In this document: in pieces, positions 1 to 49,102 of the stretch
Layout: each line of letters opens with the position of its first letter
Numbering within the stretch: position 1 is the stretch's first letter
NCBI RefSeq assembly: GCF_003932785.1
Contig: NZ_RQYT01000018.1
Span: 1-49,102, forward strand
Source of the DNA: Arachnia propionica
Lineage (GTDB): Bacteria > Actinomycetota > Actinomycetes > Propionibacteriales > Propionibacteriaceae
Length of the DNA: 49,102 bases
Direction: 5' to 3'
The notes under the pieces: model-generated
What the model saw: the letters and a program-made list of their open reading frames with translations, nothing else
What the model was told of the DNA's origin: nothing
Databases searched by the model: none
Made by a program: the position numbers and the translations under genes

Positions 1-94
1 AACGCACGGTCCAGTGCGCTCTTCGTCGTCCGCCTTGCCATGAGGTCACCGTGACGATCCTCGTGACGACCCCCCTATCCGCGCACCCTCTTAC
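1..94 (+). repeat. Direct repeat, copy 1 (offset 342 bp)
   Basis: This stretch recurs at 343-436 with only a few mismatches, an exact offset of 342 bp. Both copies end in CTATCCGCGCACCCTCT plus TAC and diverge after it. The left limit is unknown because the window starts inside the repeat. An inverted copy of the terminal 17-mer lies between them at 274-290. Confidence 0.85.
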
Positions 95-241
95 TCGGTT
101 GGCGGGCGCTCTTGGGTCTGATCAACCAGTGGGTGGATTAGAGATCTTGGGTCGGATTCCTCGCTGGCACTCGCGGTGAGGCACGGCCAAGGGAGCGAAA
201 CGTCTGCTCGATGTTTGAGTACCGACCGCTCTCCTGCGGCT

Positions 242-257
242 CGTTTCACGTGAAACG
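242..257. other. parS centromere site 1
   Basis: The 16-bp perfect palindrome CGTTTCACGTGAAACG matches the core of the widely conserved bacterial parS site (GTTTCACGTGAAAC). It is expected to be bound by the ParB encoded at 2031. Confidence 0.93.
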
Positions 258-342
258 GTGCTGAGTGGGTCTTAGAGGGTGCGCGGATAGGCGAATCTAC
301 TGCGGTCGCCCCGGTGACCCCCTGGCTGTGTTGTCCTCCTTG

Positions 343-436
343 AACGCACGGTCCAGTGCGCTTTTCGTCGTCCGCCTTGCCATGAGGTCACCGTGACGAT
401 CCTCGCAACGATCCCCCTATCCGCGCACCCTCTTAC
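343..436 (+). repeat. Direct repeat, copy 2 (offset 342 bp)
   Basis: This is the second copy of the sequence at 1-94. Differences are single bases, for example CTCTTCG versus CTTTTCG near the start and CTCGTGACGA versus CTCGCAACGA in the middle. A 342-bp unit carrying one parS site (242-257) therefore lies between equivalent points of the two copies, as expected if a segment had been duplicated. Confidence 0.85.
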
Positions 437-467
437 CCAGCAGCCGCCGGCGTCAGTCTCCTCGCCG

Positions 468-608
468 CTGGTCGAGCCGGGTCCGTAGCTTGCGGAGGAC
501 CCGTGTCGAGACCTCCGTAGGGTCCCTGCCTGCTCGGGTTCCTGCACGGTGAGTGAGGGGTCTCGACACGGACGGCTCGCTGGCGCTCGCGGTCCGGCTC
601 GACCAGCC
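468..608. repeat. Dispersed palindromic repeat, two opposed arms
   Basis: The stretch opens with CTGGTCGAGCCGGGTCC and a nearby GTGTCGAGACC, and closes with the inverse order GGTCTCGACAC ... CCGGCTCGACCAG. The same arms recur at 735, 3158 and twice after 48750. Each arm also contains an internal GGGTCC/GGACCC-type inverted repeat and could fold as a hairpin. Repeats of this flavour occur in many actinobacterial genomes, from general knowledge. Function unknown. Confidence 0.75.
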
Positions 609-669
609 GAGGAAGACGTCCGCATGGGGTCTCGGACTCACTCCTTGTGCTGACGCGTGCTGCGCAGGT

Positions 670-685
670 CGTTTCACGTGAAACG
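670..685. other. parS centromere site 2
   Basis: Identical 16-bp palindrome CGTTTCACGTGAAACG, lying between two members of the dispersed GGTCGAGCC repeat family. Confidence 0.93.
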
Positions 686-734
686 GTGGCGAGTGGCTCT
701 CATCCAGCGGTGCCTCGCGTCGGCCACAGCCCCG

Positions 735-803
735 CTGGTCGAGCCGGGTCCGGAGGACCCGTGTCGAGACCTCCGTGGGATTCCCGCCCGGCTCGGCCAA
801 CGG
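735..803. repeat. Dispersed palindromic repeat, single arm
   Basis: One arm of the same family: CTGGTCGAGCCGGGTCC, then AGGACCC, GTGTCGAGACC and a degenerate closing GGCTCGGCCAA. It lies between parS sites 2 and 3. Confidence 0.75.
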
Positions 804-881
804 AGCGAAGCGTCTGCCAGCAGCGGTGACGAAGGGCAGCGAACTTCAGAGTCGGAGTCCTCCTCCGCGACAGCGACGATC

Positions 882-897
882 CGTTTCACGTGAAACG
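882..897. other. parS centromere site 3
   Basis: Identical 16-bp palindrome CGTTTCACGTGAAACG. It starts 76 bp before the next site. Confidence 0.93.
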
Positions 898-957
898 ACA
901 GAGTCAGTGACGCGCTTGCGCCGGTCGGTCCAGTGATTTCTGTCGTTTCGTGTCATC

Positions 958-973
958 CGTTTCACGTGAAACG
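958..973. other. parS centromere site 4
   Basis: Identical 16-bp palindrome CGTTTCACGTGAAACG, about 60 bp upstream of the parA ribosome binding site. ParB bound here could also cover the parAB promoter region. Confidence 0.93.
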
Positions 974-1035
974 CCGCGGAACTCGCTTGCGTCGGTGCTG
1001 GAGTTTAAAGTTGTGCTCGTTCGGAGGAGGAGATC

Positions 1036-2034
1036 ATGGGATTGTTCTTTCGGAAGCGTCGCCAGGAGTCCAAGACCGAGGAGCCGTGGAAGCAGCACGC
1101 CAACGTTTCACGTGAAACGGTGGTGCAGCGCTCGAACGGCCCCCGTCGGGCTCTCCAAGAGGAGGGTGAGGACTCCTGGGACTACGTGGATGAATATGGG
1201 GTGGAGTACGAACCCGAGGGACCGCCGCTGACCTTGCCGCGCCCGGCCAAGCCGCGAGTCTTCGTCGTCGCGAACCAGAAGGGGGGCGTCGGAAAGACCA
1301 CCACGACGGTCAACATTGCGTCGTCTCTGGCCTTTGGTGGTCTGAATGTGCTCGTGGTGGACATTGACCCGCAGGGAAATGCCTCGACGGCGCTCGGTAT
1401 CGACCATGATCCGGGCACTCCCGGCACCTACGAAGTGTTGTTGCAGGGTGCCGAGATCCAGGACTTGGCGAAGCGATCTCCCCACACGCCGAATCTCCAC
1501 GTGTTGCCGGCTGCCATTGAGCTGGCCACCGCCGAACTTGAATTGGTGAGCATCGCAGGCCGTGAGGCCAAGATGAAGAAGGCCTTGGCCACCTACATCG
1601 AGCAATCCGGCGTTGACTACGTCTTCTTCGACTGTCCTCCCTCGCTGGGGCTCCTCACACTCAACGCCCTGGTGGCCGCGACGGAGATCCTCGTCCCCAT
1701 TCAATGCGAGTACTACGCACTGGAAGGCGTTGCCCAGCTCATCCGCACCATTCAGCGGGTCAAGGGCAACCTCAACGACGCCCTCGATCTCAGCACGGTG
1801 CTGCTGACGATGTTCGACAATCGCACCAATCTGGCGTCTGAAGTGGCACGTGAAATCCGCACCCACTTCCCGACCCAGACCCTGGACGTCGAGATTCCGC
1901 GTTCCGTGCGCATCGCGGAGGCCCCGAGCTACGGTCAGAGCGTCATCACCTATCAGCCGAAGTCCTCCGGAGCCATCGCGTATCAGAAGGCGGCCGAGGA
2001 GATCGCACACCGCGCAGTTACCGAGGAGAAATGA
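1036..2034 (+). CDS. parA: Chromosome partition ATPase ParA (Soj)
   Basis: ParA is a Walker-type ATPase that binds DNA non-specifically and moves ParB-parS complexes apart, segregating the replicated origin. The 332-residue protein has the deviant Walker A motif KGGVGKTT at residues 82-89 and the DCPPSLG motif about 100 residues later. About 70 residues precede the ATPase fold. This acidic, probably disordered extension contains a parS site in its DNA. The start is the ATG at 1036, preceded by a strong GGAGGAG. Its stop overlaps the parB start, so the two are co-translated. The fold and operon make the assignment secure; the exact start of the extension is supported by the ribosome binding site only. 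Confidence 0.96.
   Translation: MGLFFRKRRQESKTEEPWKQHANVSRETVVQRSNGPRRALQEEGEDSWDYVDEYGVEYEPEGPPLTLPRPAKPRVFVVANQKGGVGKTTTTVNIASSLAFGGLNVLVVDIDPQGNASTALGIDHDPGTPGTYEVLLQGAEIQDLAKRSPHTPNLHVLPAAIELATAELELVSIAGREAKMKKALATYIEQSGVDYVFFDCPPSLGLLTLNALVAATEILVPIQCEYYALEGVAQLIRTIQRVKGNLNDALDLSTVLLTMFDNRTNLASEVAREIRTHFPTQTLDVEIPRSVRIAEAPSYGQSVITYQPKSSGAIAYQKAAEEIAHRAVTEEK
1104..1119. other. parS centromere site 5, inside parA
   Basis: Identical 16-bp palindrome, located in the parA reading frame, where it encodes Val-Ser-Arg-Glu-Thr (about residues 24-28). It sits in the poorly conserved N-terminal extension, so the DNA site can be kept without touching the ATPase fold. Confidence 0.92.
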
Positions 2035-2930
2035 TGATGGCCAAGGCACATCAAGGGCTTGGCAAGGGCCTGGGCGACCTGTTTGCCCGTACGGAGGCGG
2101 ACGAGACGAAGCCCTCCGAGCAGCTCAAGGACGGCTCCTACTTCATGGAGATCCCCCTTGAGAAGATCACCCCGAACCCCCGTCAGCCTCGCACCGTGTT
2201 CGACGAGGACGACCTCGCCGAACTCACCGCGTCGATCCGGGAGTTCGGTGTTCTCCAGCCTGTCGTTGTACGTGAAGTCGGGTCCCGATTCGAGCTCATC
2301 ATGGGCGAGCGTCGCTTCCGGGCCTCCAAGCAGGCGGGTAAGGAGACGATCCCGGCCATCGTGAGGGGCACGGAGGACGACGCCCTGTTGCGCGACGCCC
2401 TGCTGGAGAACCTGCACCGGGCGAACCTCAATCCCCTTGAGGAGGCCCTGGCCTACCAGCAGCTCCTGACCGATTTCGAGTGCTCGAAGGAGGAGCTGTC
2501 CCAGCGGATCCACCGTAGCCGACCGCAGATCTCGAACACGTTGCGGCTGCTCAATCTGCCAGCATCGGTGCAGACGAAGGTGGCTGCGGGGGTGCTCTCG
2601 GCGGGTCATGCCCGGGCACTGCTCGGTCTGTTGTCCCCCTCCGCCCAGGAGCGACTCGCGGAGCGCATCATCGCCGAGGGTCTCTCGGTGCGCAGCACGG
2701 AGGAGATCGTCCGGCTCGGTGACGCTCCTGAGGCCGCACCGGAACCGACGACGAAGGTCCGTCGCCTCCCCTCCGAGCGCGAGGCCGCCGTCGCTCAGCG
2801 GCTCTCGGATCACTTCGACACCCGGGTCAAGGTGGCGATCGGTCGGCACAAGGGCAAGATCACCATCGAGTTCGCCTCGGGGGACGACCTGGAACGCATC
2901 CTCGCCGTGATCGAGGACCGCACGATCTGA
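2031..2930 (+). CDS. parB: Chromosome partition protein ParB (Spo0J)
   Basis: ParB binds parS, spreads as a CTP-dependent clamp and recruits SMC and ParA. The 299-residue protein shows the N-terminal NPRQPR box (residues 49-54), the CTP/arginine box GERRFRA (92-98), a central helix-turn-helix around RIHRSRPQISNTLRLL, and a C-terminal dimerisation region. Three in-frame ATGs (2031, 2034, 2037) follow GAGGAGAA; the first overlaps the parA stop codon. The cognate parS sites are just upstream and inside parA. Length and motifs are normal for the family. Confidence 0.96.
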   Translation: MMMAKAHQGLGKGLGDLFARTEADETKPSEQLKDGSYFMEIPLEKITPNPRQPRTVFDEDDLAELTASIREFGVLQPVVVREVGSRFELIMGERRFRASKQAGKETIPAIVRGTEDDALLRDALLENLHRANLNPLEEALAYQQLLTDFECSKEELSQRIHRSRPQISNTLRLLNLPASVQTKVAAGVLSAGHARALLGLLSPSAQERLAERIIAEGLSVRSTEEIVRLGDAPEAAPEPTTKVRRLPSEREAAVAQRLSDHFDTRVKVAIGRHKGKITIEFASGDDLERILAVIEDRTI

Positions 2931-3474
2931 ACCAAGCAGCGGCAAACAGCTCAAGCCGCTAAGCGCTTGGAGTCTTTGTCGATAAATCACCGCATGGGGT
3001 GTCGAACAGGTTGATCCTCTCGCCTGTGACAAGGGATTTTGTCTCAGAGCGATTCTGAGCGACCCGATCCCTCGGCACGGACGTGGGGAGGGCTGAAACC
3101 AGCCGGTGTGATCCGATTGCGGGACCGCTTTCTTCTGCTCCGAGGACTTCCCCCCGATGGTCGAGCCGGGTCCGGAGCCTGCGAAGGACCCGTGTCGAGA
3201 CCGACGTGGAACTCCGCTCGGCTCGAGTTCCAGCTCGGTGTGCCAGCGGGATGGAGGGAGCGCCAGAAATCTGGAACCAGATGGCTCATTGACTCGTGTG
3301 CTGCGGTGTGAGGAGAGAACGGTGTCTCAGTGGGTCCAGGACGGCTTCAGCGAGTCTGGCCGGAAACCCTGTTGGCCGACGGAGAACGAGGATCCTCGAG
3401 GCTCGTCCTTCGAAGCGGACAGTGACTCGTCCAACGTCTATGCTCTGAGGAGAAGTTTTCACGAAAGGTCCCCC
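2931..3474. other. Intergenic region with a repeat copy
   Basis: This 544-bp gap has no supportable gene. After parB there is a weak 6-bp hairpin (AGCGGC at 2938, GCCGCT at 2955) that could help stop transcription. A dispersed-repeat arm lies at 3158-3226. The open frame running through it into the next gene is made of repeat sequence and I do not regard it as coding. Confidence 0.6.
3158..3226. repeat. Dispersed palindromic repeat, single arm
   Basis: TGGTCGAGCCGGGTCCGGAG, then AAGGACCC and GTGTCGAGACC, followed by CTCGGCTCGAG. It belongs to the family at 468 and 735. Confidence 0.72.
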
Positions 3475-4158
3475 ATGAGCGAGCCGTACCCCTCCGGCCC
3501 CCAACAGCCCGGTTTCCAGCCCTCACCCAACGGCCAGCCCTATTCTTCTTCTCCTGGCTTTGATGCTCCGCACCAGGGTGGGCCCATGATGCCGCCCAAT
3601 CCCTACGGTCAGCAGCCCACCGGTTATCCGCCGGCAGGGTATGGGGCTGTTCAGCCCGGGTACGGTCAGCCGACCGGGGCCGGTTACCCGCCTCAGGCAG
3701 CCTACGGACAGCCCCCCTACTACGCGGCTGCACCCAAGCGCCCCGGTGCCGCGACGGGGGCCTCGGTGCTCGGCATCATCAGCGGCAGTTTCGGACTGAT
3801 CATCGGTTTTTTCAGCGTGATCGGAGTCACAGGTGTGGATCTGGCCGCCACCCTGCTCAAGGTGGACAACGAGGGCCTCTACGTCGCCCTGGGCTACATC
3901 AACGCCTTCGGCACCTTCCTCACCGCCGTCGCGCTGCTCGCCAGCGGCATCACCTTCCTCAAGGGCAAGGGATACGGGGTGCTCCTCGGGGCAGGCTTCG
4001 CCCAGCTGGCCATGGTCACCATCCTTCTGGTGATGCATGTCATGACCGAGACCCTGGCCCTCGCCCCCACGATTCTTGCGTTGTGCATCGGGTACGGTCT
4101 GGCAGCCACCATCGTCTTCCTCCTGCTCAGCCCCTCGGCCAAGCAGTGGAGCAAGTGA
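3475..4158 (+). CDS. Proline/glycine/tyrosine-rich four-helix membrane protein
   Basis: A 227-residue protein of unknown function. Residues 1-95 are low complexity, rich in Pro, Gly, Gln and Tyr with repeated GYP/PYGQ-type motifs, and are probably a disordered cytoplasmic tail. The rest holds about four hydrophobic segments (starting near ASVLGIISG, YINAFGTFL, YGVLLGAGF and LALAPTILAL). This resembles the many actinobacterial DUF4190/DUF4064-like membrane proteins with a proline-rich N-terminus. I chose the ATG at 3475 because it follows GAAAGG and because the frame upstream consists of a dispersed repeat. A strong terminator follows. No partner or substrate can be inferred. Confidence 0.8.
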   Translation: MSEPYPSGPQQPGFQPSPNGQPYSSSPGFDAPHQGGPMMPPNPYGQQPTGYPPAGYGAVQPGYGQPTGAGYPPQAAYGQPPYYAAAPKRPGAATGASVLGIISGSFGLIIGFFSVIGVTGVDLAATLLKVDNEGLYVALGYINAFGTFLTAVALLASGITFLKGKGYGVLLGAGFAQLAMVTILLVMHVMTETLALAPTILALCIGYGLAATIVFLLLSPSAKQWSK

Positions 4159-4172
4159 CCACTGATCTCCTC

Positions 4173-4207
4173 AGGTGCCCGGGCCTCGGCCCGGGCACCT
4201 GTCGTTT
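4173..4207 (+). terminator. Intrinsic terminator after the membrane protein gene
   Basis: A perfect 13-bp inverted repeat (AGGTGCCCGGGCC / GGCCCGGGCACCT, loop TC) starts 14 bp after the stop codon and is followed by a short T-rich stretch. It separates the partition block from the restriction island. Confidence 0.85.
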
Positions 4208-4227
4208 CAGGGGCTGATGCCCATGGC

Positions 4228-4257
4228 TTCGAAAATGTCAGGGCACGCCACTACCGT
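4228..4257 (+). promoter_or_regulatory. Possible hsdM promoter
   Basis: TTCGAA at 4228 and TACCGT at 4252, spaced 18 bp, are weak -35/-10 look-alikes between the terminator and hsdM. They are only suggestive, because actinobacterial promoters are degenerate. Confidence 0.25.
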
Positions 4258-4309
4258 AGGGTGCGCAAGGGATGGAGCACGCAGGACGTGCCTGGACACC
4301 GGAGACGAC

Positions 4310-5863
4310 ATGGTTCCCACCACCACCGAGGGGCAGCGTGCGGAGCTGCACCGCACCATCTGGCGCATCGCGAACGACCTCCGGGGCAGCGTCGACGGGT
4401 GGGACTTCAAGGCGTATGTGCTGGGGATGCTGTTCTACCGCTTCATCTCGGAGAACCTGACCGCCTACATCAACGCTGATGGGGACGACGACTACGCGGA
4501 GCTGCCGGATGCCGTTGCGGAGCGAGGCATGCAGGGGATCATCGAGGAGAAGGGGTTCTTCATCTTCCCCTCGGAGCTGTTCGTCAATGTCCGTGCCCGG
4601 GCCGCTGAGGACGCAAACCTCAACGAGACGTTGGCACGGGTGTTCCGCAACATCCAGGGCTCCGCGATGGGCCAGCCCAGTGAACGCGCCCTCAAGGGCC
4701 TGTTCGACGACCTCGACGTCGACAGCTCGAAGCTCGGACCAACCATCCCCAGGCGGAACGAGAAGCTCGTCAAGCTGCTCAACGCCATCGGTGACCTGCC
4801 GCTGGGAAGCTTCGAGGACAACTCCATCGACCTGTTCGGCGACGCCTACGAGTACCTCATGCAGATGTATGCCTCCCAGGCGGGCAAGTCCGGGGGCGAG
4901 TACTACACGCCGCCGGAGGTCTCAGAGGTGCTGGCCCGGCTCACCGTGGTGGGACGGAAGCGCGTCAACAAGGTGTACGACCCGGCGGCGGGTTCCGGGT
5001 CGCTGCTGCTGAAATTCGCGAAGGTACTGGGGCCGGAGAACGTGGACAGGTTCGTCGGTCAGGAGATCAACCTCACCACCTACAACCTGGCCCGCATCAA
5101 CATGTTCCTGCACAATCTCAACTACGAGCAGTTCGACATCGCGCACGGCGACACCCTGCTGGATCCGTACCACGAGGACGAGGAACCCTTCGAGGCCATC
5201 GTGTCGAATCCGCCCTACTCCATCAAATGGGAGGGCAACTCCAACCCGCTGCTCATCAACGATCCACGATTCGCCCCTGCGGGCGTGCTGGCACCGAAGT
5301 CGAAGGCCGATCTGGCCTTCACGATGCACATCCTGTCCTGGCTGGCGGTCAACGGCACGGCGGCCATCGTCGAGTTCCCCGGGGTGCTGTACCGGGGCGG
5401 CGCGGAGCAGAAGATCCGCAAGTATCTCGTGGACAACAACTACGTGGATGCGGTCATCCAGCTGCCGCAGGACCTGTTCTTCGGCACGACGATCGCCACC
5501 TGCATCATCGTGTTGAAGAAGTCGAAGCCCAGCAACGATGTGCTGTTCATCGACGCCTCGGCGGAGTTCAGCCGGGTCGGCAACAAGAACAAGCTGCAGC
5601 CGGAGCATCAAGAGCGCATCCTGGAGCTGTACACCGCCCGGGCCGAGGTCCCCCACGTCGCGTCGCTGGTCAGCAACGAGGAGATCGGCGAGGCCGACTA
5701 CAACCTGTCCGTCTCTGCGCACGTGGAGAAGGAGGACACCCGCGAGGCGGTCGACATCACGGAACTCAACGCGGAGATCGCCCGCATCGTGGCCCGTCAG
5801 GCCGAACTCCGGACCGAGATCGACGCGATCGTCGCGGACCTGGAGGGAGACTCGGTGCCATGA
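4310..5863 (+). CDS. hsdM: Type I restriction-modification methyltransferase HsdM
   Basis: HsdM is the modification subunit. With HsdS it methylates adenine in a bipartite target, and it also takes part in restriction with HsdR. The 517-residue protein has an N-terminal HsdM_N-like helical domain (about 1-140), the S-adenosylmethionine motif DPAAGSGS (224-231) and the catalytic N6-adenine motif NPPYS (300-304). I chose the ATG at 4310, after GGAGA; the open frame upstream runs back into the terminator and gives an extension the family lacks. The stop overlaps the next start (ATGA), so hsdM-rhuM-hsdS-mrr form one coupled operon. Length is typical. Confidence 0.95.
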   Translation: MVPTTTEGQRAELHRTIWRIANDLRGSVDGWDFKAYVLGMLFYRFISENLTAYINADGDDDYAELPDAVAERGMQGIIEEKGFFIFPSELFVNVRARAAEDANLNETLARVFRNIQGSAMGQPSERALKGLFDDLDVDSSKLGPTIPRRNEKLVKLLNAIGDLPLGSFEDNSIDLFGDAYEYLMQMYASQAGKSGGEYYTPPEVSEVLARLTVVGRKRVNKVYDPAAGSGSLLLKFAKVLGPENVDRFVGQEINLTTYNLARINMFLHNLNYEQFDIAHGDTLLDPYHEDEEPFEAIVSNPPYSIKWEGNSNPLLINDPRFAPAGVLAPKSKADLAFTMHILSWLAVNGTAAIVEFPGVLYRGGAEQKIRKYLVDNNYVDAVIQLPQDLFFGTTIATCIIVLKKSKPSNDVLFIDASAEFSRVGNKNKLQPEHQERILELYTARAEVPHVASLVSNEEIGEADYNLSVSAHVEKEDTREAVDITELNAEIARIVARQAELRTEIDAIVADLEGDSVP

Positions 5864-6906
5864 GCAAGCCACCCACCTCATCATCCGCCGAGTACCTGAC
5901 CTTCGTGGCTGCCACGGGGGGAGATGACACGGCGGTGGAGTTGCGTTACCAGGATGAGAACATCTGGGGAACGCAGCGCATCATGGCTGAACTCTATGAT
6001 GTGACAGTGCCAGCGATCTCCCAGCACTTGAAGCGGCTGGTTGACGACGGTGAGATCCAACCGGAATCAGTTATTAAGAAATACTTAACAACTGGGCCCG
6101 ATGGCAAGCAATACATGGTCAAACACTACAACCTCCAGGCGATGGTTGCTGTTGGGTTCAAGGTCAACAATCCCAGGGCCGTTCAATTCAGGCGGTGGGC
6201 GTCGCAGATTGTGAAGGACTACACCATTCAAGGGTGGGTCATGGACGTCGAACGTCTCAAGAGTGGTCACCGATTCACCGACGAGTTCTTCAAGCGCCAG
6301 CTGGAGCTCATCCGGGAGATTCGTGCTTCGGAGCGGAAATTCTATCAGCAGATCACGGACATATACGCCACTGCTTTCGACTACGACCCGCAGGCTGCGA
6401 CAACTCGGGAATTCTACGCCTTGGTCCAGAACAAGCTTCATTGGGCAACCCATCGTCACACGGCGGCGGAGCTCATCGTGGAACGGGCCAACGCCGAGAA
6501 GCCCAACATGGGACTCACCACCTGGGCCTCTGCGCCCGCGGGAAAAATAGTCAAGTCAGATGTCTCCATCGCCAAGAATTACCTCAGCAAGGAGGAGCTT
6601 GATTTCCTGCAGCGCCTCGTGTCGATGTATTTGGACTACGCTGAGCTGCAGGCAACGCGTAAGATCCCCATGTCCATGGAGGACTGGGCCAAACGGTTGG
6701 ATGGCTTCCTCGAGTTCAATGGATCAGAGATCCTGATGGGCCCGGGGAGAATTTCACATGAACAAGCCAAACTTCATGCTGAAACCGAGTTCGAGAAGTA
6801 TCGAGTGGTACAGGACAAGCTGTACGTCAGTGACTTTGATCGTTTTCTTGAGTTGGAGGCAAGCGTTGGGCAGACAGCGAATCCTGAGGAGGATGGTGAA
6901 GAATGA
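5860..6906 (+). CDS. RhuM-family protein inside the hsd operon
   Basis: This 348-residue protein matches the virulence RhuM family in character. It has an N-terminal winged-helix-like segment (GTQRIMAELYDVTVPAISQH, residues about 31-50), a conserved RRWASQIVKDYTIQGW segment, and a long charged alpha-helical C-terminal half. The molecular role of RhuM is not established. Family members are known between hsdM and hsdS in several type I systems, so it is probably an accessory or regulatory part of the restriction system. It overlaps hsdM by ATGA at its start and hsdS by ATGA at its end. GC content and codon use are visibly lower than in neighbours outside the island (for example the AT-rich stretch near 6060-6090), suggesting transfer. 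Confidence 0.8.
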   Translation: MSKPPTSSSAEYLTFVAATGGDDTAVELRYQDENIWGTQRIMAELYDVTVPAISQHLKRLVDDGEIQPESVIKKYLTTGPDGKQYMVKHYNLQAMVAVGFKVNNPRAVQFRRWASQIVKDYTIQGWVMDVERLKSGHRFTDEFFKRQLELIREIRASERKFYQQITDIYATAFDYDPQAATTREFYALVQNKLHWATHRHTAAELIVERANAEKPNMGLTTWASAPAGKIVKSDVSIAKNYLSKEELDFLQRLVSMYLDYAELQATRKIPMSMEDWAKRLDGFLEFNGSEILMGPGRISHEQAKLHAETEFEKYRVVQDKLYVSDFDRFLELEASVGQTANPEEDGEE

Positions 6907-8141
6907 GCAGGATCGACGACCTGATCGCTGAGCTGTGTCCCGATGGCGTGGACTTCAAGCAGTTGGGTGAGATCGCGGAGCTTGTTCGCGGAAACGGAAT
7001 GCCCAAGTCGGTCCTGACCGACGAGGGAGTGGGGGCCATACATTACGGCCAGATCTACACTCGCTACGGGGCATGGGCCACGAAGACCATCTCCTTCGTG
7101 AGTCCAGAAACGGCGGTCAAGTTGGCCAAGGTTGATCCAGGCGACATCATCATCACCAATACCAGCGAGAACGTCGAGGACGTGGGAAAGGCGGTCGCAT
7201 GGCTCGGTGAAAAGCAGATCGTCACCGGTGGTCACGCCACGGTCATCAAACACGGCCAAGATGCAAAGTACCTGTCGTACTGGTTCCAAACGAGCTCCTT
7301 CTATTCCCAGAAGAAATCCTTGGCCACCGGGACGAAGGTTGTGGATGTTTCGGCCAAGCAACTTCAAAGAGTTCGTGTTCCAGTTCCCCCGCTTGAAATT
7401 CAGCACGAGATCGTGAGAGTCTTGGACAAGTTCGCCCAGCTGGAGTTGGAACTGAGGGTGGAATTGGAGGCGGAGCTGAAGGCCCGGATGCGGCAGTATG
7501 AGTACTACCGCGACAAGTTGCTGACCTTCGATGAAACGGCGGGGGGGGGGTGGACCTCATTGAGTGAAATTGGGCAGTTCGTTCGTGGGCGCAGATTTAC
7601 CAAGCAGGACATGGTACCTTGTGGTATCCCGTGTATCCATTACGGAGAAATCTATACCCACTACGGTGTCTCGGCCAGTCAGGTAGTCAGTCACGTGCGT
7701 GAAGACATTTCGGGTCAGCTCAGGTATGCGCAACCGGGAGATGTGGTGATCGCAGCTGTTGGAGAAACAGTCGAGGATGTTGGGAAAGCTGTTGCATGGC
7801 TTGGCGAGGTTCCTGTTGCGATTCATGATGATTCTTTTTGCTTCCGGTCAGGTCAGAATCCCACCTATGTCTCGTATGTCATGCGGACGACTTCTTTTCG
7901 GGAGCAGAAAAACCGTCATGTTTCGAGGGCGAAGGTCAAGCGAATCGGAAGCGAAGGGCTGGGGAAGATCAGAATTCCGCTCCCTCCCCTTGAAGAGCAG
8001 CGTCGAATCGTGTCCATTCTGGATCGTTTTGACGCACTGGTGAATCATCTCAGTTCTGGTCTGCCTGCTGAGATCGCTGCTCGGCGGAAGCAGTACGAGT
8101 ACTACCGGGATCGGTTGCTCACCTTCGAGGAGAAGCGATGA
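6903..8141 (+). CDS. hsdS: Type I restriction specificity subunit HsdS, probably phase-variable
   Basis: HsdS recognises the DNA target through two target-recognition domains joined by conserved helices. The 412-residue protein has the classic repeat layout: TRD1 (1-150), a conserved coiled spacer ending in QYEYYRDKLLTF (about 201-212), TRD2 (from 217), and a second conserved spacer ending in QYEYYRDRLLTF. The two halves are clearly related (HYGQIYTRYG versus HYGEIYTHYG; VEDVGKAVAWLGE in both). Ten Gs at 7541-7550, coding Ala-Gly-Gly-Gly at 213-216, lie exactly between them. As sequenced the frame is open and full length. Start and stop overlap rhuM and mrr. Confidence 0.94.
   Translation: MSRIDDLIAELCPDGVDFKQLGEIAELVRGNGMPKSVLTDEGVGAIHYGQIYTRYGAWATKTISFVSPETAVKLAKVDPGDIIITNTSENVEDVGKAVAWLGEKQIVTGGHATVIKHGQDAKYLSYWFQTSSFYSQKKSLATGTKVVDVSAKQLQRVRVPVPPLEIQHEIVRVLDKFAQLELELRVELEAELKARMRQYEYYRDKLLTFDETAGGGWTSLSEIGQFVRGRRFTKQDMVPCGIPCIHYGEIYTHYGVSASQVVSHVREDISGQLRYAQPGDVVIAAVGETVEDVGKAVAWLGEVPVAIHDDSFCFRSGQNPTYVSYVMRTTSFREQKNRHVSRAKVKRIGSEGLGKIRIPLPPLEEQRRIVSILDRFDALVNHLSSGLPAEIAARRKQYEYYRDRLLTFEEKR
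7541..7550 (+). repeat. Poly-G tract (10 G) at the HsdS mid-point
   Basis: A homopolymer of ten Gs preceded by C and followed by TGG. With 10 Gs the frame reads Ala-Gly-Gly-Gly-Trp and continues through TRD2. With 11 it reads Gly-Val-Asp-Leu-Ile-Glu-stop (221 residues). With 9 it reads Gly-Gly-Pro-His-stop (219 residues). Both frameshifts leave an intact half-subunit. Such tracts are classical slipped-strand phase-variation sites. Confidence 0.85.
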
Positions 8142-9037
8142 TCCCCGACTACCAGACCTGCATGCGACCCGTGCTGGCTCGGCTTTCCGATGGTCAGACC
8201 TGGCGGAAGCGGGACCTCGTTGCTGCCCTGGAGGAGGAGTTCCAACTCACCGCGGAGGAACGCGCCGCGCTGTTGCCGAGCGGAAGACAGCGGGTGATCG
8301 CCAGTCGGGTGGGATGGGCCATCACCTACCTGGTGAACGCCGGGCTGGTTGAACGCCCTGCCCGTGGCCAGGAGAGAATCACCGAGGCTGGAATCGCAGC
8401 CCTCAGCGCCCATCCCGAGCGGATCGACACGAAGACCCTGGAAAAGTACTCGTCCTTCCGTGAGTTCCTGCAGCGCACCCGGGAGGACAAACCCGCGGCA
8501 CCAGCCGACCAGGAGGCCGTTGCCCCGACCGACCTCATCGCCCAAGCCATCAGTGTCAACCGGGCCACCGTCGAGACCGAGGTGTTGCAGGCCACCTTGA
8601 ACACCACCCCGGCGGCCTTCGAACACCTGGTCATCCGACTGCTCGGGGCCATGGGATACGGGCAGCGTGGCTCGCTGGAACGCACCCAGCTCAGCAACGA
8701 CGGTGGCATCGACGGGATCATCAGCCAGGACCCCCTCGGCCTGGACCGCATCTACGTCCAGGCCAAACGCTGGGCCGTGGACCGCACCGTCGATCGGCCC
8801 GAGATCCAGAAGTTCGCAGGAGCCCTGCTCGGCAGGCAGGGCGATCGCGGCGTCTACATCACCACCGCCACCTTCACCCGTGGCGCCTGCGAGGAGGCCG
8901 AACGGATCAACGCCCGCATCGAACTCATCGACGGCCCACGGCTGGCCCGCTTGCTGGTGCAGCACGGTGTGGGCGTCCAGGTCGAGGCCACCCACACCCT
9001 GGTTCGTCTCGACGAGGACTTCTTCGAAGGACTGTGA
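8138..9037 (+). CDS. mrr: Mrr-type restriction endonuclease
   Basis: Mrr proteins are PD-(D/E)xK nucleases, usually type IV enzymes that cut methylated DNA. This 299-residue protein has an N-terminal winged-helix Mrr_N domain (1-90), a linker, and the nuclease domain from about 150. Catalytic-type residues are visible in NDGGIDGIISQDPLG followed by YVQAKRW (D near 190, QxK near 208), and QKFAGALLG is a typical Mrr helix. Its ATG overlaps the hsdS stop, so it is translationally coupled to the type I operon. Possible roles are defence against foreign methylated DNA or a backup restriction arm. That it must tolerate the host's own HsdM methylation is inference. Confidence 0.9.
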   Translation: MIPDYQTCMRPVLARLSDGQTWRKRDLVAALEEEFQLTAEERAALLPSGRQRVIASRVGWAITYLVNAGLVERPARGQERITEAGIAALSAHPERIDTKTLEKYSSFREFLQRTREDKPAAPADQEAVAPTDLIAQAISVNRATVETEVLQATLNTTPAAFEHLVIRLLGAMGYGQRGSLERTQLSNDGGIDGIISQDPLGLDRIYVQAKRWAVDRTVDRPEIQKFAGALLGRQGDRGVYITTATFTRGACEEAERINARIELIDGPRLARLLVQHGVGVQVEATHTLVRLDEDFFEGL

Positions 9038-9079
9038 TGGAAATGCGACGACTGCGAACGGGACGGAGGAGCCTGATTC

Positions 9080-12000
9080 ATGAGTTATGAACCCATCGCG
9101 ATCTCCGCGGAGAGCACCGTCGTCGCCGAGTACACCCCTGAACCCAGCGACGAGACCGCCTACCAGTCCGAGGCCGAACTGGAACGAGACCTCATCCGCA
9201 TTCTCGAATCCCAGGCCTACGAACACCTCACCATCACGCGAGAGGAGGACCTCGTCGCGAATCTGCGTCGCCAGCTCGAGGCACTCAACTCCATCACCTT
9301 CACCGACGCCGAATGGGGCCGCTTCTTCCAGCAGCTCTGCCGAGGCACTGAAGGGATCGCCGAGAAGACCGCCCGTATCCAGATCGCTCCGGTCGAACTC
9401 CTTCGCCGTGACGACGACACCAAGAAGAACATCGTGTTGCTGGACCGCAGCCACATCCACAACAACCGGCTGCAGGTCATCAACCAGTACGAGACCCCCG
9501 ACGCCGACGACGCCAGCCCCGGCGGCGGCCGCCACGCCACCCGATACGACGTCACCATCCTCGTCAACGGGCTGCCGCTGGTCCACATCGAACTGAAACG
9601 GCGCGGCGTCGACATCCGGGAGGCCTTCAATCAGATCAACCGCTATCAACGCGACAGCTTCTGGGCCGGATCCGGGCTGTTCGAGTACGTCCAGCTGTTC
9701 ATCATCTCCAACGGCACCCTGACGAAGTACTACTCCAACACCACCCGGGACCGCCACATCAAGGACAGCCACACCCGATCAGGCACGAAGAAACGCTCCA
9801 ACAGCTTCGAGTTCACCTCCTGGTGGGCCGACGCGCAGAACAGACCCATCCAGGATCTCCGCTCGTTCGCCAAGACCTTCCTCGCGAAACACACCCTGCT
9901 CAACATCCTCACCCGCTACTGCGTGTTCACCGAGGACAAGTCCCTGCTGGCGATGCGGCCCTACCAGATCGTCGCCACTGAGCGGATCCTGCAACGTATC
10001 GACGTCGCCACCAACCATCGCCAACTCGGCACCATCGACGCCGGCGGCTACGTGTGGCACACCACCGGGTCCGGCAAGACCCTCACCAGTTTCAAGACCG
10101 CCCAGCTCGCCGCCACGATGCCGAGCGTCGACAAGGTGCTGTTCGTCGTCGACCGCAAGGACCTCGACTACCAGACGATGAGGGAGTACGACCGATTCAA
10201 GAAGGGGGCAGCCAACTCCAACACCTCCACCGCCGTACTCAAGGAACAGCTGGAGGACCCCGAGGCCCGCATCATCATCACCACCATCCAGAAACTCGCC
10301 ACCTTCATCAGGGGCAATCGGAGCCATCCCGTCTACAACCAGCACGTCGTCCTCATCTTCGACGAATGCCACCGCTCCCAGTTCGGCGACATGCACGCCG
10401 ACATCACCCGGGCCTTCAAGCGCTACAACCTCTTCGGATTCACCGGCACCCCCATCTTCGCCGCCAACAGCACCTCCGGCGGCAACCCTCGGCTCCGCAC
10501 CACCGAGCAGGCCTTCGGCACCAAGCTGCACACCTACACCATCGTCGACGCCATCACGGACAAGAACGTGTTGCCGTTCCGCATCGACTACGTGCGCACC
10601 CTCGACGTCGGCGCGGTCGTGGACAAGCAGGTCACGGCCATCGACACCGAGCAGGCGCTGCTCGCCCCGGAACGCATCCAAGAGATCGTCCGCTACATCC
10701 TTGACCACTTCGACCAGAAGACGAAACGCTCCTCCCACTACGAGCACTCGGTGGTGACCAACGTCGTCGCAGCCAGCAGGCGACGTCGCAGCGAGGATCT
10801 CATGCGGGCCACCCGGCGGGTCCGCGGCTTCAACGCGATCCTCGCCACCTCCTCCATCGACGCGGCACGGCGCTACTACAACCAGTTCCGGATCCAGATG
10901 GAACAGTTGCCACCGGACCGGCAGCTGAAGGTCGGGCTCATCTACTCCTACGGGGCCAACGAGGCCAGCGACGACGGGATCCTCGACGACGAGGCCTTCG
11001 ACACCGACGAGCTCGGCGACGATGCGCGCAGCTTCCTGGAGGATGCGATCCAGGACTACAACGACCTGTTCAGCACCAGCTACGACACCGGTGCGGACGG
11101 GTTCCAGAACTACTACAAGGACCTGTCGATGCGGTTGAAGAACCGTGAGCTGGACCTGGTGATCGTCGTCAACATGTTCCTCACCGGATTCGACGCCACA
11201 ACCCTCAACACCTTGTTCGTGGACAAGAACCTGCGCGCCCACGGGCTGATCCAGGCCTATTCCCGGACCAATCGGATCCTCAACTCGGTGAAGACCTACG
11301 GCAACATCGTCGCCTTCCGGGACCTGGAGGAGGAGACCAACAAGGCGCTGGAACTCTTCGGCAACCGGGAGAGCCGCGGGGTGGTGCTGCTGAAACCCTA
11401 CGGCGAGTACCACGCCGAGTACGCCGAGAAGGTGGCCGAATTGCTGGCCTCTTTCCCGCTGGGGCAACCGATCGTCGGGGAGGAGGCGCACAAGGAGTTC
11501 ATCCGGCTGTTCGGGGCGATCCTGCGCCTGCAGAACATCCTGTCGGCCTTTGATGACTTCGCGGGCAACGAGATCCTCACCGAACGCCAGTCGCAGGACT
11601 ACCGCAGCCTCTACCTCGACCTCCACGCTGAGTTCCGGCGCGAACAGGACGCCGACAAGGAGTTCATCAACGACGACGTCGTGTTCGAGATCGAACTCAT
11701 CAAACAGGTGGAGATCAACGTCGACTACATCCTCATGCTCGTCGCCAAACATCGGGACGAGTTCGGCGACGGCACGGACCGGGAGATCCACGCCGAGATC
11801 CGTCGGGCCGTGGACGCCAGCCCGAGCCTGCGCAACAAACGGGACCTCATCGAGACCTTCGTCGAGTCGATCTCCCCCGACGGTGAGGTCGACGAGCAGT
11901 GGCTGGCCTTCGTCGCGGAGAAGCGCGAGACAGAGCTGGCGACGATCATCCGGGAGGAACGGCTCGAGGAATCGACGGTGCGCAGCCTCGTCGAGGCCGC

Positions 12001-12193
12001 CTTCCGGAAGGGTGAACTCCAGACCTCCGGTACGGCCATCGCCCGGGCCCTGCCGAAGGGCATGTCGCGCTTCGATGAATCAGGCGCCCGGGAACGGACC
12101 AAGCGCCGGGTGATCGCGCGCCTCACTGCGTTCTTCGACCGCTACCACGGCCTCGGGGCCCACCCGGACGAGGACGACGAGCCGGACAGCTGA
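9080..12193 (+). CDS. hsdR: Type I restriction endonuclease motor subunit HsdR
   Basis: HsdR is the ATP-driven translocase and nuclease of the type I complex. The 1037-residue protein has an N-terminal PD-(D/E)xK nuclease (D157, then E171-L-K173, then the INRYQRDS motif), the helicase Walker A TTGSGKT (328-334), the DECH box (428-431) and motif III GFTGTPI. The C-terminal helical region (from about 850) should contact HsdM. The start ATG at 9080 follows GGAGGAGC; a 42-bp gap separates it from mrr. All motifs are intact, so restriction is probably active. A degenerate copy of the 19-bp dispersed repeat begins at the stop codon. Confidence 0.95.
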   Translation: MSYEPIAISAESTVVAEYTPEPSDETAYQSEAELERDLIRILESQAYEHLTITREEDLVANLRRQLEALNSITFTDAEWGRFFQQLCRGTEGIAEKTARIQIAPVELLRRDDDTKKNIVLLDRSHIHNNRLQVINQYETPDADDASPGGGRHATRYDVTILVNGLPLVHIELKRRGVDIREAFNQINRYQRDSFWAGSGLFEYVQLFIISNGTLTKYYSNTTRDRHIKDSHTRSGTKKRSNSFEFTSWWADAQNRPIQDLRSFAKTFLAKHTLLNILTRYCVFTEDKSLLAMRPYQIVATERILQRIDVATNHRQLGTIDAGGYVWHTTGSGKTLTSFKTAQLAATMPSVDKVLFVVDRKDLDYQTMREYDRFKKGAANSNTSTAVLKEQLEDPEARIIITTIQKLATFIRGNRSHPVYNQHVVLIFDECHRSQFGDMHADITRAFKRYNLFGFTGTPIFAANSTSGGNPRLRTTEQAFGTKLHTYTIVDAITDKNVLPFRIDYVRTLDVGAVVDKQVTAIDTEQALLAPERIQEIVRYILDHFDQKTKRSSHYEHSVVTNVVAASRRRRSEDLMRATRRVRGFNAILATSSIDAARRYYNQFRIQMEQLPPDRQLKVGLIYSYGANEASDDGILDDEAFDTDELGDDARSFLEDAIQDYNDLFSTSYDTGADGFQNYYKDLSMRLKNRELDLVIVVNMFLTGFDATTLNTLFVDKNLRAHGLIQAYSRTNRILNSVKTYGNIVAFRDLEEETNKALELFGNRESRGVVLLKPYGEYHAEYAEKVAELLASFPLGQPIVGEEAHKEFIRLFGAILRLQNILSAFDDFAGNEILTERQSQDYRSLYLDLHAEFRREQDADKEFINDDVVFEIELIKQVEINVDYILMLVAKHRDEFGDGTDREIHAEIRRAVDASPSLRNKRDLIETFVESISPDGEVDEQWLAFVAEKRETELATIIREERLEESTVRSLVEAAFRKGELQTSGTAIARALPKGMSRFDESGARERTKRRVIARLTAFFDRYHGLGAHPDEDDEPDS

Positions 12194-12216
12194 ACCCGTC
12201 GGAAGGCGGGCGAAAT
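12192..12216. repeat. Degenerate copy of the AAGGCAGGCGAA repeat at hsdR end
   Basis: GAACCCGTCGG then AAGGCGGGCGAAA matches the unit at 32970-32995 (GAACCCGTCGT then AAGGCAGGCGAAA) with only a few differences. It starts at the hsdR stop codon, the right border of the restriction island. Confidence 0.6.
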
Positions 12217-12287
12217 CGGGAGGGGGATGGGTGCGACTGGAAGGGTTGGGCGGGAAGTGGGACGGCGGCGCCGCGGTGACCCGAACC

Positions 12288-13226
12288 TCACCCGAGGCGG
12301 GCGCGCGCCTTCTCGATGAGCTCGGCGAACACCTTGCCCAGGCTCAGGTCGGCCGCGTCCAGGGCGAGCGGGACCAGTGAGGTCTCCGTCAGGCCCGGCG
12401 CGACGTTGCCCTCGATGAAGTACGGGACCTGGTCGCGCACGATGATGTCGGTGCGGGAGATGTCGCGGAGCCCCAGCAGCTCGTGCACCCGCACCGCGAC
12501 CTCCTGGGCCTGCTCCAGCACCTCCGACGGCAGGTCGCCCGGCGTGACGAAACGGGTCGCGCCCGCCGTGTAGCGGGCCTCGTAGTCGTAGACCCCTCCC
12601 GCGGGACGGATCTCCACCGGGGGCAGCGCCCGCAGCCCGTCGGCACCGTCGATGACGGTCACCGCCAACTCCACCCCGTCGATGAACTCCTCGACGACCG
12701 CCATCTTCCCGTACGCGAACGCCCCCACGAGCGCGCCCGGCAACTCCTCGGCCGCCATCACCTTCACCGCGCCCAGCGCCGACCCCGACCGGGCCGGCTT
12801 CACCATGAGCGGGAACCGCAGTTTCTCCCCGATCGCCGACATGATCGCCTGGGCGCCGAGCTCCCGGAAGATGTCGTCCGGCAACGCGATCTGCTGCGGT
12901 GTGGCGATCCTGCCCTTCGCGACGAGCCGGGTGGCGATCGACTTGTCGAAGGTCCGACGCGACGCCCCGCCGCCCGAGCCCACGAACGGCACCCCGAGCA
13001 CCCGCAGCACCTCACGCAGCGCCCCGTCCTCGCCGAGCCCCCCGTGCGCCACCGGCACGGCGACGGGATCCTCGTCGGCCTGCAACCTCGCGACGAGCTC
13101 CGAGTTGACGTCGACGACCTCCACGTCGAGGCCCTCCTCCCGCAACGCGGCGGCGACCCGCGCCCCGGAACGCAGCGACACATCCCTCTCGTGGCTCAGG
13201 CCACCGGCGATGACGAACACGGTCAT
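12288..13226 (-). CDS. D-alanine-D-alanine ligase-like ATP-grasp protein
   Basis: This 312-residue protein has the ligase N-terminal motif GGLSHERDVSLRSG, an ATP-grasp core (FPLMVKPARSGSALGAVKV, VEEFIDGVELAVTVI) and the metal-binding end VPYFIEGNVAPGLTETSLVPLA. D-Ala-D-Ala ligases make the dipeptide that ends the peptidoglycan stem. The substrate is not proven, since the motifs allow other dipeptide ligases, and another ddl may exist with the mur genes. The ATG at 13226 follows GGGAGAC. It is read in the same direction as the aminotransferase, 21 bp downstream of it. In other actinobacteria a ligase of this kind often lies next to parB; here the restriction island separates them. Confidence 0.85.
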   Translation of the reverse strand: MTVFVIAGGLSHERDVSLRSGARVAAALREEGLDVEVVDVNSELVARLQADEDPVAVPVAHGGLGEDGALREVLRVLGVPFVGSGGGASRRTFDKSIATRLVAKGRIATPQQIALPDDIFRELGAQAIMSAIGEKLRFPLMVKPARSGSALGAVKVMAAEELPGALVGAFAYGKMAVVEEFIDGVELAVTVIDGADGLRALPPVEIRPAGGVYDYEARYTAGATRFVTPGDLPSEVLEQAQEVAVRVHELLGLRDISRTDIIVRDQVPYFIEGNVAPGLTETSLVPLALDAADLSLGKVFAELIEKARARLG

Positions 13227-13247
13227 GACGTCAGTCTCCCATCCAGG

Positions 13248-14546
13248 TCACACAACGTTCGGTTCGGGGCCGCCGGAACGCTCCGCGTGCGGCGGGGTGG
13301 AGATCCCGAAGGTCTGCAGCAGCTCCAGCTCCCCGCGCACGACGCCGGCGAACCGCTCCACCCCGACCGCGATCCGCTCCGACGGCGGGAAGCAGAACGA
13401 CAGCCTCACGTTCCTGGCCCCCTGCCCGTCCGCGAAGAAGGCCGACCCCGGAACGAAAGCGACCCGCGCATTCACCCCGCGGGGCAGCATCGCCGCCGAG
13501 TTCACCCCCTCCGGCAGCGTCACCCAGACGAAGAAACCGCCACCCGGCCGGGTCCAGGAGCACCCCTCCGGCATCTCCCGTTCCAGGGCGGCCAGCATCG
13601 TGTCCCGCCGGTCGCGGTACATGTCCCGGTACACCTCGATCTGGTGCCGCCAGTCGTTGTTCGCCAGGTAGTTGCTGATCGCGAACTGAGAGAACACCGG
13701 CGGGCACAGCGTCGCCGACTCCTGCGCCAGCACCAGCTTCTCCTTCACCGCGTGCGGCGCACACACCCACCCGACGCGGAACCCCGGCGCGAAGGTCTTC
13801 GAGAACGACCCGAGATAGATGACGTCGTCGTCCATCGACCGCATCGCAGGCAGCGGATCCTGGTCGAGGCACAGCAGCCCGTACGGGTTGTCCTCGACGA
13901 CGAGCACCCCCGCCGCCCGGCACACCTCCAGCACCTGGCGACGCCGTTCCACCGGCTGCGTCACCCCGGACGGGTTGTTGAAGTTCGGGATCGTGTAGAG
14001 GAACTTGGGGCGCTTCCCGTCGGCGCGCAGCCGCTCGATGCGCTCCCGCAACGCCTCCGGGACGACCCCCTCCGCGTCGCACTGCACGTGCTCGACGCTC
14101 GTCTCGTAGCTGTGGAACGTCCCCAGCGCCCCCACGTACGACGGTGACTCCGCCAGCACCACGTCGCCCGGGTCGCAGAAGATGCGGGTCACCAGGTCGA
14201 GCCCCTGCTGCGACCCGGCCGTGATGACGATGTCGTCGGCGTGGGCGAGTGACCCCTCCTCCGCCATCACCTCGCAGATCTGTTCCCGGATGCCGGGCTC
14301 ACCCTGCCCTGACCCGTACTGCATGATCTGGGTGCCACGGGACCGGATCAACGCGGCCATGTCGTCGCCCAGCTCATCGAGCGGCAGATCCGTGATGTTC
14401 GGCATCCCGCCTGCCAGGGACACGATCTCGGGCCGGTTCGCCACGGCGAACAGGGCGCGCACCGCCGACACCTTCAGGTTGTGGGTGCGCTGCGAGTAGT
14501 GCTCGACGAAGGGATCGAGCCTCGTGTCATGTCGGGGCTGGCTCAC
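13248..14546 (-). CDS. PLP-dependent class I/II aminotransferase
   Basis: A fold-type I aminotransferase of about 432 residues, of the kind annotated as 2-aminoadipate or MocR-like aminotransferase without a DNA-binding domain. Seen are the TAGSQQGLDLV cofactor loop, NFNNPSG, EDNPYG, and the Schiff-base lysine in GSFSKTFAPGFRVGW. The amino donor is unknown. I placed the start at the GTG at 14546 (sequence MSQPRHDTRLDPF). A GTG at 14618 in the same frame would add 24 residues and overlap the upstream gene by 11 bp. It lies downstream of the membrane protein gene and upstream of the ligase gene, all on the minus strand. Confidence 0.85.
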   Translation of the reverse strand: MSQPRHDTRLDPFVEHYSQRTHNLKVSAVRALFAVANRPEIVSLAGGMPNITDLPLDELGDDMAALIRSRGTQIMQYGSGQGEPGIREQICEVMAEEGSLAHADDIVITAGSQQGLDLVTRIFCDPGDVVLAESPSYVGALGTFHSYETSVEHVQCDAEGVVPEALRERIERLRADGKRPKFLYTIPNFNNPSGVTQPVERRRQVLEVCRAAGVLVVEDNPYGLLCLDQDPLPAMRSMDDDVIYLGSFSKTFAPGFRVGWVCAPHAVKEKLVLAQESATLCPPVFSQFAISNYLANNDWRHQIEVYRDMYRDRRDTMLAALEREMPEGCSWTRPGGGFFVWVTLPEGVNSAAMLPRGVNARVAFVPGSAFFADGQGARNVRLSFCFPPSERIAVGVERFAGVVRGELELLQTFGISTPPHAERSGGPEPNVV

Positions 14547-14607
14547 TCCACCAACCGTATCCCCGAGCACGGCATCCCGGAAGTCCCCGCCGACGATCGG
14601 ACAGAGT

Positions 14608-15369
14608 TCACCTGCCACTCAGCTTCGCGTAGAACTCGTCCACCAACGCGGCCAGGGTCTCCTGCGACTGCGAGGTCAACCCGCCCACCGCGATCGCGGT
14701 CTCGTCGACGACCCGCACGCACATCGGGATGCCGGGGCCCTTGAGCGTGCCGCACGTGGACTCGCCCACCACGACGGTGTTCTCGATCCCGGCCGCGGTC
14801 ACGTAGGCCTCGACGCTGGTCTCGGGTCGGTACAGCTGCAGCAGCACCTGGTTGGTCCCGTCGGAGTAGTTCGCGCTCAGCACCGTCATGTCAGGGCTGG
14901 GTGTCCCCGGATCCTTGGGTTCACCCGCGACGTAGTCCTGCACCTGGACGGGCAGCTTCAGCTCCCACGCGGCCTGGGAGGCCGTCTTCGACGGGTCCGA
15001 GGCCGGGGACACCCTCGCCATCGAGTAGCCGAACCAGGCGGCGAAGGCCACCAGGGCCACGACGACGCCTGCCCCCACGGCCTTCAGCCACACCGGCAGG
15101 GGCGGCTTCGCGGCCGGGGAGCCGTCCTTCTTCGGCACCGCACGCCACTGCCCGGGCTCAACCGGGGACGGCGGGGTCAGGGCGGAACGACGCGGCACCG
15201 CCGGGGCCTCCGACGGGCTCGCCGGGGTGAGGGCGGAACGGCGCGGGATCGGAGCGAACCCGTTGACGTTGGTGGTCTCCGCCGCCGACTCGTCGAGGGA
15301 GGGATCCTCCGGAGGCGTCGGTATGCCCCGACGGGGTCGGTCGGGGCCGAGGGACTGCGTGTCGCTCAT
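14608..15369 (-). CDS. Single-pass membrane protein of unknown function
   Basis: A 253-residue protein. Residues 1-90 are a proline-, serine- and charge-rich cytoplasmic segment with a repeated RRSALTP motif. One transmembrane helix follows (WLKAVGAGVVVALVAFAAWF), then an extracytoplasmic domain of about 140 residues with two cysteines (STCGTLK, PMCVRV) that could form a disulphide. I do not recognise the domain. Its ATG overlaps the trxA stop, so it is co-translated with thioredoxin. A role near the cell surface, possibly in redox-linked folding, is only a guess from position. Confidence 0.75.
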   Translation of the reverse strand: MSDTQSLGPDRPRRGIPTPPEDPSLDESAAETTNVNGFAPIPRRSALTPASPSEAPAVPRRSALTPPSPVEPGQWRAVPKKDGSPAAKPPLPVWLKAVGAGVVVALVAFAAWFGYSMARVSPASDPSKTASQAAWELKLPVQVQDYVAGEPKDPGTPSPDMTVLSANYSDGTNQVLLQLYRPETSVEAYVTAAGIENTVVVGESTCGTLKGPGIPMCVRVVDETAIAVGGLTSQSQETLAALVDEFYAKLSGR

Positions 15370-15689
15370 CAGATCAACTCGTCGATGACCTTCTTGAGCG
15401 CATTCTTCGACTTGCCCCCCGACAGGGACTGCTCGACGCGTCCCCCCTTGAAGAACTGCAGGGTCGGCAGGGACAGGATCCCCTGCTGGGCGGCGAGCCC
15501 CGGCTCAGCGGAGGTGTCGACCTTCACGAAGGCCACCTGCCCCTCGTACTCGCGGGCCAGCTCGTCGATGATCGGTGCCAGCTGCTTGCACGGGCCGCAC
15601 CAGTCGGCCCAGTAGTCCACCACGACGGGGATGGGTGACAGCAGCACCTCGTCGGCGAACTGTGCCTCGGTGATGTTCTTGACGCTCAT
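15369..15689 (-). CDS. trxA: Thioredoxin
   Basis: A cytoplasmic disulphide reductant of 106 residues with the WCGPCK active site (C31, C34), the buried Asp in VVVDYWADW, the conserved KVDTSAEPGLA and the cis-proline in SLPTLQFFKGG. A strong AAGGAGAG precedes the ATG. It lies 17 bp downstream of trxB, which encodes its reductase, and overlaps the following gene by ATGA. Length and motifs are normal. Confidence 0.96.
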   Translation of the reverse strand: MSVKNITEAQFADEVLLSPIPVVVDYWADWCGPCKQLAPIIDELAREYEGQVAFVKVDTSAEPGLAAQQGILSLPTLQFFKGGRVEQSLSGGKSKNALKKVIDELI

Positions 15690-15706
15690 TGTTCTCTCCT
15701 TGGAGC

Positions 15707-16639
15707 TCAGGACTCGTGGGCGGCCAGCCAGCGCTCGGCGTCGAGAGCTGCTCGGCAGCCGGACCCGGCGGCGGTGATCGCCTGACGGTAGGTGTGGTCG
15801 ACGAGGTCGCCGCAGGCGAACACCCCGTCGAGGTTCGTGGCCTGCGAGCCCTCACGTACGAGCACGTAGCCGCCCTCATCGAGGTCGACCTGGCCCTTGA
15901 CCAGCTCGTTGCGGGGGTCGTGCCCGATGGCGACGAACACCCCGGCCGCCTCGACGTCGCGGGTCTCGCCGGTGTTCACGTCGCGGAGGGTGACGGACTC
16001 GACCTTCGAGTCGCCGTTGATGGATTCGACGACGGAGTTCCAGGCGAAGCTCAACTTCGGGTCCTTCTCGGCGCGATCCGCCATCACCTTCGAGGCGCGC
16101 AGCTCGTCGCGGCGGTGCACCAGCAGCACCGAGGAGCCGAAGCGGGTGAGGAAGGTGGCCTCCTCGACCGCCGAGTCACCGCCGCCGACGACGACGATCG
16201 GCTTGTCACGGAAGAAGGCCCCGTCGCAGGTGGCGCACCAGCTGACGCCGCGCCCGGACAACGTGGCCTCGCCGGGGACCCCGAGTTCCCGGTAGCCGGA
16301 GCCCATCGCGAGGATGACGGTGCGGGCCTCCCACACCTTCCCGGCGGAGTCGGTGACCTTCTTGACAGGACCGGTCAACTCGACCTGCTCGACGTCGTCG
16401 GTGATGAGCTGCGCACCGAACCGTTCCGCCTGGGCCCGCATGTTGGTCATGAGGGTCGGCCCCATGACGCCCTCGGGGAAGCCCGGGAAGTTCTCCACAT
16501 CGGTGGTGTTCATCAGGGCGCCGCCACTGCTGAACGCCCCCTCGAACACGACGGGGTTCAGGGCCGCCCGGGCAGCGTAGATGGCGGCGGTGTATCCGGC
16601 GGGGCCGGACCCGATGATGATCAATTCGTGAACGCTCAT
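15707..16639 (-). CDS. trxB: Thioredoxin reductase
   Basis: An NADPH- and FAD-dependent flavoprotein that reduces thioredoxin. The 310-residue protein has the FAD-binding [10 protein letters not shown] motif (10-19), the redox-active CATC (C135, C138), the NADPH motif [10 protein letters not shown] and the C-terminal FAD-binding [12 protein letters not shown]. It begins at an ATG after TTGAGGGG and is the first gene of the trxB-trxA-membrane protein-aminotransferase-ligase string. Assignment is firm. Confidence 0.96.
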
Positions 16640-16667
16640 GTTCCCCTCAACGTCTGGTGTCGCCAGA

Positions 16668-18152
16668 TCATTCTACGTGTGTCGACGCATCGGAGGACCT
16701 GGAGCCCTGCATCGCGGCCCGCGGCACAGTCAGGAAAGCGACGACAAGGGTTCCCGTCCCCAGCCACATCGCGACGGATGAGGCGTGGGCGAGGCCGTCC
16801 GGGGAGGCCTCGCCGATCGGTGTACCTGCCAGCACCGCACCCATGACGGTGCCGCCGACGGCGGAACCGATCGCCGCCCCGACCTGCCGGATCGTCGACT
16901 GGAGCGCCGAGCCCTGGCCGGATGTGTCGATGGGCACGTCGTGGAGGACCAACGAGGTCAACTGCGCGGCGGCGAGCCCCAGCCCGATCCCGTAGGGCAG
17001 CATCGCGGCGGTCAGCCACAGCGGGGAGGCGGCCCGCTGGATGGCGACGGCGGTGGCGGCCAGGCCCACGACCTCCAGCGCCAGCCCCAGCTGCACCACC
17101 CGTCGCGTGCTGAGCCGCATGGCGAGGAACCGGGCGGCCCCGCCGGAGACGAAGGCGCCGAGCGCCATCGCCATGAGCACGAGCCCCGCGGTGAGCGGGT
17201 CGGCCCCCATGCCCGTGACGAGATGGATCGGCAGGACGAAGATGAGGATGTACTCGCCCACCTGGACGAGGGCCGCGGTGAGGTTCCCCGTCGCGAAGGT
17301 CGGGATGCGGAACAGGGACAGGGTCACCAGGTGCGGCAGGTCGCGGCGACGGTGCTCGCGCAGCACGAACCACACCAGCACCGCGAGGCCGACGAGGATC
17401 GCGACGGGGGCCGGGGAGACGGGCGCGTCGAGCCCCCAGGTGAGGTTGCCGACGCGGAGTTCCTGGCGGGGACGCCACCAGCCGAGGTCGGTGCCCTCGA
17501 TGAGCCCGAAGATCAGCGAGCCGAAGCCGATGGCTGACAGCAGTGGGCCGAACGGCTCCAGCGGGGTGCTGTGCTGGCTGCGGGTCTCCGGGACGACCCG
17601 CCAGGCCGCGGCCATGACCGCCAGCCCGAGCGGCAGGTTGACCCAGAACACCCAGCGCCAGTCGGCGACGTGGGTGAGCCAGCCCCCGACGAGGGGGCCG
17701 AGCGCGGCGGCCCCGGCCATGACGGCCCCCCAGATCCCGAACGCGGTGGCCCGGTGGGGGCCGCGGAAGGTGGCGTTGACGGTGGAGAGGGTGGCGGGGA
17801 GGATCATCGCGCCGCCGACCCCCTGGATGGCGCGTCCGGAGATGAGCGGGGCGGGCCCCGTCGCCAGACCGCCGAGGATGGAGCCGGCGATGAACAGGGC
17901 CATCCCGATGAGCAGCATGCGTCGTCGTCCGTACCGGTCGCCGAGGCGCCCGAAGGTCAGCAGCAGGGCCGCGAAGACGACGGAGTACAGCGAGTTGACC
18001 CACTGCCCGCCGGTGAGGCCGAGGCCGAGGTCGTCGATGATGGTGGGCAGGGCCACCCCGACGATGGTGCCGTCGATGACGATGACGGCGAGCGCCGCCG
18101 CGAGCACCCACAGCCCGAGCCAGGTGCGGAGGGTGGGGGCCTGGGGATCCAT
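16668..18152 (-). CDS. MFS multidrug exporter, DHA2 (EmrB/QacA) type
   Basis: A 494-residue membrane transporter with about 14 hydrophobic segments, the count expected of the DHA2 family. Motif A is seen as [11 protein letters not shown] after helix 2, and the helix 1 motif is [16 protein letters not shown]. It is probably a proton-driven exporter of a drug or metabolite; the substrate cannot be told. I chose the ATG at 18152 after GAGGAG; an in-frame start at 18206 would add 18 charged residues. A TetR gene is divergent, 156 bp away, and probably represses it. Confidence 0.88.
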
Positions 18153-18308
18153 CAGGGCTCCTCGGGTGCGGCGAGTCGGGGGACACAGGGAATCTACCCG
18201 CGTCATGCTCCTTGGACAGGCAGGCTGAGCCGTGCGGGCAGTGCCGTTCTTCCGCGATTTGGGGACGTCCCTCTACAATCGGTCGCCAACGGACCTGGAA
18301 GGAGCACC
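18153..18308. promoter_or_regulatory. Divergent promoter region of MFS gene and tetR
   Basis: This 156-bp gap separates two divergent start codons. TACAAT near 18274 is a reasonable -10 for tetR, with only a poor -35 (TTCCGC-like). No clear long palindrome is visible, so the TetR operator is not pinpointed. Confidence 0.4.
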
Positions 18309-18908
18309 GTGCCGAAGATCGCAGCCCCCACCGTCGCCCAGCACCGGGCGATGGTGCAGCGTCGCCTCGTCGACGCCGCCGAGGAGATCATGCGTTCCGG
18401 TGAGCCGGAGAAGCTCACCGCGGGGCTGGTCACCCAGGCAGCCGGGATCGCCCGGAACAGCATCTACCGCTACGTCGACTCCGTCGATGACCTGCGCGGG
18501 CTGGTGCTGGAACGCTACCTACCAGCCTGGCTCGACGCGGTGGAGGCGGAACTGGAGCCCCTCGACGACCCGAGGCAGAGGATCGTGGCGTGGGTGGCGG
18601 CGAACATCCGTCAGGCCTCCGTGACCGGTCACGGCTGGCTCATGACCCTCTCCCACGGCATCACCCCCTCGCCCGCCACGCAGCGGGTCATGGACAAGGC
18701 GCACCGGGTGATGCGCGACGTGCTGAGCCAGGCGTGGGGCAGCCTCGTGCCCGACCCGGCCCGCTGCGTCGTCGCCGCCGGCCTGACCCGGGGCGTGCTG
18801 GAGTCGGCGTTCCGGCAACTCGATGCCGGCACCCCCGTCGACCTGGTGCTGGAGATCGCCGAGCGTGCCACTGCCGGCCTCGTCGCGGGGATCGCAGACG
18901 CCGGGTGA
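18309..18908 (+). CDS. TetR-family transcriptional regulator
   Basis: A 199-residue regulator with an N-terminal helix-turn-helix (LTAGLVTQAAGIARNSIYRY, about residues 37-56) and a ligand-binding helical C-terminus. The start is GTG at 18309 after GGAAGGA. The divergent MFS exporter is its likely target. Its stop overlaps the GTG of a truncated azlC, so regulator and azlC were once one transcription unit; the regulator may originally have controlled branched-chain amino acid or related export. Confidence 0.87.
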   Translation: MPKIAAPTVAQHRAMVQRRLVDAAEEIMRSGEPEKLTAGLVTQAAGIARNSIYRYVDSVDDLRGLVLERYLPAWLDAVEAELEPLDDPRQRIVAWVAANIRQASVTGHGWLMTLSHGITPSPATQRVMDKAHRVMRDVLSQAWGSLVPDPARCVVAAGLTRGVLESAFRQLDAGTPVDLVLEIAERATAGLVAGIADAG

Positions 18909-19117
18909 CGGTTCGGGTCGCCGTGTGGCGGATGGCGGCATCCGTCAGTGTCGCGACGGGGGCCTACGGGATCTCGTTCGGAGCGCTCGCCGTGGCCGCG
19001 GGGCTCGACGTGTGGCAGACGATGGCGCTGAGCCTCCTGATGTTCAGCGGCGGCTCCCAGTTCGCCTTCCTCGGGGCACTCGGGGCGGGTGGCCCTGCCG
19101 CGGCCGGGGCGGTCCGT
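18905..19117 (+). pseudogene. Truncated azlC (branched-chain amino acid exporter)
   Basis: The first 70 or so codons match the start of AzlC permeases: ATGAYGISFGALAVAAGL, then LSLLMFSGGSQFAFLG. About two thirds of the usual protein, and the usual azlD partner, are missing. After about 19117 the frame stays open but reads unrelated sequence and then the antisense of the next gene. The GTG overlaps the tetR stop. A 19-bp dispersed repeat lies about 100 bp past the break, so the loss may be linked to a repeat-mediated deletion. Confidence 0.7.
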
Positions 19118-19215
19118 GGGGTGGATGCCGTCAGCCAACCGTACCGCCAAGGCGTCCGGCCAGGAGGGGCAGCGCTGTCTCCGGATCATCCCCGTCGGCC
19201 TCCTCAGCACGCTGA

Positions 19216-19234
19216 TTCGCCTGCCTTACGACGG
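19216..19234. repeat. Solitary copy of the dispersed 19-bp repeat
   Basis: TTCGCCTGCCTTACGACGG is the exact reverse complement of 32974-32992 in the array before the alpha-galactosidase gene. It sits between the broken azlC and the 3' end of the peptidase gene. Confidence 0.75.
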
Positions 19235-19282
19235 ATCGCCGTCCTGGAGGGTCGTGTCGGGTTGCTGGTCCGACCTCGTGTC

Positions 19283-21391
19283 TCACCCGCCGATCGTGTG
19301 GGTGAGGAACGTCCAGATGAGGGCGTTCATCCGTGCCGCCTGCGCATTGTCCGCGGCGCCGCCGTGGCCGCCCTCCATGTTCTCCCAGTAGCGGACGTTC
19401 GCGCCCAGCCCCTCCAGCGCCGCCGTCATCTTGCGGGCGTGGCCCGGATGGACGCGGTCGTCGCGGGTCGAGGTGGTGATGAGCACTGCCGGGTAGTCCA
19501 CCGTCTCGTCGAGCAGGTGGTAGGGGCTGAACGTGCGGATGAAGTCCCAGTCGCTGGAATCCGGGTCGCCGTACTCCGCCACCCACGACGCCCCCGCCAG
19601 CAGATGCGTGTACCGGCGCATGTCGAGCAGCGGCACCTGGATCACCACCGCCCCGAACAGGCCCGGGTAGGTGGTGAGCATGTTGCCCGCCAGCAGGCCG
19701 CCGTTCGACCCGCCCTGGCAGGCCAGCCGCTCCCGCGTCGTCACCCCGCGGGCGACGAGGTCCCGCGCCACCGCAGCGAAGTCCTGGTAGGCGCGGTACC
19801 GGTGCTGCTTCAGGGCGGCCTGGTGCCAGGCCGGACCGTACTCGCCGCCGCCGCGGATGTTCGCCACGGCCAGGGTGCCGCCCCGCTCCAGCCACGCCTT
19901 GCCGCTCAGCGGCCCGTAGCTGGGGGTCAGTGAGATCTCGAAGCCGCCGTAGCCCTGCAGCAGGGTCGGGCTCTCCTCCGCAGGCCTCGGATCGACGGGG
20001 CCGATCTGGAAGTACGGCACCCGCGTCCCGTCGTCGCTCATCGCGAAGTGCTGGGTGACCGCGAGCCCGGTCGCGTCGAAGTGGGACGGCTCCGCCTTCA
20101 GCTGCTCCAGCGGCGACGGCGCCTCGCCCGCCAGCATGGGGGTGAGATCCGTGAGGTACAGGGTCGGCGGCTGCAGGAACCCGCTGGCCACTACTTGGAC
20201 GACGTTGTTGATGGCCGCGTCGCTGGGGATCGCCTCCACCGTGCCGGGCAGGTCCCGGTGGATGGGCTCCGCCCGCCAGCCGTCGTCGCCGGGGACGAAG
20301 ACGGTGAGGGAGGTGCGGACGTCCTCCTGCGCAACCACGACGATGAGGTCGCGGGTGGGGAACCAGTCGGCCAGGGACGTGGTCTCGGTGGGGGTGAACA
20401 GCACCGTCGCGCGTGGGAGCTGCCCCTGCCAGCCGGGCAGGAACGACCGCAGCGGCGCCACCGCCAACGACCCGGCGGGGAGCCGCACCCCGTCGACCTC
20501 GAAGTCGGTGCGGGGCGCGAGCAGCAGCAGGTCACGGTGCGGGTGGGCCTGGCAGTCGGCGGGCACGTCGATGAGGGTGGTGCTGCCGTCGTCGTCGAGC
20601 AGCAGCAGGTCGTTCTCGTAGAAGGAACGGATGCGGTAGATCCAGTCGCGCTCGTGGCCGGGGCTGTCCTCGTGCCAGGCGGCCGCCTGCATGTCGGTGG
20701 GGGCGGCGGTGTAGAGCAGCTCCGCCGAGTCGAGGGGGGTGCCGCGACGCCACCGACGCACCTGCAGCGGGTAGCCGGAGGTCGACAGGGTGCCCGGCCC
20801 GAAGTCGTGGGTGACCAGGACGGTGTCACGGTCCACCCAGTCGAGGTTCCCCTTCGCCTCGGGACGCTCGAAGCCGCCCTCGGCCACCGGGACGAACCGC
20901 TTCTCCACGAGGTCGAACTCACGGCTGACATCCGCGTCGGAGCCGCCGTGGGAGAGGTCGACGATGACGTGACGCCACGGCTCCCCCTCCGCCGGGCGCA
21001 GCACCGACGCACCGTGCCACACCCAGTCCTGCCCCTCGACCTCGTTGAGGGCGTCGACGTCGATGAGGACCTCCCACTCCGGGTCGTCGGTGCGGAACGA
21101 CTCCGGGGTGGTGCGTCGCCACAGGCCACGTGGATGCTCCGCGTCGGTCCAGAAGTTGTAGAGGTGATCGCCGCGACGCTTCACGTGCGGGATGCTGGCC
21201 GGAGAGTCCAGGATCCGCTTCAGCTGGGCGGCGAGCTCCGTCACCTCGCCGTCGGCGTCGAGCTCACCCTCGGCGTGCGCATTGTGGTTGCGCACCCAGG
21301 CGAGGGTCTCCTCGCCGGTGACGTCCTCCAGCCACAGGTGCGGGTCGACGGTGCCGTCGGGGCTGGGCAGGGCCGCGTTGCGCTCACTCAT
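19283..21391 (-). CDS. Prolyl oligopeptidase family serine peptidase (S9A)
   Basis: A 702-residue peptidase: an N-terminal seven-bladed beta-propeller (about 30-430) gating a C-terminal alpha/beta-hydrolase. The triad is visible: nucleophile S562 in GGSNGG, D645 in TRDDRVHPGH, H676 in EGGHGG. Such enzymes cut short peptides, often after proline. There is no signal peptide, so it is probably cytoplasmic. I chose the ATG at 21391 (MSERNAALPSPDG), because the open frame upstream runs antisense through the hydratase gene. It follows the hydratase gene by 19 bp on the same strand. Confidence 0.9.
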   Translation of the reverse strand: MSERNAALPSPDGTVDPHLWLEDVTGEETLAWVRNHNAHAEGELDADGEVTELAAQLKRILDSPASIPHVKRRGDHLYNFWTDAEHPRGLWRRTTPESFRTDDPEWEVLIDVDALNEVEGQDWVWHGASVLRPAEGEPWRHVIVDLSHGGSDADVSREFDLVEKRFVPVAEGGFERPEAKGNLDWVDRDTVLVTHDFGPGTLSTSGYPLQVRRWRRGTPLDSAELLYTAAPTDMQAAAWHEDSPGHERDWIYRIRSFYENDLLLLDDDGSTTLIDVPADCQAHPHRDLLLLAPRTDFEVDGVRLPAGSLAVAPLRSFLPGWQGQLPRATVLFTPTETTSLADWFPTRDLIVVVAQEDVRTSLTVFVPGDDGWRAEPIHRDLPGTVEAIPSDAAINNVVQVVASGFLQPPTLYLTDLTPMLAGEAPSPLEQLKAEPSHFDATGLAVTQHFAMSDDGTRVPYFQIGPVDPRPAEESPTLLQGYGGFEISLTPSYGPLSGKAWLERGGTLAVANIRGGGEYGPAWHQAALKQHRYRAYQDFAAVARDLVARGVTTRERLACQGGSNGGLLAGNMLTTYPGLFGAVVIQVPLLDMRRYTHLLAGASWVAEYGDPDSSDWDFIRTFSPYHLLDETVDYPAVLITTSTRDDRVHPGHARKMTAALEGLGANVRYWENMEGGHGGAADNAQAARMNALIWTFLTHTIGG

Positions 21392-21410
21392 GGACCCGAG
21401 TCTAGAGCGG

Positions 21411-22328
21411 TCAGTACGCGAAGACCTCGTCAACGAACTCCGTCGGGACCTCCTCCAGCGTCGACCAGCGCCACCTCGGCTGATTGTCCTTGTCGACGAG
21501 GAGTGCGCGGACGCCCTCCACGAAGTCGACGGGCAGCATCCGCTCTGCGAGGCGTAGATCCTGGTGAAGGACCCCGTTGTGGTCGAGGGTCGCGGCGCGG
21601 CGCAGCGCCCGCATCGACACATGCACGGCGAACGGCGAGCGGGCCCGCAGGTCCCGGGCCGCCTGCTGCGCATCCGGGTGGGGGTGCTCGGCGAGACGAC
21701 GCGCGATCTCCACCACGTCGTCGCCGACGTAGCAGTCGTGCAGCCACTGCTCGCCCATGAGGGAGGTGGGCAGGTCGCCGTCGGCGGACTCGTCGGCCAG
21801 CCCCATCGCGAGGGCGTCGCCGCCGCCGATCTCCGACGCCGTCAGCGCCATGTGCACGCCGAGCGGCCCGGCCTTCGACAGCCACCGCATCACCCCGGCA
21901 TCGGGGAAGAAACCGATCTTCGTCTCCGGCATGGCGAGCCGCGACGAGGCGTCGACGATCCGTCGATCCGCGCCGACAGCCATGCCCAGCCCGCCGCCCA
22001 TCGTGATGCCGCGCATGTGGACGGTCATGTGCTTCGGGTACTGGGCGATGATGAGGTCGAGGAGGTACTCAACCTCCAGGAAGTGCAGCCAGGCCGCGTT
22101 GCCGGTGAGCAGGGAGGCCAACTCCCGGACATCCGCCCCGGCGCAGAACCCCCGCTCACCGGAGCCGGTGAGGACCACCTCGCGCACCTCGTCGTCGCGC
22201 GCCCAGCCGTCGAGGGCGGCGCGGGCCGCCTCCAGCATCTCCAGGTTGAAGGCGTTGATGGCGCGGGGGCGGTTGAGGCTGAGTGTGGCCACACCGTCGA
22301 CGACGGAGGTCGCGATGAGTTCAGTCAT
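21411..22328 (-). CDS. Enoyl-CoA hydratase / 3-hydroxyisobutyryl-CoA hydrolase-like
   Basis: A crotonase-fold protein of 305 residues. It has the oxyanion-hole segments CAGADVRELA and HMRGITMGGGLGMAVGADRRI, and PETKIGFFPDAG, a motif typical of 3-hydroxyisobutyryl-CoA hydrolases and their ECH_2 relatives. The C-terminal extension with RADFVEG-type sequence (LPVDFVEGVRALLVDK) also fits that group. The expected role is valine or acyl-CoA breakdown; enoyl-CoA hydratase activity is the alternative. The start ATG is at 22328. It probably shares a transcript with the peptidase gene downstream. Confidence 0.82.
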   Translation of the reverse strand: MTELIATSVVDGVATLSLNRPRAINAFNLEMLEAARAALDGWARDDEVREVVLTGSGERGFCAGADVRELASLLTGNAAWLHFLEVEYLLDLIIAQYPKHMTVHMRGITMGGGLGMAVGADRRIVDASSRLAMPETKIGFFPDAGVMRWLSKAGPLGVHMALTASEIGGGDALAMGLADESADGDLPTSLMGEQWLHDCYVGDDVVEIARRLAEHPHPDAQQAARDLRARSPFAVHVSMRALRRAATLDHNGVLHQDLRLAERMLPVDFVEGVRALLVDKDNQPRWRWSTLEEVPTEFVDEVFAY

Positions 22329-22387
22329 GGTCAAAAGCCTAGATGCTCGGGACTGACTGCGGCGAGAGTTTGCGCAGTGTTGGTCGA

Positions 22388-23359
22388 TCAGTCCCTCCCC
22401 AGGCCGGGGCGGAGGCGGTCGAGGACGGCGCGGGCGGTCTCCTCGTCGATGACGAGATCCGTCGCGACCCCGGCCCGCATCGCGCCCAGCACGGCGGCGG
22501 CCTTGGCGGGGCCGCTGACGGCGCAGATGCGGCGCGGCAGCTGCCGGAGCTCGTCGGGGGTCATGCCGGTGGCGCGGAGATTGAGGGGGACGTCGCCCCA
22601 TGAGCCGTCCTCGCGGACCATGACGGTGCAGACATCGCCGACGACGTGGGCGCCGTCGAGGGCAGCGAGGTCGTGGCTGTCGAGGTAGTTGGCGGAATAG
22701 ACGTGACTCTGGAGTTCGGAGGTGAGGCTGCCCACCCCAAACACGGCCACCGTGCACGAGGCGCGGGCCGAGAGCATGTGGCGGGTGGAGCGTTCCCGCC
22801 ACATGGCGGCGCGGGTGGCGGGGTCGTCGAAGAAGGCGGGCAGGGCCAGCAGCTGTTCCTCACCGCGATAGGCGGTGGCGAATCGTTGCAGGATGGAACC
22901 CACGTAGGGAAGGCCGGTGGTGCGTTCGTTGGCGCCGCCGTTGAGGCCCACGATGCGCACCCCGCTGAGGTCCCGGGGTTTGAGCTGGGAGGCGATGGCG
23001 GCGGTGGTGGTGCCCCAGGCGACGCCGATGGTGTCGCCGTCGTGGACGCAGTCGTCGAGGAGCCGGGCGGCGACCTTGGCGACGTGGTCGAGGCGGATGA
23101 CGGAGCTGGAGCCGGGGCGGACGCTGACGACGTGGGCCTGGACGCGGAAGTTCTTCTCGAAGAGGGAGGAGATGCGGCTCAGGGGGCGTTCCGGGTCGAC
23201 GATGGTGATGCGGATGAGGCCGCGGTCGCGGGCCTCCTTGAGCAGGCGGGAGACGGTGGAGCGGGAGACGCCGAGCTGATGGGCGATGGCGTCCATCGTC
23301 TCCGACTGCACGTGATACAGCCGGGCGACGCGAAGCAGTAGTTCGGTGTCGCGTTCCAT
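22388..23359 (-). CDS. SorC/DeoR-like sugar-binding transcriptional regulator
   Basis: A 323-residue regulator with an N-terminal helix-turn-helix (TMDAIAHQLGVSRSTVSRLLKEAR, about 21-44) and a C-terminal SorC effector domain (GDTIGVAWGTTTAAIAS, VRIVGLNGG). SorC proteins bind sugar phosphates or related metabolites. Its target is unclear: the divergent neighbour is an ATPase gene, and the sugar genes at 27297-32733 are 4 kb away. A 10-bp inverted repeat (23351-23360 / 23398-23407) spans its start codon and may be an autoregulatory site. Confidence 0.85.
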   Translation of the reverse strand: MERDTELLLRVARLYHVQSETMDAIAHQLGVSRSTVSRLLKEARDRGLIRITIVDPERPLSRISSLFEKNFRVQAHVVSVRPGSSSVIRLDHVAKVAARLLDDCVHDGDTIGVAWGTTTAAIASQLKPRDLSGVRIVGLNGGANERTTGLPYVGSILQRFATAYRGEEQLLALPAFFDDPATRAAMWRERSTRHMLSARASCTVAVFGVGSLTSELQSHVYSANYLDSHDLAALDGAHVVGDVCTVMVREDGSWGDVPLNLRATGMTPDELRQLPRRICAVSGPAKAAAVLGAMRAGVATDLVIDEETARAVLDRLRPGLGRD

Positions 23360-23407
23360 GGGGCTCCTTAGCCGACGGGGTGTCCTCGACCTTACGTCAT
23401 GGAACGC
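23351..23407. promoter_or_regulatory. Inverted repeat across the sorC start
   Basis: GCGTTCCATG at 23351-23360 and CATGGAACGC at 23398-23407 are perfect inverted copies separated by 37 bp. The left arm includes the regulator's start codon. It could be an operator pair or mRNA structure; it could also be chance. Confidence 0.35.
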
Positions 23408-23440
23408 CCGCGCATCGGTTGCGCGAACAGGATGAGCAGT

Positions 23441-23528
23441 CAGCGAATCGCAGGCCAGCCTACAGCGAATCGTAAGTCCTAGTGCAGCGAATCGTAGGCC
23501 GGGGTGCAGCGAAATGTTAATGTTGTTG
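23441..23528 (+). repeat. Four 22-bp iterons before the ATPase gene
   Basis: CAGCGAA starts at 23441, 23463, 23485 and 23507, an exact 22-bp period. The first three continue TCG(C/T)A; copies 1 and 3 share CAGCGAATCG.AGGCC, copy 2 has AAGTCC in place of AGGCC, and the fourth decays into AATGTTAATG. The last unit ends next to the start codon at 23530. A spacing of two helical turns puts all copies on one face of the DNA, as in operator arrays or plasmid-type iterons. Confidence 0.85.
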
Positions 23529-23529
23529 G

Positions 23530-24774
23530 GTGGACGTGGTGCACAGGAACGTGGAGTCTTGGGCCCGGGAGGTGTTGGGGGTCTCTCCCGTGCTCGTCAT
23601 CGAGGGGGCCCGGCAGGTCGGCAAGTCGACCCTCGTCTCGATGCTCGGGGACGAGGACACCACCTATGTCACGATGGACGACGACGTGGTCAGGGGGTTC
23701 GCGCAACGCGATCCCGTGGGGTTGCTGAGGTCGGGCGGGGGACGCCTCGTCATCGATGAGATCCAACGCTGTCCGGAGCTGATCCTGCCGCTCAAGATGG
23801 AGGTGGACAGGGATCGACGTCCGGGACGGTTCGTGCTCACGGGGTCGGCGAACCTGCTCCGGGTCCCGGGGGCAGAGGACTCCCTCGCCGGGCGCGCCAT
23901 GACGATCCGGCTGCATCCCTTCTCGCAGGGGGAACTGGCGGGTCGGGTCGATGACTGGGTTGCGGACGTGGTCGACGGTGCCTGGTCGGGGACGCGGATG
24001 GGTGGGGCCGGGCGCGGTGAGCGTGCGGACGTCGTCGACAGGCTGGTGCGCGGCGGCTATCCGCCGGTGCAGGGGATGTCGGACAGGCTGCGGACGGGCT
24101 GGCTCAGCGACTACGCCGATCGTCTGCTCGAACGGGACGCGCAGGACATCGGGGGTACCCAGGTGGCCCTGCTGCGCCGCATGGTGAGGCTGATCGCGGC
24201 TGCGCCGGGAGCGGAGTTGGTGATGGAGCGGATGGCCGAGACATTGGGCTGCTCGCGCCCGACCGCGCTGCGTCACCTGGAGGTCCTCGAGTCGTTGTTC
24301 CTGGTGCAGCGGCTGCCGGCCTGGTCGCGGAACCTGACGGGACGGCAGGTGCAACGCCCTAGGACGTACCTGACGGACACCGGGTTGGTTGCGGTTCTCG
24401 CGTCGTTGACGTCGGAGCATCTCCAGACAGCCCACGGCTCGGACCATCTGGGGCCGGTGCTGGAGAACTTCGTGGTGTCGGAGCTGCTGCGGCAACGCAG
24501 CTGGGCGCGGCACCCCTACGACCTGTTCCACTTCCGGGACCGCAACGGCTCGGAGGTGGATGTGGTCATCGAGACGCCTCGGGGCGTGATCGGGGTGGAG
24601 GTGAAGGCGGCAACGGCGGCCCGTAGTGACCACTTCAAACACCTGGTGAAGCTTCGGGACAAGCTGGGCGGCGAGTTCCTGGCGGGCATCGTCCTGACCC
24701 TCGGCGACGGGCAGCCGGCAGGTGACCGTCTGATGGCGATGCCGGTCTCGACGCTGTGGGGCAGTCCGGCCTGA
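23530..24774 (+). CDS. AAA_14/DUF4143 ATP-binding protein
   Basis: A 414-residue P-loop ATPase of the AAA_14 plus DUF4143 type. It has Walker A GARQVGKST (about 26-34), Walker B RLVIDEIQR, the sensor LTGSANLL, then a winged-helix-like stretch (METLGCSRPTALRHLEVLE in outline). It ends in the DUF4143 nuclease-like domain, with GSEVDVVIETP followed by GVEVKAA (a D...E-x-K pattern). The cellular role of these common proteins is not known. The start is GTG with no ribosome binding site and a TTAATG-like -10 only about 15 bp upstream, so a leaderless transcript is possible. Four 22-bp iterons abut it. Confidence 0.85.
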   Translation: MDVVHRNVESWAREVLGVSPVLVIEGARQVGKSTLVSMLGDEDTTYVTMDDDVVRGFAQRDPVGLLRSGGGRLVIDEIQRCPELILPLKMEVDRDRRPGRFVLTGSANLLRVPGAEDSLAGRAMTIRLHPFSQGELAGRVDDWVADVVDGAWSGTRMGGAGRGERADVVDRLVRGGYPPVQGMSDRLRTGWLSDYADRLLERDAQDIGGTQVALLRRMVRLIAAAPGAELVMERMAETLGCSRPTALRHLEVLESLFLVQRLPAWSRNLTGRQVQRPRTYLTDTGLVAVLASLTSEHLQTAHGSDHLGPVLENFVVSELLRQRSWARHPYDLFHFRDRNGSEVDVVIETPRGVIGVEVKAATAARSDHFKHLVKLRDKLGGEFLAGIVLTLGDGQPAGDRLMAMPVSTLWGSPA

Positions 24775-25066
24775 TCCTGCGAATGCGCGGAGCAACGCCC
24801 GTGGCGACGTCGCCAGGGGGCGTACGCCGTGCATGTGCAGGGTTTCTGCCAACAGGGGTCTCGCGAGCAGGGGCGTGCTGGAGAGCTGCGCGGTCACGAA
24901 CCGCCGTTCTGCTCTTGGTGAAACGTTTCAAACGGGGCTGTCGTTGAAGCAAAGCGGCGGTTCGTGCTCGGAGGGGGTGGGGCGCTGCCTCGTCGTTCTT
25001 GCAGGGTTTCCGCTTGACTCGAGCCCCAGGTGGGGGGCCTGTGGCCTGCTGTGCAACGATGGCCCC
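24775..25066. other. Intergenic region before tdh with a LacI-like palindrome
   Basis: I see no gene in this 292-bp gap. It contains a perfect 12-bp palindrome at 24919-24930 and no strong hairpin terminator after the ATPase gene. Confidence 0.55.
24919..24930. promoter_or_regulatory. Perfect palindrome TGAAACGTTTCA
   Basis: The sequence has the central CG and symmetry usual for LacI/GalR-family operators. It lies 137 bp before the tdh start. No LacI-type regulator is encoded in this window. Confidence 0.4.
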
Positions 25067-26098
25067 ATGCTGGCACTGGCGAAGACGCAGCCCGGTCCGG
25101 GTCTGGAGTTGATCGACGTTCCCGTTCCCACCCCCGGACCGAACGAAGTCCTCGTCAAGGTCGCTCGCACCGGGATCTGCGGCACCGACGTCCACATCGA
25201 CCGGTGGGACGGGTGGGCCGCCGCCACCGTCACCACCCCGCGCATCCTCGGCCACGAGTTCTGCGGCATCATCGTCGAGCTCGGCTCCGAGGTGAGCGGC
25301 CTGGAGGTCGGGCAGCTCGTCTCCGGTGAGGGGCACTACGTGTGTGGCCGCTGCCGCGCCTGCCTCGCCGGGCGCCGTCACCTGTGCCTGCGCACCCAGG
25401 GCATCGGCTACCACGTCGACGGCGCCTTCTGCGAGTACTTCGCCATGCCCGCCGCGAACATCTGGGTCCATCCCGACGACCTCGACCCCGACGTCGCCGC
25501 GATCTTCGACCCCTTCGGCAACGCCGTCCACGCCGCCCTCCAGTTCCCCGCCCTCGCCGAGGACGTCCTCGTCACCGGCGCCGGGCCCATCGGGATCATG
25601 GCGGCGCTCGTCGCGAAGTTCCAGGGCGCCCGCAACGTCGTCATCACCGACCTCAACGACGAGCGACTCGCCCTCGCCGCGTCCCTCGGCATCACCGCCA
25701 CCCTCAACCCGTCGCGCCAGTCCCTCACCGACATCTACCCCAGCCTCTCCATGCGGGAGGGCTTCGACATCGGGCTGGAGATGTCCGGCTCCGGGGCCGC
25801 CCTGCGCTCCATGATCGACCACATGACCCACGGCGGCCGCATCGCCCTCCTCGGCACCCCCGCCGACCCGCTCACCGTCGACTTCTCCACCATCATCTTC
25901 AACATGCTCACCATCCAGGGGGTCACCGGCCGCCAGATCTTCGAGACCTGGTACGCGATGAACGCCCTCATCCGCTCCGGCCTCGACATCTCCGGGGTCA
26001 TCACCCACCGCTTCGCCCCCACCGAACACGCCGAGGCCTTCGCCGTCGCCGGTGACGGGCGCTCAGGCAAGGTCGTACTCAACTGGGAGGAACTGTGA
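25067..26098 (+). CDS. tdh: L-threonine 3-dehydrogenase
   Basis: A zinc- and NAD-dependent medium-chain dehydrogenase that oxidises L-threonine to 2-amino-3-ketobutyrate. The 343-residue protein has the catalytic zinc ligand C38 with T40 and H43, GHE at 62-64, the structural zinc cysteines C93, C96, C99 and C107, and the nucleotide-binding GAGPIG. The ATG at 25067 has no clear ribosome binding site, so the message may be leaderless. Its stop overlaps the GTG of kbl, which encodes the next enzyme of the pathway and confirms the assignment. Confidence 0.94.
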
Positions 26099-27282
26099 AC
26101 TTCATCGACGACATCTCGGCCCAGCTGGACCAGCTCCGCGCCGACGGCCTCTACAAGCACGAGGAACCGCTGACCACCGCGCAGTCCGCCCACGTCGCCA
26201 CCCCCTCCGGCGAGGTCATCAACCTCTGCGCCAACAACTACCTCGGCCTCGCCGACTCCCCCGTCCTCATCGACGCCGCCAAGGCCGCCCTCGACCGGTG
26301 GGGCTTCGGCATGGCCTCCGTCCGTTTCATCTGCGGCACCCAGACCCAGCACCAGGACCTGGAGCGAGCCCTCACCGCCTTCCTCCGCCCCGGCGCCGCC
26401 GACGACTTCGACACCATCCTCTACTCGTCGTGCTTCGACGCCAACGGCGGACTGTTCGAGACCCTCTTCGGTGAGCAGGACGCCATCATCTCCGACGAGC
26501 TCAACCACGCCTCCATCATTGACGGGGTGCGGCTCAGCAAGGCCGCCCGCTTCCGCTACCGGAACCGTGACCTCGACGACCTGCGCGCCCAGCTCGAGGC
26601 TGCCTCCGGGGCCCGCCACAAGGTCATCGCCACCGACGGCGTGTTCTCGATGGACGGCTACGTCGCCCCCCTCGACGAGATCTGCGCCCTCGCCGACGAC
26701 TACGACGCCCTGGTCATGGTCGACGACTCCCACGCCGTCGGCTTCGTCGGCCCCACCGGCGCGGGCACCCCGGAGCAGTTCGGCGTCACGGACCGCGTCG
26801 ACATCCTCACCGGCACCCTCGGTAAGGCCCTCGGTGGCGCCTCCGGCGGCTACACCTGCGCCCGGGGGAAGATCGTCGAGTGGCTGCGGCAGCGCTCCCG
26901 GCCCTACCTGTTCAGCAACTCCCTGGCCCCGTCGATCGTCGCCGCCACCCTCGCCACCCTCGACCTGCTCGCCTCCTCCGGCGACCTCTTGGCGCGGCTC
27001 CGCGACAACACCTCCTACTTCCGTCGCCGCATGACGGAGGAGGGCTTTGAGATCCCCGTCTCCGACCACGCCATCGTCCCCGTCATGATCGGCGACGCGG
27101 TGCGTGCGGCCCGCATGGCCGATGCCATCCTCGCCCGCGGCGTGTACGTGCGGGCCTTCAGCTACCCGGTCGTGCCGAAGGGCAAGGCCCGCATCCGTAC
27201 CCAGCTGTCGGCCGCCCTCACCCGCGACGACCTCGACAAGGCGATCCAGGCCTTCATCGAGGCCCGGGACGAGGTCGGCTGA
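26095..27282 (+). CDS. kbl: Glycine C-acetyltransferase (2-amino-3-ketobutyrate CoA ligase)
   Basis: A PLP enzyme that splits 2-amino-3-ketobutyrate with CoA into glycine and acetyl-CoA, completing threonine catabolism after Tdh. The 395-residue protein has the family's [31 protein letters not shown] and the Schiff-base K244 in [15 protein letters not shown]. It starts with GTG inside the tdh stop (GTGA). It is convergent with the sugar-binding protein gene, with a 14-bp gap and no visible terminator. Confidence 0.95.
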
Positions 27283-27296
27283 GCCAGCGGCCAGCC

Positions 27297-28643
27297 CTAC
27301 GAGGTCAGCTCCAGCAGCCGGTTCACCTGGTTGTTGAGCTCGGTGAAATGGCTCACGTCGCGCTGGCCCACGTAGACGGCCTCGAATCCGGGGATGGTCA
27401 ACGCCGCCACGTCCGCCGCATTGCTGGTGACCGCCAGGGTGCGGGTGGTGCCCTCCTCCAGATGGACCGTGAAGGCGCTCACGTCCAGCCCCGCCTCGGC
27501 CCTCACCTCAAGCGCACGCCTGGTCGCCTCCAGCCTCGCCGGGAACACCGCCCCCGCCTCGGCGATCATCATCTGACACTCCGAGGAACCGAGGTAGGCG
27601 ACCCACTTCGCCGCCGCCTCCTTGTCATCGGCGAACTTGGTGATCGAGTCGGCCAACCCGTTGAAAGGGCTGGCCCGGTGTCCCAGCGGCCCGACCGGGG
27701 TGGGTGCGATCTGGAGCTGGATGTCCGGGATGGAGGCGAAGGAGGAGATCATCCAGGACCCGTTCATCCCGAGCACGGCCTTGCCCTGGGCCACCTGCTG
27801 GTAGGAGCCGAGCTGGTTGCCGAAGGTCTCGTAGGACGGCATGTACCCCTTGTCGACGAGGCCGTAGTACCAGGCCATCACCTTCTGGAACTCGGGGTCG
27901 TCCATGTTGAAGCGTCGCCCCCACGGGTTCTTGTCCAGCGGCTCCCAGTCGACGGCCCCCGCGTAGGCCCCCCACGTGGTCTGCCCGAGCGCATCCCCGC
28001 CCGCGCCGTCGGAGGCCAAGCCGTAGACGGCGACGTTGTCCTTGTCGAAGCCCGGCTCGTCGCCCCGCCTACCGTTGACGTCGACGCTCAGATGGGCGAT
28101 CACCTTCTCGAAGGAGCCGCCGTCGTCGGGATTCCAGTCCATGCTGGTCAGCTGCTCCCGGGTGATCCCGGCAGCATCGGTGACCCGCTCGTCGTAGAAG
28201 TAGCCGACGGTGTCCCAGTCCTTGGGGATGCCGTAGCGTCTGCCGTCCTGCCCCTTCCACAGCTCAGCCAGACCGGCGGCGTACTCGCTGTCGTCGATCT
28301 GTGCGGTGGCCTGGAGGTCGTCGAGGGGCACCAGCACCTCCAGGTCGATGAACTGGGCGTACTTGCCGAGGTGGTTGGTGAACACGTCCGGGGCCTGATC
28401 CGCGATGAACCCGGCGGTCAGTTTGGCCCAGTAGTCGTCCCAGCCGTACTGGGTGATCTGGACCTTGACTCCCGTGCTGGCCTCGAAGGCGTCGGCGCAC
28501 TTCTGGTAGCCGGGCTGCTGGATGGAGTCCCAGAGCCAGTAGTCGATCACCCCGTCGCCCTGCGCCTTGGTGGTGGAGCACCCGGTGAGCAGGAGGGTGC
28601 TGGCGGTTGCCGCGGCGATGAATGCCGTGAATCTGCGGTTCAT
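27297..28643 (-). CDS. ABC sugar transporter substrate-binding lipoprotein
   Basis: A family 1 extracellular solute-binding protein of 448 residues. It has a lipoprotein signal peptide with lipobox LTGC (C22), so it is anchored outside the membrane. It has typical features such as DVFTNHLGKYAQF, DWDTVGYFYDE, AVLGMNGSWMISSF and AAKWVAYLGSSE. It should deliver an oligosaccharide to the two permeases encoded upstream. The linked alpha-galactosidase suggests melibiose, raffinose or related alpha-galactosides. I chose the ATG at 28643; the frame upstream is antisense to nothing useful and lacks a signal. Confidence 0.92.
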   Translation of the reverse strand: MNRRFTAFIAAATASTLLLTGCSTTKAQGDGVIDYWLWDSIQQPGYQKCADAFEASTGVKVQITQYGWDDYWAKLTAGFIADQAPDVFTNHLGKYAQFIDLEVLVPLDDLQATAQIDDSEYAAGLAELWKGQDGRRYGIPKDWDTVGYFYDERVTDAAGITREQLTSMDWNPDDGGSFEKVIAHLSVDVNGRRGDEPGFDKDNVAVYGLASDGAGGDALGQTTWGAYAGAVDWEPLDKNPWGRRFNMDDPEFQKVMAWYYGLVDKGYMPSYETFGNQLGSYQQVAQGKAVLGMNGSWMISSFASIPDIQLQIAPTPVGPLGHRASPFNGLADSITKFADDKEAAAKWVAYLGSSECQMMIAEAGAVFPARLEATRRALEVRAEAGLDVSAFTVHLEEGTTRTLAVTSNAADVAALTIPGFEAVYVGQRDVSHFTELNNQVNRLLELTS

Positions 28644-28651
28644 GGTGGACC

Positions 28652-29590
28652 TCACTTGATTCCGCTGAAGCCGATGGAGTTGACGATTCTCTTCGCGCTG
28701 CAGGCGAACAGGACGAGCATGGGAATGGCTGCGACGAGGGCGGCCGCCATCAATCCGGACCAGTCCGGCCCGGTGTTGGGGTTCTGGGCCCGGAACACAC
28801 CCAGGCCGACGTTGAGGACCCGGGAATTGTCGGTGTAGGAGACCATCAACGGCCAGAAGTAGTCGTTCCAGGAGGTGATGAACGTCAGGATCGACAAGGT
28901 GGCGATCGGCGCGGCCGACATCGGCAGGATCAACCGGAAGAAGATCCCGACCTTGCTGGACCCGTCCAACAATGCCGCCTCCTCGAGTTCCACCGGGACA
29001 TTCATGAAGAACTGCCGGAGGAAGAACACGGCGAAGGGGGACATCAGCATCGTCGGTAGGGAGATGCCGAGCAGGGTGTCGATCAGCCCGAGCTGCTTGA
29101 TGAGCACGAAGTTCGGCAGGAAGGTGAAGATCGCCGGCACCATCAGACCAGCCAGCACCAAGGTGTAGACGAGGTTGCGTCCCGGCCACTTCAGGCGCGC
29201 GAACGCGTAGGCCGCGCAGGCGGAGAAGAAGACCTGGCCGATGGTCACGACCGTGGCGACCACGATGCTGTTGGCCAGGTAGCGCCAGAAGTTGATGGCC
29301 TGGCCGGAGCCGCCCTCCGCGATGGCGGCCTCCCCGGTCTGCAACCCGAACACCCGGGCGAAACTTCCGGTGTTGAAGTCGACGGGAAGCAGGCTCGTCG
29401 CGCCCGAGTACAGGGCGGCATTGGAGGAGAAGGCGGTGCGGATCATCCAGTAGAAGGGAATGAGGGTGACAAGCAGGATCACACCCATGAACACCCAGGC
29501 CAGGATGGTTCCGATCGAGACCGGTTTCCTGGATCCGGTGTCACGCTTCTCGACGGCGGGTGCGGTGGGGGAGGTTGCGATGCTGGACAT
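28652..29590 (-). CDS. ABC sugar transporter permease, MalG/LacG type
   Basis: A 312-residue inner-membrane permease with about six transmembrane helices. The EAA loop is EEAALLDGSSKVGIFFRLILP. The first helix is GTILAWVFMGVILLVTLIPFYWMI. It pairs with the other permease and imports the sugar captured by the lipoprotein. It is 8 bp from each neighbour, so the three transporter genes are one operon. No ATPase gene is present; a shared MsmK/MalK-like ATPase elsewhere is presumably used. Confidence 0.92.
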   Translation of the reverse strand: MSSIATSPTAPAVEKRDTGSRKPVSIGTILAWVFMGVILLVTLIPFYWMIRTAFSSNAALYSGATSLLPVDFNTGSFARVFGLQTGEAAIAEGGSGQAINFWRYLANSIVVATVVTIGQVFFSACAAYAFARLKWPGRNLVYTLVLAGLMVPAIFTFLPNFVLIKQLGLIDTLLGISLPTMLMSPFAVFFLRQFFMNVPVELEEAALLDGSSKVGIFFRLILPMSAAPIATLSILTFITSWNDYFWPLMVSYTDNSRVLNVGLGVFRAQNPNTGPDWSGLMAAALVAAIPMLVLFACSAKRIVNSIGFSGIK

Positions 29591-29598
29591 GACGCTCC

Positions 29599-30513
29599 TC
29601 AGTTCAGATCGGTCTCACCGGCACGGGTGAGCCGGTACTGGAGGACGGTGATGACCACGAGGATCAGCAGCAGGCCGACCGACAACGCGGCGGCGTAGCC
29701 GAACTGGAACCTCCCGAAAGCCATGTCATAGATGTAGTACTGCAGGACCCGGGAGGAGTTGACCGGCCCGCCCGCCGTGGTCACGGCGACGGTGTCGAAG
29801 ACCTGGAACGACCCGATGATCGTCATGATGAGCACCAGGGCCAGGATCGGACGCAGCAACGGGATGGTGATGCGCCAGAACATCTGCCACTCGGAGGCCC
29901 CATCCACACGGGCCGCCTCGTAGGCCGACTCGGGGATGGTCTGCAACCCGGCGAAGATCAACAGGGCCGTGTATCCCACGTGGCGCCACACGTTGATCAA
30001 GGCGATGGTGGGGATCACCGTCGCATCACTGGCGAGGAACGGGATCCGCTCCAACCCGAGGCTGACCAGGATCTGATTGCCCAGCCCCAGCTGGGTGTCC
30101 AGGATCCAGAAGAACACCAGGGCCGCCACCACGTTGGAGACCAGGTAAGGGGTCAGCACCAGGGAACGGATCACCGTGGACTGGGTGAGGCGGTGCATCA
30201 GCACCGCGATGATGAGGGCGAGGACCGTCTGGATGCCGATGTTGACCACGACGTAGTAGATGGTGACCCAGGCCGCGTTCCAGAACATCGGGTCCTCGAG
30301 CATCCGCAGGTAGTTCCTGATGCCGACACCCTTGGGGCTGGTGAGCAGGTTGAAGTCGGTGAAGCTCAGGGCGATGCCGTACAGCGTCGGCCAGATCAGG
30401 AAGACCACCAGCCCCAGCACCGCTGGGGCGATCATGACCAGGGCGAGCCGTAGATCGCTGCGAGAGCGTCTCCCTCCTCCCCGTGACGCGACAACACCGT
30501 TGATCTGTGACAT
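29599..30513 (-). CDS. ABC sugar transporter permease, MalF/LacF type
   Basis: The 304-residue partner permease, with about six helices and the EAA loop YEAARVDGASEWQMFWRITIPLLRP shortened to its core YEAARVDGASEWQ. The ATG at 30513 lies 5 bp after GGAGGT; the GTG one codon earlier is too close to be used. It lies 72 bp downstream of the alpha-galactosidase stop, so the enzyme and transporter are likely co-transcribed. Confidence 0.92.
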   Translation of the reverse strand: MSQINGVVASRGGGRRSRSDLRLALVMIAPAVLGLVVFLIWPTLYGIALSFTDFNLLTSPKGVGIRNYLRMLEDPMFWNAAWVTIYYVVVNIGIQTVLALIIAVLMHRLTQSTVIRSLVLTPYLVSNVVAALVFFWILDTQLGLGNQILVSLGLERIPFLASDATVIPTIALINVWRHVGYTALLIFAGLQTIPESAYEAARVDGASEWQMFWRITIPLLRPILALVLIMTIIGSFQVFDTVAVTTAGGPVNSSRVLQYYIYDMAFGRFQFGYAAALSVGLLLILVVITVLQYRLTRAGETDLN

Positions 30514-30585
30514 CACTCACCTCCATTGGCAGGATTGCAGTCCCTGTCTACAGAGGCGATGGAGGTTGTGCAAGGCGACTCGTCG

Positions 30586-32733
30586 TCAATGTGGAACGAT
30601 CCGGATGTCGAACAGGATCGCCGTCGAGGGCCGCAGTACCGGGGCCTGCACACCGATGCTGGCCAACTGCGCCCCGGTCAGGCGGGGCGGGTCCTCTCGC
30701 AGCCACGGCACCTGCACCCGTTCCGGCAGCGGCAGCCGCTCGATGACGTGGATCTCGTGAAGCCGGTCCGGCTGAAGTCCCGGGAAACGGATCATCCCCA
30801 GTCCCGCCTCCGAGGTGTTCTCGACGGCGGCGAGGCTGTAGATGCCACCCTCTGGCCCCACGATGCCCTTGAACCACACACCGGGCTCCGGGAGCTCCTG
30901 CCGGACCAACCGACCGGTCAACAGGCGATGCCGGTTCGCCTTGTACCAGTCGATCCACCACTTCAGGGCCGCGATCTCCTCGTCGCTGGCCCGGGCCAGG
31001 TCCCACTCGATGCCGAGATGCCCGAACACGGCCGTCGCGGCTCGGTACTCGAGGTCGTGCCAGCGCCCGGTCACGTGGGAGTGCCCTGAGGCGATGTGGG
31101 AGCCCATCACCTCGGCCGGCAGCAGCTGGCCGGTCCACCACAGCATGCGCTGTCGATCGTCCGGGTCGATGTTGTCGGAGACCCACACCCGCTGCACCCG
31201 CTCCATCACCTCGAGGTCGATGCGGGCCCCTCCCGAGGAGCAGGATTCGAACTCGATGTGCGGGAAGCGGCGACGCAGTTCGTCCAGCAGCCGATAGAAG
31301 GCGCGGGTCTGGGCGGAGACGGCGGCCCGACCCAGTGGTGCCGTCCCTGCGTCGACGAGGTCCCGGTTGTGGTCCCACTTGACGTAGTCGATGGCATATT
31401 CCTCGAACAGGGCGCTCATCTGCCCCAGCACGTGGTCGTAGGCCTCGGGGATCGACAGGTTCAGCACCTGCTGGTGGCGGCTCCTGATCGGCAACCGGTC
31501 GTCGAGCTGCATGATCCACTCGGGGTGGGCGCGGGCCACATCCGAGTCCTCGTTGACCATCTCCGGTTCGAACCAGAGGCCGAACTGCATCCCGAGGGCC
31601 TTGACCCGGTCGACGAGGGGGTGCAGCCCGTCCGGCCACACGTCGGGGCTGACCACCCAGTCTCCCAGCCCTGCCGTGTCATCGCGGCGAGCCCCGAACC
31701 AGCCGTCGTCGAGGACGTAGCGTTCGACGCCGAGATCGGCGGCCCGCTCCGCCAGGTCCAGGAGCCGTTCGCTGTCATGGTCGAAGTAGACGGCCTCCCA
31801 GACGTTGAGGGAGACGGGGCGTTCGGCGTCGGGAGCCGACGGCAGTGAGCGGAGGTGTTCGTGGAACCTGGCCGCCTGGGCGTCGAGGCCGACGGCGTGG
31901 TTGAAGTGGACGGTGGGGGTCGTGTATCCCTGCCCGGGGGCGAGCCTTCCCTCGCCCGGCAGCAGCAGTTCGCCACCGCCGATGACCTGCGCCCCGTGCA
32001 ACTCACGTTCGGCGAGGTGGATGTGGTTGCCGCTCCAGGCGACGTGGCAGCCCCACAGCTCGCCGTCCTGGTAGCCGAATCCGGCCTCGCCCACGGTCAG
32101 GACGAAAGGCGAGTCCGCGCCGGTGCGGCCGTGTCGGCCCTCGCGACGGTGGGCGCCGACGTGCAGCGTGTGTCGCTGCGGCACCCGCTCCACCGCCCAC
32201 CGCCCGGCGAAGTCCATCACCTCGCGGGCGCGGGACGGGACCGGAAGGCGCAGGGTGAGTTCCGTGAGGTCGAAGGGGGAGTCCCCAACATTGGTGATCT
32301 GAGCACTGGCGGTCACCAGTCCACTGGGCAGCAGCTCCAGCCACAACCACAGGTCGAGTTCTGCCGCCGTCGCGCTCAGGTGGAACCCGAGTCGAGCCGG
32401 TCCCGTGGCGACGAACCCCGTCACGGGGGAACCGTCGAGCAGCACCTCGCGGGTCCGCCAGTGTGGGCTCCACCCCACCCCGTCGCGCGACCCGATCAAC
32501 CCCGGGGACCCGGTCCAACCGAACCTGGCCTCGGGCACGATCCCCACCCGGAGCGCCTCATCCAGTCCGTTCCCGGTCCTCATCCAGGCCGCCCCCGAGG
32601 CCAACGCCTCGAACTGGTCCTCGTCGACGGGTCCGGGGTCGCCGCCCCAGTGGATCACCTCAGGCATGCCGTCCTCAGGGGCTGCGATCAGGAGCGCGAC
32701 TCCGGCGGCGCGGGCTGCAACACGTGGGTACAC
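30586..32733 (-). CDS. Alpha-galactosidase, glycoside hydrolase family 36
   Basis: A retaining hydrolase of terminal alpha-galactosyl residues (melibiose, raffinose). The 715-residue protein has the GH36 signatures YVLDDGWFG, WFEPEMVN, the nucleophile D454 in YVKWDHNRD, ESCSSGGARID, and the acid/base D520 in WVSDNID. There is no signal peptide, so it acts in the cytoplasm after transport. The start is GTG at 32733, about 6 bp after GAGGAG. It heads the sugar operon, and its upstream region holds the opposed repeat array and a 15-bp palindrome. Assignment is firm; linkage preference is not. Confidence 0.94.
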   Translation of the reverse strand: MYPRVAARAAGVALLIAAPEDGMPEVIHWGGDPGPVDEDQFEALASGAAWMRTGNGLDEALRVGIVPEARFGWTGSPGLIGSRDGVGWSPHWRTREVLLDGSPVTGFVATGPARLGFHLSATAAELDLWLWLELLPSGLVTASAQITNVGDSPFDLTELTLRLPVPSRAREVMDFAGRWAVERVPQRHTLHVGAHRREGRHGRTGADSPFVLTVGEAGFGYQDGELWGCHVAWSGNHIHLAERELHGAQVIGGGELLLPGEGRLAPGQGYTTPTVHFNHAVGLDAQAARFHEHLRSLPSAPDAERPVSLNVWEAVYFDHDSERLLDLAERAADLGVERYVLDDGWFGARRDDTAGLGDWVVSPDVWPDGLHPLVDRVKALGMQFGLWFEPEMVNEDSDVARAHPEWIMQLDDRLPIRSRHQQVLNLSIPEAYDHVLGQMSALFEEYAIDYVKWDHNRDLVDAGTAPLGRAAVSAQTRAFYRLLDELRRRFPHIEFESCSSGGARIDLEVMERVQRVWVSDNIDPDDRQRMLWWTGQLLPAEVMGSHIASGHSHVTGRWHDLEYRAATAVFGHLGIEWDLARASDEEIAALKWWIDWYKANRHRLLTGRLVRQELPEPGVWFKGIVGPEGGIYSLAAVENTSEAGLGMIRFPGLQPDRLHEIHVIERLPLPERVQVPWLREDPPRLTGAQLASIGVQAPVLRPSTAILFDIRIVPH

Positions 32734-32828
32734 CAGAACTCCTCACTGTCTGCTCCCTGAACTCTAGTCCACGGTCCCCCGGGTCCCGCCCGGGGGAGGT
32801 CCGTGAGGGCTCAGCCCCTTGTGGGAAG

Positions 32829-32843
32829 CAGGTTCAGAACCTG
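32829..32843. promoter_or_regulatory. Palindrome CAGGTT-CAG-AACCTG
   Basis: This 15-bp inverted repeat lies about 100 bp upstream of the alpha-galactosidase start, between it and the repeat array. It could be an operator for sugar control. No local regulator of the operon is encoded beside it. Confidence 0.35.
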
Positions 32844-32867
32844 AGGATCTGGTCGACCCCCCGTTGT

Positions 32868-32992
32868 TTCGCCTGCCTTGAGGCCGCTTCGCCTGCCATT
32901 TTCGCGGCTCGCCTGTCTTGTTTGGCAGGTGAATTGAAAGAAGGCAGGCGTTTCCCACCCAAGGCAGGCGAACCCGTCGTAAGGCAGGCGAA
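32868..32992. repeat. Opposed array of seven 12-bp units (TTCGCCTGCCTT / AAGGCAGGCGAA)
   Basis: Three forward units start at 32868, 32888 and 32908 (exact 20-bp period; the second and third each carry one or two changes). Four reverse-complement units start at 32922, 32941, 32961 and 32981 (19- to 20-bp period). The arms face each other around 32920. Solitary relatives lie at 19216-19234 (exact over 19 bp) and 12192-12216 (degenerate). The function is unknown; possibilities include a multi-site operator, a REP-like element or a large hairpin. Confidence 0.9.
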
Positions 32993-33070
32993 ACCAAGGG
33001 GAGCGGGGACGGGGACGGCGCAGGCGCGGCGCAGGCCGGGGCGCTGAAGGGCTGACTACGGGCGGGTGGG

Positions 33071-33388
33071 TCAGGCGGGGGTCAGGAAGTCGTCGTGCTC
33101 CCAGTAGTGCAGCACCGCGCGGGTCAGGTCCGTCGTCGAGGCGTCCGGGTCCTCGTCCCGGTATGCATCCACGATGTCGACGAACATCGGCGCCTCCAGC
33201 CAGGGCGAGTGCTCCTCGCTCGATTCGAGGAACAGCTCCTCCTCCTCGGTCTCCCACATCACGAACGTGCTCTCCGCCAGGCCCTCCGGCGAGTCCACGT
33301 CGTCGCCGTGCAACACGTACAGGAAACCGGACTCCGGCAGCTCGTCGTGCGCCTCCAGCAACGCCTCGATGCCGTGGAACGTCCTCAT
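33071..33388 (-). CDS. Small acidic protein of unknown function
   Basis: A 105-residue, strongly acidic protein (MRTFHGIEALLEAH..., with runs such as WETEEEELFLESSEEH). No signal peptide or membrane segment. It resembles small single-domain proteins often annotated as DUF7716 or as immunity-type proteins, but I cannot confirm a family. The ATG at 33388 lies 2 bp after the stop of the next gene upstream, so the pair is co-translated. Confidence 0.65.
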   Translation of the reverse strand: MRTFHGIEALLEAHDELPESGFLYVLHGDDVDSPEGLAESTFVMWETEEEELFLESSEEHSPWLEAPMFVDIVDAYRDEDPDASTTDLTRAVLHYWEHDDFLTPA

Positions 33389-33390
33389 GC

Positions 33391-33849
33391 TCAGCTCTCC
33401 CACGCCACGTACGGCTCGCCGTCCCGCTGGAATTTCACGGCCAGGATCTCGTCGCTGGCCTGGGGATCGACCATGAAGTCCATCACCACCTCGACCTGAT
33501 CGCCCTCCTCCTCGCTGAAGGTGACAGCCCACAGCGCCACCCTGCGCAACGGCAGTTCGTCGACGAAGGTCGCGACCTCCGACGGCAGGTCGAGCCCGGC
33601 CTCCTCGATGTGCACGTCGATGAAGGACCGGTCATCCTCCAGGTACGCGAGCAGCAACCCCCGGGCCTCGACGTGGAGTTCGTCGAGGCGTTGCGCCTGC
33701 TCGGCCAGCCAGTCGAGGGCCTGTCGGTCGGTCCGCCGGTCGGCCCAGAGCTTGAGGAGCAACTGCCCGCCGCTCACCTCGACCGGTCGCTCCCACACGA
33801 CATCCGCGTCGTCCGGCAGGGCCACGGAACCGAAGAAGGAATGATCCAT
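33391..33849 (-). CDS. DUF2004-like protein
   Basis: A 152-residue cytoplasmic protein with an acidic character, starting MDHSFFGSVALPDDADVVWE and containing LSEVATFVDELPLRRVALWAV-type sequence. The layout resembles DUF2004 proteins, whose function is unknown. It is directly upstream of the small acidic gene on the same strand, with 31 bp to the predicted propeller gene before it. Confidence 0.6.
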   Translation of the reverse strand: MDHSFFGSVALPDDADVVWERPVEVSGGQLLLKLWADRRTDRQALDWLAEQAQRLDELHVEARGLLLAYLEDDRSFIDVHIEEAGLDLPSEVATFVDELPLRRVALWAVTFSEEEGDQVEVVMDFMVDPQASDEILAVKFQRDGEPYVAWES

Positions 33850-33880
33850 GGCCCCAGTCTTCGCGCCCGGACCGACGGGG

Positions 33881-34939
33881 TCAAGCCCCCTGTTCGGCGA
33901 TGGCCTTCCGGACAGTCGCCACCGCGACGACCACCGTTGTCGGCTCGGTGCCGAGCGGCGCCCACGTCGTGAGCACCAGCTGCCCGCCGCAGCGTCGCAC
34001 CGTCTTGAACGGCGCCATCAACGCCTCGGAGCTGCCGCCGAAGATCCGGCGGCTCGGGAACGGCGGGAACCCGTCGAGCTCCAGCTCCGGGCCCAACCGC
34101 AGCGAGTCGACGACGAAGGCCCACAGCCGGTCGTCGCCGCTCTGCACCAGGGCGAGGTCCTCGGTGAGGAAGGTCTCCCAGTACCCCACCCCCTCGTGGG
34201 CGTCGAAGGTGTCGTCGTCCCCCACAGCCGTGACCTCCGGCGACACCCCCGCCCAGTCGCACGCCAGGTACCGTTGTTCGGTGTTGTCCCAGGCCAGGGC
34301 GCGCCGACCCGACGGCGACCACGCCGTCACCACCCGCTCCTGGCGCGGGAACAGCTCCGTGCTGGCGACGTCCCCGTTGACACGGGTCAGCAGCCACGAC
34401 CCGATGCCGTCCTGACCGCCCCCGAGTTCCAGCACCATCTGCTCACTGTCGGGGGTGGAGGTCACCCGCGGCGCCACCAGACGTGTCGTCGACCCGAAGA
34501 ACGGGTCCATCATGTCCTGTTCCGCGACGACGGCGCCGTCTGCGGTGGCGAGGCACAGCAGCCGGATGTGCTCCGGCGCGACCCGCTCCACTGCCCACAG
34601 CAACGACGCGTCCAGCGTGAACGCGACCTCCTCGATCATCCCGGTGCGACGCCACAGCGCCACCCCGGTGGTGGCGTTGCGGCAGCGCAGCCCGTCGCTC
34701 TCCACGACCGCGACGACGTCGCCGCGCAGACTCGCATGCAGGGGTCCCTCGGGACGCGACACCGCGTAGCCGAGCGGGGTGAGCTGGCCCGCCACGACCT
34801 CCGCGACGGTCCCGCCGGGCGCGACGAGAAGGCTGCGGTCGTCGTCGGTGACGGTGCGGATCGCGGCATGGTCCCCGGGTAGGACGAGGGCCGGGGCGCA
34901 GCTGAGGACAGGGGCTGGGGAAGCAGTGGCTGAGATCAC
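33881..34939 (-). CDS. Predicted beta-propeller protein of unknown function
   Basis: A 352-residue protein with repeating short beta-rich segments of the kind DGLRCRNATTGVALWRRTG and VTAWSPSGRRALAWDN, suggesting WD40/PQQ-like blades. No signal peptide or membrane segment. The start is probably GTG at 34939, after GAGGA; a longer in-frame start at 34981 is possible. It follows pduP by 63 bp with no clear terminator, so it may sit at the tail of the pdu transcript, but nothing links its function to the compartment. Confidence 0.6.
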   Translation of the reverse strand: MISATASPAPVLSCAPALVLPGDHAAIRTVTDDDRSLLVAPGGTVAEVVAGQLTPLGYAVSRPEGPLHASLRGDVVAVVESDGLRCRNATTGVALWRRTGMIEEVAFTLDASLLWAVERVAPEHIRLLCLATADGAVVAEQDMMDPFFGSTTRLVAPRVTSTPDSEQMVLELGGGQDGIGSWLLTRVNGDVASTELFPRQERVVTAWSPSGRRALAWDNTEQRYLACDWAGVSPEVTAVGDDDTFDAHEGVGYWETFLTEDLALVQSGDDRLWAFVVDSLRLGPELELDGFPPFPSRRIFGGSSEALMAPFKTVRRCGGQLVLTTWAPLGTEPTTVVVAVATVRKAIAEQGA

Positions 34940-35002
34940 GCAACCATCCTCGTGGCGTCGAGGTCCCGCTGTCGCGCCCACTGTGTCGTCGTTTTGTCCG
35001 CC

Positions 35003-36421
35003 TCAACGCACGTTCAGGTCGCCGACGAGGACGCACCGGCGACGCCGGGTGAAGCTCCTGGCCGATGTGAGACCCTCGCCGGTCGGACCTGCGATCGTGA
35101 ACGTCGTGTACCCCTCGCCGCCGATGCCGATCCCCGTGTAGGAGGGCCCGTTCTTGACGAAGATCGTCGTCTGGATGAGCTTGCCCATCCGGGTCAGCTT
35201 GCTCACGTTGAGGCTGTGCATGATGGCGGTGTGCCGGTTCCCGTGCTCCAGCTCGACGGCCAGGTCGATGGCCGCGTCCACATCCGGGACCCGCACCAGA
35301 CCGATCACCGGCATCATGAGTTCCTGGACCACGAACGGGTGCGTCGACGAGGTCTCACACACCACCAGCCGTACCCCGGCCGGAGGATTCACCCCGATCG
35401 CCTCGAGGATCGCGGCCGCCGGTTTGCCCACCCACTCGGTGCGGGGCCTGCCCTCGGGGCCGATGAGCAGCCGCTCCAGGGCCTTGACCTCGTCGCCCTT
35501 CGCCTCGTGGGCGCCGTGCTTCAGCATCGTGAACTTCAGCAGGTCCGCGACCGGGTCGACGGCGATGATCTCCTTCTCCGCGATGCACGGCAGGTTGTTG
35601 TCGAAGCTGGCCCCGTCGACGATGCACCGGGCCGCGTGGTCGATGTCGGCGGTCTCGTCGACGACGACCGGCGGGTTCCCCGCCCCCGCCCCGATCGCCT
35701 TCTTGCCGGAACTGAGGACCGCCCTGACGAGGCCCGGCCCGCCCGTCGCCACCAGCATCGCGACCTTCGGGTGCGACATCATCGCCTGCGTGTTCTCCAT
35801 CGACGGGGCCGCGACGGTGACCACCAGGTTGTCCGGTGCCCCGACGGAGCGCAGCGCCCGGTTCAGCTGCCGCACCTGCCAGCACGCCAGCCGCGCCACC
35901 CGCGGGTGCGGGCTGAACACCACCGAGTTCCCCGCCGCGAGCATCCCGATGGTGTTGCAGGTGATGGTCTCGGTGGGGTTGGTGGTGGGGGTGATCGCCC
36001 CGATCACCCCGTACGGCGAGTACTCGACGGTGGTGAGCCCGTCGTCGCCGGACCACGCCTCGGTGATGAGATCCTCCACGCCCGGGGTCTGCCGCGCCGT
36101 GATCTCGTTCTTCAACCGCTTGTGGGCGACATCGCCCATCCCGGACTGCGCGACCGCCTGCTCCGCCATGTAGGTGATGTTGTCGGGGTGGAGCATCACC
36201 TCACGGATCGCCGCGACGAAACGTCGCCGATCCGCCAGCGTGCAGCCGAGGTACCGGCGCTGCGCCGTGTGCGCGGCCTCGACGGCGGAGTCCATGTCGG
36301 CGAACACCCCGTCGCCGAGCGGCGGCCCGGGCGTCGCCGGGTCGGCGGGCGGCTTGTGGTCCAGCATCGCCGCGACGACCTCGCGGACGGTGGCCTCCAA
36401 CCTCGCCTGGTCGATCCTCAT
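35003..36421 (-). CDS. pduP: CoA-acylating propionaldehyde dehydrogenase PduP
   Basis: It oxidises propionaldehyde made by the diol dehydratase to propionyl-CoA, reducing NAD+ inside the microcompartment. The 472-residue protein has an N-terminal amphipathic helix (RLEATVREVVAAML) typical of encapsulation peptides, the family motif GAITPTTNPTET, the catalytic C279 in NNLPCIAEKE and GGEGYTTFTIAGPTGEG near the end. The ATG overlaps the pduO stop and follows GGGAGG. It is the last clear pdu gene of the operon. Confidence 0.93.
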   Translation of the reverse strand: MRIDQARLEATVREVVAAMLDHKPPADPATPGPPLGDGVFADMDSAVEAAHTAQRRYLGCTLADRRRFVAAIREVMLHPDNITYMAEQAVAQSGMGDVAHKRLKNEITARQTPGVEDLITEAWSGDDGLTTVEYSPYGVIGAITPTTNPTETITCNTIGMLAAGNSVVFSPHPRVARLACWQVRQLNRALRSVGAPDNLVVTVAAPSMENTQAMMSHPKVAMLVATGGPGLVRAVLSSGKKAIGAGAGNPPVVVDETADIDHAARCIVDGASFDNNLPCIAEKEIIAVDPVADLLKFTMLKHGAHEAKGDEVKALERLLIGPEGRPRTEWVGKPAAAILEAIGVNPPAGVRLVVCETSSTHPFVVQELMMPVIGLVRVPDVDAAIDLAVELEHGNRHTAIMHSLNVSKLTRMGKLIQTTIFVKNGPSYTGIGIGGEGYTTFTIAGPTGEGLTSARSFTRRRRCVLVGDLNVR

Positions 36422-37425
36422 GACTGTCCTCCCGTGGCCTGAGTGGTCCACCCCTCGAGCGCGAAGGTGGCGATGTCGATGTCCTGGTCGATGCTGCCGC
36501 CGGAGACGCCGAGCGCCCCCGCCAGGCGGCCGTCGACGAAGATCGGGATGCCTCCGCCGAACAGGACGACGCGCCCGTCGTTGCTGTGCGCGAGCCCCGG
36601 CGCAGGACCCCCGTCGGCGGCGAGCTTCCCGACGGCGGCGCTGGTGGTGCGGAAGGCCGCGGCCGTCCACGCCTTCCCCTGCGCCACGTCCGTGCTCGCC
36701 AGCAGCGCCTCATCCATGCGGTGCAGCAGCATCGTGTTGCCTCCCGCGTCGACGATGACGATGACGACGTCGACCCCGGCCTGCCGGGCGCGACCCTCCG
36801 CCCGTTCCGCGATCGCCCTGGCGGCGGCCAGGTCGAGGCGACGGCCCTGCGGCGGAGACGGGGCGCCGAGAACCTTCGTGACGGCGTCGCGCACGATCTG
36901 CTCCAACTCCTGGTCCCGCCACGTCTCCGTCAGCCGGGCCAGCGCGTGGACGGCGTCGGAGAGCCGGTTGAGATAGGTGATGACCTCGGGGCGGACGGGT
37001 TCGGTCTCCGCCAGACTCAACAGCCGGCGCTCCGCCCGCCGCACGACGGTGCGGGCCTGGTGGAAGGCGCTCGACCTCTCGTCGCGCCCGGGTACCACGA
37101 ACTCCCGCTGCGGCCCCGCGACGGCCAGGCAGTCGTCGATGAGGTGCTCCAGGTCGGTGACGTCGTCGGCGTCGACCTTCCCGGCGAGGATCGCCGCCCC
37201 CTTCTCGTCGCTCGCCAGCTCCGCCGCCAGCACGAACAGCCGCTGCTGCACCTGGTGGACGCGCAGCCGCCAAGGCCCCACAGGCAGCATCGCCTTCGCC
37301 GTGCCGAGGGCCGCGTTGGCCTCGTCGACGGTGCCGTACACCTCGACGCGCAGGCTCTGCTTCGGCACGCGGGAGCCGCCGAACAGCCCCGTGTCGCCCT
37401 TGTCGCCCGTGCGTGTGTAGATCAT
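36418..37425 (-). CDS. pduO: PduO: cob(I)alamin adenosyltransferase with C-terminal GlcG/HbpS domain
   Basis: It makes adenosylcobalamin, the cofactor of the diol dehydratase. The 335-residue protein joins a PduO-type adenosyltransferase (about 1-185; TGDKGDTGLFGG at 6-17, VYGTVDEANAALG, the R-rich helix ARTVVRRAERRLL) to a GlcG/HbpS-like domain (about 195-335; IVIVDAGGNTMLLHRMD, FGGGIPIFVDG, GALGVSGGS) thought to bind haem or cobalamin. The same two-domain build is known from Salmonella PduO. The start ATG follows GGGGAGC and lies 3 bp after the shell gene's stop. Confidence 0.94.
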   Translation of the reverse strand: MIYTRTGDKGDTGLFGGSRVPKQSLRVEVYGTVDEANAALGTAKAMLPVGPWRLRVHQVQQRLFVLAAELASDEKGAAILAGKVDADDVTDLEHLIDDCLAVAGPQREFVVPGRDERSSAFHQARTVVRRAERRLLSLAETEPVRPEVITYLNRLSDAVHALARLTETWRDQELEQIVRDAVTKVLGAPSPPQGRRLDLAAARAIAERAEGRARQAGVDVVIVIVDAGGNTMLLHRMDEALLASTDVAQGKAWTAAAFRTTSAAVGKLAADGGPAPGLAHSNDGRVVLFGGGIPIFVDGRLAGALGVSGGSIDQDIDIATFALEGWTTQATGGQS

Positions 37426-37428
37426 GGA

Positions 37429-37743
37429 TCAGCTCCCCTGCTGGTCGCCGTCCCGGCCGGGGCCGACCGTGGTGGGCGAGAACACGAGCGTCTCCAGCTG
37501 CTCGCTCGGGCGGGGGATGACCAGGGTGCTGACGACCCGCCCCAGCCTCGCGGCGGCGGTCTCGGCCGCGTCGATGGCCGCCTTCACCGCCCCCACGTCC
37601 CCCATCACCTTGATGGCGACGTAGCCGCCGCCCTTGGCCAGCTCGTAGCCGACGAGCCGCACGTTCGCGGCCTTGCACGCCACGTCGGCCGCCTCGATGC
37701 CCGCGACGAGGCCGACCACCTCGATGCTTCCCAGGGCCTGCAT
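37429..37743 (-). CDS. Microcompartment hexameric shell protein (BMC-H, second copy)
   Basis: A 104-residue single-BMC-domain protein: GSIEVVGLVAGIEAADVACKAANV at the start in outline, then [20 protein letters not shown] and a C-terminal tail SEQLETLVFSPTTVGPG. It forms one tile of the shell. It differs from PduA encoded at 43649, having a longer C-terminal tail, and could correspond to PduJ or PduK. It overlaps the reactivase small-subunit gene by ATGA and precedes pduO. Confidence 0.92.
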   Translation of the reverse strand: MQALGSIEVVGLVAGIEAADVACKAANVRLVGYELAKGGGYVAIKVMGDVGAVKAAIDAAETAAARLGRVVSTLVIPRPSEQLETLVFSPTTVGPGRDGDQQGS

Positions 37744-38102
37744 CACTGGCTCCTCTCCGTGTCCACCGGCCTGAGCGGCAGGCGTTTGACGAGTCGGGCC
37801 GCATTGGACCCGATGATCCGGTCCGCCGCCCGCTCCCGCCCCAGGAAGTGGGCGAGGTACGGGCGACGTTCCGGCAGCTTCTCCGTGGTGACCACGACGT
37901 AGCCGAGGGCCACCCCCACCCCGACCCCCAGCCGCGACGACGTCGCCGCGCCGTGGGCGAGCACGAGCGGGTTGAGCTCGGGATGCTGCTCCACCCGGCT
38001 GGGGATGCCCTCCTCCTCCATCCCGAGCAGCAGCTCGGTCAGCTGCGCGTCGGTGACGGCGTCGTGGACGGCGACGGTGATGGCGGGACGGGTCTGGGTC
38101 AC
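37743..38102 (-). CDS. pduH: Diol dehydratase reactivase small subunit
   Basis: The 119-residue beta subunit (DdrB/PduH) of the chaperone-like factor that swaps damaged cobalamin out of the diol dehydratase. Motifs include a start similar to IPSRVEQHPELNPLVLAHGA and SRLGVGVGVALG, then RRPYLAHFLG. It starts with GTG overlapping the stop of the large subunit gene. Length and position are typical. Confidence 0.9.
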   Translation of the reverse strand: MTQTRPAITVAVHDAVTDAQLTELLLGMEEEGIPSRVEQHPELNPLVLAHGAATSSRLGVGVGVALGYVVVTTEKLPERRPYLAHFLGRERAADRIIGSNAARLVKRLPLRPVDTERSQ

Positions 38103-39910
38103 GACACACCCCCCAGCACCAGGCCGGTCGCGACGGCGTTGCGCGGGCCCTCCGTGCCCCGGATGTTCGCCCGGCCCGCGACGACCCGGTGATCCGCGAG
38201 GGCCTTCGTCACCAGCTGCGGGATCTCGAAGTCGAGGGCGGAGCCGCCGACCAGCACCACGAAGTCGATGCCGCGCACCTCGGAGGTCGGCGAGACCCGG
38301 GCCAGGGCCCGCAGCGCGTTCGTGACGAACACCTCCTGTTTCGCGCGGATCCGCACCTGCCGGATGGCCTCGACGGGCAGGTCCAGCTCGAGCGGCACCA
38401 TCCCGTCGGGTTTCAGCACCACCGTGCGGGCGAAGACGTTGCCGGGCAGCGGGTCCTCGAAGAACTGCACGGTGCCGTCCTCGTGGCGGATGTGGAACAC
38501 CGACTCCACCTTCGCCAACGGGTGCCGTTTGATGTCCTCCGCCAGGTCGAAGGAGTCGAGCCCCAGCTCGGACTGGATCATCAGCGTCACCATGTTCCCG
38601 GCCCCCGCCAAGTGGATCGAGGTCCCGGAGCCGTCGGCCCGCATGACGGAGGCGTCGGTGGAGCCGGCCCCCATGTCGAGGATCGCGATGGGGGCGGCGG
38701 TGCCGGGGGTGGTGAGCGCGCCCCGGATGGCCATGTCCGCCTCGACCCCGCCCACCTCGACGGGCACGCGCAGCTCGGCGGCGAGCTCCTCGGCGATCCG
38801 TTCCATCTGCAGCCGGTCGGTACGCACCATGACGGCGATCCCGACGGCGGCCTCCATCGAGAACTCGTCGGCGATCCCGCCCGCGACCCGCTGCGGCACC
38901 CGGGTGTCGACGGCCAACAGGTCGGTGATGTGGATGTCCCGGGGATGCTGGCCGGTGAGCTGCCCCATGGTCACCCGCACCTGCTCCATCATCCCGCCGA
39001 CGTTGGTGCCGGGTTCCCCGACGATGTCGGTGAGCCCCCGCACCCCGGCCGCCGTCGCCATGATCGCTGCGGCGCCCCGGTCGACGTCCACGTCGAGGGT
39101 GTTGGTACCCCGAAAGGTGAGCCGACCCGCCGGGATGCGCCGCTCCTGAACGTCCCCCTTCGGGGTGCGGATGACCACGGCCGACCGGTTCCCGACGAGG
39201 GAACGCGCCACCGGCACCACGTGGCGGGTGTCGTCGGCGTCGAGGCCGAAGACGGTTGCGATGCCGAACGGGTTCGACAGGGTCTCCACGATCCGCCCGA
39301 CCTCCGCCACCTCGATGGCGGCGAGCATCCCGAGCGGCACCTTCTCGATGAGCCGCACCTCGTCGACGATGGGGATCCGGTGGCGCAGCCGGTTGTGGAC
39401 GAGCACCCCGTCGTCGGCCTGGAGGATCGCCCCGACGACCTCCACGTGGGCGGGCGCGGCGTTGAGGCGCGCGGCGACCTCGTCGAAGGCTACGGTGCCG
39501 GGGACGACGACGATGTGGCGGCCCGGGGTGGCCGTGGTCAGCGCGTCGATGGCGATGGTGGTGCCGACCCCCACCCCGAGACCGCCCGGGGTGGCGGGGT
39601 TGTGGCCGATCATCGTCGACTCGGTGATGATCGTCTCCGTGATGGTCTCCATCGCGACGTCACCGATGACCGGGGCGGCCTCGTTGATGCGGATGACGCT
39701 CAGCTCCTCGACGCGGCGGCCCGCCTCGTCGAGGGCCCGGCTCAGGGCGTGGAACAGCCCCTTGATGTTGTGGCTCGTGCCCTTGATGCCGGTGGTGGGG
39801 ACGATGGCGCTGGCCAGGAACCGCACCTGGCCAGCGGCAGCACCGACCTCGGCGAGCGCCACCTCGGTGGTGGCGTTGCCGATGTCGATGCCCGCGATGA
39901 GCTGCGCCAT
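38099..39910 (-). CDS. pduG: Diol dehydratase reactivase large subunit
   Basis: The 603-residue ATPase subunit (DdrA/PduG) of the reactivating factor. It has an actin/Hsp70-like fold: the N-terminal phosphate loop AGIDIGNATTEVAL (about 5-18), a second phosphate motif ILDMGAGSTDASV, and VLVGGSALDFEIP near the end. Together with PduH it restores inactivated dehydratase holoenzyme. It lies 12 bp after pduE. Normal length. Confidence 0.95.
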   Translation of the reverse strand: MAQLIAGIDIGNATTEVALAEVGAAAGQVRFLASAIVPTTGIKGTSHNIKGLFHALSRALDEAGRRVEELSVIRINEAAPVIGDVAMETITETIITESTMIGHNPATPGGLGVGVGTTIAIDALTTATPGRHIVVVPGTVAFDEVAARLNAAPAHVEVVGAILQADDGVLVHNRLRHRIPIVDEVRLIEKVPLGMLAAIEVAEVGRIVETLSNPFGIATVFGLDADDTRHVVPVARSLVGNRSAVVIRTPKGDVQERRIPAGRLTFRGTNTLDVDVDRGAAAIMATAAGVRGLTDIVGEPGTNVGGMMEQVRVTMGQLTGQHPRDIHITDLLAVDTRVPQRVAGGIADEFSMEAAVGIAVMVRTDRLQMERIAEELAAELRVPVEVGGVEADMAIRGALTTPGTAAPIAILDMGAGSTDASVMRADGSGTSIHLAGAGNMVTLMIQSELGLDSFDLAEDIKRHPLAKVESVFHIRHEDGTVQFFEDPLPGNVFARTVVLKPDGMVPLELDLPVEAIRQVRIRAKQEVFVTNALRALARVSPTSEVRGIDFVVLVGGSALDFEIPQLVTKALADHRVVAGRANIRGTEGPRNAVATGLVLGGVS

Positions 39911-39922
39911 CGTCGCGCCCGG

Positions 39923-40474
39923 TCAATCCTGACGGAGCCGACCGCGTGCCTCGTACACGTCGGCGGCCTCCCGGACGAACCCGGCGCTGATCGTCGCGCC
40001 GTAGCTTCCCTCCAGCTCGCCAGCGATCTCGTACAGCTCCGCCTTCGTGGACCGGTACGGCCGCAGCGCGTTGTAGATCTCCAGCAGCCGCGCATCCGGC
40101 ACGGCCACCAGCTCGGCGGCGCGACGGAGGTTCCGGGCCAGCGTCCAACGGCCGTCGGCGTCGGCGACCTGGGCCTGCAGTTCGAGGGTCTCGGCGGAGA
40201 TGCGGAAGTCGAGGGGGCTGAGCTCGCCCGACTTCACCTTCTCGAAGGTGAGTTCCTGCAGGGCCTTGCCGGTGTTGGTGCGCACCAGCTCCGGGTGCTT
40301 CTCCGCCAGCGGGTACTGCTCCTTCCCGACTCGCCCCGTCGCAGCTGCCGACGGGGCGGGCGCGGGGGCCGGGGTGCTGGGCGTCGGGCTGGCCTTCGTG
40401 AACGAGACCGAGTCGTTGCCGAGCGACTTCATGACCTCGGCCATGATGTCGTGGATGAGTTTCTCCTGATCCAT
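39923..40474 (-). CDS. pduE: Propanediol dehydratase small subunit
   Basis: The 183-residue gamma subunit of coenzyme B12-dependent diol dehydratase. Residues 1-18 (IHDIMAEVMKSLG) form an amphipathic helix like those that target enzymes to microcompartments. A Pro/Ala linker follows, then the conserved core with EQYPLAEKHPELVRT and LTFEKVKSGEL. The ATG follows GTAGGAGG with ideal spacing. Confidence 0.94.
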   Translation of the reverse strand: MDQEKLIHDIMAEVMKSLGNDSVSFTKASPTPSTPAPAPAPSAAATGRVGKEQYPLAEKHPELVRTNTGKALQELTFEKVKSGELSPLDFRISAETLELQAQVADADGRWTLARNLRRAAELVAVPDARLLEIYNALRPYRSTKAELYEIAGELEGSYGATISAGFVREAADVYEARGRLRQD

Positions 40475-40484
40475 CGTGTCCCTC

Positions 40485-41177
40485 CTACGCGGTGCTCACG
40501 GTCAGCGACTGGGGCCGCTTCGCCGCATCGCACTGGGCGGTTTCCTTGTTGTGCAGCAGGGCGGCGATGGCTTGGTACTTCGGGCGGGCCATCTGGTCGT
40601 TGCGGATCGGCACCGGCTGCGGTGACTCACCCTTGGCGTACTTCGCGGCGTTCTTCCCGATGGCGCGGAACGTCGCCAGATCAATGAGCGGGGACTGGCT
40701 GAACAGTTCCACGTTGCTGAGCGGCGGCAGATCCTTCTGGTGGATCACCGTCGTGCCCCGCGACTGGATCCCGATCCCGATGCCGGAGCCGGACAGCTTC
40801 GCCGCCTGGTGGGCGATGAACCCGACGTCGGCGCTCTTGTAGATCTTGACGTACCGGTGCTGGCAGCCCTCCTCCTCGATGCCGGCGGCGATCTCCTTGA
40901 GCACCGCCGCGTGCGGCAGCCCGATGATCGTCTCGTGGATGAGGGTGCTGAACGCCGGGGACAGCGCGATGACGACCTCCTTCGGGTCGGTGCCGCGCTC
41001 GGCGGGCCCGTTCTCGGCGAGGCTGAGCTTCCCCGCCGCCGTCGCGACCATCGTCGCCGTGCCCCCTCGGGAGGGGACCGACGGGGTGCTCGTGGCCGTC
41101 CCGCCGCCCTGGTCGGGGGCCATCTCCTGGATCACCTGGGCGATGATCTGTTTGAGGGCGTGCTCATCAATGTTCAT
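40485..41177 (-). CDS. pduD: Propanediol dehydratase medium subunit
   Basis: The 230-residue beta subunit of diol dehydratase. It has an N-terminal helix of the encapsulation type (ALKQIIAQVIQEM), a Pro/Ser/Thr-rich linker and the core with EVVIALSPAFSTLIHETIIG, SADVGFIAHQAAKLSGSG and GIGIQSRGTTVIHQKDL, residues that help bind the lower face of cobalamin. It follows pduC by 8 bp. Confidence 0.95.
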   Translation of the reverse strand: MNIDEHALKQIIAQVIQEMAPDQGGGTATSTPSVPSRGGTATMVATAAGKLSLAENGPAERGTDPKEVVIALSPAFSTLIHETIIGLPHAAVLKEIAAGIEEEGCQHRYVKIYKSADVGFIAHQAAKLSGSGIGIGIQSRGTTVIHQKDLPPLSNVELFSQSPLIDLATFRAIGKNAAKYAKGESPQPVPIRNDQMARPKYQAIAALLHNKETAQCDAAKRPQSLTVSTA

Positions 41178-41185
41178 GACTCACC

Positions 41186-42847
41186 TCAGATGCTCTCCGG
41201 GCTGATGGCCTGGCGGATGGTCTTGATCTGGTGCCACCGCTCGTCGCTGATCTGGTGGCCCGTCTGTGGTCCCGCGTAGTCGTTGGGGTGGTTGACGGCG
41301 GAGATGACGTTGAAGTCGGCGTCGAAGATGGCGGAGGTGTGGAGGTAGTCCCCGGCGACGCGTCGCTTGAGGAGGTTGAACACCGACTCCGCGACGTCCT
41401 CGAAACCGCCGCGGGACAGGGCCTTGGCCACGTCGACGCCGGTGATCTCGCGGTTCATCATGTCCTCGGCGGCCTTGAGGTCCTCGACGACGTTGCGTTT
41501 GGGCATGTCCTGGGAGGAGTTGGCGTAGGTGGCGGCCTCGACCTCCGCGTCGGTGATGTCGGGCAGCCCCAGCTCACGGAACACCGCCTGCAGGGCGCGG
41601 GCGGCCTTGCGGCGTATCGCGATGACGTCCTCCTCCAGCACCGGGGTGAGTCCCCCGTCGACCCTGAGGTCGCGCTGGATGATGTTCCAGTCGTCGAAGT
41701 CCTCCGCGTCCCAGTTGGACCCGGCGAACATGTTGTCGCTGTTCGGGGTGGCGGAGTAGCCGGAGCAGATGAAGTCGGTGCCCGGCACGAATTGCATGAG
41801 GGAACGCGACACCCGCCGCAAGTCGGAGTGGGTGAAGGTCTGGTCGTTGCTGGAGGCGCACTCAAGGTCCAGCATCGTCGCGATGAGGTTCTCGGCGAGG
41901 ACGGCCCGGATACCGCCGGGAACCCCGGCCGGGACACCGATGCAGCTGACCGAGCCGTTCTGCGTGCCCTGCGAGCCCGCGGCCTTCGTCACGAACAGGC
42001 AGCGGGCCTCCAGGTACAGCATCGACTTGCCTTCGGCGAAGCCCATCTGCACCTCGGAGCCGGTGCCGGAGGTGAACCGCATCTTCAGGCCGCGCGAGGC
42101 GTAGCTGGAGGCGAGGAACGCCTTCGACCAGGGGGTGTCGTCGCCGTCCATGAACACGGCCTCGGTGCCGTAGACGGACACGGTCTCCGCGTAGGCGGTG
42201 AGCCCGCGCATGCCGAGCTGCAGTTCCGTCGCCTCCTCGACCGCGCACTGGGTGAGGATGCCGGGCCTGCCCGTCTGTGCACCGACGAGCAGGGACAGCG
42301 CGTTGAACGGGGCGTAGCGGACGATGCCGACGGTGGTCTCCTGCTCCGCGAAGCCCCGCAGGGCGGCCTCGGCGGCGTCGGCGGCGATCTGGACCGGGTG
42401 GTCGAGCACGTTGGTGACGTGGCACTGGTTGGCGGGCTGTTTGCGGGCCCGCATCTTCGTCACGGCCATCATCATCTCCAGCACGTTCATCCGGCCGACG
42501 ACGTCGGTGAGCTTCGCCGGGGTCATCGCCGTGGTGAGGGGGATGATCGTGGAGCGCGGGACGTTGATGTCGCACAGCATCCGGGCGATCTCCAGGGAGT
42601 CCATCGCCATCGCCTTCTCCGCCAGTTCCAGGTTGATGCCGTGGTCGGCGATGAAGGTGTCGATCATGTCGAACTCGTCGCGGGTGCGGCCGTCCAGCTC
42701 CACCACCCTGCCGCCGGACAGCTTGATGGAGGGTTTCGGGTCGCCGGGGGAGTCCATCGCGATGAGCCCGACCTCGGGCCATTCGCTGACGAAACCGTCC
42801 TGGTTGACGGGGCGGGCGTCGAGCGCCTCGAACCTCTTGGAACGCAT
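41186..42847 (-). CDS. pduC: Propanediol dehydratase large subunit
   Basis: The 553-residue catalytic alpha subunit, a TIM barrel that dehydrates 1,2-propanediol to propionaldehyde (and glycerol to 3-hydroxypropionaldehyde) by adenosylcobalamin radical chemistry. It starts MRSKRFEALDARPVNQDGFV, which is very typical, and has VPRSTIIPLTTAMTPAKL, RKQPANQCHVTNV, FTSGTGSEVQMG and GYSATPNSDNMFAGSN. It is intact and normal in length. Whether propanediol or glycerol is the main substrate cannot be read from sequence alone. Confidence 0.97.
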   Translation of the reverse strand: MRSKRFEALDARPVNQDGFVSEWPEVGLIAMDSPGDPKPSIKLSGGRVVELDGRTRDEFDMIDTFIADHGINLELAEKAMAMDSLEIARMLCDINVPRSTIIPLTTAMTPAKLTDVVGRMNVLEMMMAVTKMRARKQPANQCHVTNVLDHPVQIAADAAEAALRGFAEQETTVGIVRYAPFNALSLLVGAQTGRPGILTQCAVEEATELQLGMRGLTAYAETVSVYGTEAVFMDGDDTPWSKAFLASSYASRGLKMRFTSGTGSEVQMGFAEGKSMLYLEARCLFVTKAAGSQGTQNGSVSCIGVPAGVPGGIRAVLAENLIATMLDLECASSNDQTFTHSDLRRVSRSLMQFVPGTDFICSGYSATPNSDNMFAGSNWDAEDFDDWNIIQRDLRVDGGLTPVLEEDVIAIRRKAARALQAVFRELGLPDITDAEVEAATYANSSQDMPKRNVVEDLKAAEDMMNREITGVDVAKALSRGGFEDVAESVFNLLKRRVAGDYLHTSAIFDADFNVISAVNHPNDYAGPQTGHQISDERWHQIKTIRQAISPESI

Positions 42848-42857
42848 CGCTCAGTCC

Positions 42858-43640
42858 TCAGATGTAGGGGGTGGTGACGGATTCGGCGGTGCCGCCGAGT
42901 GCACTGATGAGGGACAGGCCGACGTCGCGGGCGGCGACGATGGCCTGCCGGACCGCGCCGGAGTCGCCGCTCAGGAACGCGATGGCCTCGTTGGAGAAGC
43001 TGGTGCCGCTGGCGGGGCTGGCGTAGCCGACGAGGTCGACGTTCGCGGCCTTGACCGCGGTGTCGGCCATGACGACGCCGATGGCGGCGGGCCCGCCGAC
43101 GGTGATCCCGAACGCCTTCTCCAGCGGTGCCCCGAAGGCCTTCGCGAGGGCGTGGGAGGCGCGGGCGGTGTACTGGAACTCCAGGTGTCCGGCGTCGTTG
43201 GCGTAGACGTCGCCGAAGGTGCGGTCCAGCTCGCCGAGCGCCACCTCGACGGCGCGGCGGGCGTCGGAGACGTCCTCGGAGCCGAACACGATGAGGGAGC
43301 CGTGGCCGGCGCCGCCCTTGGTGTCGCGGGGCAGTTCGATGGCGAGGATCTCGGTGTTGGTGGCCTTGACCGCCTCGTCGGCGGCGAAGATGTGGGGTCC
43401 GGCACCGGTGCGGGCGCCGAGGATGCCGATGGAGCGGTACTTCTTGCCGAGTTTCATCCCGTCGCTGAGCTGCTGGTCGACGTTCGCGATGACCAGGCCG
43501 ATGGTGTCACCGAGGGGGTTGACCCCCACGAACTCGGTGGCGCTGGGGGTGGGTGCGGCTGCCGAGGGGGCTGTGGCGGCGGGGGTGCCCATCTTCTTGA
43601 CGACCTCCGCCAGAACCTTGTTGATGAGGTCCTCGGACAT
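42858..43640 (-). CDS. pduB: Microcompartment trimeric shell protein PduB
   Basis: A 260-residue tandem-BMC (BMC-T) shell protein. The N-terminal helix LINKVLAEVVKKMG resembles the encapsulation peptides of the cargo enzymes and is known in Salmonella PduB to link shell and core. Two BMC domains follow (about 55-150 and 160-260; GLVIANVDQQL, VGYASPASGTSFSNEA). It lies between pduA and pduC as in the classical pdu operon. Confidence 0.93.
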   Translation of the reverse strand: MSEDLINKVLAEVVKKMGTPAATAPSAAAPTPSATEFVGVNPLGDTIGLVIANVDQQLSDGMKLGKKYRSIGILGARTGAGPHIFAADEAVKATNTEILAIELPRDTKGGAGHGSLIVFGSEDVSDARRAVEVALGELDRTFGDVYANDAGHLEFQYTARASHALAKAFGAPLEKAFGITVGGPAAIGVVMADTAVKAANVDLVGYASPASGTSFSNEAIAFLSGDSGAVRQAIVAARDVGLSLISALGGTAESVTTPYI

Positions 43641-43648
43641 GGGTCACC

Positions 43649-43927
43649 TCACTTCCCCTGCTTCGGCAGGATCTGCTCCACGTCGCTGTGGGGGCGCGGG
43701 ATGACGTGGACGCTGATGAGTTCGCCCACCCGCCCGGCCGCAGCGGCTCCGGCATCGGTGGCGGCCTTGACCGCACCGACGTCGCCACGCACCATGACGG
43801 TGACGTATCCGGCGCCGATCCTCTCGCTGCCGATGAGGTGCACGTTGGCGGACTTGACCATGGCGTCGGCGGCCTCCACCGCGCCGACGTAGCCCTTCGT
43901 CTCGACCATTCCGAGCGCTTCCTGCAT
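43649..43927 (-). CDS. pduA: Microcompartment hexameric shell protein PduA
   Basis: A 92-residue BMC-H protein with the canonical [20 protein letters not shown] start, the pore loop [20 protein letters not shown] region and [11 protein letters not shown] at the end. It forms the main hexameric tile through which substrate and cofactor pass. The ATG follows AAGGAG. It is the first gene of the operon and faces pocR. Confidence 0.95.
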
Positions 43928-44162
43928 GGGTGACTCCTTCGTCGTGGACCCGTGGCGGACGGACCGACGGTGGTCCGTTCCTGCGACGTTAACGTGATCC
44001 GGATACACAGTTCGCCCGAGCTGTTACACATCTTTGATCCGAATCGGTTGTGTGGTGGGGTGGGGCCTTCTATCGTGGTGGTCACCCCGGACGGAGTTGT
44101 CATGACGGAACGGAGCGGCGGGACCGAGAGCCCGCAGGAGTTCGGTCGGGGCCGGAGGCGTC
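43928..44162. promoter_or_regulatory. Divergent pduA-pocR control region
   Basis: This 235-bp region separates the two start codons. TGATCCGGAT at 43995-44004 and TGATCCGAAT at 44035-44044 are direct repeats exactly 40 bp apart, about four helical turns. They suit an AraC-type activator and are candidate PocR sites. Between them lies ACACAG ... CTGTtACA, a loose inverted repeat. Promoter hexamers are not clear enough to call. Confidence 0.5.
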
Positions 44163-45491
44163 GTGCTGAATCGTGACGTGAACCCGGTCCCGGCGTCGAT
44201 GGATCTGCGCGCGCTCGTCGACGTGAGGGAGCTGCAGCGCATCCAGGATGAGTTCGCCGCGGACACGGGTCTCGCCATGATCACCGTCGATGCCCTCGGG
44301 CGTCCCGTGACGGAGGCGTCCCGGTTCACGAACCTGTGCCAGTTCCTGCGACGCGACCCGGCGATCCGGGCGAAGTGTCACACCTGCGACGCGCACGGCG
44401 GGTTGCAGAGCGCGATCGAGGGCAGGCCCGTCGTGTACCGGTGCCATGCGGGTCTGGTGGACTTCTCGGTGTCGATCATGTGGGGGGAGCAGTACCTCGG
44501 CGCGGTGATGGCGGGGCAGGTGCTGCTTGCGTCGGGGCAGGAGAACCTGCGGCAGATCCTCGCCGCGTCGGACCTGGCCGGGGATCCGCAGGCCGCTTCC
44601 CTGATGGATGAGGTGGCGGTGGTGGACCTCGGGAAGCTGCAGGCCGCTGCCAACGAGGTGGTGCAGCTGGCGAACGCGAGGCTCGGCTCCACCCTCGGGC
44701 AGGCGGATTTCGCGACGACGGGTCGGGTGCTGGGCCGGTTGAGTCGCCCTGCCGAGGGTGGGGACGGTTTCGCGCCGCTGCTGGGTGGGACCCGGAAGCT
44801 GCTGCCGTTGGTGCCCGTCGAGTCCCCTGTGGGCGGGGTGCGGATGGATGCGGAGCTGCTGGCGCGCAACGTCGCCCAGGGGGATCTGGCGGCGAACCTG
44901 ACCCTGCTGGGGGATTTCCTTGACCGGCTGCTGCCGCGGTGGAGCCAGAAGGTGGATCCCAGTGAACTCTCCGAGTACGAGGATCTTCTCATCGGGATCG
45001 CGACGGGGGAGTCGACGCAGTGCGGGCGGGAGATGTCGCAGCTGGTGATCCGGCACCGGGGCAGGCGTCGCGGCCCGATGAACCGCTACGAGTGCCAGCT
45101 GTACTGCGAGAAGCTGCTCATCCGGGTCCACGACCTCATCGCGTCGGCCGCCTCCGGAGGGGAGCCGACGCTGGTGTCGCTGCTCAACGAGATCGAACGG
45201 AACCCGACGGCGTTCCTCACGCTGCGTCGGGCGGCGGCCCATCTGATGTGGTCGGAGTCGCATTTCGCGAGGAAGTTCAAGGAGTACACGGGGCAGAGTT
45301 TCATCACCTATGTGACGGCGAAGCGGCTGGAGCGGGCCAAGCTGGCGCTGGCCCACACCGACAAGCCGGTGATGCGGATCGCGGCCGAGCTGGACTTCTC
45401 GCCGCTCAACTACTTCTCGCGCATCTTCAAGAAGCACGTCGGCCAGACCCCCACCCAGTACCGCAGGGAGCACGCGGCCCGGGCCGCCTGA
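44163..45491 (+). CDS. pocR: PocR-type AraC-family regulator of the pdu operon
   Basis: A 442-residue activator. The N-terminal PocR sensory domain (about 15-190) has the family's four cysteines, C59, C72, C75 and C94, and should bind the diol. The C-terminal AraC double helix-turn-helix (about 345-442) shows HLMWSESHFARKFKEYTG and RIAAELDFSPLNYFSRIFKK. Between them is a variable helical part. The start is GTG at 44163, 4 bp after GGAGG; GTG at 44178 is an alternative. It is divergent from pduA and convergent with the next gene, 12 bp away. Confidence 0.9.
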   Translation: MLNRDVNPVPASMDLRALVDVRELQRIQDEFAADTGLAMITVDALGRPVTEASRFTNLCQFLRRDPAIRAKCHTCDAHGGLQSAIEGRPVVYRCHAGLVDFSVSIMWGEQYLGAVMAGQVLLASGQENLRQILAASDLAGDPQAASLMDEVAVVDLGKLQAAANEVVQLANARLGSTLGQADFATTGRVLGRLSRPAEGGDGFAPLLGGTRKLLPLVPVESPVGGVRMDAELLARNVAQGDLAANLTLLGDFLDRLLPRWSQKVDPSELSEYEDLLIGIATGESTQCGREMSQLVIRHRGRRRGPMNRYECQLYCEKLLIRVHDLIASAASGGEPTLVSLLNEIERNPTAFLTLRRAAAHLMWSESHFARKFKEYTGQSFITYVTAKRLERAKLALAHTDKPVMRIAAELDFSPLNYFSRIFKKHVGQTPTQYRREHAARAA

Positions 45492-45503
45492 GGTCGAGCC
45501 CGG

Positions 45504-47798
45504 TCAGCGGCGGGCGAGGGCGGCCGCGACGGGGCCCGTCGGGGCGGCGTCGGCGGGCACGTCCGGCTGGTGGGCGGCGAGGATGTCGAGGACCGCGCGG
45601 AGGCTGACCGGGGGTTTCCGGCGGGCCAGGAGGTCGTCGGCGACGGCGTTGAGCAGCGGCCACACCAGGGCCAGTCCGCCCGCCTCCGCGACGACGTCGA
45701 GGACCTCGGCGAGGCGCTGTGGCCGCACCGTGAACCACTGGAGTTGTGGGTTGCGCCAGGCGGCCACCAGGTCGTCGGGGGTGAGGCGGCCCTGGTCCCA
45801 GGCGTCCACCAACAGGCTGGCGTAGTTCTCGTGGCGGGCCTTGGCGAGGTTGCCGCCGATGGCGACGACGGCCAGCGCCAGCAGCGGTTCGAACCGGGAG
45901 GCGGCGGCCAGCGCGGGGGCGAGGGTGTCGAGGACCTGCCAGCCGGGGTGAGTGGCGAGGAGACGCAGCGCCTCCACCGCGGGCAGCGTCGGATGCGCTG
46001 GCAGCAATGACATCCCGGAACAGCAGGTGGCATGGAAGGTGGAGCTGAGGTTGCGGTTCTCCCTGCCGTGGGGGAGATCCAGCAGGGTCAGGGTGGGTGG
46101 CTCCCCTCCCTGCAGCGTCGCGGAGTTGAGGTCCTCGCCGACGAGGCGGCCGGGTGGGGCTGGCTGGTCCCGCCAGGCGGCGATGACGTCGGGGAGGGTG
46201 TGGGTCGTGCCCTCGATGGGCAGGTCGAACGGGGAGAGGTCGGCGGGCGTCGTGGCATGGTCCACGCGGGCGAGGGCGGCGGCGACGTCGACGGGTCGGG
46301 CCGCGAGCCCGGCCTCGCGGTAGCGGCCGACGCGTTCGGCCAGACCGTCCCAGGACACGTGGAGCGGGCGGTGGGTCGGGGTGGCGAGCAGGCAGGGCAG
46401 GGTGCCCAGCCCGTCGATCACCTCCTGGACCCGACGCAGGGCCAGCGCGGTCCGGTTCACGGCCGTCACCATGCGCCGTCTCTCCGCGGCATAGCGGTCT
46501 CGCCCGATCGCGATCCCGAGCAACTCCCCGAAATCGCCGGTGAACCAGTCGATGTCCTCAATCACATCGTCGAAAATCTCCAGTGCGGCCTCCCTGCCGT
46601 GGGCCTGGGCGGTTGCGACGAGGGAGGACAGCAACATGTCGATGGTCTCCGGGTCCTCCTCATCGATCGCCTCGGCCAGAAGGGTGTCCAGTTCGGGACC
46701 TTGGAGGGGCGGCGTCTCGACGAGCGGCGACGACCCCGGTCCGCTCGGCTCCCGCCACAGCCCCTGCGGCGAGACGGCCTCGGGGGTGGCTTCCCAGGCC
46801 TTCAGCAGGGCCCGGGCCGGGGCGGCGAGGGTGGAGTCCTTCGCCGTCGCCACGGCTTGGACGGTGCTGAGCAGGTCGGCGTCGGGCTCGGTCACTCGTT
46901 GCAGGGCGGCCAGGACCCGGAGTTTCAGGGCCTTCTCGGGGCGGGGCAGGACGGCGACGGCGATGTCGGTGAGCTCGGCGTCGTTGAGTTCGGGGCGCAG
47001 GCAGTGGTCGAGGAACACGCCAGCGGTCTTGGGGGAGGCGGCGGACAGTGCCGCGATCACCCGTCCCCGCTGCTCCCACAGCTGATGGTTGAGTCCGAGG
47101 TGTTCCAGCCAGGTCAGGGCCCCGGCCTGCGAGTTGCGGTTGTCGCCGCGCTCGATCATCTGGATGAGCTGGGAGGCCAGCGAGTCGTCGAGCTCCCCGG
47201 CGGCGCGGAGCGCCCTGGCGCCGTCGCGGATCTGTTCGTCGGTGGTCCGTTCGTGGTATCTCAGGCCGTTGCGGACCTCGGTGAGGAGGGTGAACTGCTC
47301 CACCCAGCGGATGCCCGGGCGCGGTGCCGAGCAGTGGATGAGCCAGTCCTCCAGGTAGGCGGGGTTCGACGGCAGCGGCAGCTCGTGGGCGATGACCAGC
47401 GGCGCCAGCATGTCGGCGGCTCTGCCCGCGATGGCGTTCTTCTTCATCACCCCCGCGACGAAGGCGGCGGCCCAGTCGCGGTCCCGGGCGGCGACCCGGT
47501 CCTTGAGGCGCTGGTAGCCGACCGGTTCGCCCGGCAGCAGCCCCATCGTGAACTGGGTGAAGGCCGAGATCAGCTGGGCGGGGGTCGCCTCCAGGCAGGC
47601 CAGCAGCACGACGAGGTTCTCCCAGAACTGGGCGGCGGGGGAGCGGCGACGGAGCTGGGGGAGCTGCTTCTTCACGGCCCGGTCGAGGGCGGTTCGTTCC
47701 TCGTCGTTCAGGGCGTCGACGGCAGCGACCACGTCCTTCGTCTCGTGCGGATACTCCAGGAGGGTGACGATGCGTTCGAAGGTCCAGTCCGAGGTCAT
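45504..47798 (-). CDS. Large helical-repeat protein, DUF6493-like
   Basis: A 764-residue soluble protein with no signal or membrane segments, made largely of helical repeats in the HEAT/ARM manner. The central LLATPTHRPLHVSWDGLAERV and PVDVAAALARV resemble DUF6493 proteins, whose function is unknown. Relatives are often near SWIM-type zinc-finger genes, which are not present here. I chose the ATG at 47798 (MTSDWTFERIV); the frame extends 24 codons upstream to 47870 without support. No ribosome binding site is visible, so it may be leaderless. It is divergent from the methyltransferase gene. Confidence 0.6.
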   Translation of the reverse strand: MTSDWTFERIVTLLEYPHETKDVVAAVDALNDEERTALDRAVKKQLPQLRRRSPAAQFWENLVVLLACLEATPAQLISAFTQFTMGLLPGEPVGYQRLKDRVAARDRDWAAAFVAGVMKKNAIAGRAADMLAPLVIAHELPLPSNPAYLEDWLIHCSAPRPGIRWVEQFTLLTEVRNGLRYHERTTDEQIRDGARALRAAGELDDSLASQLIQMIERGDNRNSQAGALTWLEHLGLNHQLWEQRGRVIAALSAASPKTAGVFLDHCLRPELNDAELTDIAVAVLPRPEKALKLRVLAALQRVTEPDADLLSTVQAVATAKDSTLAAPARALLKAWEATPEAVSPQGLWREPSGPGSSPLVETPPLQGPELDTLLAEAIDEEDPETIDMLLSSLVATAQAHGREAALEIFDDVIEDIDWFTGDFGELLGIAIGRDRYAAERRRMVTAVNRTALALRRVQEVIDGLGTLPCLLATPTHRPLHVSWDGLAERVGRYREAGLAARPVDVAAALARVDHATTPADLSPFDLPIEGTTHTLPDVIAAWRDQPAPPGRLVGEDLNSATLQGGEPPTLTLLDLPHGRENRNLSSTFHATCCSGMSLLPAHPTLPAVEALRLLATHPGWQVLDTLAPALAAASRFEPLLALAVVAIGGNLAKARHENYASLLVDAWDQGRLTPDDLVAAWRNPQLQWFTVRPQRLAEVLDVVAEAGGLALVWPLLNAVADDLLARRKPPVSLRAVLDILAAHQPDVPADAAPTGPVAAALARR

Positions 47799-47862
47799 GG
47801 GATCATTGTGGCCAGCCACGCTGACAGAGGTTGTCGGGTGTTGAACTGTGGGAAGGGGCCGG

Positions 47863-48657
47863 ATGGGCACGGGATGGAGTGGCGGCGCCGCTGTCGCCTA
47901 CGAGATGAGTTTCGCGCGGTTGTGCGCCGGGGCGGTTCCGGCCATCCTCGCGGCGCTGCCGTCGGCTGCGACTGGGCGGCTGCTGGATGTCGGGGCGGGG
48001 ACGGGAAGGTTGAGTGTCGCCGCGGCGGCGCGGGGCTGGCGGGTCACGGCGTTGGAACCGGACGAGGACATGCTCGCGGTGGCACGGAGTCGGGGAGCGA
48101 AGGGGGTGGAGTGGATCTCGGGTGGGGCGCCGGGGATACCGTTCCCGGACCGGATGTTCGACCATGCGGTGGCCTCGTTCGTCGTCAATCATGTGGCGTC
48201 GCCCCGGCGGACGCTGCGTGACATGGTGCGTGTGGTGGTGCCGGGTGGCAGGGTCATCGCGACCGTCTGGGAGGCATCGAAGGGCGAGATCAACCAGCTC
48301 TGGCAGGCGGTGACGTCGGTGAAGGGTTTCGAGGCGCCGCCCGCACGGAGGCTACCGCCGGAGGAGGACTTCGAGCGGAGCCCGGAGGGTCTGGCGCGAT
48401 TGGGTGAGGAGTGCGGGCTGGAGGTCGCGGCGGCGCGAACGGTGTCGTGGGAGTTCGTCATCGAGCCCGGGGACCTCTGGCAGGGCCCCGAGCACGGGAT
48501 CGCGGGCATCGGTCGTGCCTACCTGGCGCAGGACGAGACGGTGCGGGAACGGATGCGGAGTGCCTACGACGAGGTGGCGGCAGCAATGGCCCAGGACGGC
48601 CTCCTCCACCTGAGGTCGCACGCCGTGCTGGTGGAGGCCGTGGTCCCGACCACCTGA
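47863..48657 (+). CDS. Class I SAM-dependent methyltransferase
   Basis: A 264-residue methyltransferase of the UbiE/Methyltransf_11 type. The SAM motif I is LLDVGAGTGRLS, followed by the acidic ribose contact ALEPDEDM and motif IV region FDHAVASFVVNHV. The substrate is unknown; small-molecule or lipid methylation is likely for this group. The ATG at 47863 follows AAGGGG; a GTG at 47848 would add five residues. It is intact. Confidence 0.85.
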   Translation: MGTGWSGGAAVAYEMSFARLCAGAVPAILAALPSAATGRLLDVGAGTGRLSVAAAARGWRVTALEPDEDMLAVARSRGAKGVEWISGGAPGIPFPDRMFDHAVASFVVNHVASPRRTLRDMVRVVVPGGRVIATVWEASKGEINQLWQAVTSVKGFEAPPARRLPPEEDFERSPEGLARLGEECGLEVAAARTVSWEFVIEPGDLWQGPEHGIAGIGRAYLAQDETVRERMRSAYDEVAAAMAQDGLLHLRSHAVLVEAVVPTT

Positions 48658-48751
48658 TCCCGGCCTCCCGGGCGGCCCCTCCTCCGCGAGGGTCCCTGCA
48701 CATCCTGTCCGGGTCTCGGCTGTCGGGGGTGCTGTGGTCTCGGATCGCCAC

Positions 48752-48872
48752 CTTCCGCTGGTCGAGCCGCGAAGCGAAGCGAGCGTGGCGAGACCACCAC
48801 AACAGTCCCAGCGAACCGTCGCCGGGTCTCGACACGGGCCCCTCCACTACGTTCCGGGTCCCGGCTCGACCA
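48752..48872. repeat. Opposed-arm dispersed repeat, copy A
   Basis: The left arm has CTGGTCGAGCCGCGAAGCG then AAGCGAGCGTGGCGAGACC. The right arm has GGTCTCGACACGGG, then CACTACGTTCCGGGTCCCGG, then CTCGACCAG. The termini match the family at 468, but the inner sequence is different, so it is a second subtype. Confidence 0.8.
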
Positions 48873-48925
48873 GCGGGAACGGGAGAACCGATGACGGGCA
48901 GCATGTGCGACCGGGTCGCTGCTTT

Positions 48926-49049
48926 TCCGTTGGTCGAGCCGCGAAGCGAAGCGAGCGTGTCGAGACCTCCGTAAGAGTGCCTGCGAACCCTCACCAGGTC
49001 TCGACACGGGTCCCTCCACTACGTTCCGGGTCCCGGCTCGACCAACGGA
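48926..49049. repeat. Opposed-arm dispersed repeat, copy B
   Basis: Near-identical to copy A, about 175 bp further right: CGTTGGTCGAGCC ... GTGTCGAGACC, then GGTCTCGACACGGG ... GGCTCGACCAACGG. A third right-type arm begins at about 49064 (CCAGGTCTCGACCATCGG) and runs toward the window end. Confidence 0.8.
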
Positions 49050-49102
49050 GAAAGGGGATCTTCACCAGGTCTCGACCATCGGGCGCGTTGCGCGCTCAGC
49101 TC

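Follow-up and report, generated by a model that had tools for sequence, protein, structure and literature searches.

The question raised by this locus is whether ten consecutive Gs in the middle of a Type I specificity gene (hsdS) form a switch of DNA specificity or an inert part of the coding sequence. The window, meaning the whole stretch of DNA that was analysed, is 49,102 bases long with a GC content of 68%. It derives from a draft assembly of 181 contigs, and the genome to which it belongs is 3.49 Mb. The reading preferred here, to which a probability of roughly 0.6 is given, is that hsdS carries a phase-variable frameshift switch in the form of the G10 tract. The full-length subunit would direct the enzyme to an asymmetric site, and half subunits would pair to direct it to a palindromic site, so that specificity would be changed and not lost.

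A complete Type I restriction-modification operon of gene order hsdM-rhuM-hsdS-mrr-hsdR was identified in the window with Pfam and PADLOC. The hsdM, hsdS and hsdR genes, each with its family domains, share this one operon, which comprises the following genes.

4310 to 5863, + strand: hsdM, Type I DNA adenine methyltransferase subunit (Pfam N6_Mtase 4.9e-109 and HsdM_N 5.5e-16, on 4175 to 5863; PADLOC MTase_I).
5860 to 6906, + strand: RhuM-family gene between hsdM and hsdS (Pfam Virulence_RhuM 8.5e-105; PADLOC PDC-S05).
6903 to 8141, + strand: hsdS, two-TRD specificity subunit of 412 residues with ten Gs (Pfam Methylase_S, two stretches).
8138 to 9037, + strand: Mrr-like Type IV (methyl-directed) restriction gene (Pfam Mrr_cat 1.9e-36 and Mrr_N 6e-28; PADLOC mREase_IV).
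9080 to 12193, + strand: hsdR, Type I restriction and translocase subunit (Pfam HSDR_N, SWI2_SNF2 and EcoR124_C 2.9e-69).

The start of hsdM is likely the ATG at 4310, inside a longer open reading frame (4175 to 5863). ATGA overlaps join the rhuM stop to the hsdS start and the hsdS stop to the mrr start. The second of these overlaps is kept in all three operons of this gene order (the window, same-genus L082 and L086). Among relatives, rhuM and mrr were found before hsdS or after it, or were not seen in the stretch compared, in a comparison that undercounts neighbours because the flank was only 1.5 kb at many loci. No report of the hsdM-rhuM-hsdS-mrr-hsdR operon was found in the literature searched, a scope that excluded most subscription papers. 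As a separate observation, the operon co-encodes a methyl-directed restriction gene (the Mrr-like gene at 8138 to 9037) with a Type I system of possibly switching specificity.

Within hsdS, three features were placed around the junction of the two target-recognition domain (TRD) modules.

7488 to 7538, + strand: final stretch of the first conserved region (MRQYEYYRDKLLTFDET), marking the module boundary by alignment of relatives, with a copy at the end of the second module.
7541 to 7550, + strand: G10 tract, a predicted slipped-strand frameshift switch (from the sequence and from the recurrence of frame-shifting repeats at the same junction in relatives).
7551 to 7567, + strand: out-of-frame TGA stops (last bases 7563 and 7567) at which translation ends with 9 or 11 Gs, and an in-frame TTG at 7560 (by translation).

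The tract directly follows YYRDKLLTFDETA and adjoins the first conserved region (YYRDKLLTF); a T at 7551 comes directly after the ten Gs. It is thus a frame-shifting simple repeat at the TRD-module junction, as in NgoAV, and lies at the junction of the HsdS halves where an earlier note, made from the sequence, had placed it. Identity between the halves is 43% (83/191), so each is a TRD-plus-conserved-region module, and such a value is what interchangeable modules would be expected to show. The best solved relative by sequence is the S subunit of EcoR124II (7bst; E 2.2e-30, residues 150 to 409).

Translation of hsdS with altered tract lengths gave products of 411 residues with 7 Gs, 220 with 8, 219 with 9, 412 with 10, 221 with 11, 220 with 12 and 413 with 13. 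In silico, a one-base change therefore gives a truncated HsdS with a complete TRD and conserved region. The half of 219 or 221 residues contains TRD1 and the entire first conserved region, and both these lengths and the description of the truncated form as one complete TRD plus one spacer, as claimed in the earlier note, were reproduced.

LEAE/AELE-like four-residue repeats were also seen in the spacer (7440 to 7490; alignment columns 177 to 200), and their number varies among relatives. In NgoAV the number of LEAT repeats alters site spacing (PMC6789123, in the part available); with the variable repeats seen here, a second layer of specificity change is therefore possible.

In the proposed switch, slipped-strand mispairing would add or remove Gs in some cells. 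With 10 Gs (also with 7 or 13) a two-TRD HsdS is encoded, with which M2S1 would methylate, and R2M2S1 restrict, an asymmetric bipartite site. One G gained or lost should shrink HsdS to one half, probably altering the sites that are marked and protected: with 8, 9, 11 or 12 Gs the gene encodes a half of 219 to 221 residues with TRD1 and one conserved region. Two half subunits would then pair via their conserved regions and specify a palindromic site from the TRD1 half-site, and the specificity of methylation and restriction would change instead of being lost. Because the hsdS stop overlaps the mrr start, early termination in hsdS should also lower translation of the Mrr nuclease, and a frameshift in hsdS may in this way uncouple Mrr translation. 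A switch between a two-domain and a symmetric specificity had been put forward before. The anatomy, the reading frames and the junction repeats of relatives favour its frameshift part, and we infer length changes of the tract in this species, the pairing of halves into an active symmetric enzyme and an ensuing change in the expression of many genes (a phasevarion). By analogy with known systems, activity of the half state is likely but unproven.

Likeness to the EcoR124/EcoDXXI Type IC family is seen in the best solved relative, in the EcoR124_C domain of HsdR and in the LEAE-like spacer repeats, which presumably resemble the spacer repeats of EcoR124. For EcoDXXI, of this family, a half subunit is known. 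Unlike EcoR124 and EcoDXXI, the window has a frame-shifting tract at the module boundary. An inverting multi-hsdS arrangement of the SpnIII type was not found: one match to HsdS was obtained in the own genome at E 0.001, a search in which a distant hsdS could be missed, and of the two inverted-repeat pairs of at least 20 nt in 4000 to 13000 neither has an arm in hsdS.

The kind of switch predicted here is already known from NgoAV of Neisseria gonorrhoeae, and the window would be a case of it in a different phylum. The parallel drawn in the earlier note was apt. NgoAV is likewise a Type I operon with a G-tract at the junction of the HsdS halves, where a one-G change toggles between a 208-residue half and a full HsdS of ~410 residues, as compared with 219 to 221 and 412 in the window (PMC9577141, PMC6789123; accessible portions of both). 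The NgoAV reference strain is described there in the half state, with 7 Gs, whereas in the window ten Gs keep the two halves fused; the window operon also belongs to another phylum and contains rhuM and mrr. When one G is lost, the NgoAV halves become fused and the recognised site shifts from GCAN8TGC to GCAN7STCA (in the notation of that source), and tracts of 6, 7, 8 and 9 Gs were found among 92 strains (PMC9577141, same portion). The activity and variation of NgoAV were shown experimentally according to these texts, whereas those of the system in the window are predicted from sequence. In Helicobacter pylori, the single-TRD half-HsdS JHP0785 yields a palindromic site, like the half predicted here (PMC3936762, available passages). 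As quoted in the accessible part of PMC7394358, the survey of Atack et al. 2020 found phase-variation-capable repeats in 7.9% of REBASE hsdS genes.

HsdS relatives were drawn from contigs of species-representative genomes, from genomes of the same genus, family or order, and from IMG/VR. A first junction comparison comprised 110 loci, in 13 of which no junction could be mapped. The junction count was made on 215 loci, less 13 unmapped, 3 weaker than 1e-10 and 9 with a duplicate 200-base junction, which left 190 distinct junctions (110 genomic, the window included, and 80 viral). A simple repeat was present within the 91-nt junction stretch in 23 of the 190, the kinds being G, C, AG, GCAA and GACA. 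Two of the 23 repeat-bearing genes (L060 and L191) run off their contig and were scored as in frame. None of the 23 repeats has a unit length that is a multiple of three. A/T runs aside, 23 repeats fell at the junction and 17 in the rest of the gene (binomial p 4e-16). Counting A/T runs as well gave 23 and 41 (p 1e-10); both p values are nominal because the rows are related. Nine of the 17 repeats outside the junction lie where the second module ends, 581 to 639 nt downstream.

Poly-G junctions were found in a Coriobacteriia bacterium (L002, G8), Pseudoclavibacter (L007, G8), Phascolarctobacterium (L027 and L060, G7), an Oscillospiraceae bacterium (L032, G10), Propionimicrobium lymphophilum (L036, G8), Schwartzia (L052, G9) and a same-family genome (G054; L084, G10). 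A poly-C junction was found in L123 (C8). AG repeats were present at the junctions of L013, L044 (28 units), L064, L093 and L094, where L064 is a contig of Propionibacteriaceae bacterium P6A17, of the same genus as the window. Tetranucleotide junction repeats were on IMG/VR contigs.

The reading frame was broken at 5 of the 23 repeat-bearing junctions (L044, L064, L094, L183 and L193) as against 5 of the 167 junctions that lack one (Fisher p 0.003). In each of these five the half downstream of the repeat is an uninterrupted open frame, and the same holds for L245; these are all relatives and not members of this species. On IMG/VR, (GCAA)n alleles with 9 units are in frame (L190/L244) and one with 11 units is out of frame (L245); their conserved region is nearly the same and their TRDs differ. 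The alleles L244 and L245 are the nearest approach to length variation that was found, and the difference is between related alleles and not within a clone.

No length change was apparent in E. coli HsdS with G7, as judged by match length: the 14 matches spanning the 130-base query all had 130 bases, and three weaker matches (84-85% identity) were one base shorter. An E. coli-type prophage HsdS with G7 was also present on IMG/VR contigs (L159). Close HsdS relatives were not found on plasmids or phages, the best place having less than 60% identity in all 739 plasmid and 4 phage records; one Fusobacterium vincentii plasmid was matched by the HsdS search. Pattern scans of viral sequences for poly-G, GACA and AG gave 0 matches with patterns that were too narrow, since such junctions known among the collected viral loci (L198, L183) were missed. 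The GCAA pattern scan gave 4 contigs, 3 of which were already in the locus set.

Frame-shifting repeats of this kind could also act as a simple on/off switch, in which the half subunit is unstable or inactive and a one-G change silences the Type I system altogether. A TRD1-only construct from H. pylori left its palindromic site unmodified (PMC3936762, available passages), a counter-example to half-subunit activity. In addition, 43 of 92 N. gonorrhoeae strains presumably lack an active NgoAV-like protein, which was ascribed to hsdS1 mutations and the 7-G frameshift (PMC9577141, accessible portion). An off switch could sit anywhere, whereas a repeat at the module boundary leaves a complete TRD and spacer, and the downstream half has stayed open in the six out-of-frame relatives with a junction repeat. 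Plain silencing is considered unlikely, and the specificity switch is retained.

A further alternative is that both halves are made when the tract is out of frame. The ribosome would stop and restart at TTG 7560 or at another start, with a heterodimer and two homodimers possible. The in-frame TTG lies within a few bases of both stops, and its use as a restart for the second half is a possible, weak candidate; open frames are also kept in the downstream halves. Start codons were counted at 154 junctions, with 16 of the 19 repeat-labelled ones mappable. An ATG, GTG or TTG stood at the position in 9/16 repeat-bearing and 58/138 other junctions, and an ATG in 4/16 and 11/138, but neither enrichment was significant (any start p 0.30; ATG p 0.053). 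The second half of NgoAV is moreover reported to encode no active protein (PMC9577141, accessible portion). Restart as the main explanation was rejected, because start codons are not significantly enriched where the second module begins, and was kept as a rival that we judge improbable beside the frameshift switch between full and half subunit.

Less probable again is that there is no switch, the GGG codons serving as a Gly-Gly-Gly interdomain linker in a genome of high GC content. With independent bases, ~33 G/C runs of at least 7 and 1.3 of at least 10 were expected in the window, and 1 and 1 were observed. The single G10 is therefore not remarkable alone. The tract is in frame, and the same operon type occurs in L082 with no tract, both of which would suit a linker. 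On the other hand, the hsdS G10 is the only homopolymer of at least 7 in the window, and runs of this length are otherwise strongly depleted there (1 against 33 expected). When the codon order of hsdS was shuffled, a G-run of at least 10 arose in 71 of 20,000 shuffles and one of at least 8 in 1,074 of 20,000, counted at any position in the gene. The AG, C, GCAA and GACA repeats of relatives encode no glycine runs, have no unit that is a multiple of three and are out of frame in several cases. On this comparative evidence, a switch appears more likely than a mere glycine linker. Misreading of the tract length in the draft assembly, with the culture truly mixed or out of frame, is very improbable: homopolymers are error-prone under some sequencing methods, but the in-frame reading yields a complete, homologous protein.

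Eight distinct G/C tracts of at least 9 were found in the own genome, among which only the hsdS tract was placed inside an identified gene (open frames were inspected without gene calling). Two others (L235 and L237) lie 16 to 49 nt beyond the ends of long open frames. In L237 (G000:C160:75210-75220), G11 closes an inverted repeat, C8-GGAACGG...CCGTTCC-G11, close to where two long open frames, one on each strand, come to an end, and it therefore resembles a shared terminator. G9 matches were numerous in two same-genus genomes (313 in G012 and 555 in G019, on both strands and overlapping); in G012 the matches listed are long G/C runs near the contig start, on contigs C8 and C12, and are perhaps assembly artefacts. 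A poly-G of at least 8 at the hsdS junction was matched in 1 of 396 genomes of the phylum, the window's own, by one narrow pattern scan. The earlier statement that few tracts of this kind have been described from high-GC actinobacteria calls for qualification. In Propionibacterium acnes, 54 variable tracts, nearly all G/C, were published from 90 genomes; they tracked clades and were judged to reflect slow accumulation and not active modification (PMC4746626, in the part available).

The history of the repeats was examined on a quickly built HsdM tree. It has 79 rows, of which 14 carry a repeat at either junction and one is very long (L128); the window was absent, its fetched locus containing too little hsdM. 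At least 8 changes of the repeat label are needed, and starred branches force 5 of them. Shuffled labels gave a mean of 13.2 changes, and 0 of 500 shuffles were as low as 8. The label is clustered, so the 14 labelled rows represent a smaller number of independent origins. By the thresholds used, none of the 27 rows of a clade in which Pseudomonadota and Bacteroidota are abundant had a repeat. Within one HsdM branch the repeat has thus changed state several times, in a direction (gain or loss) that the tree does not tell. In the three loci of the window's operon type, the junction carries G10 in the window, T+G6 in frame in G010 (L086) and no tract in G004 (L082), and G10 is therefore not a fixed feature of the locus. 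Against the switch stand this lack of a fixed tract in relatives of the operon type, the single tract length seen in the one genome of the species, the lack of apparent length change around the E. coli G7, the P. acnes tracts judged slow and the failed H. pylori construct.

Fifteen loci were examined for a third module. A third TRD module was present in 12, and a repeat between modules 2 and 3 in 10 of these 12, which is not a rate because many loci had been chosen for a second repeat. The module 2/3 repeats were (GACA)15 in L018, (AG)6 in L032, G8 in L037, C9 in L042 and L048, (AGAC)3 in L072, (GACA)13 in L135, (AG)16 in L143, (GACA)9 in L145 and (GACA)16 in L175. L042 and L048 are 94-99% identical across their shared stretches. 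The three-module L011 and L066 have no module 2/3 repeat. Both junctions of L032 carry a repeat, the G10 being in frame and the (AG)6 out of frame. In L060 the first junction has G7, and (AAGC)15 follows the second module shortly before the contig ends; L060 and L201 both end at a contig edge. Since repeats are found at both module 1/2 and module 2/3 boundaries, module boundaries and not one particular site attract repeats. No report of junction repeats in three-module HsdS was found in the literature searched, a scope that excluded most subscription papers and the Type I repeat survey. The H. pylori protein JHP1422 is, like these relatives, a three-TRD HsdS, with two sites; the available passages of PMC3936762 describe no inter-TRD repeat in it and discuss its allelic variation as duplication. 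The stacked three-module versions are a more interesting extension than the window's own system.

Inter-module repeats were found in Actinomycetota, Bacillota, Bacteroidota, Spirochaetota and Thermodesulfobacteriota (from record titles and the HsdM tree). A broader reading, offered tentatively and with somewhat less than even confidence, is that convergent frame-shifting inter-TRD repeats make a recurrent multi-state HsdS switch in at least five phyla, that L032 could step between one, two and three modules, and that the switch of the window uncouples Mrr. Five repeat kinds share the same module boundary, and L032, whose first and second boundaries carry G10 and (AG)6, could give one-, two- and three-module forms. 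Mrr would be uncoupled as methylation specificity changes, which could prevent the cell from cutting at marks that it has only just placed. The window offers a case that can be tested, far from Neisseria, of a single replication slip that may alter the sites marked and cut and not silence the system. The suggestion that HsdS module boundaries are preferred repeat places across phyla would give a simple rule by which changeable methylomes are predicted from sequence. Out-of-frame forms are likely to be annotated automatically as broken genes.

One further arrangement was observed on IMG/VR. In L136 (~2988 to 5352), four single-TRD half-HsdS open reading frames stand in tandem, partly overlapping and in different frames, without repeats.
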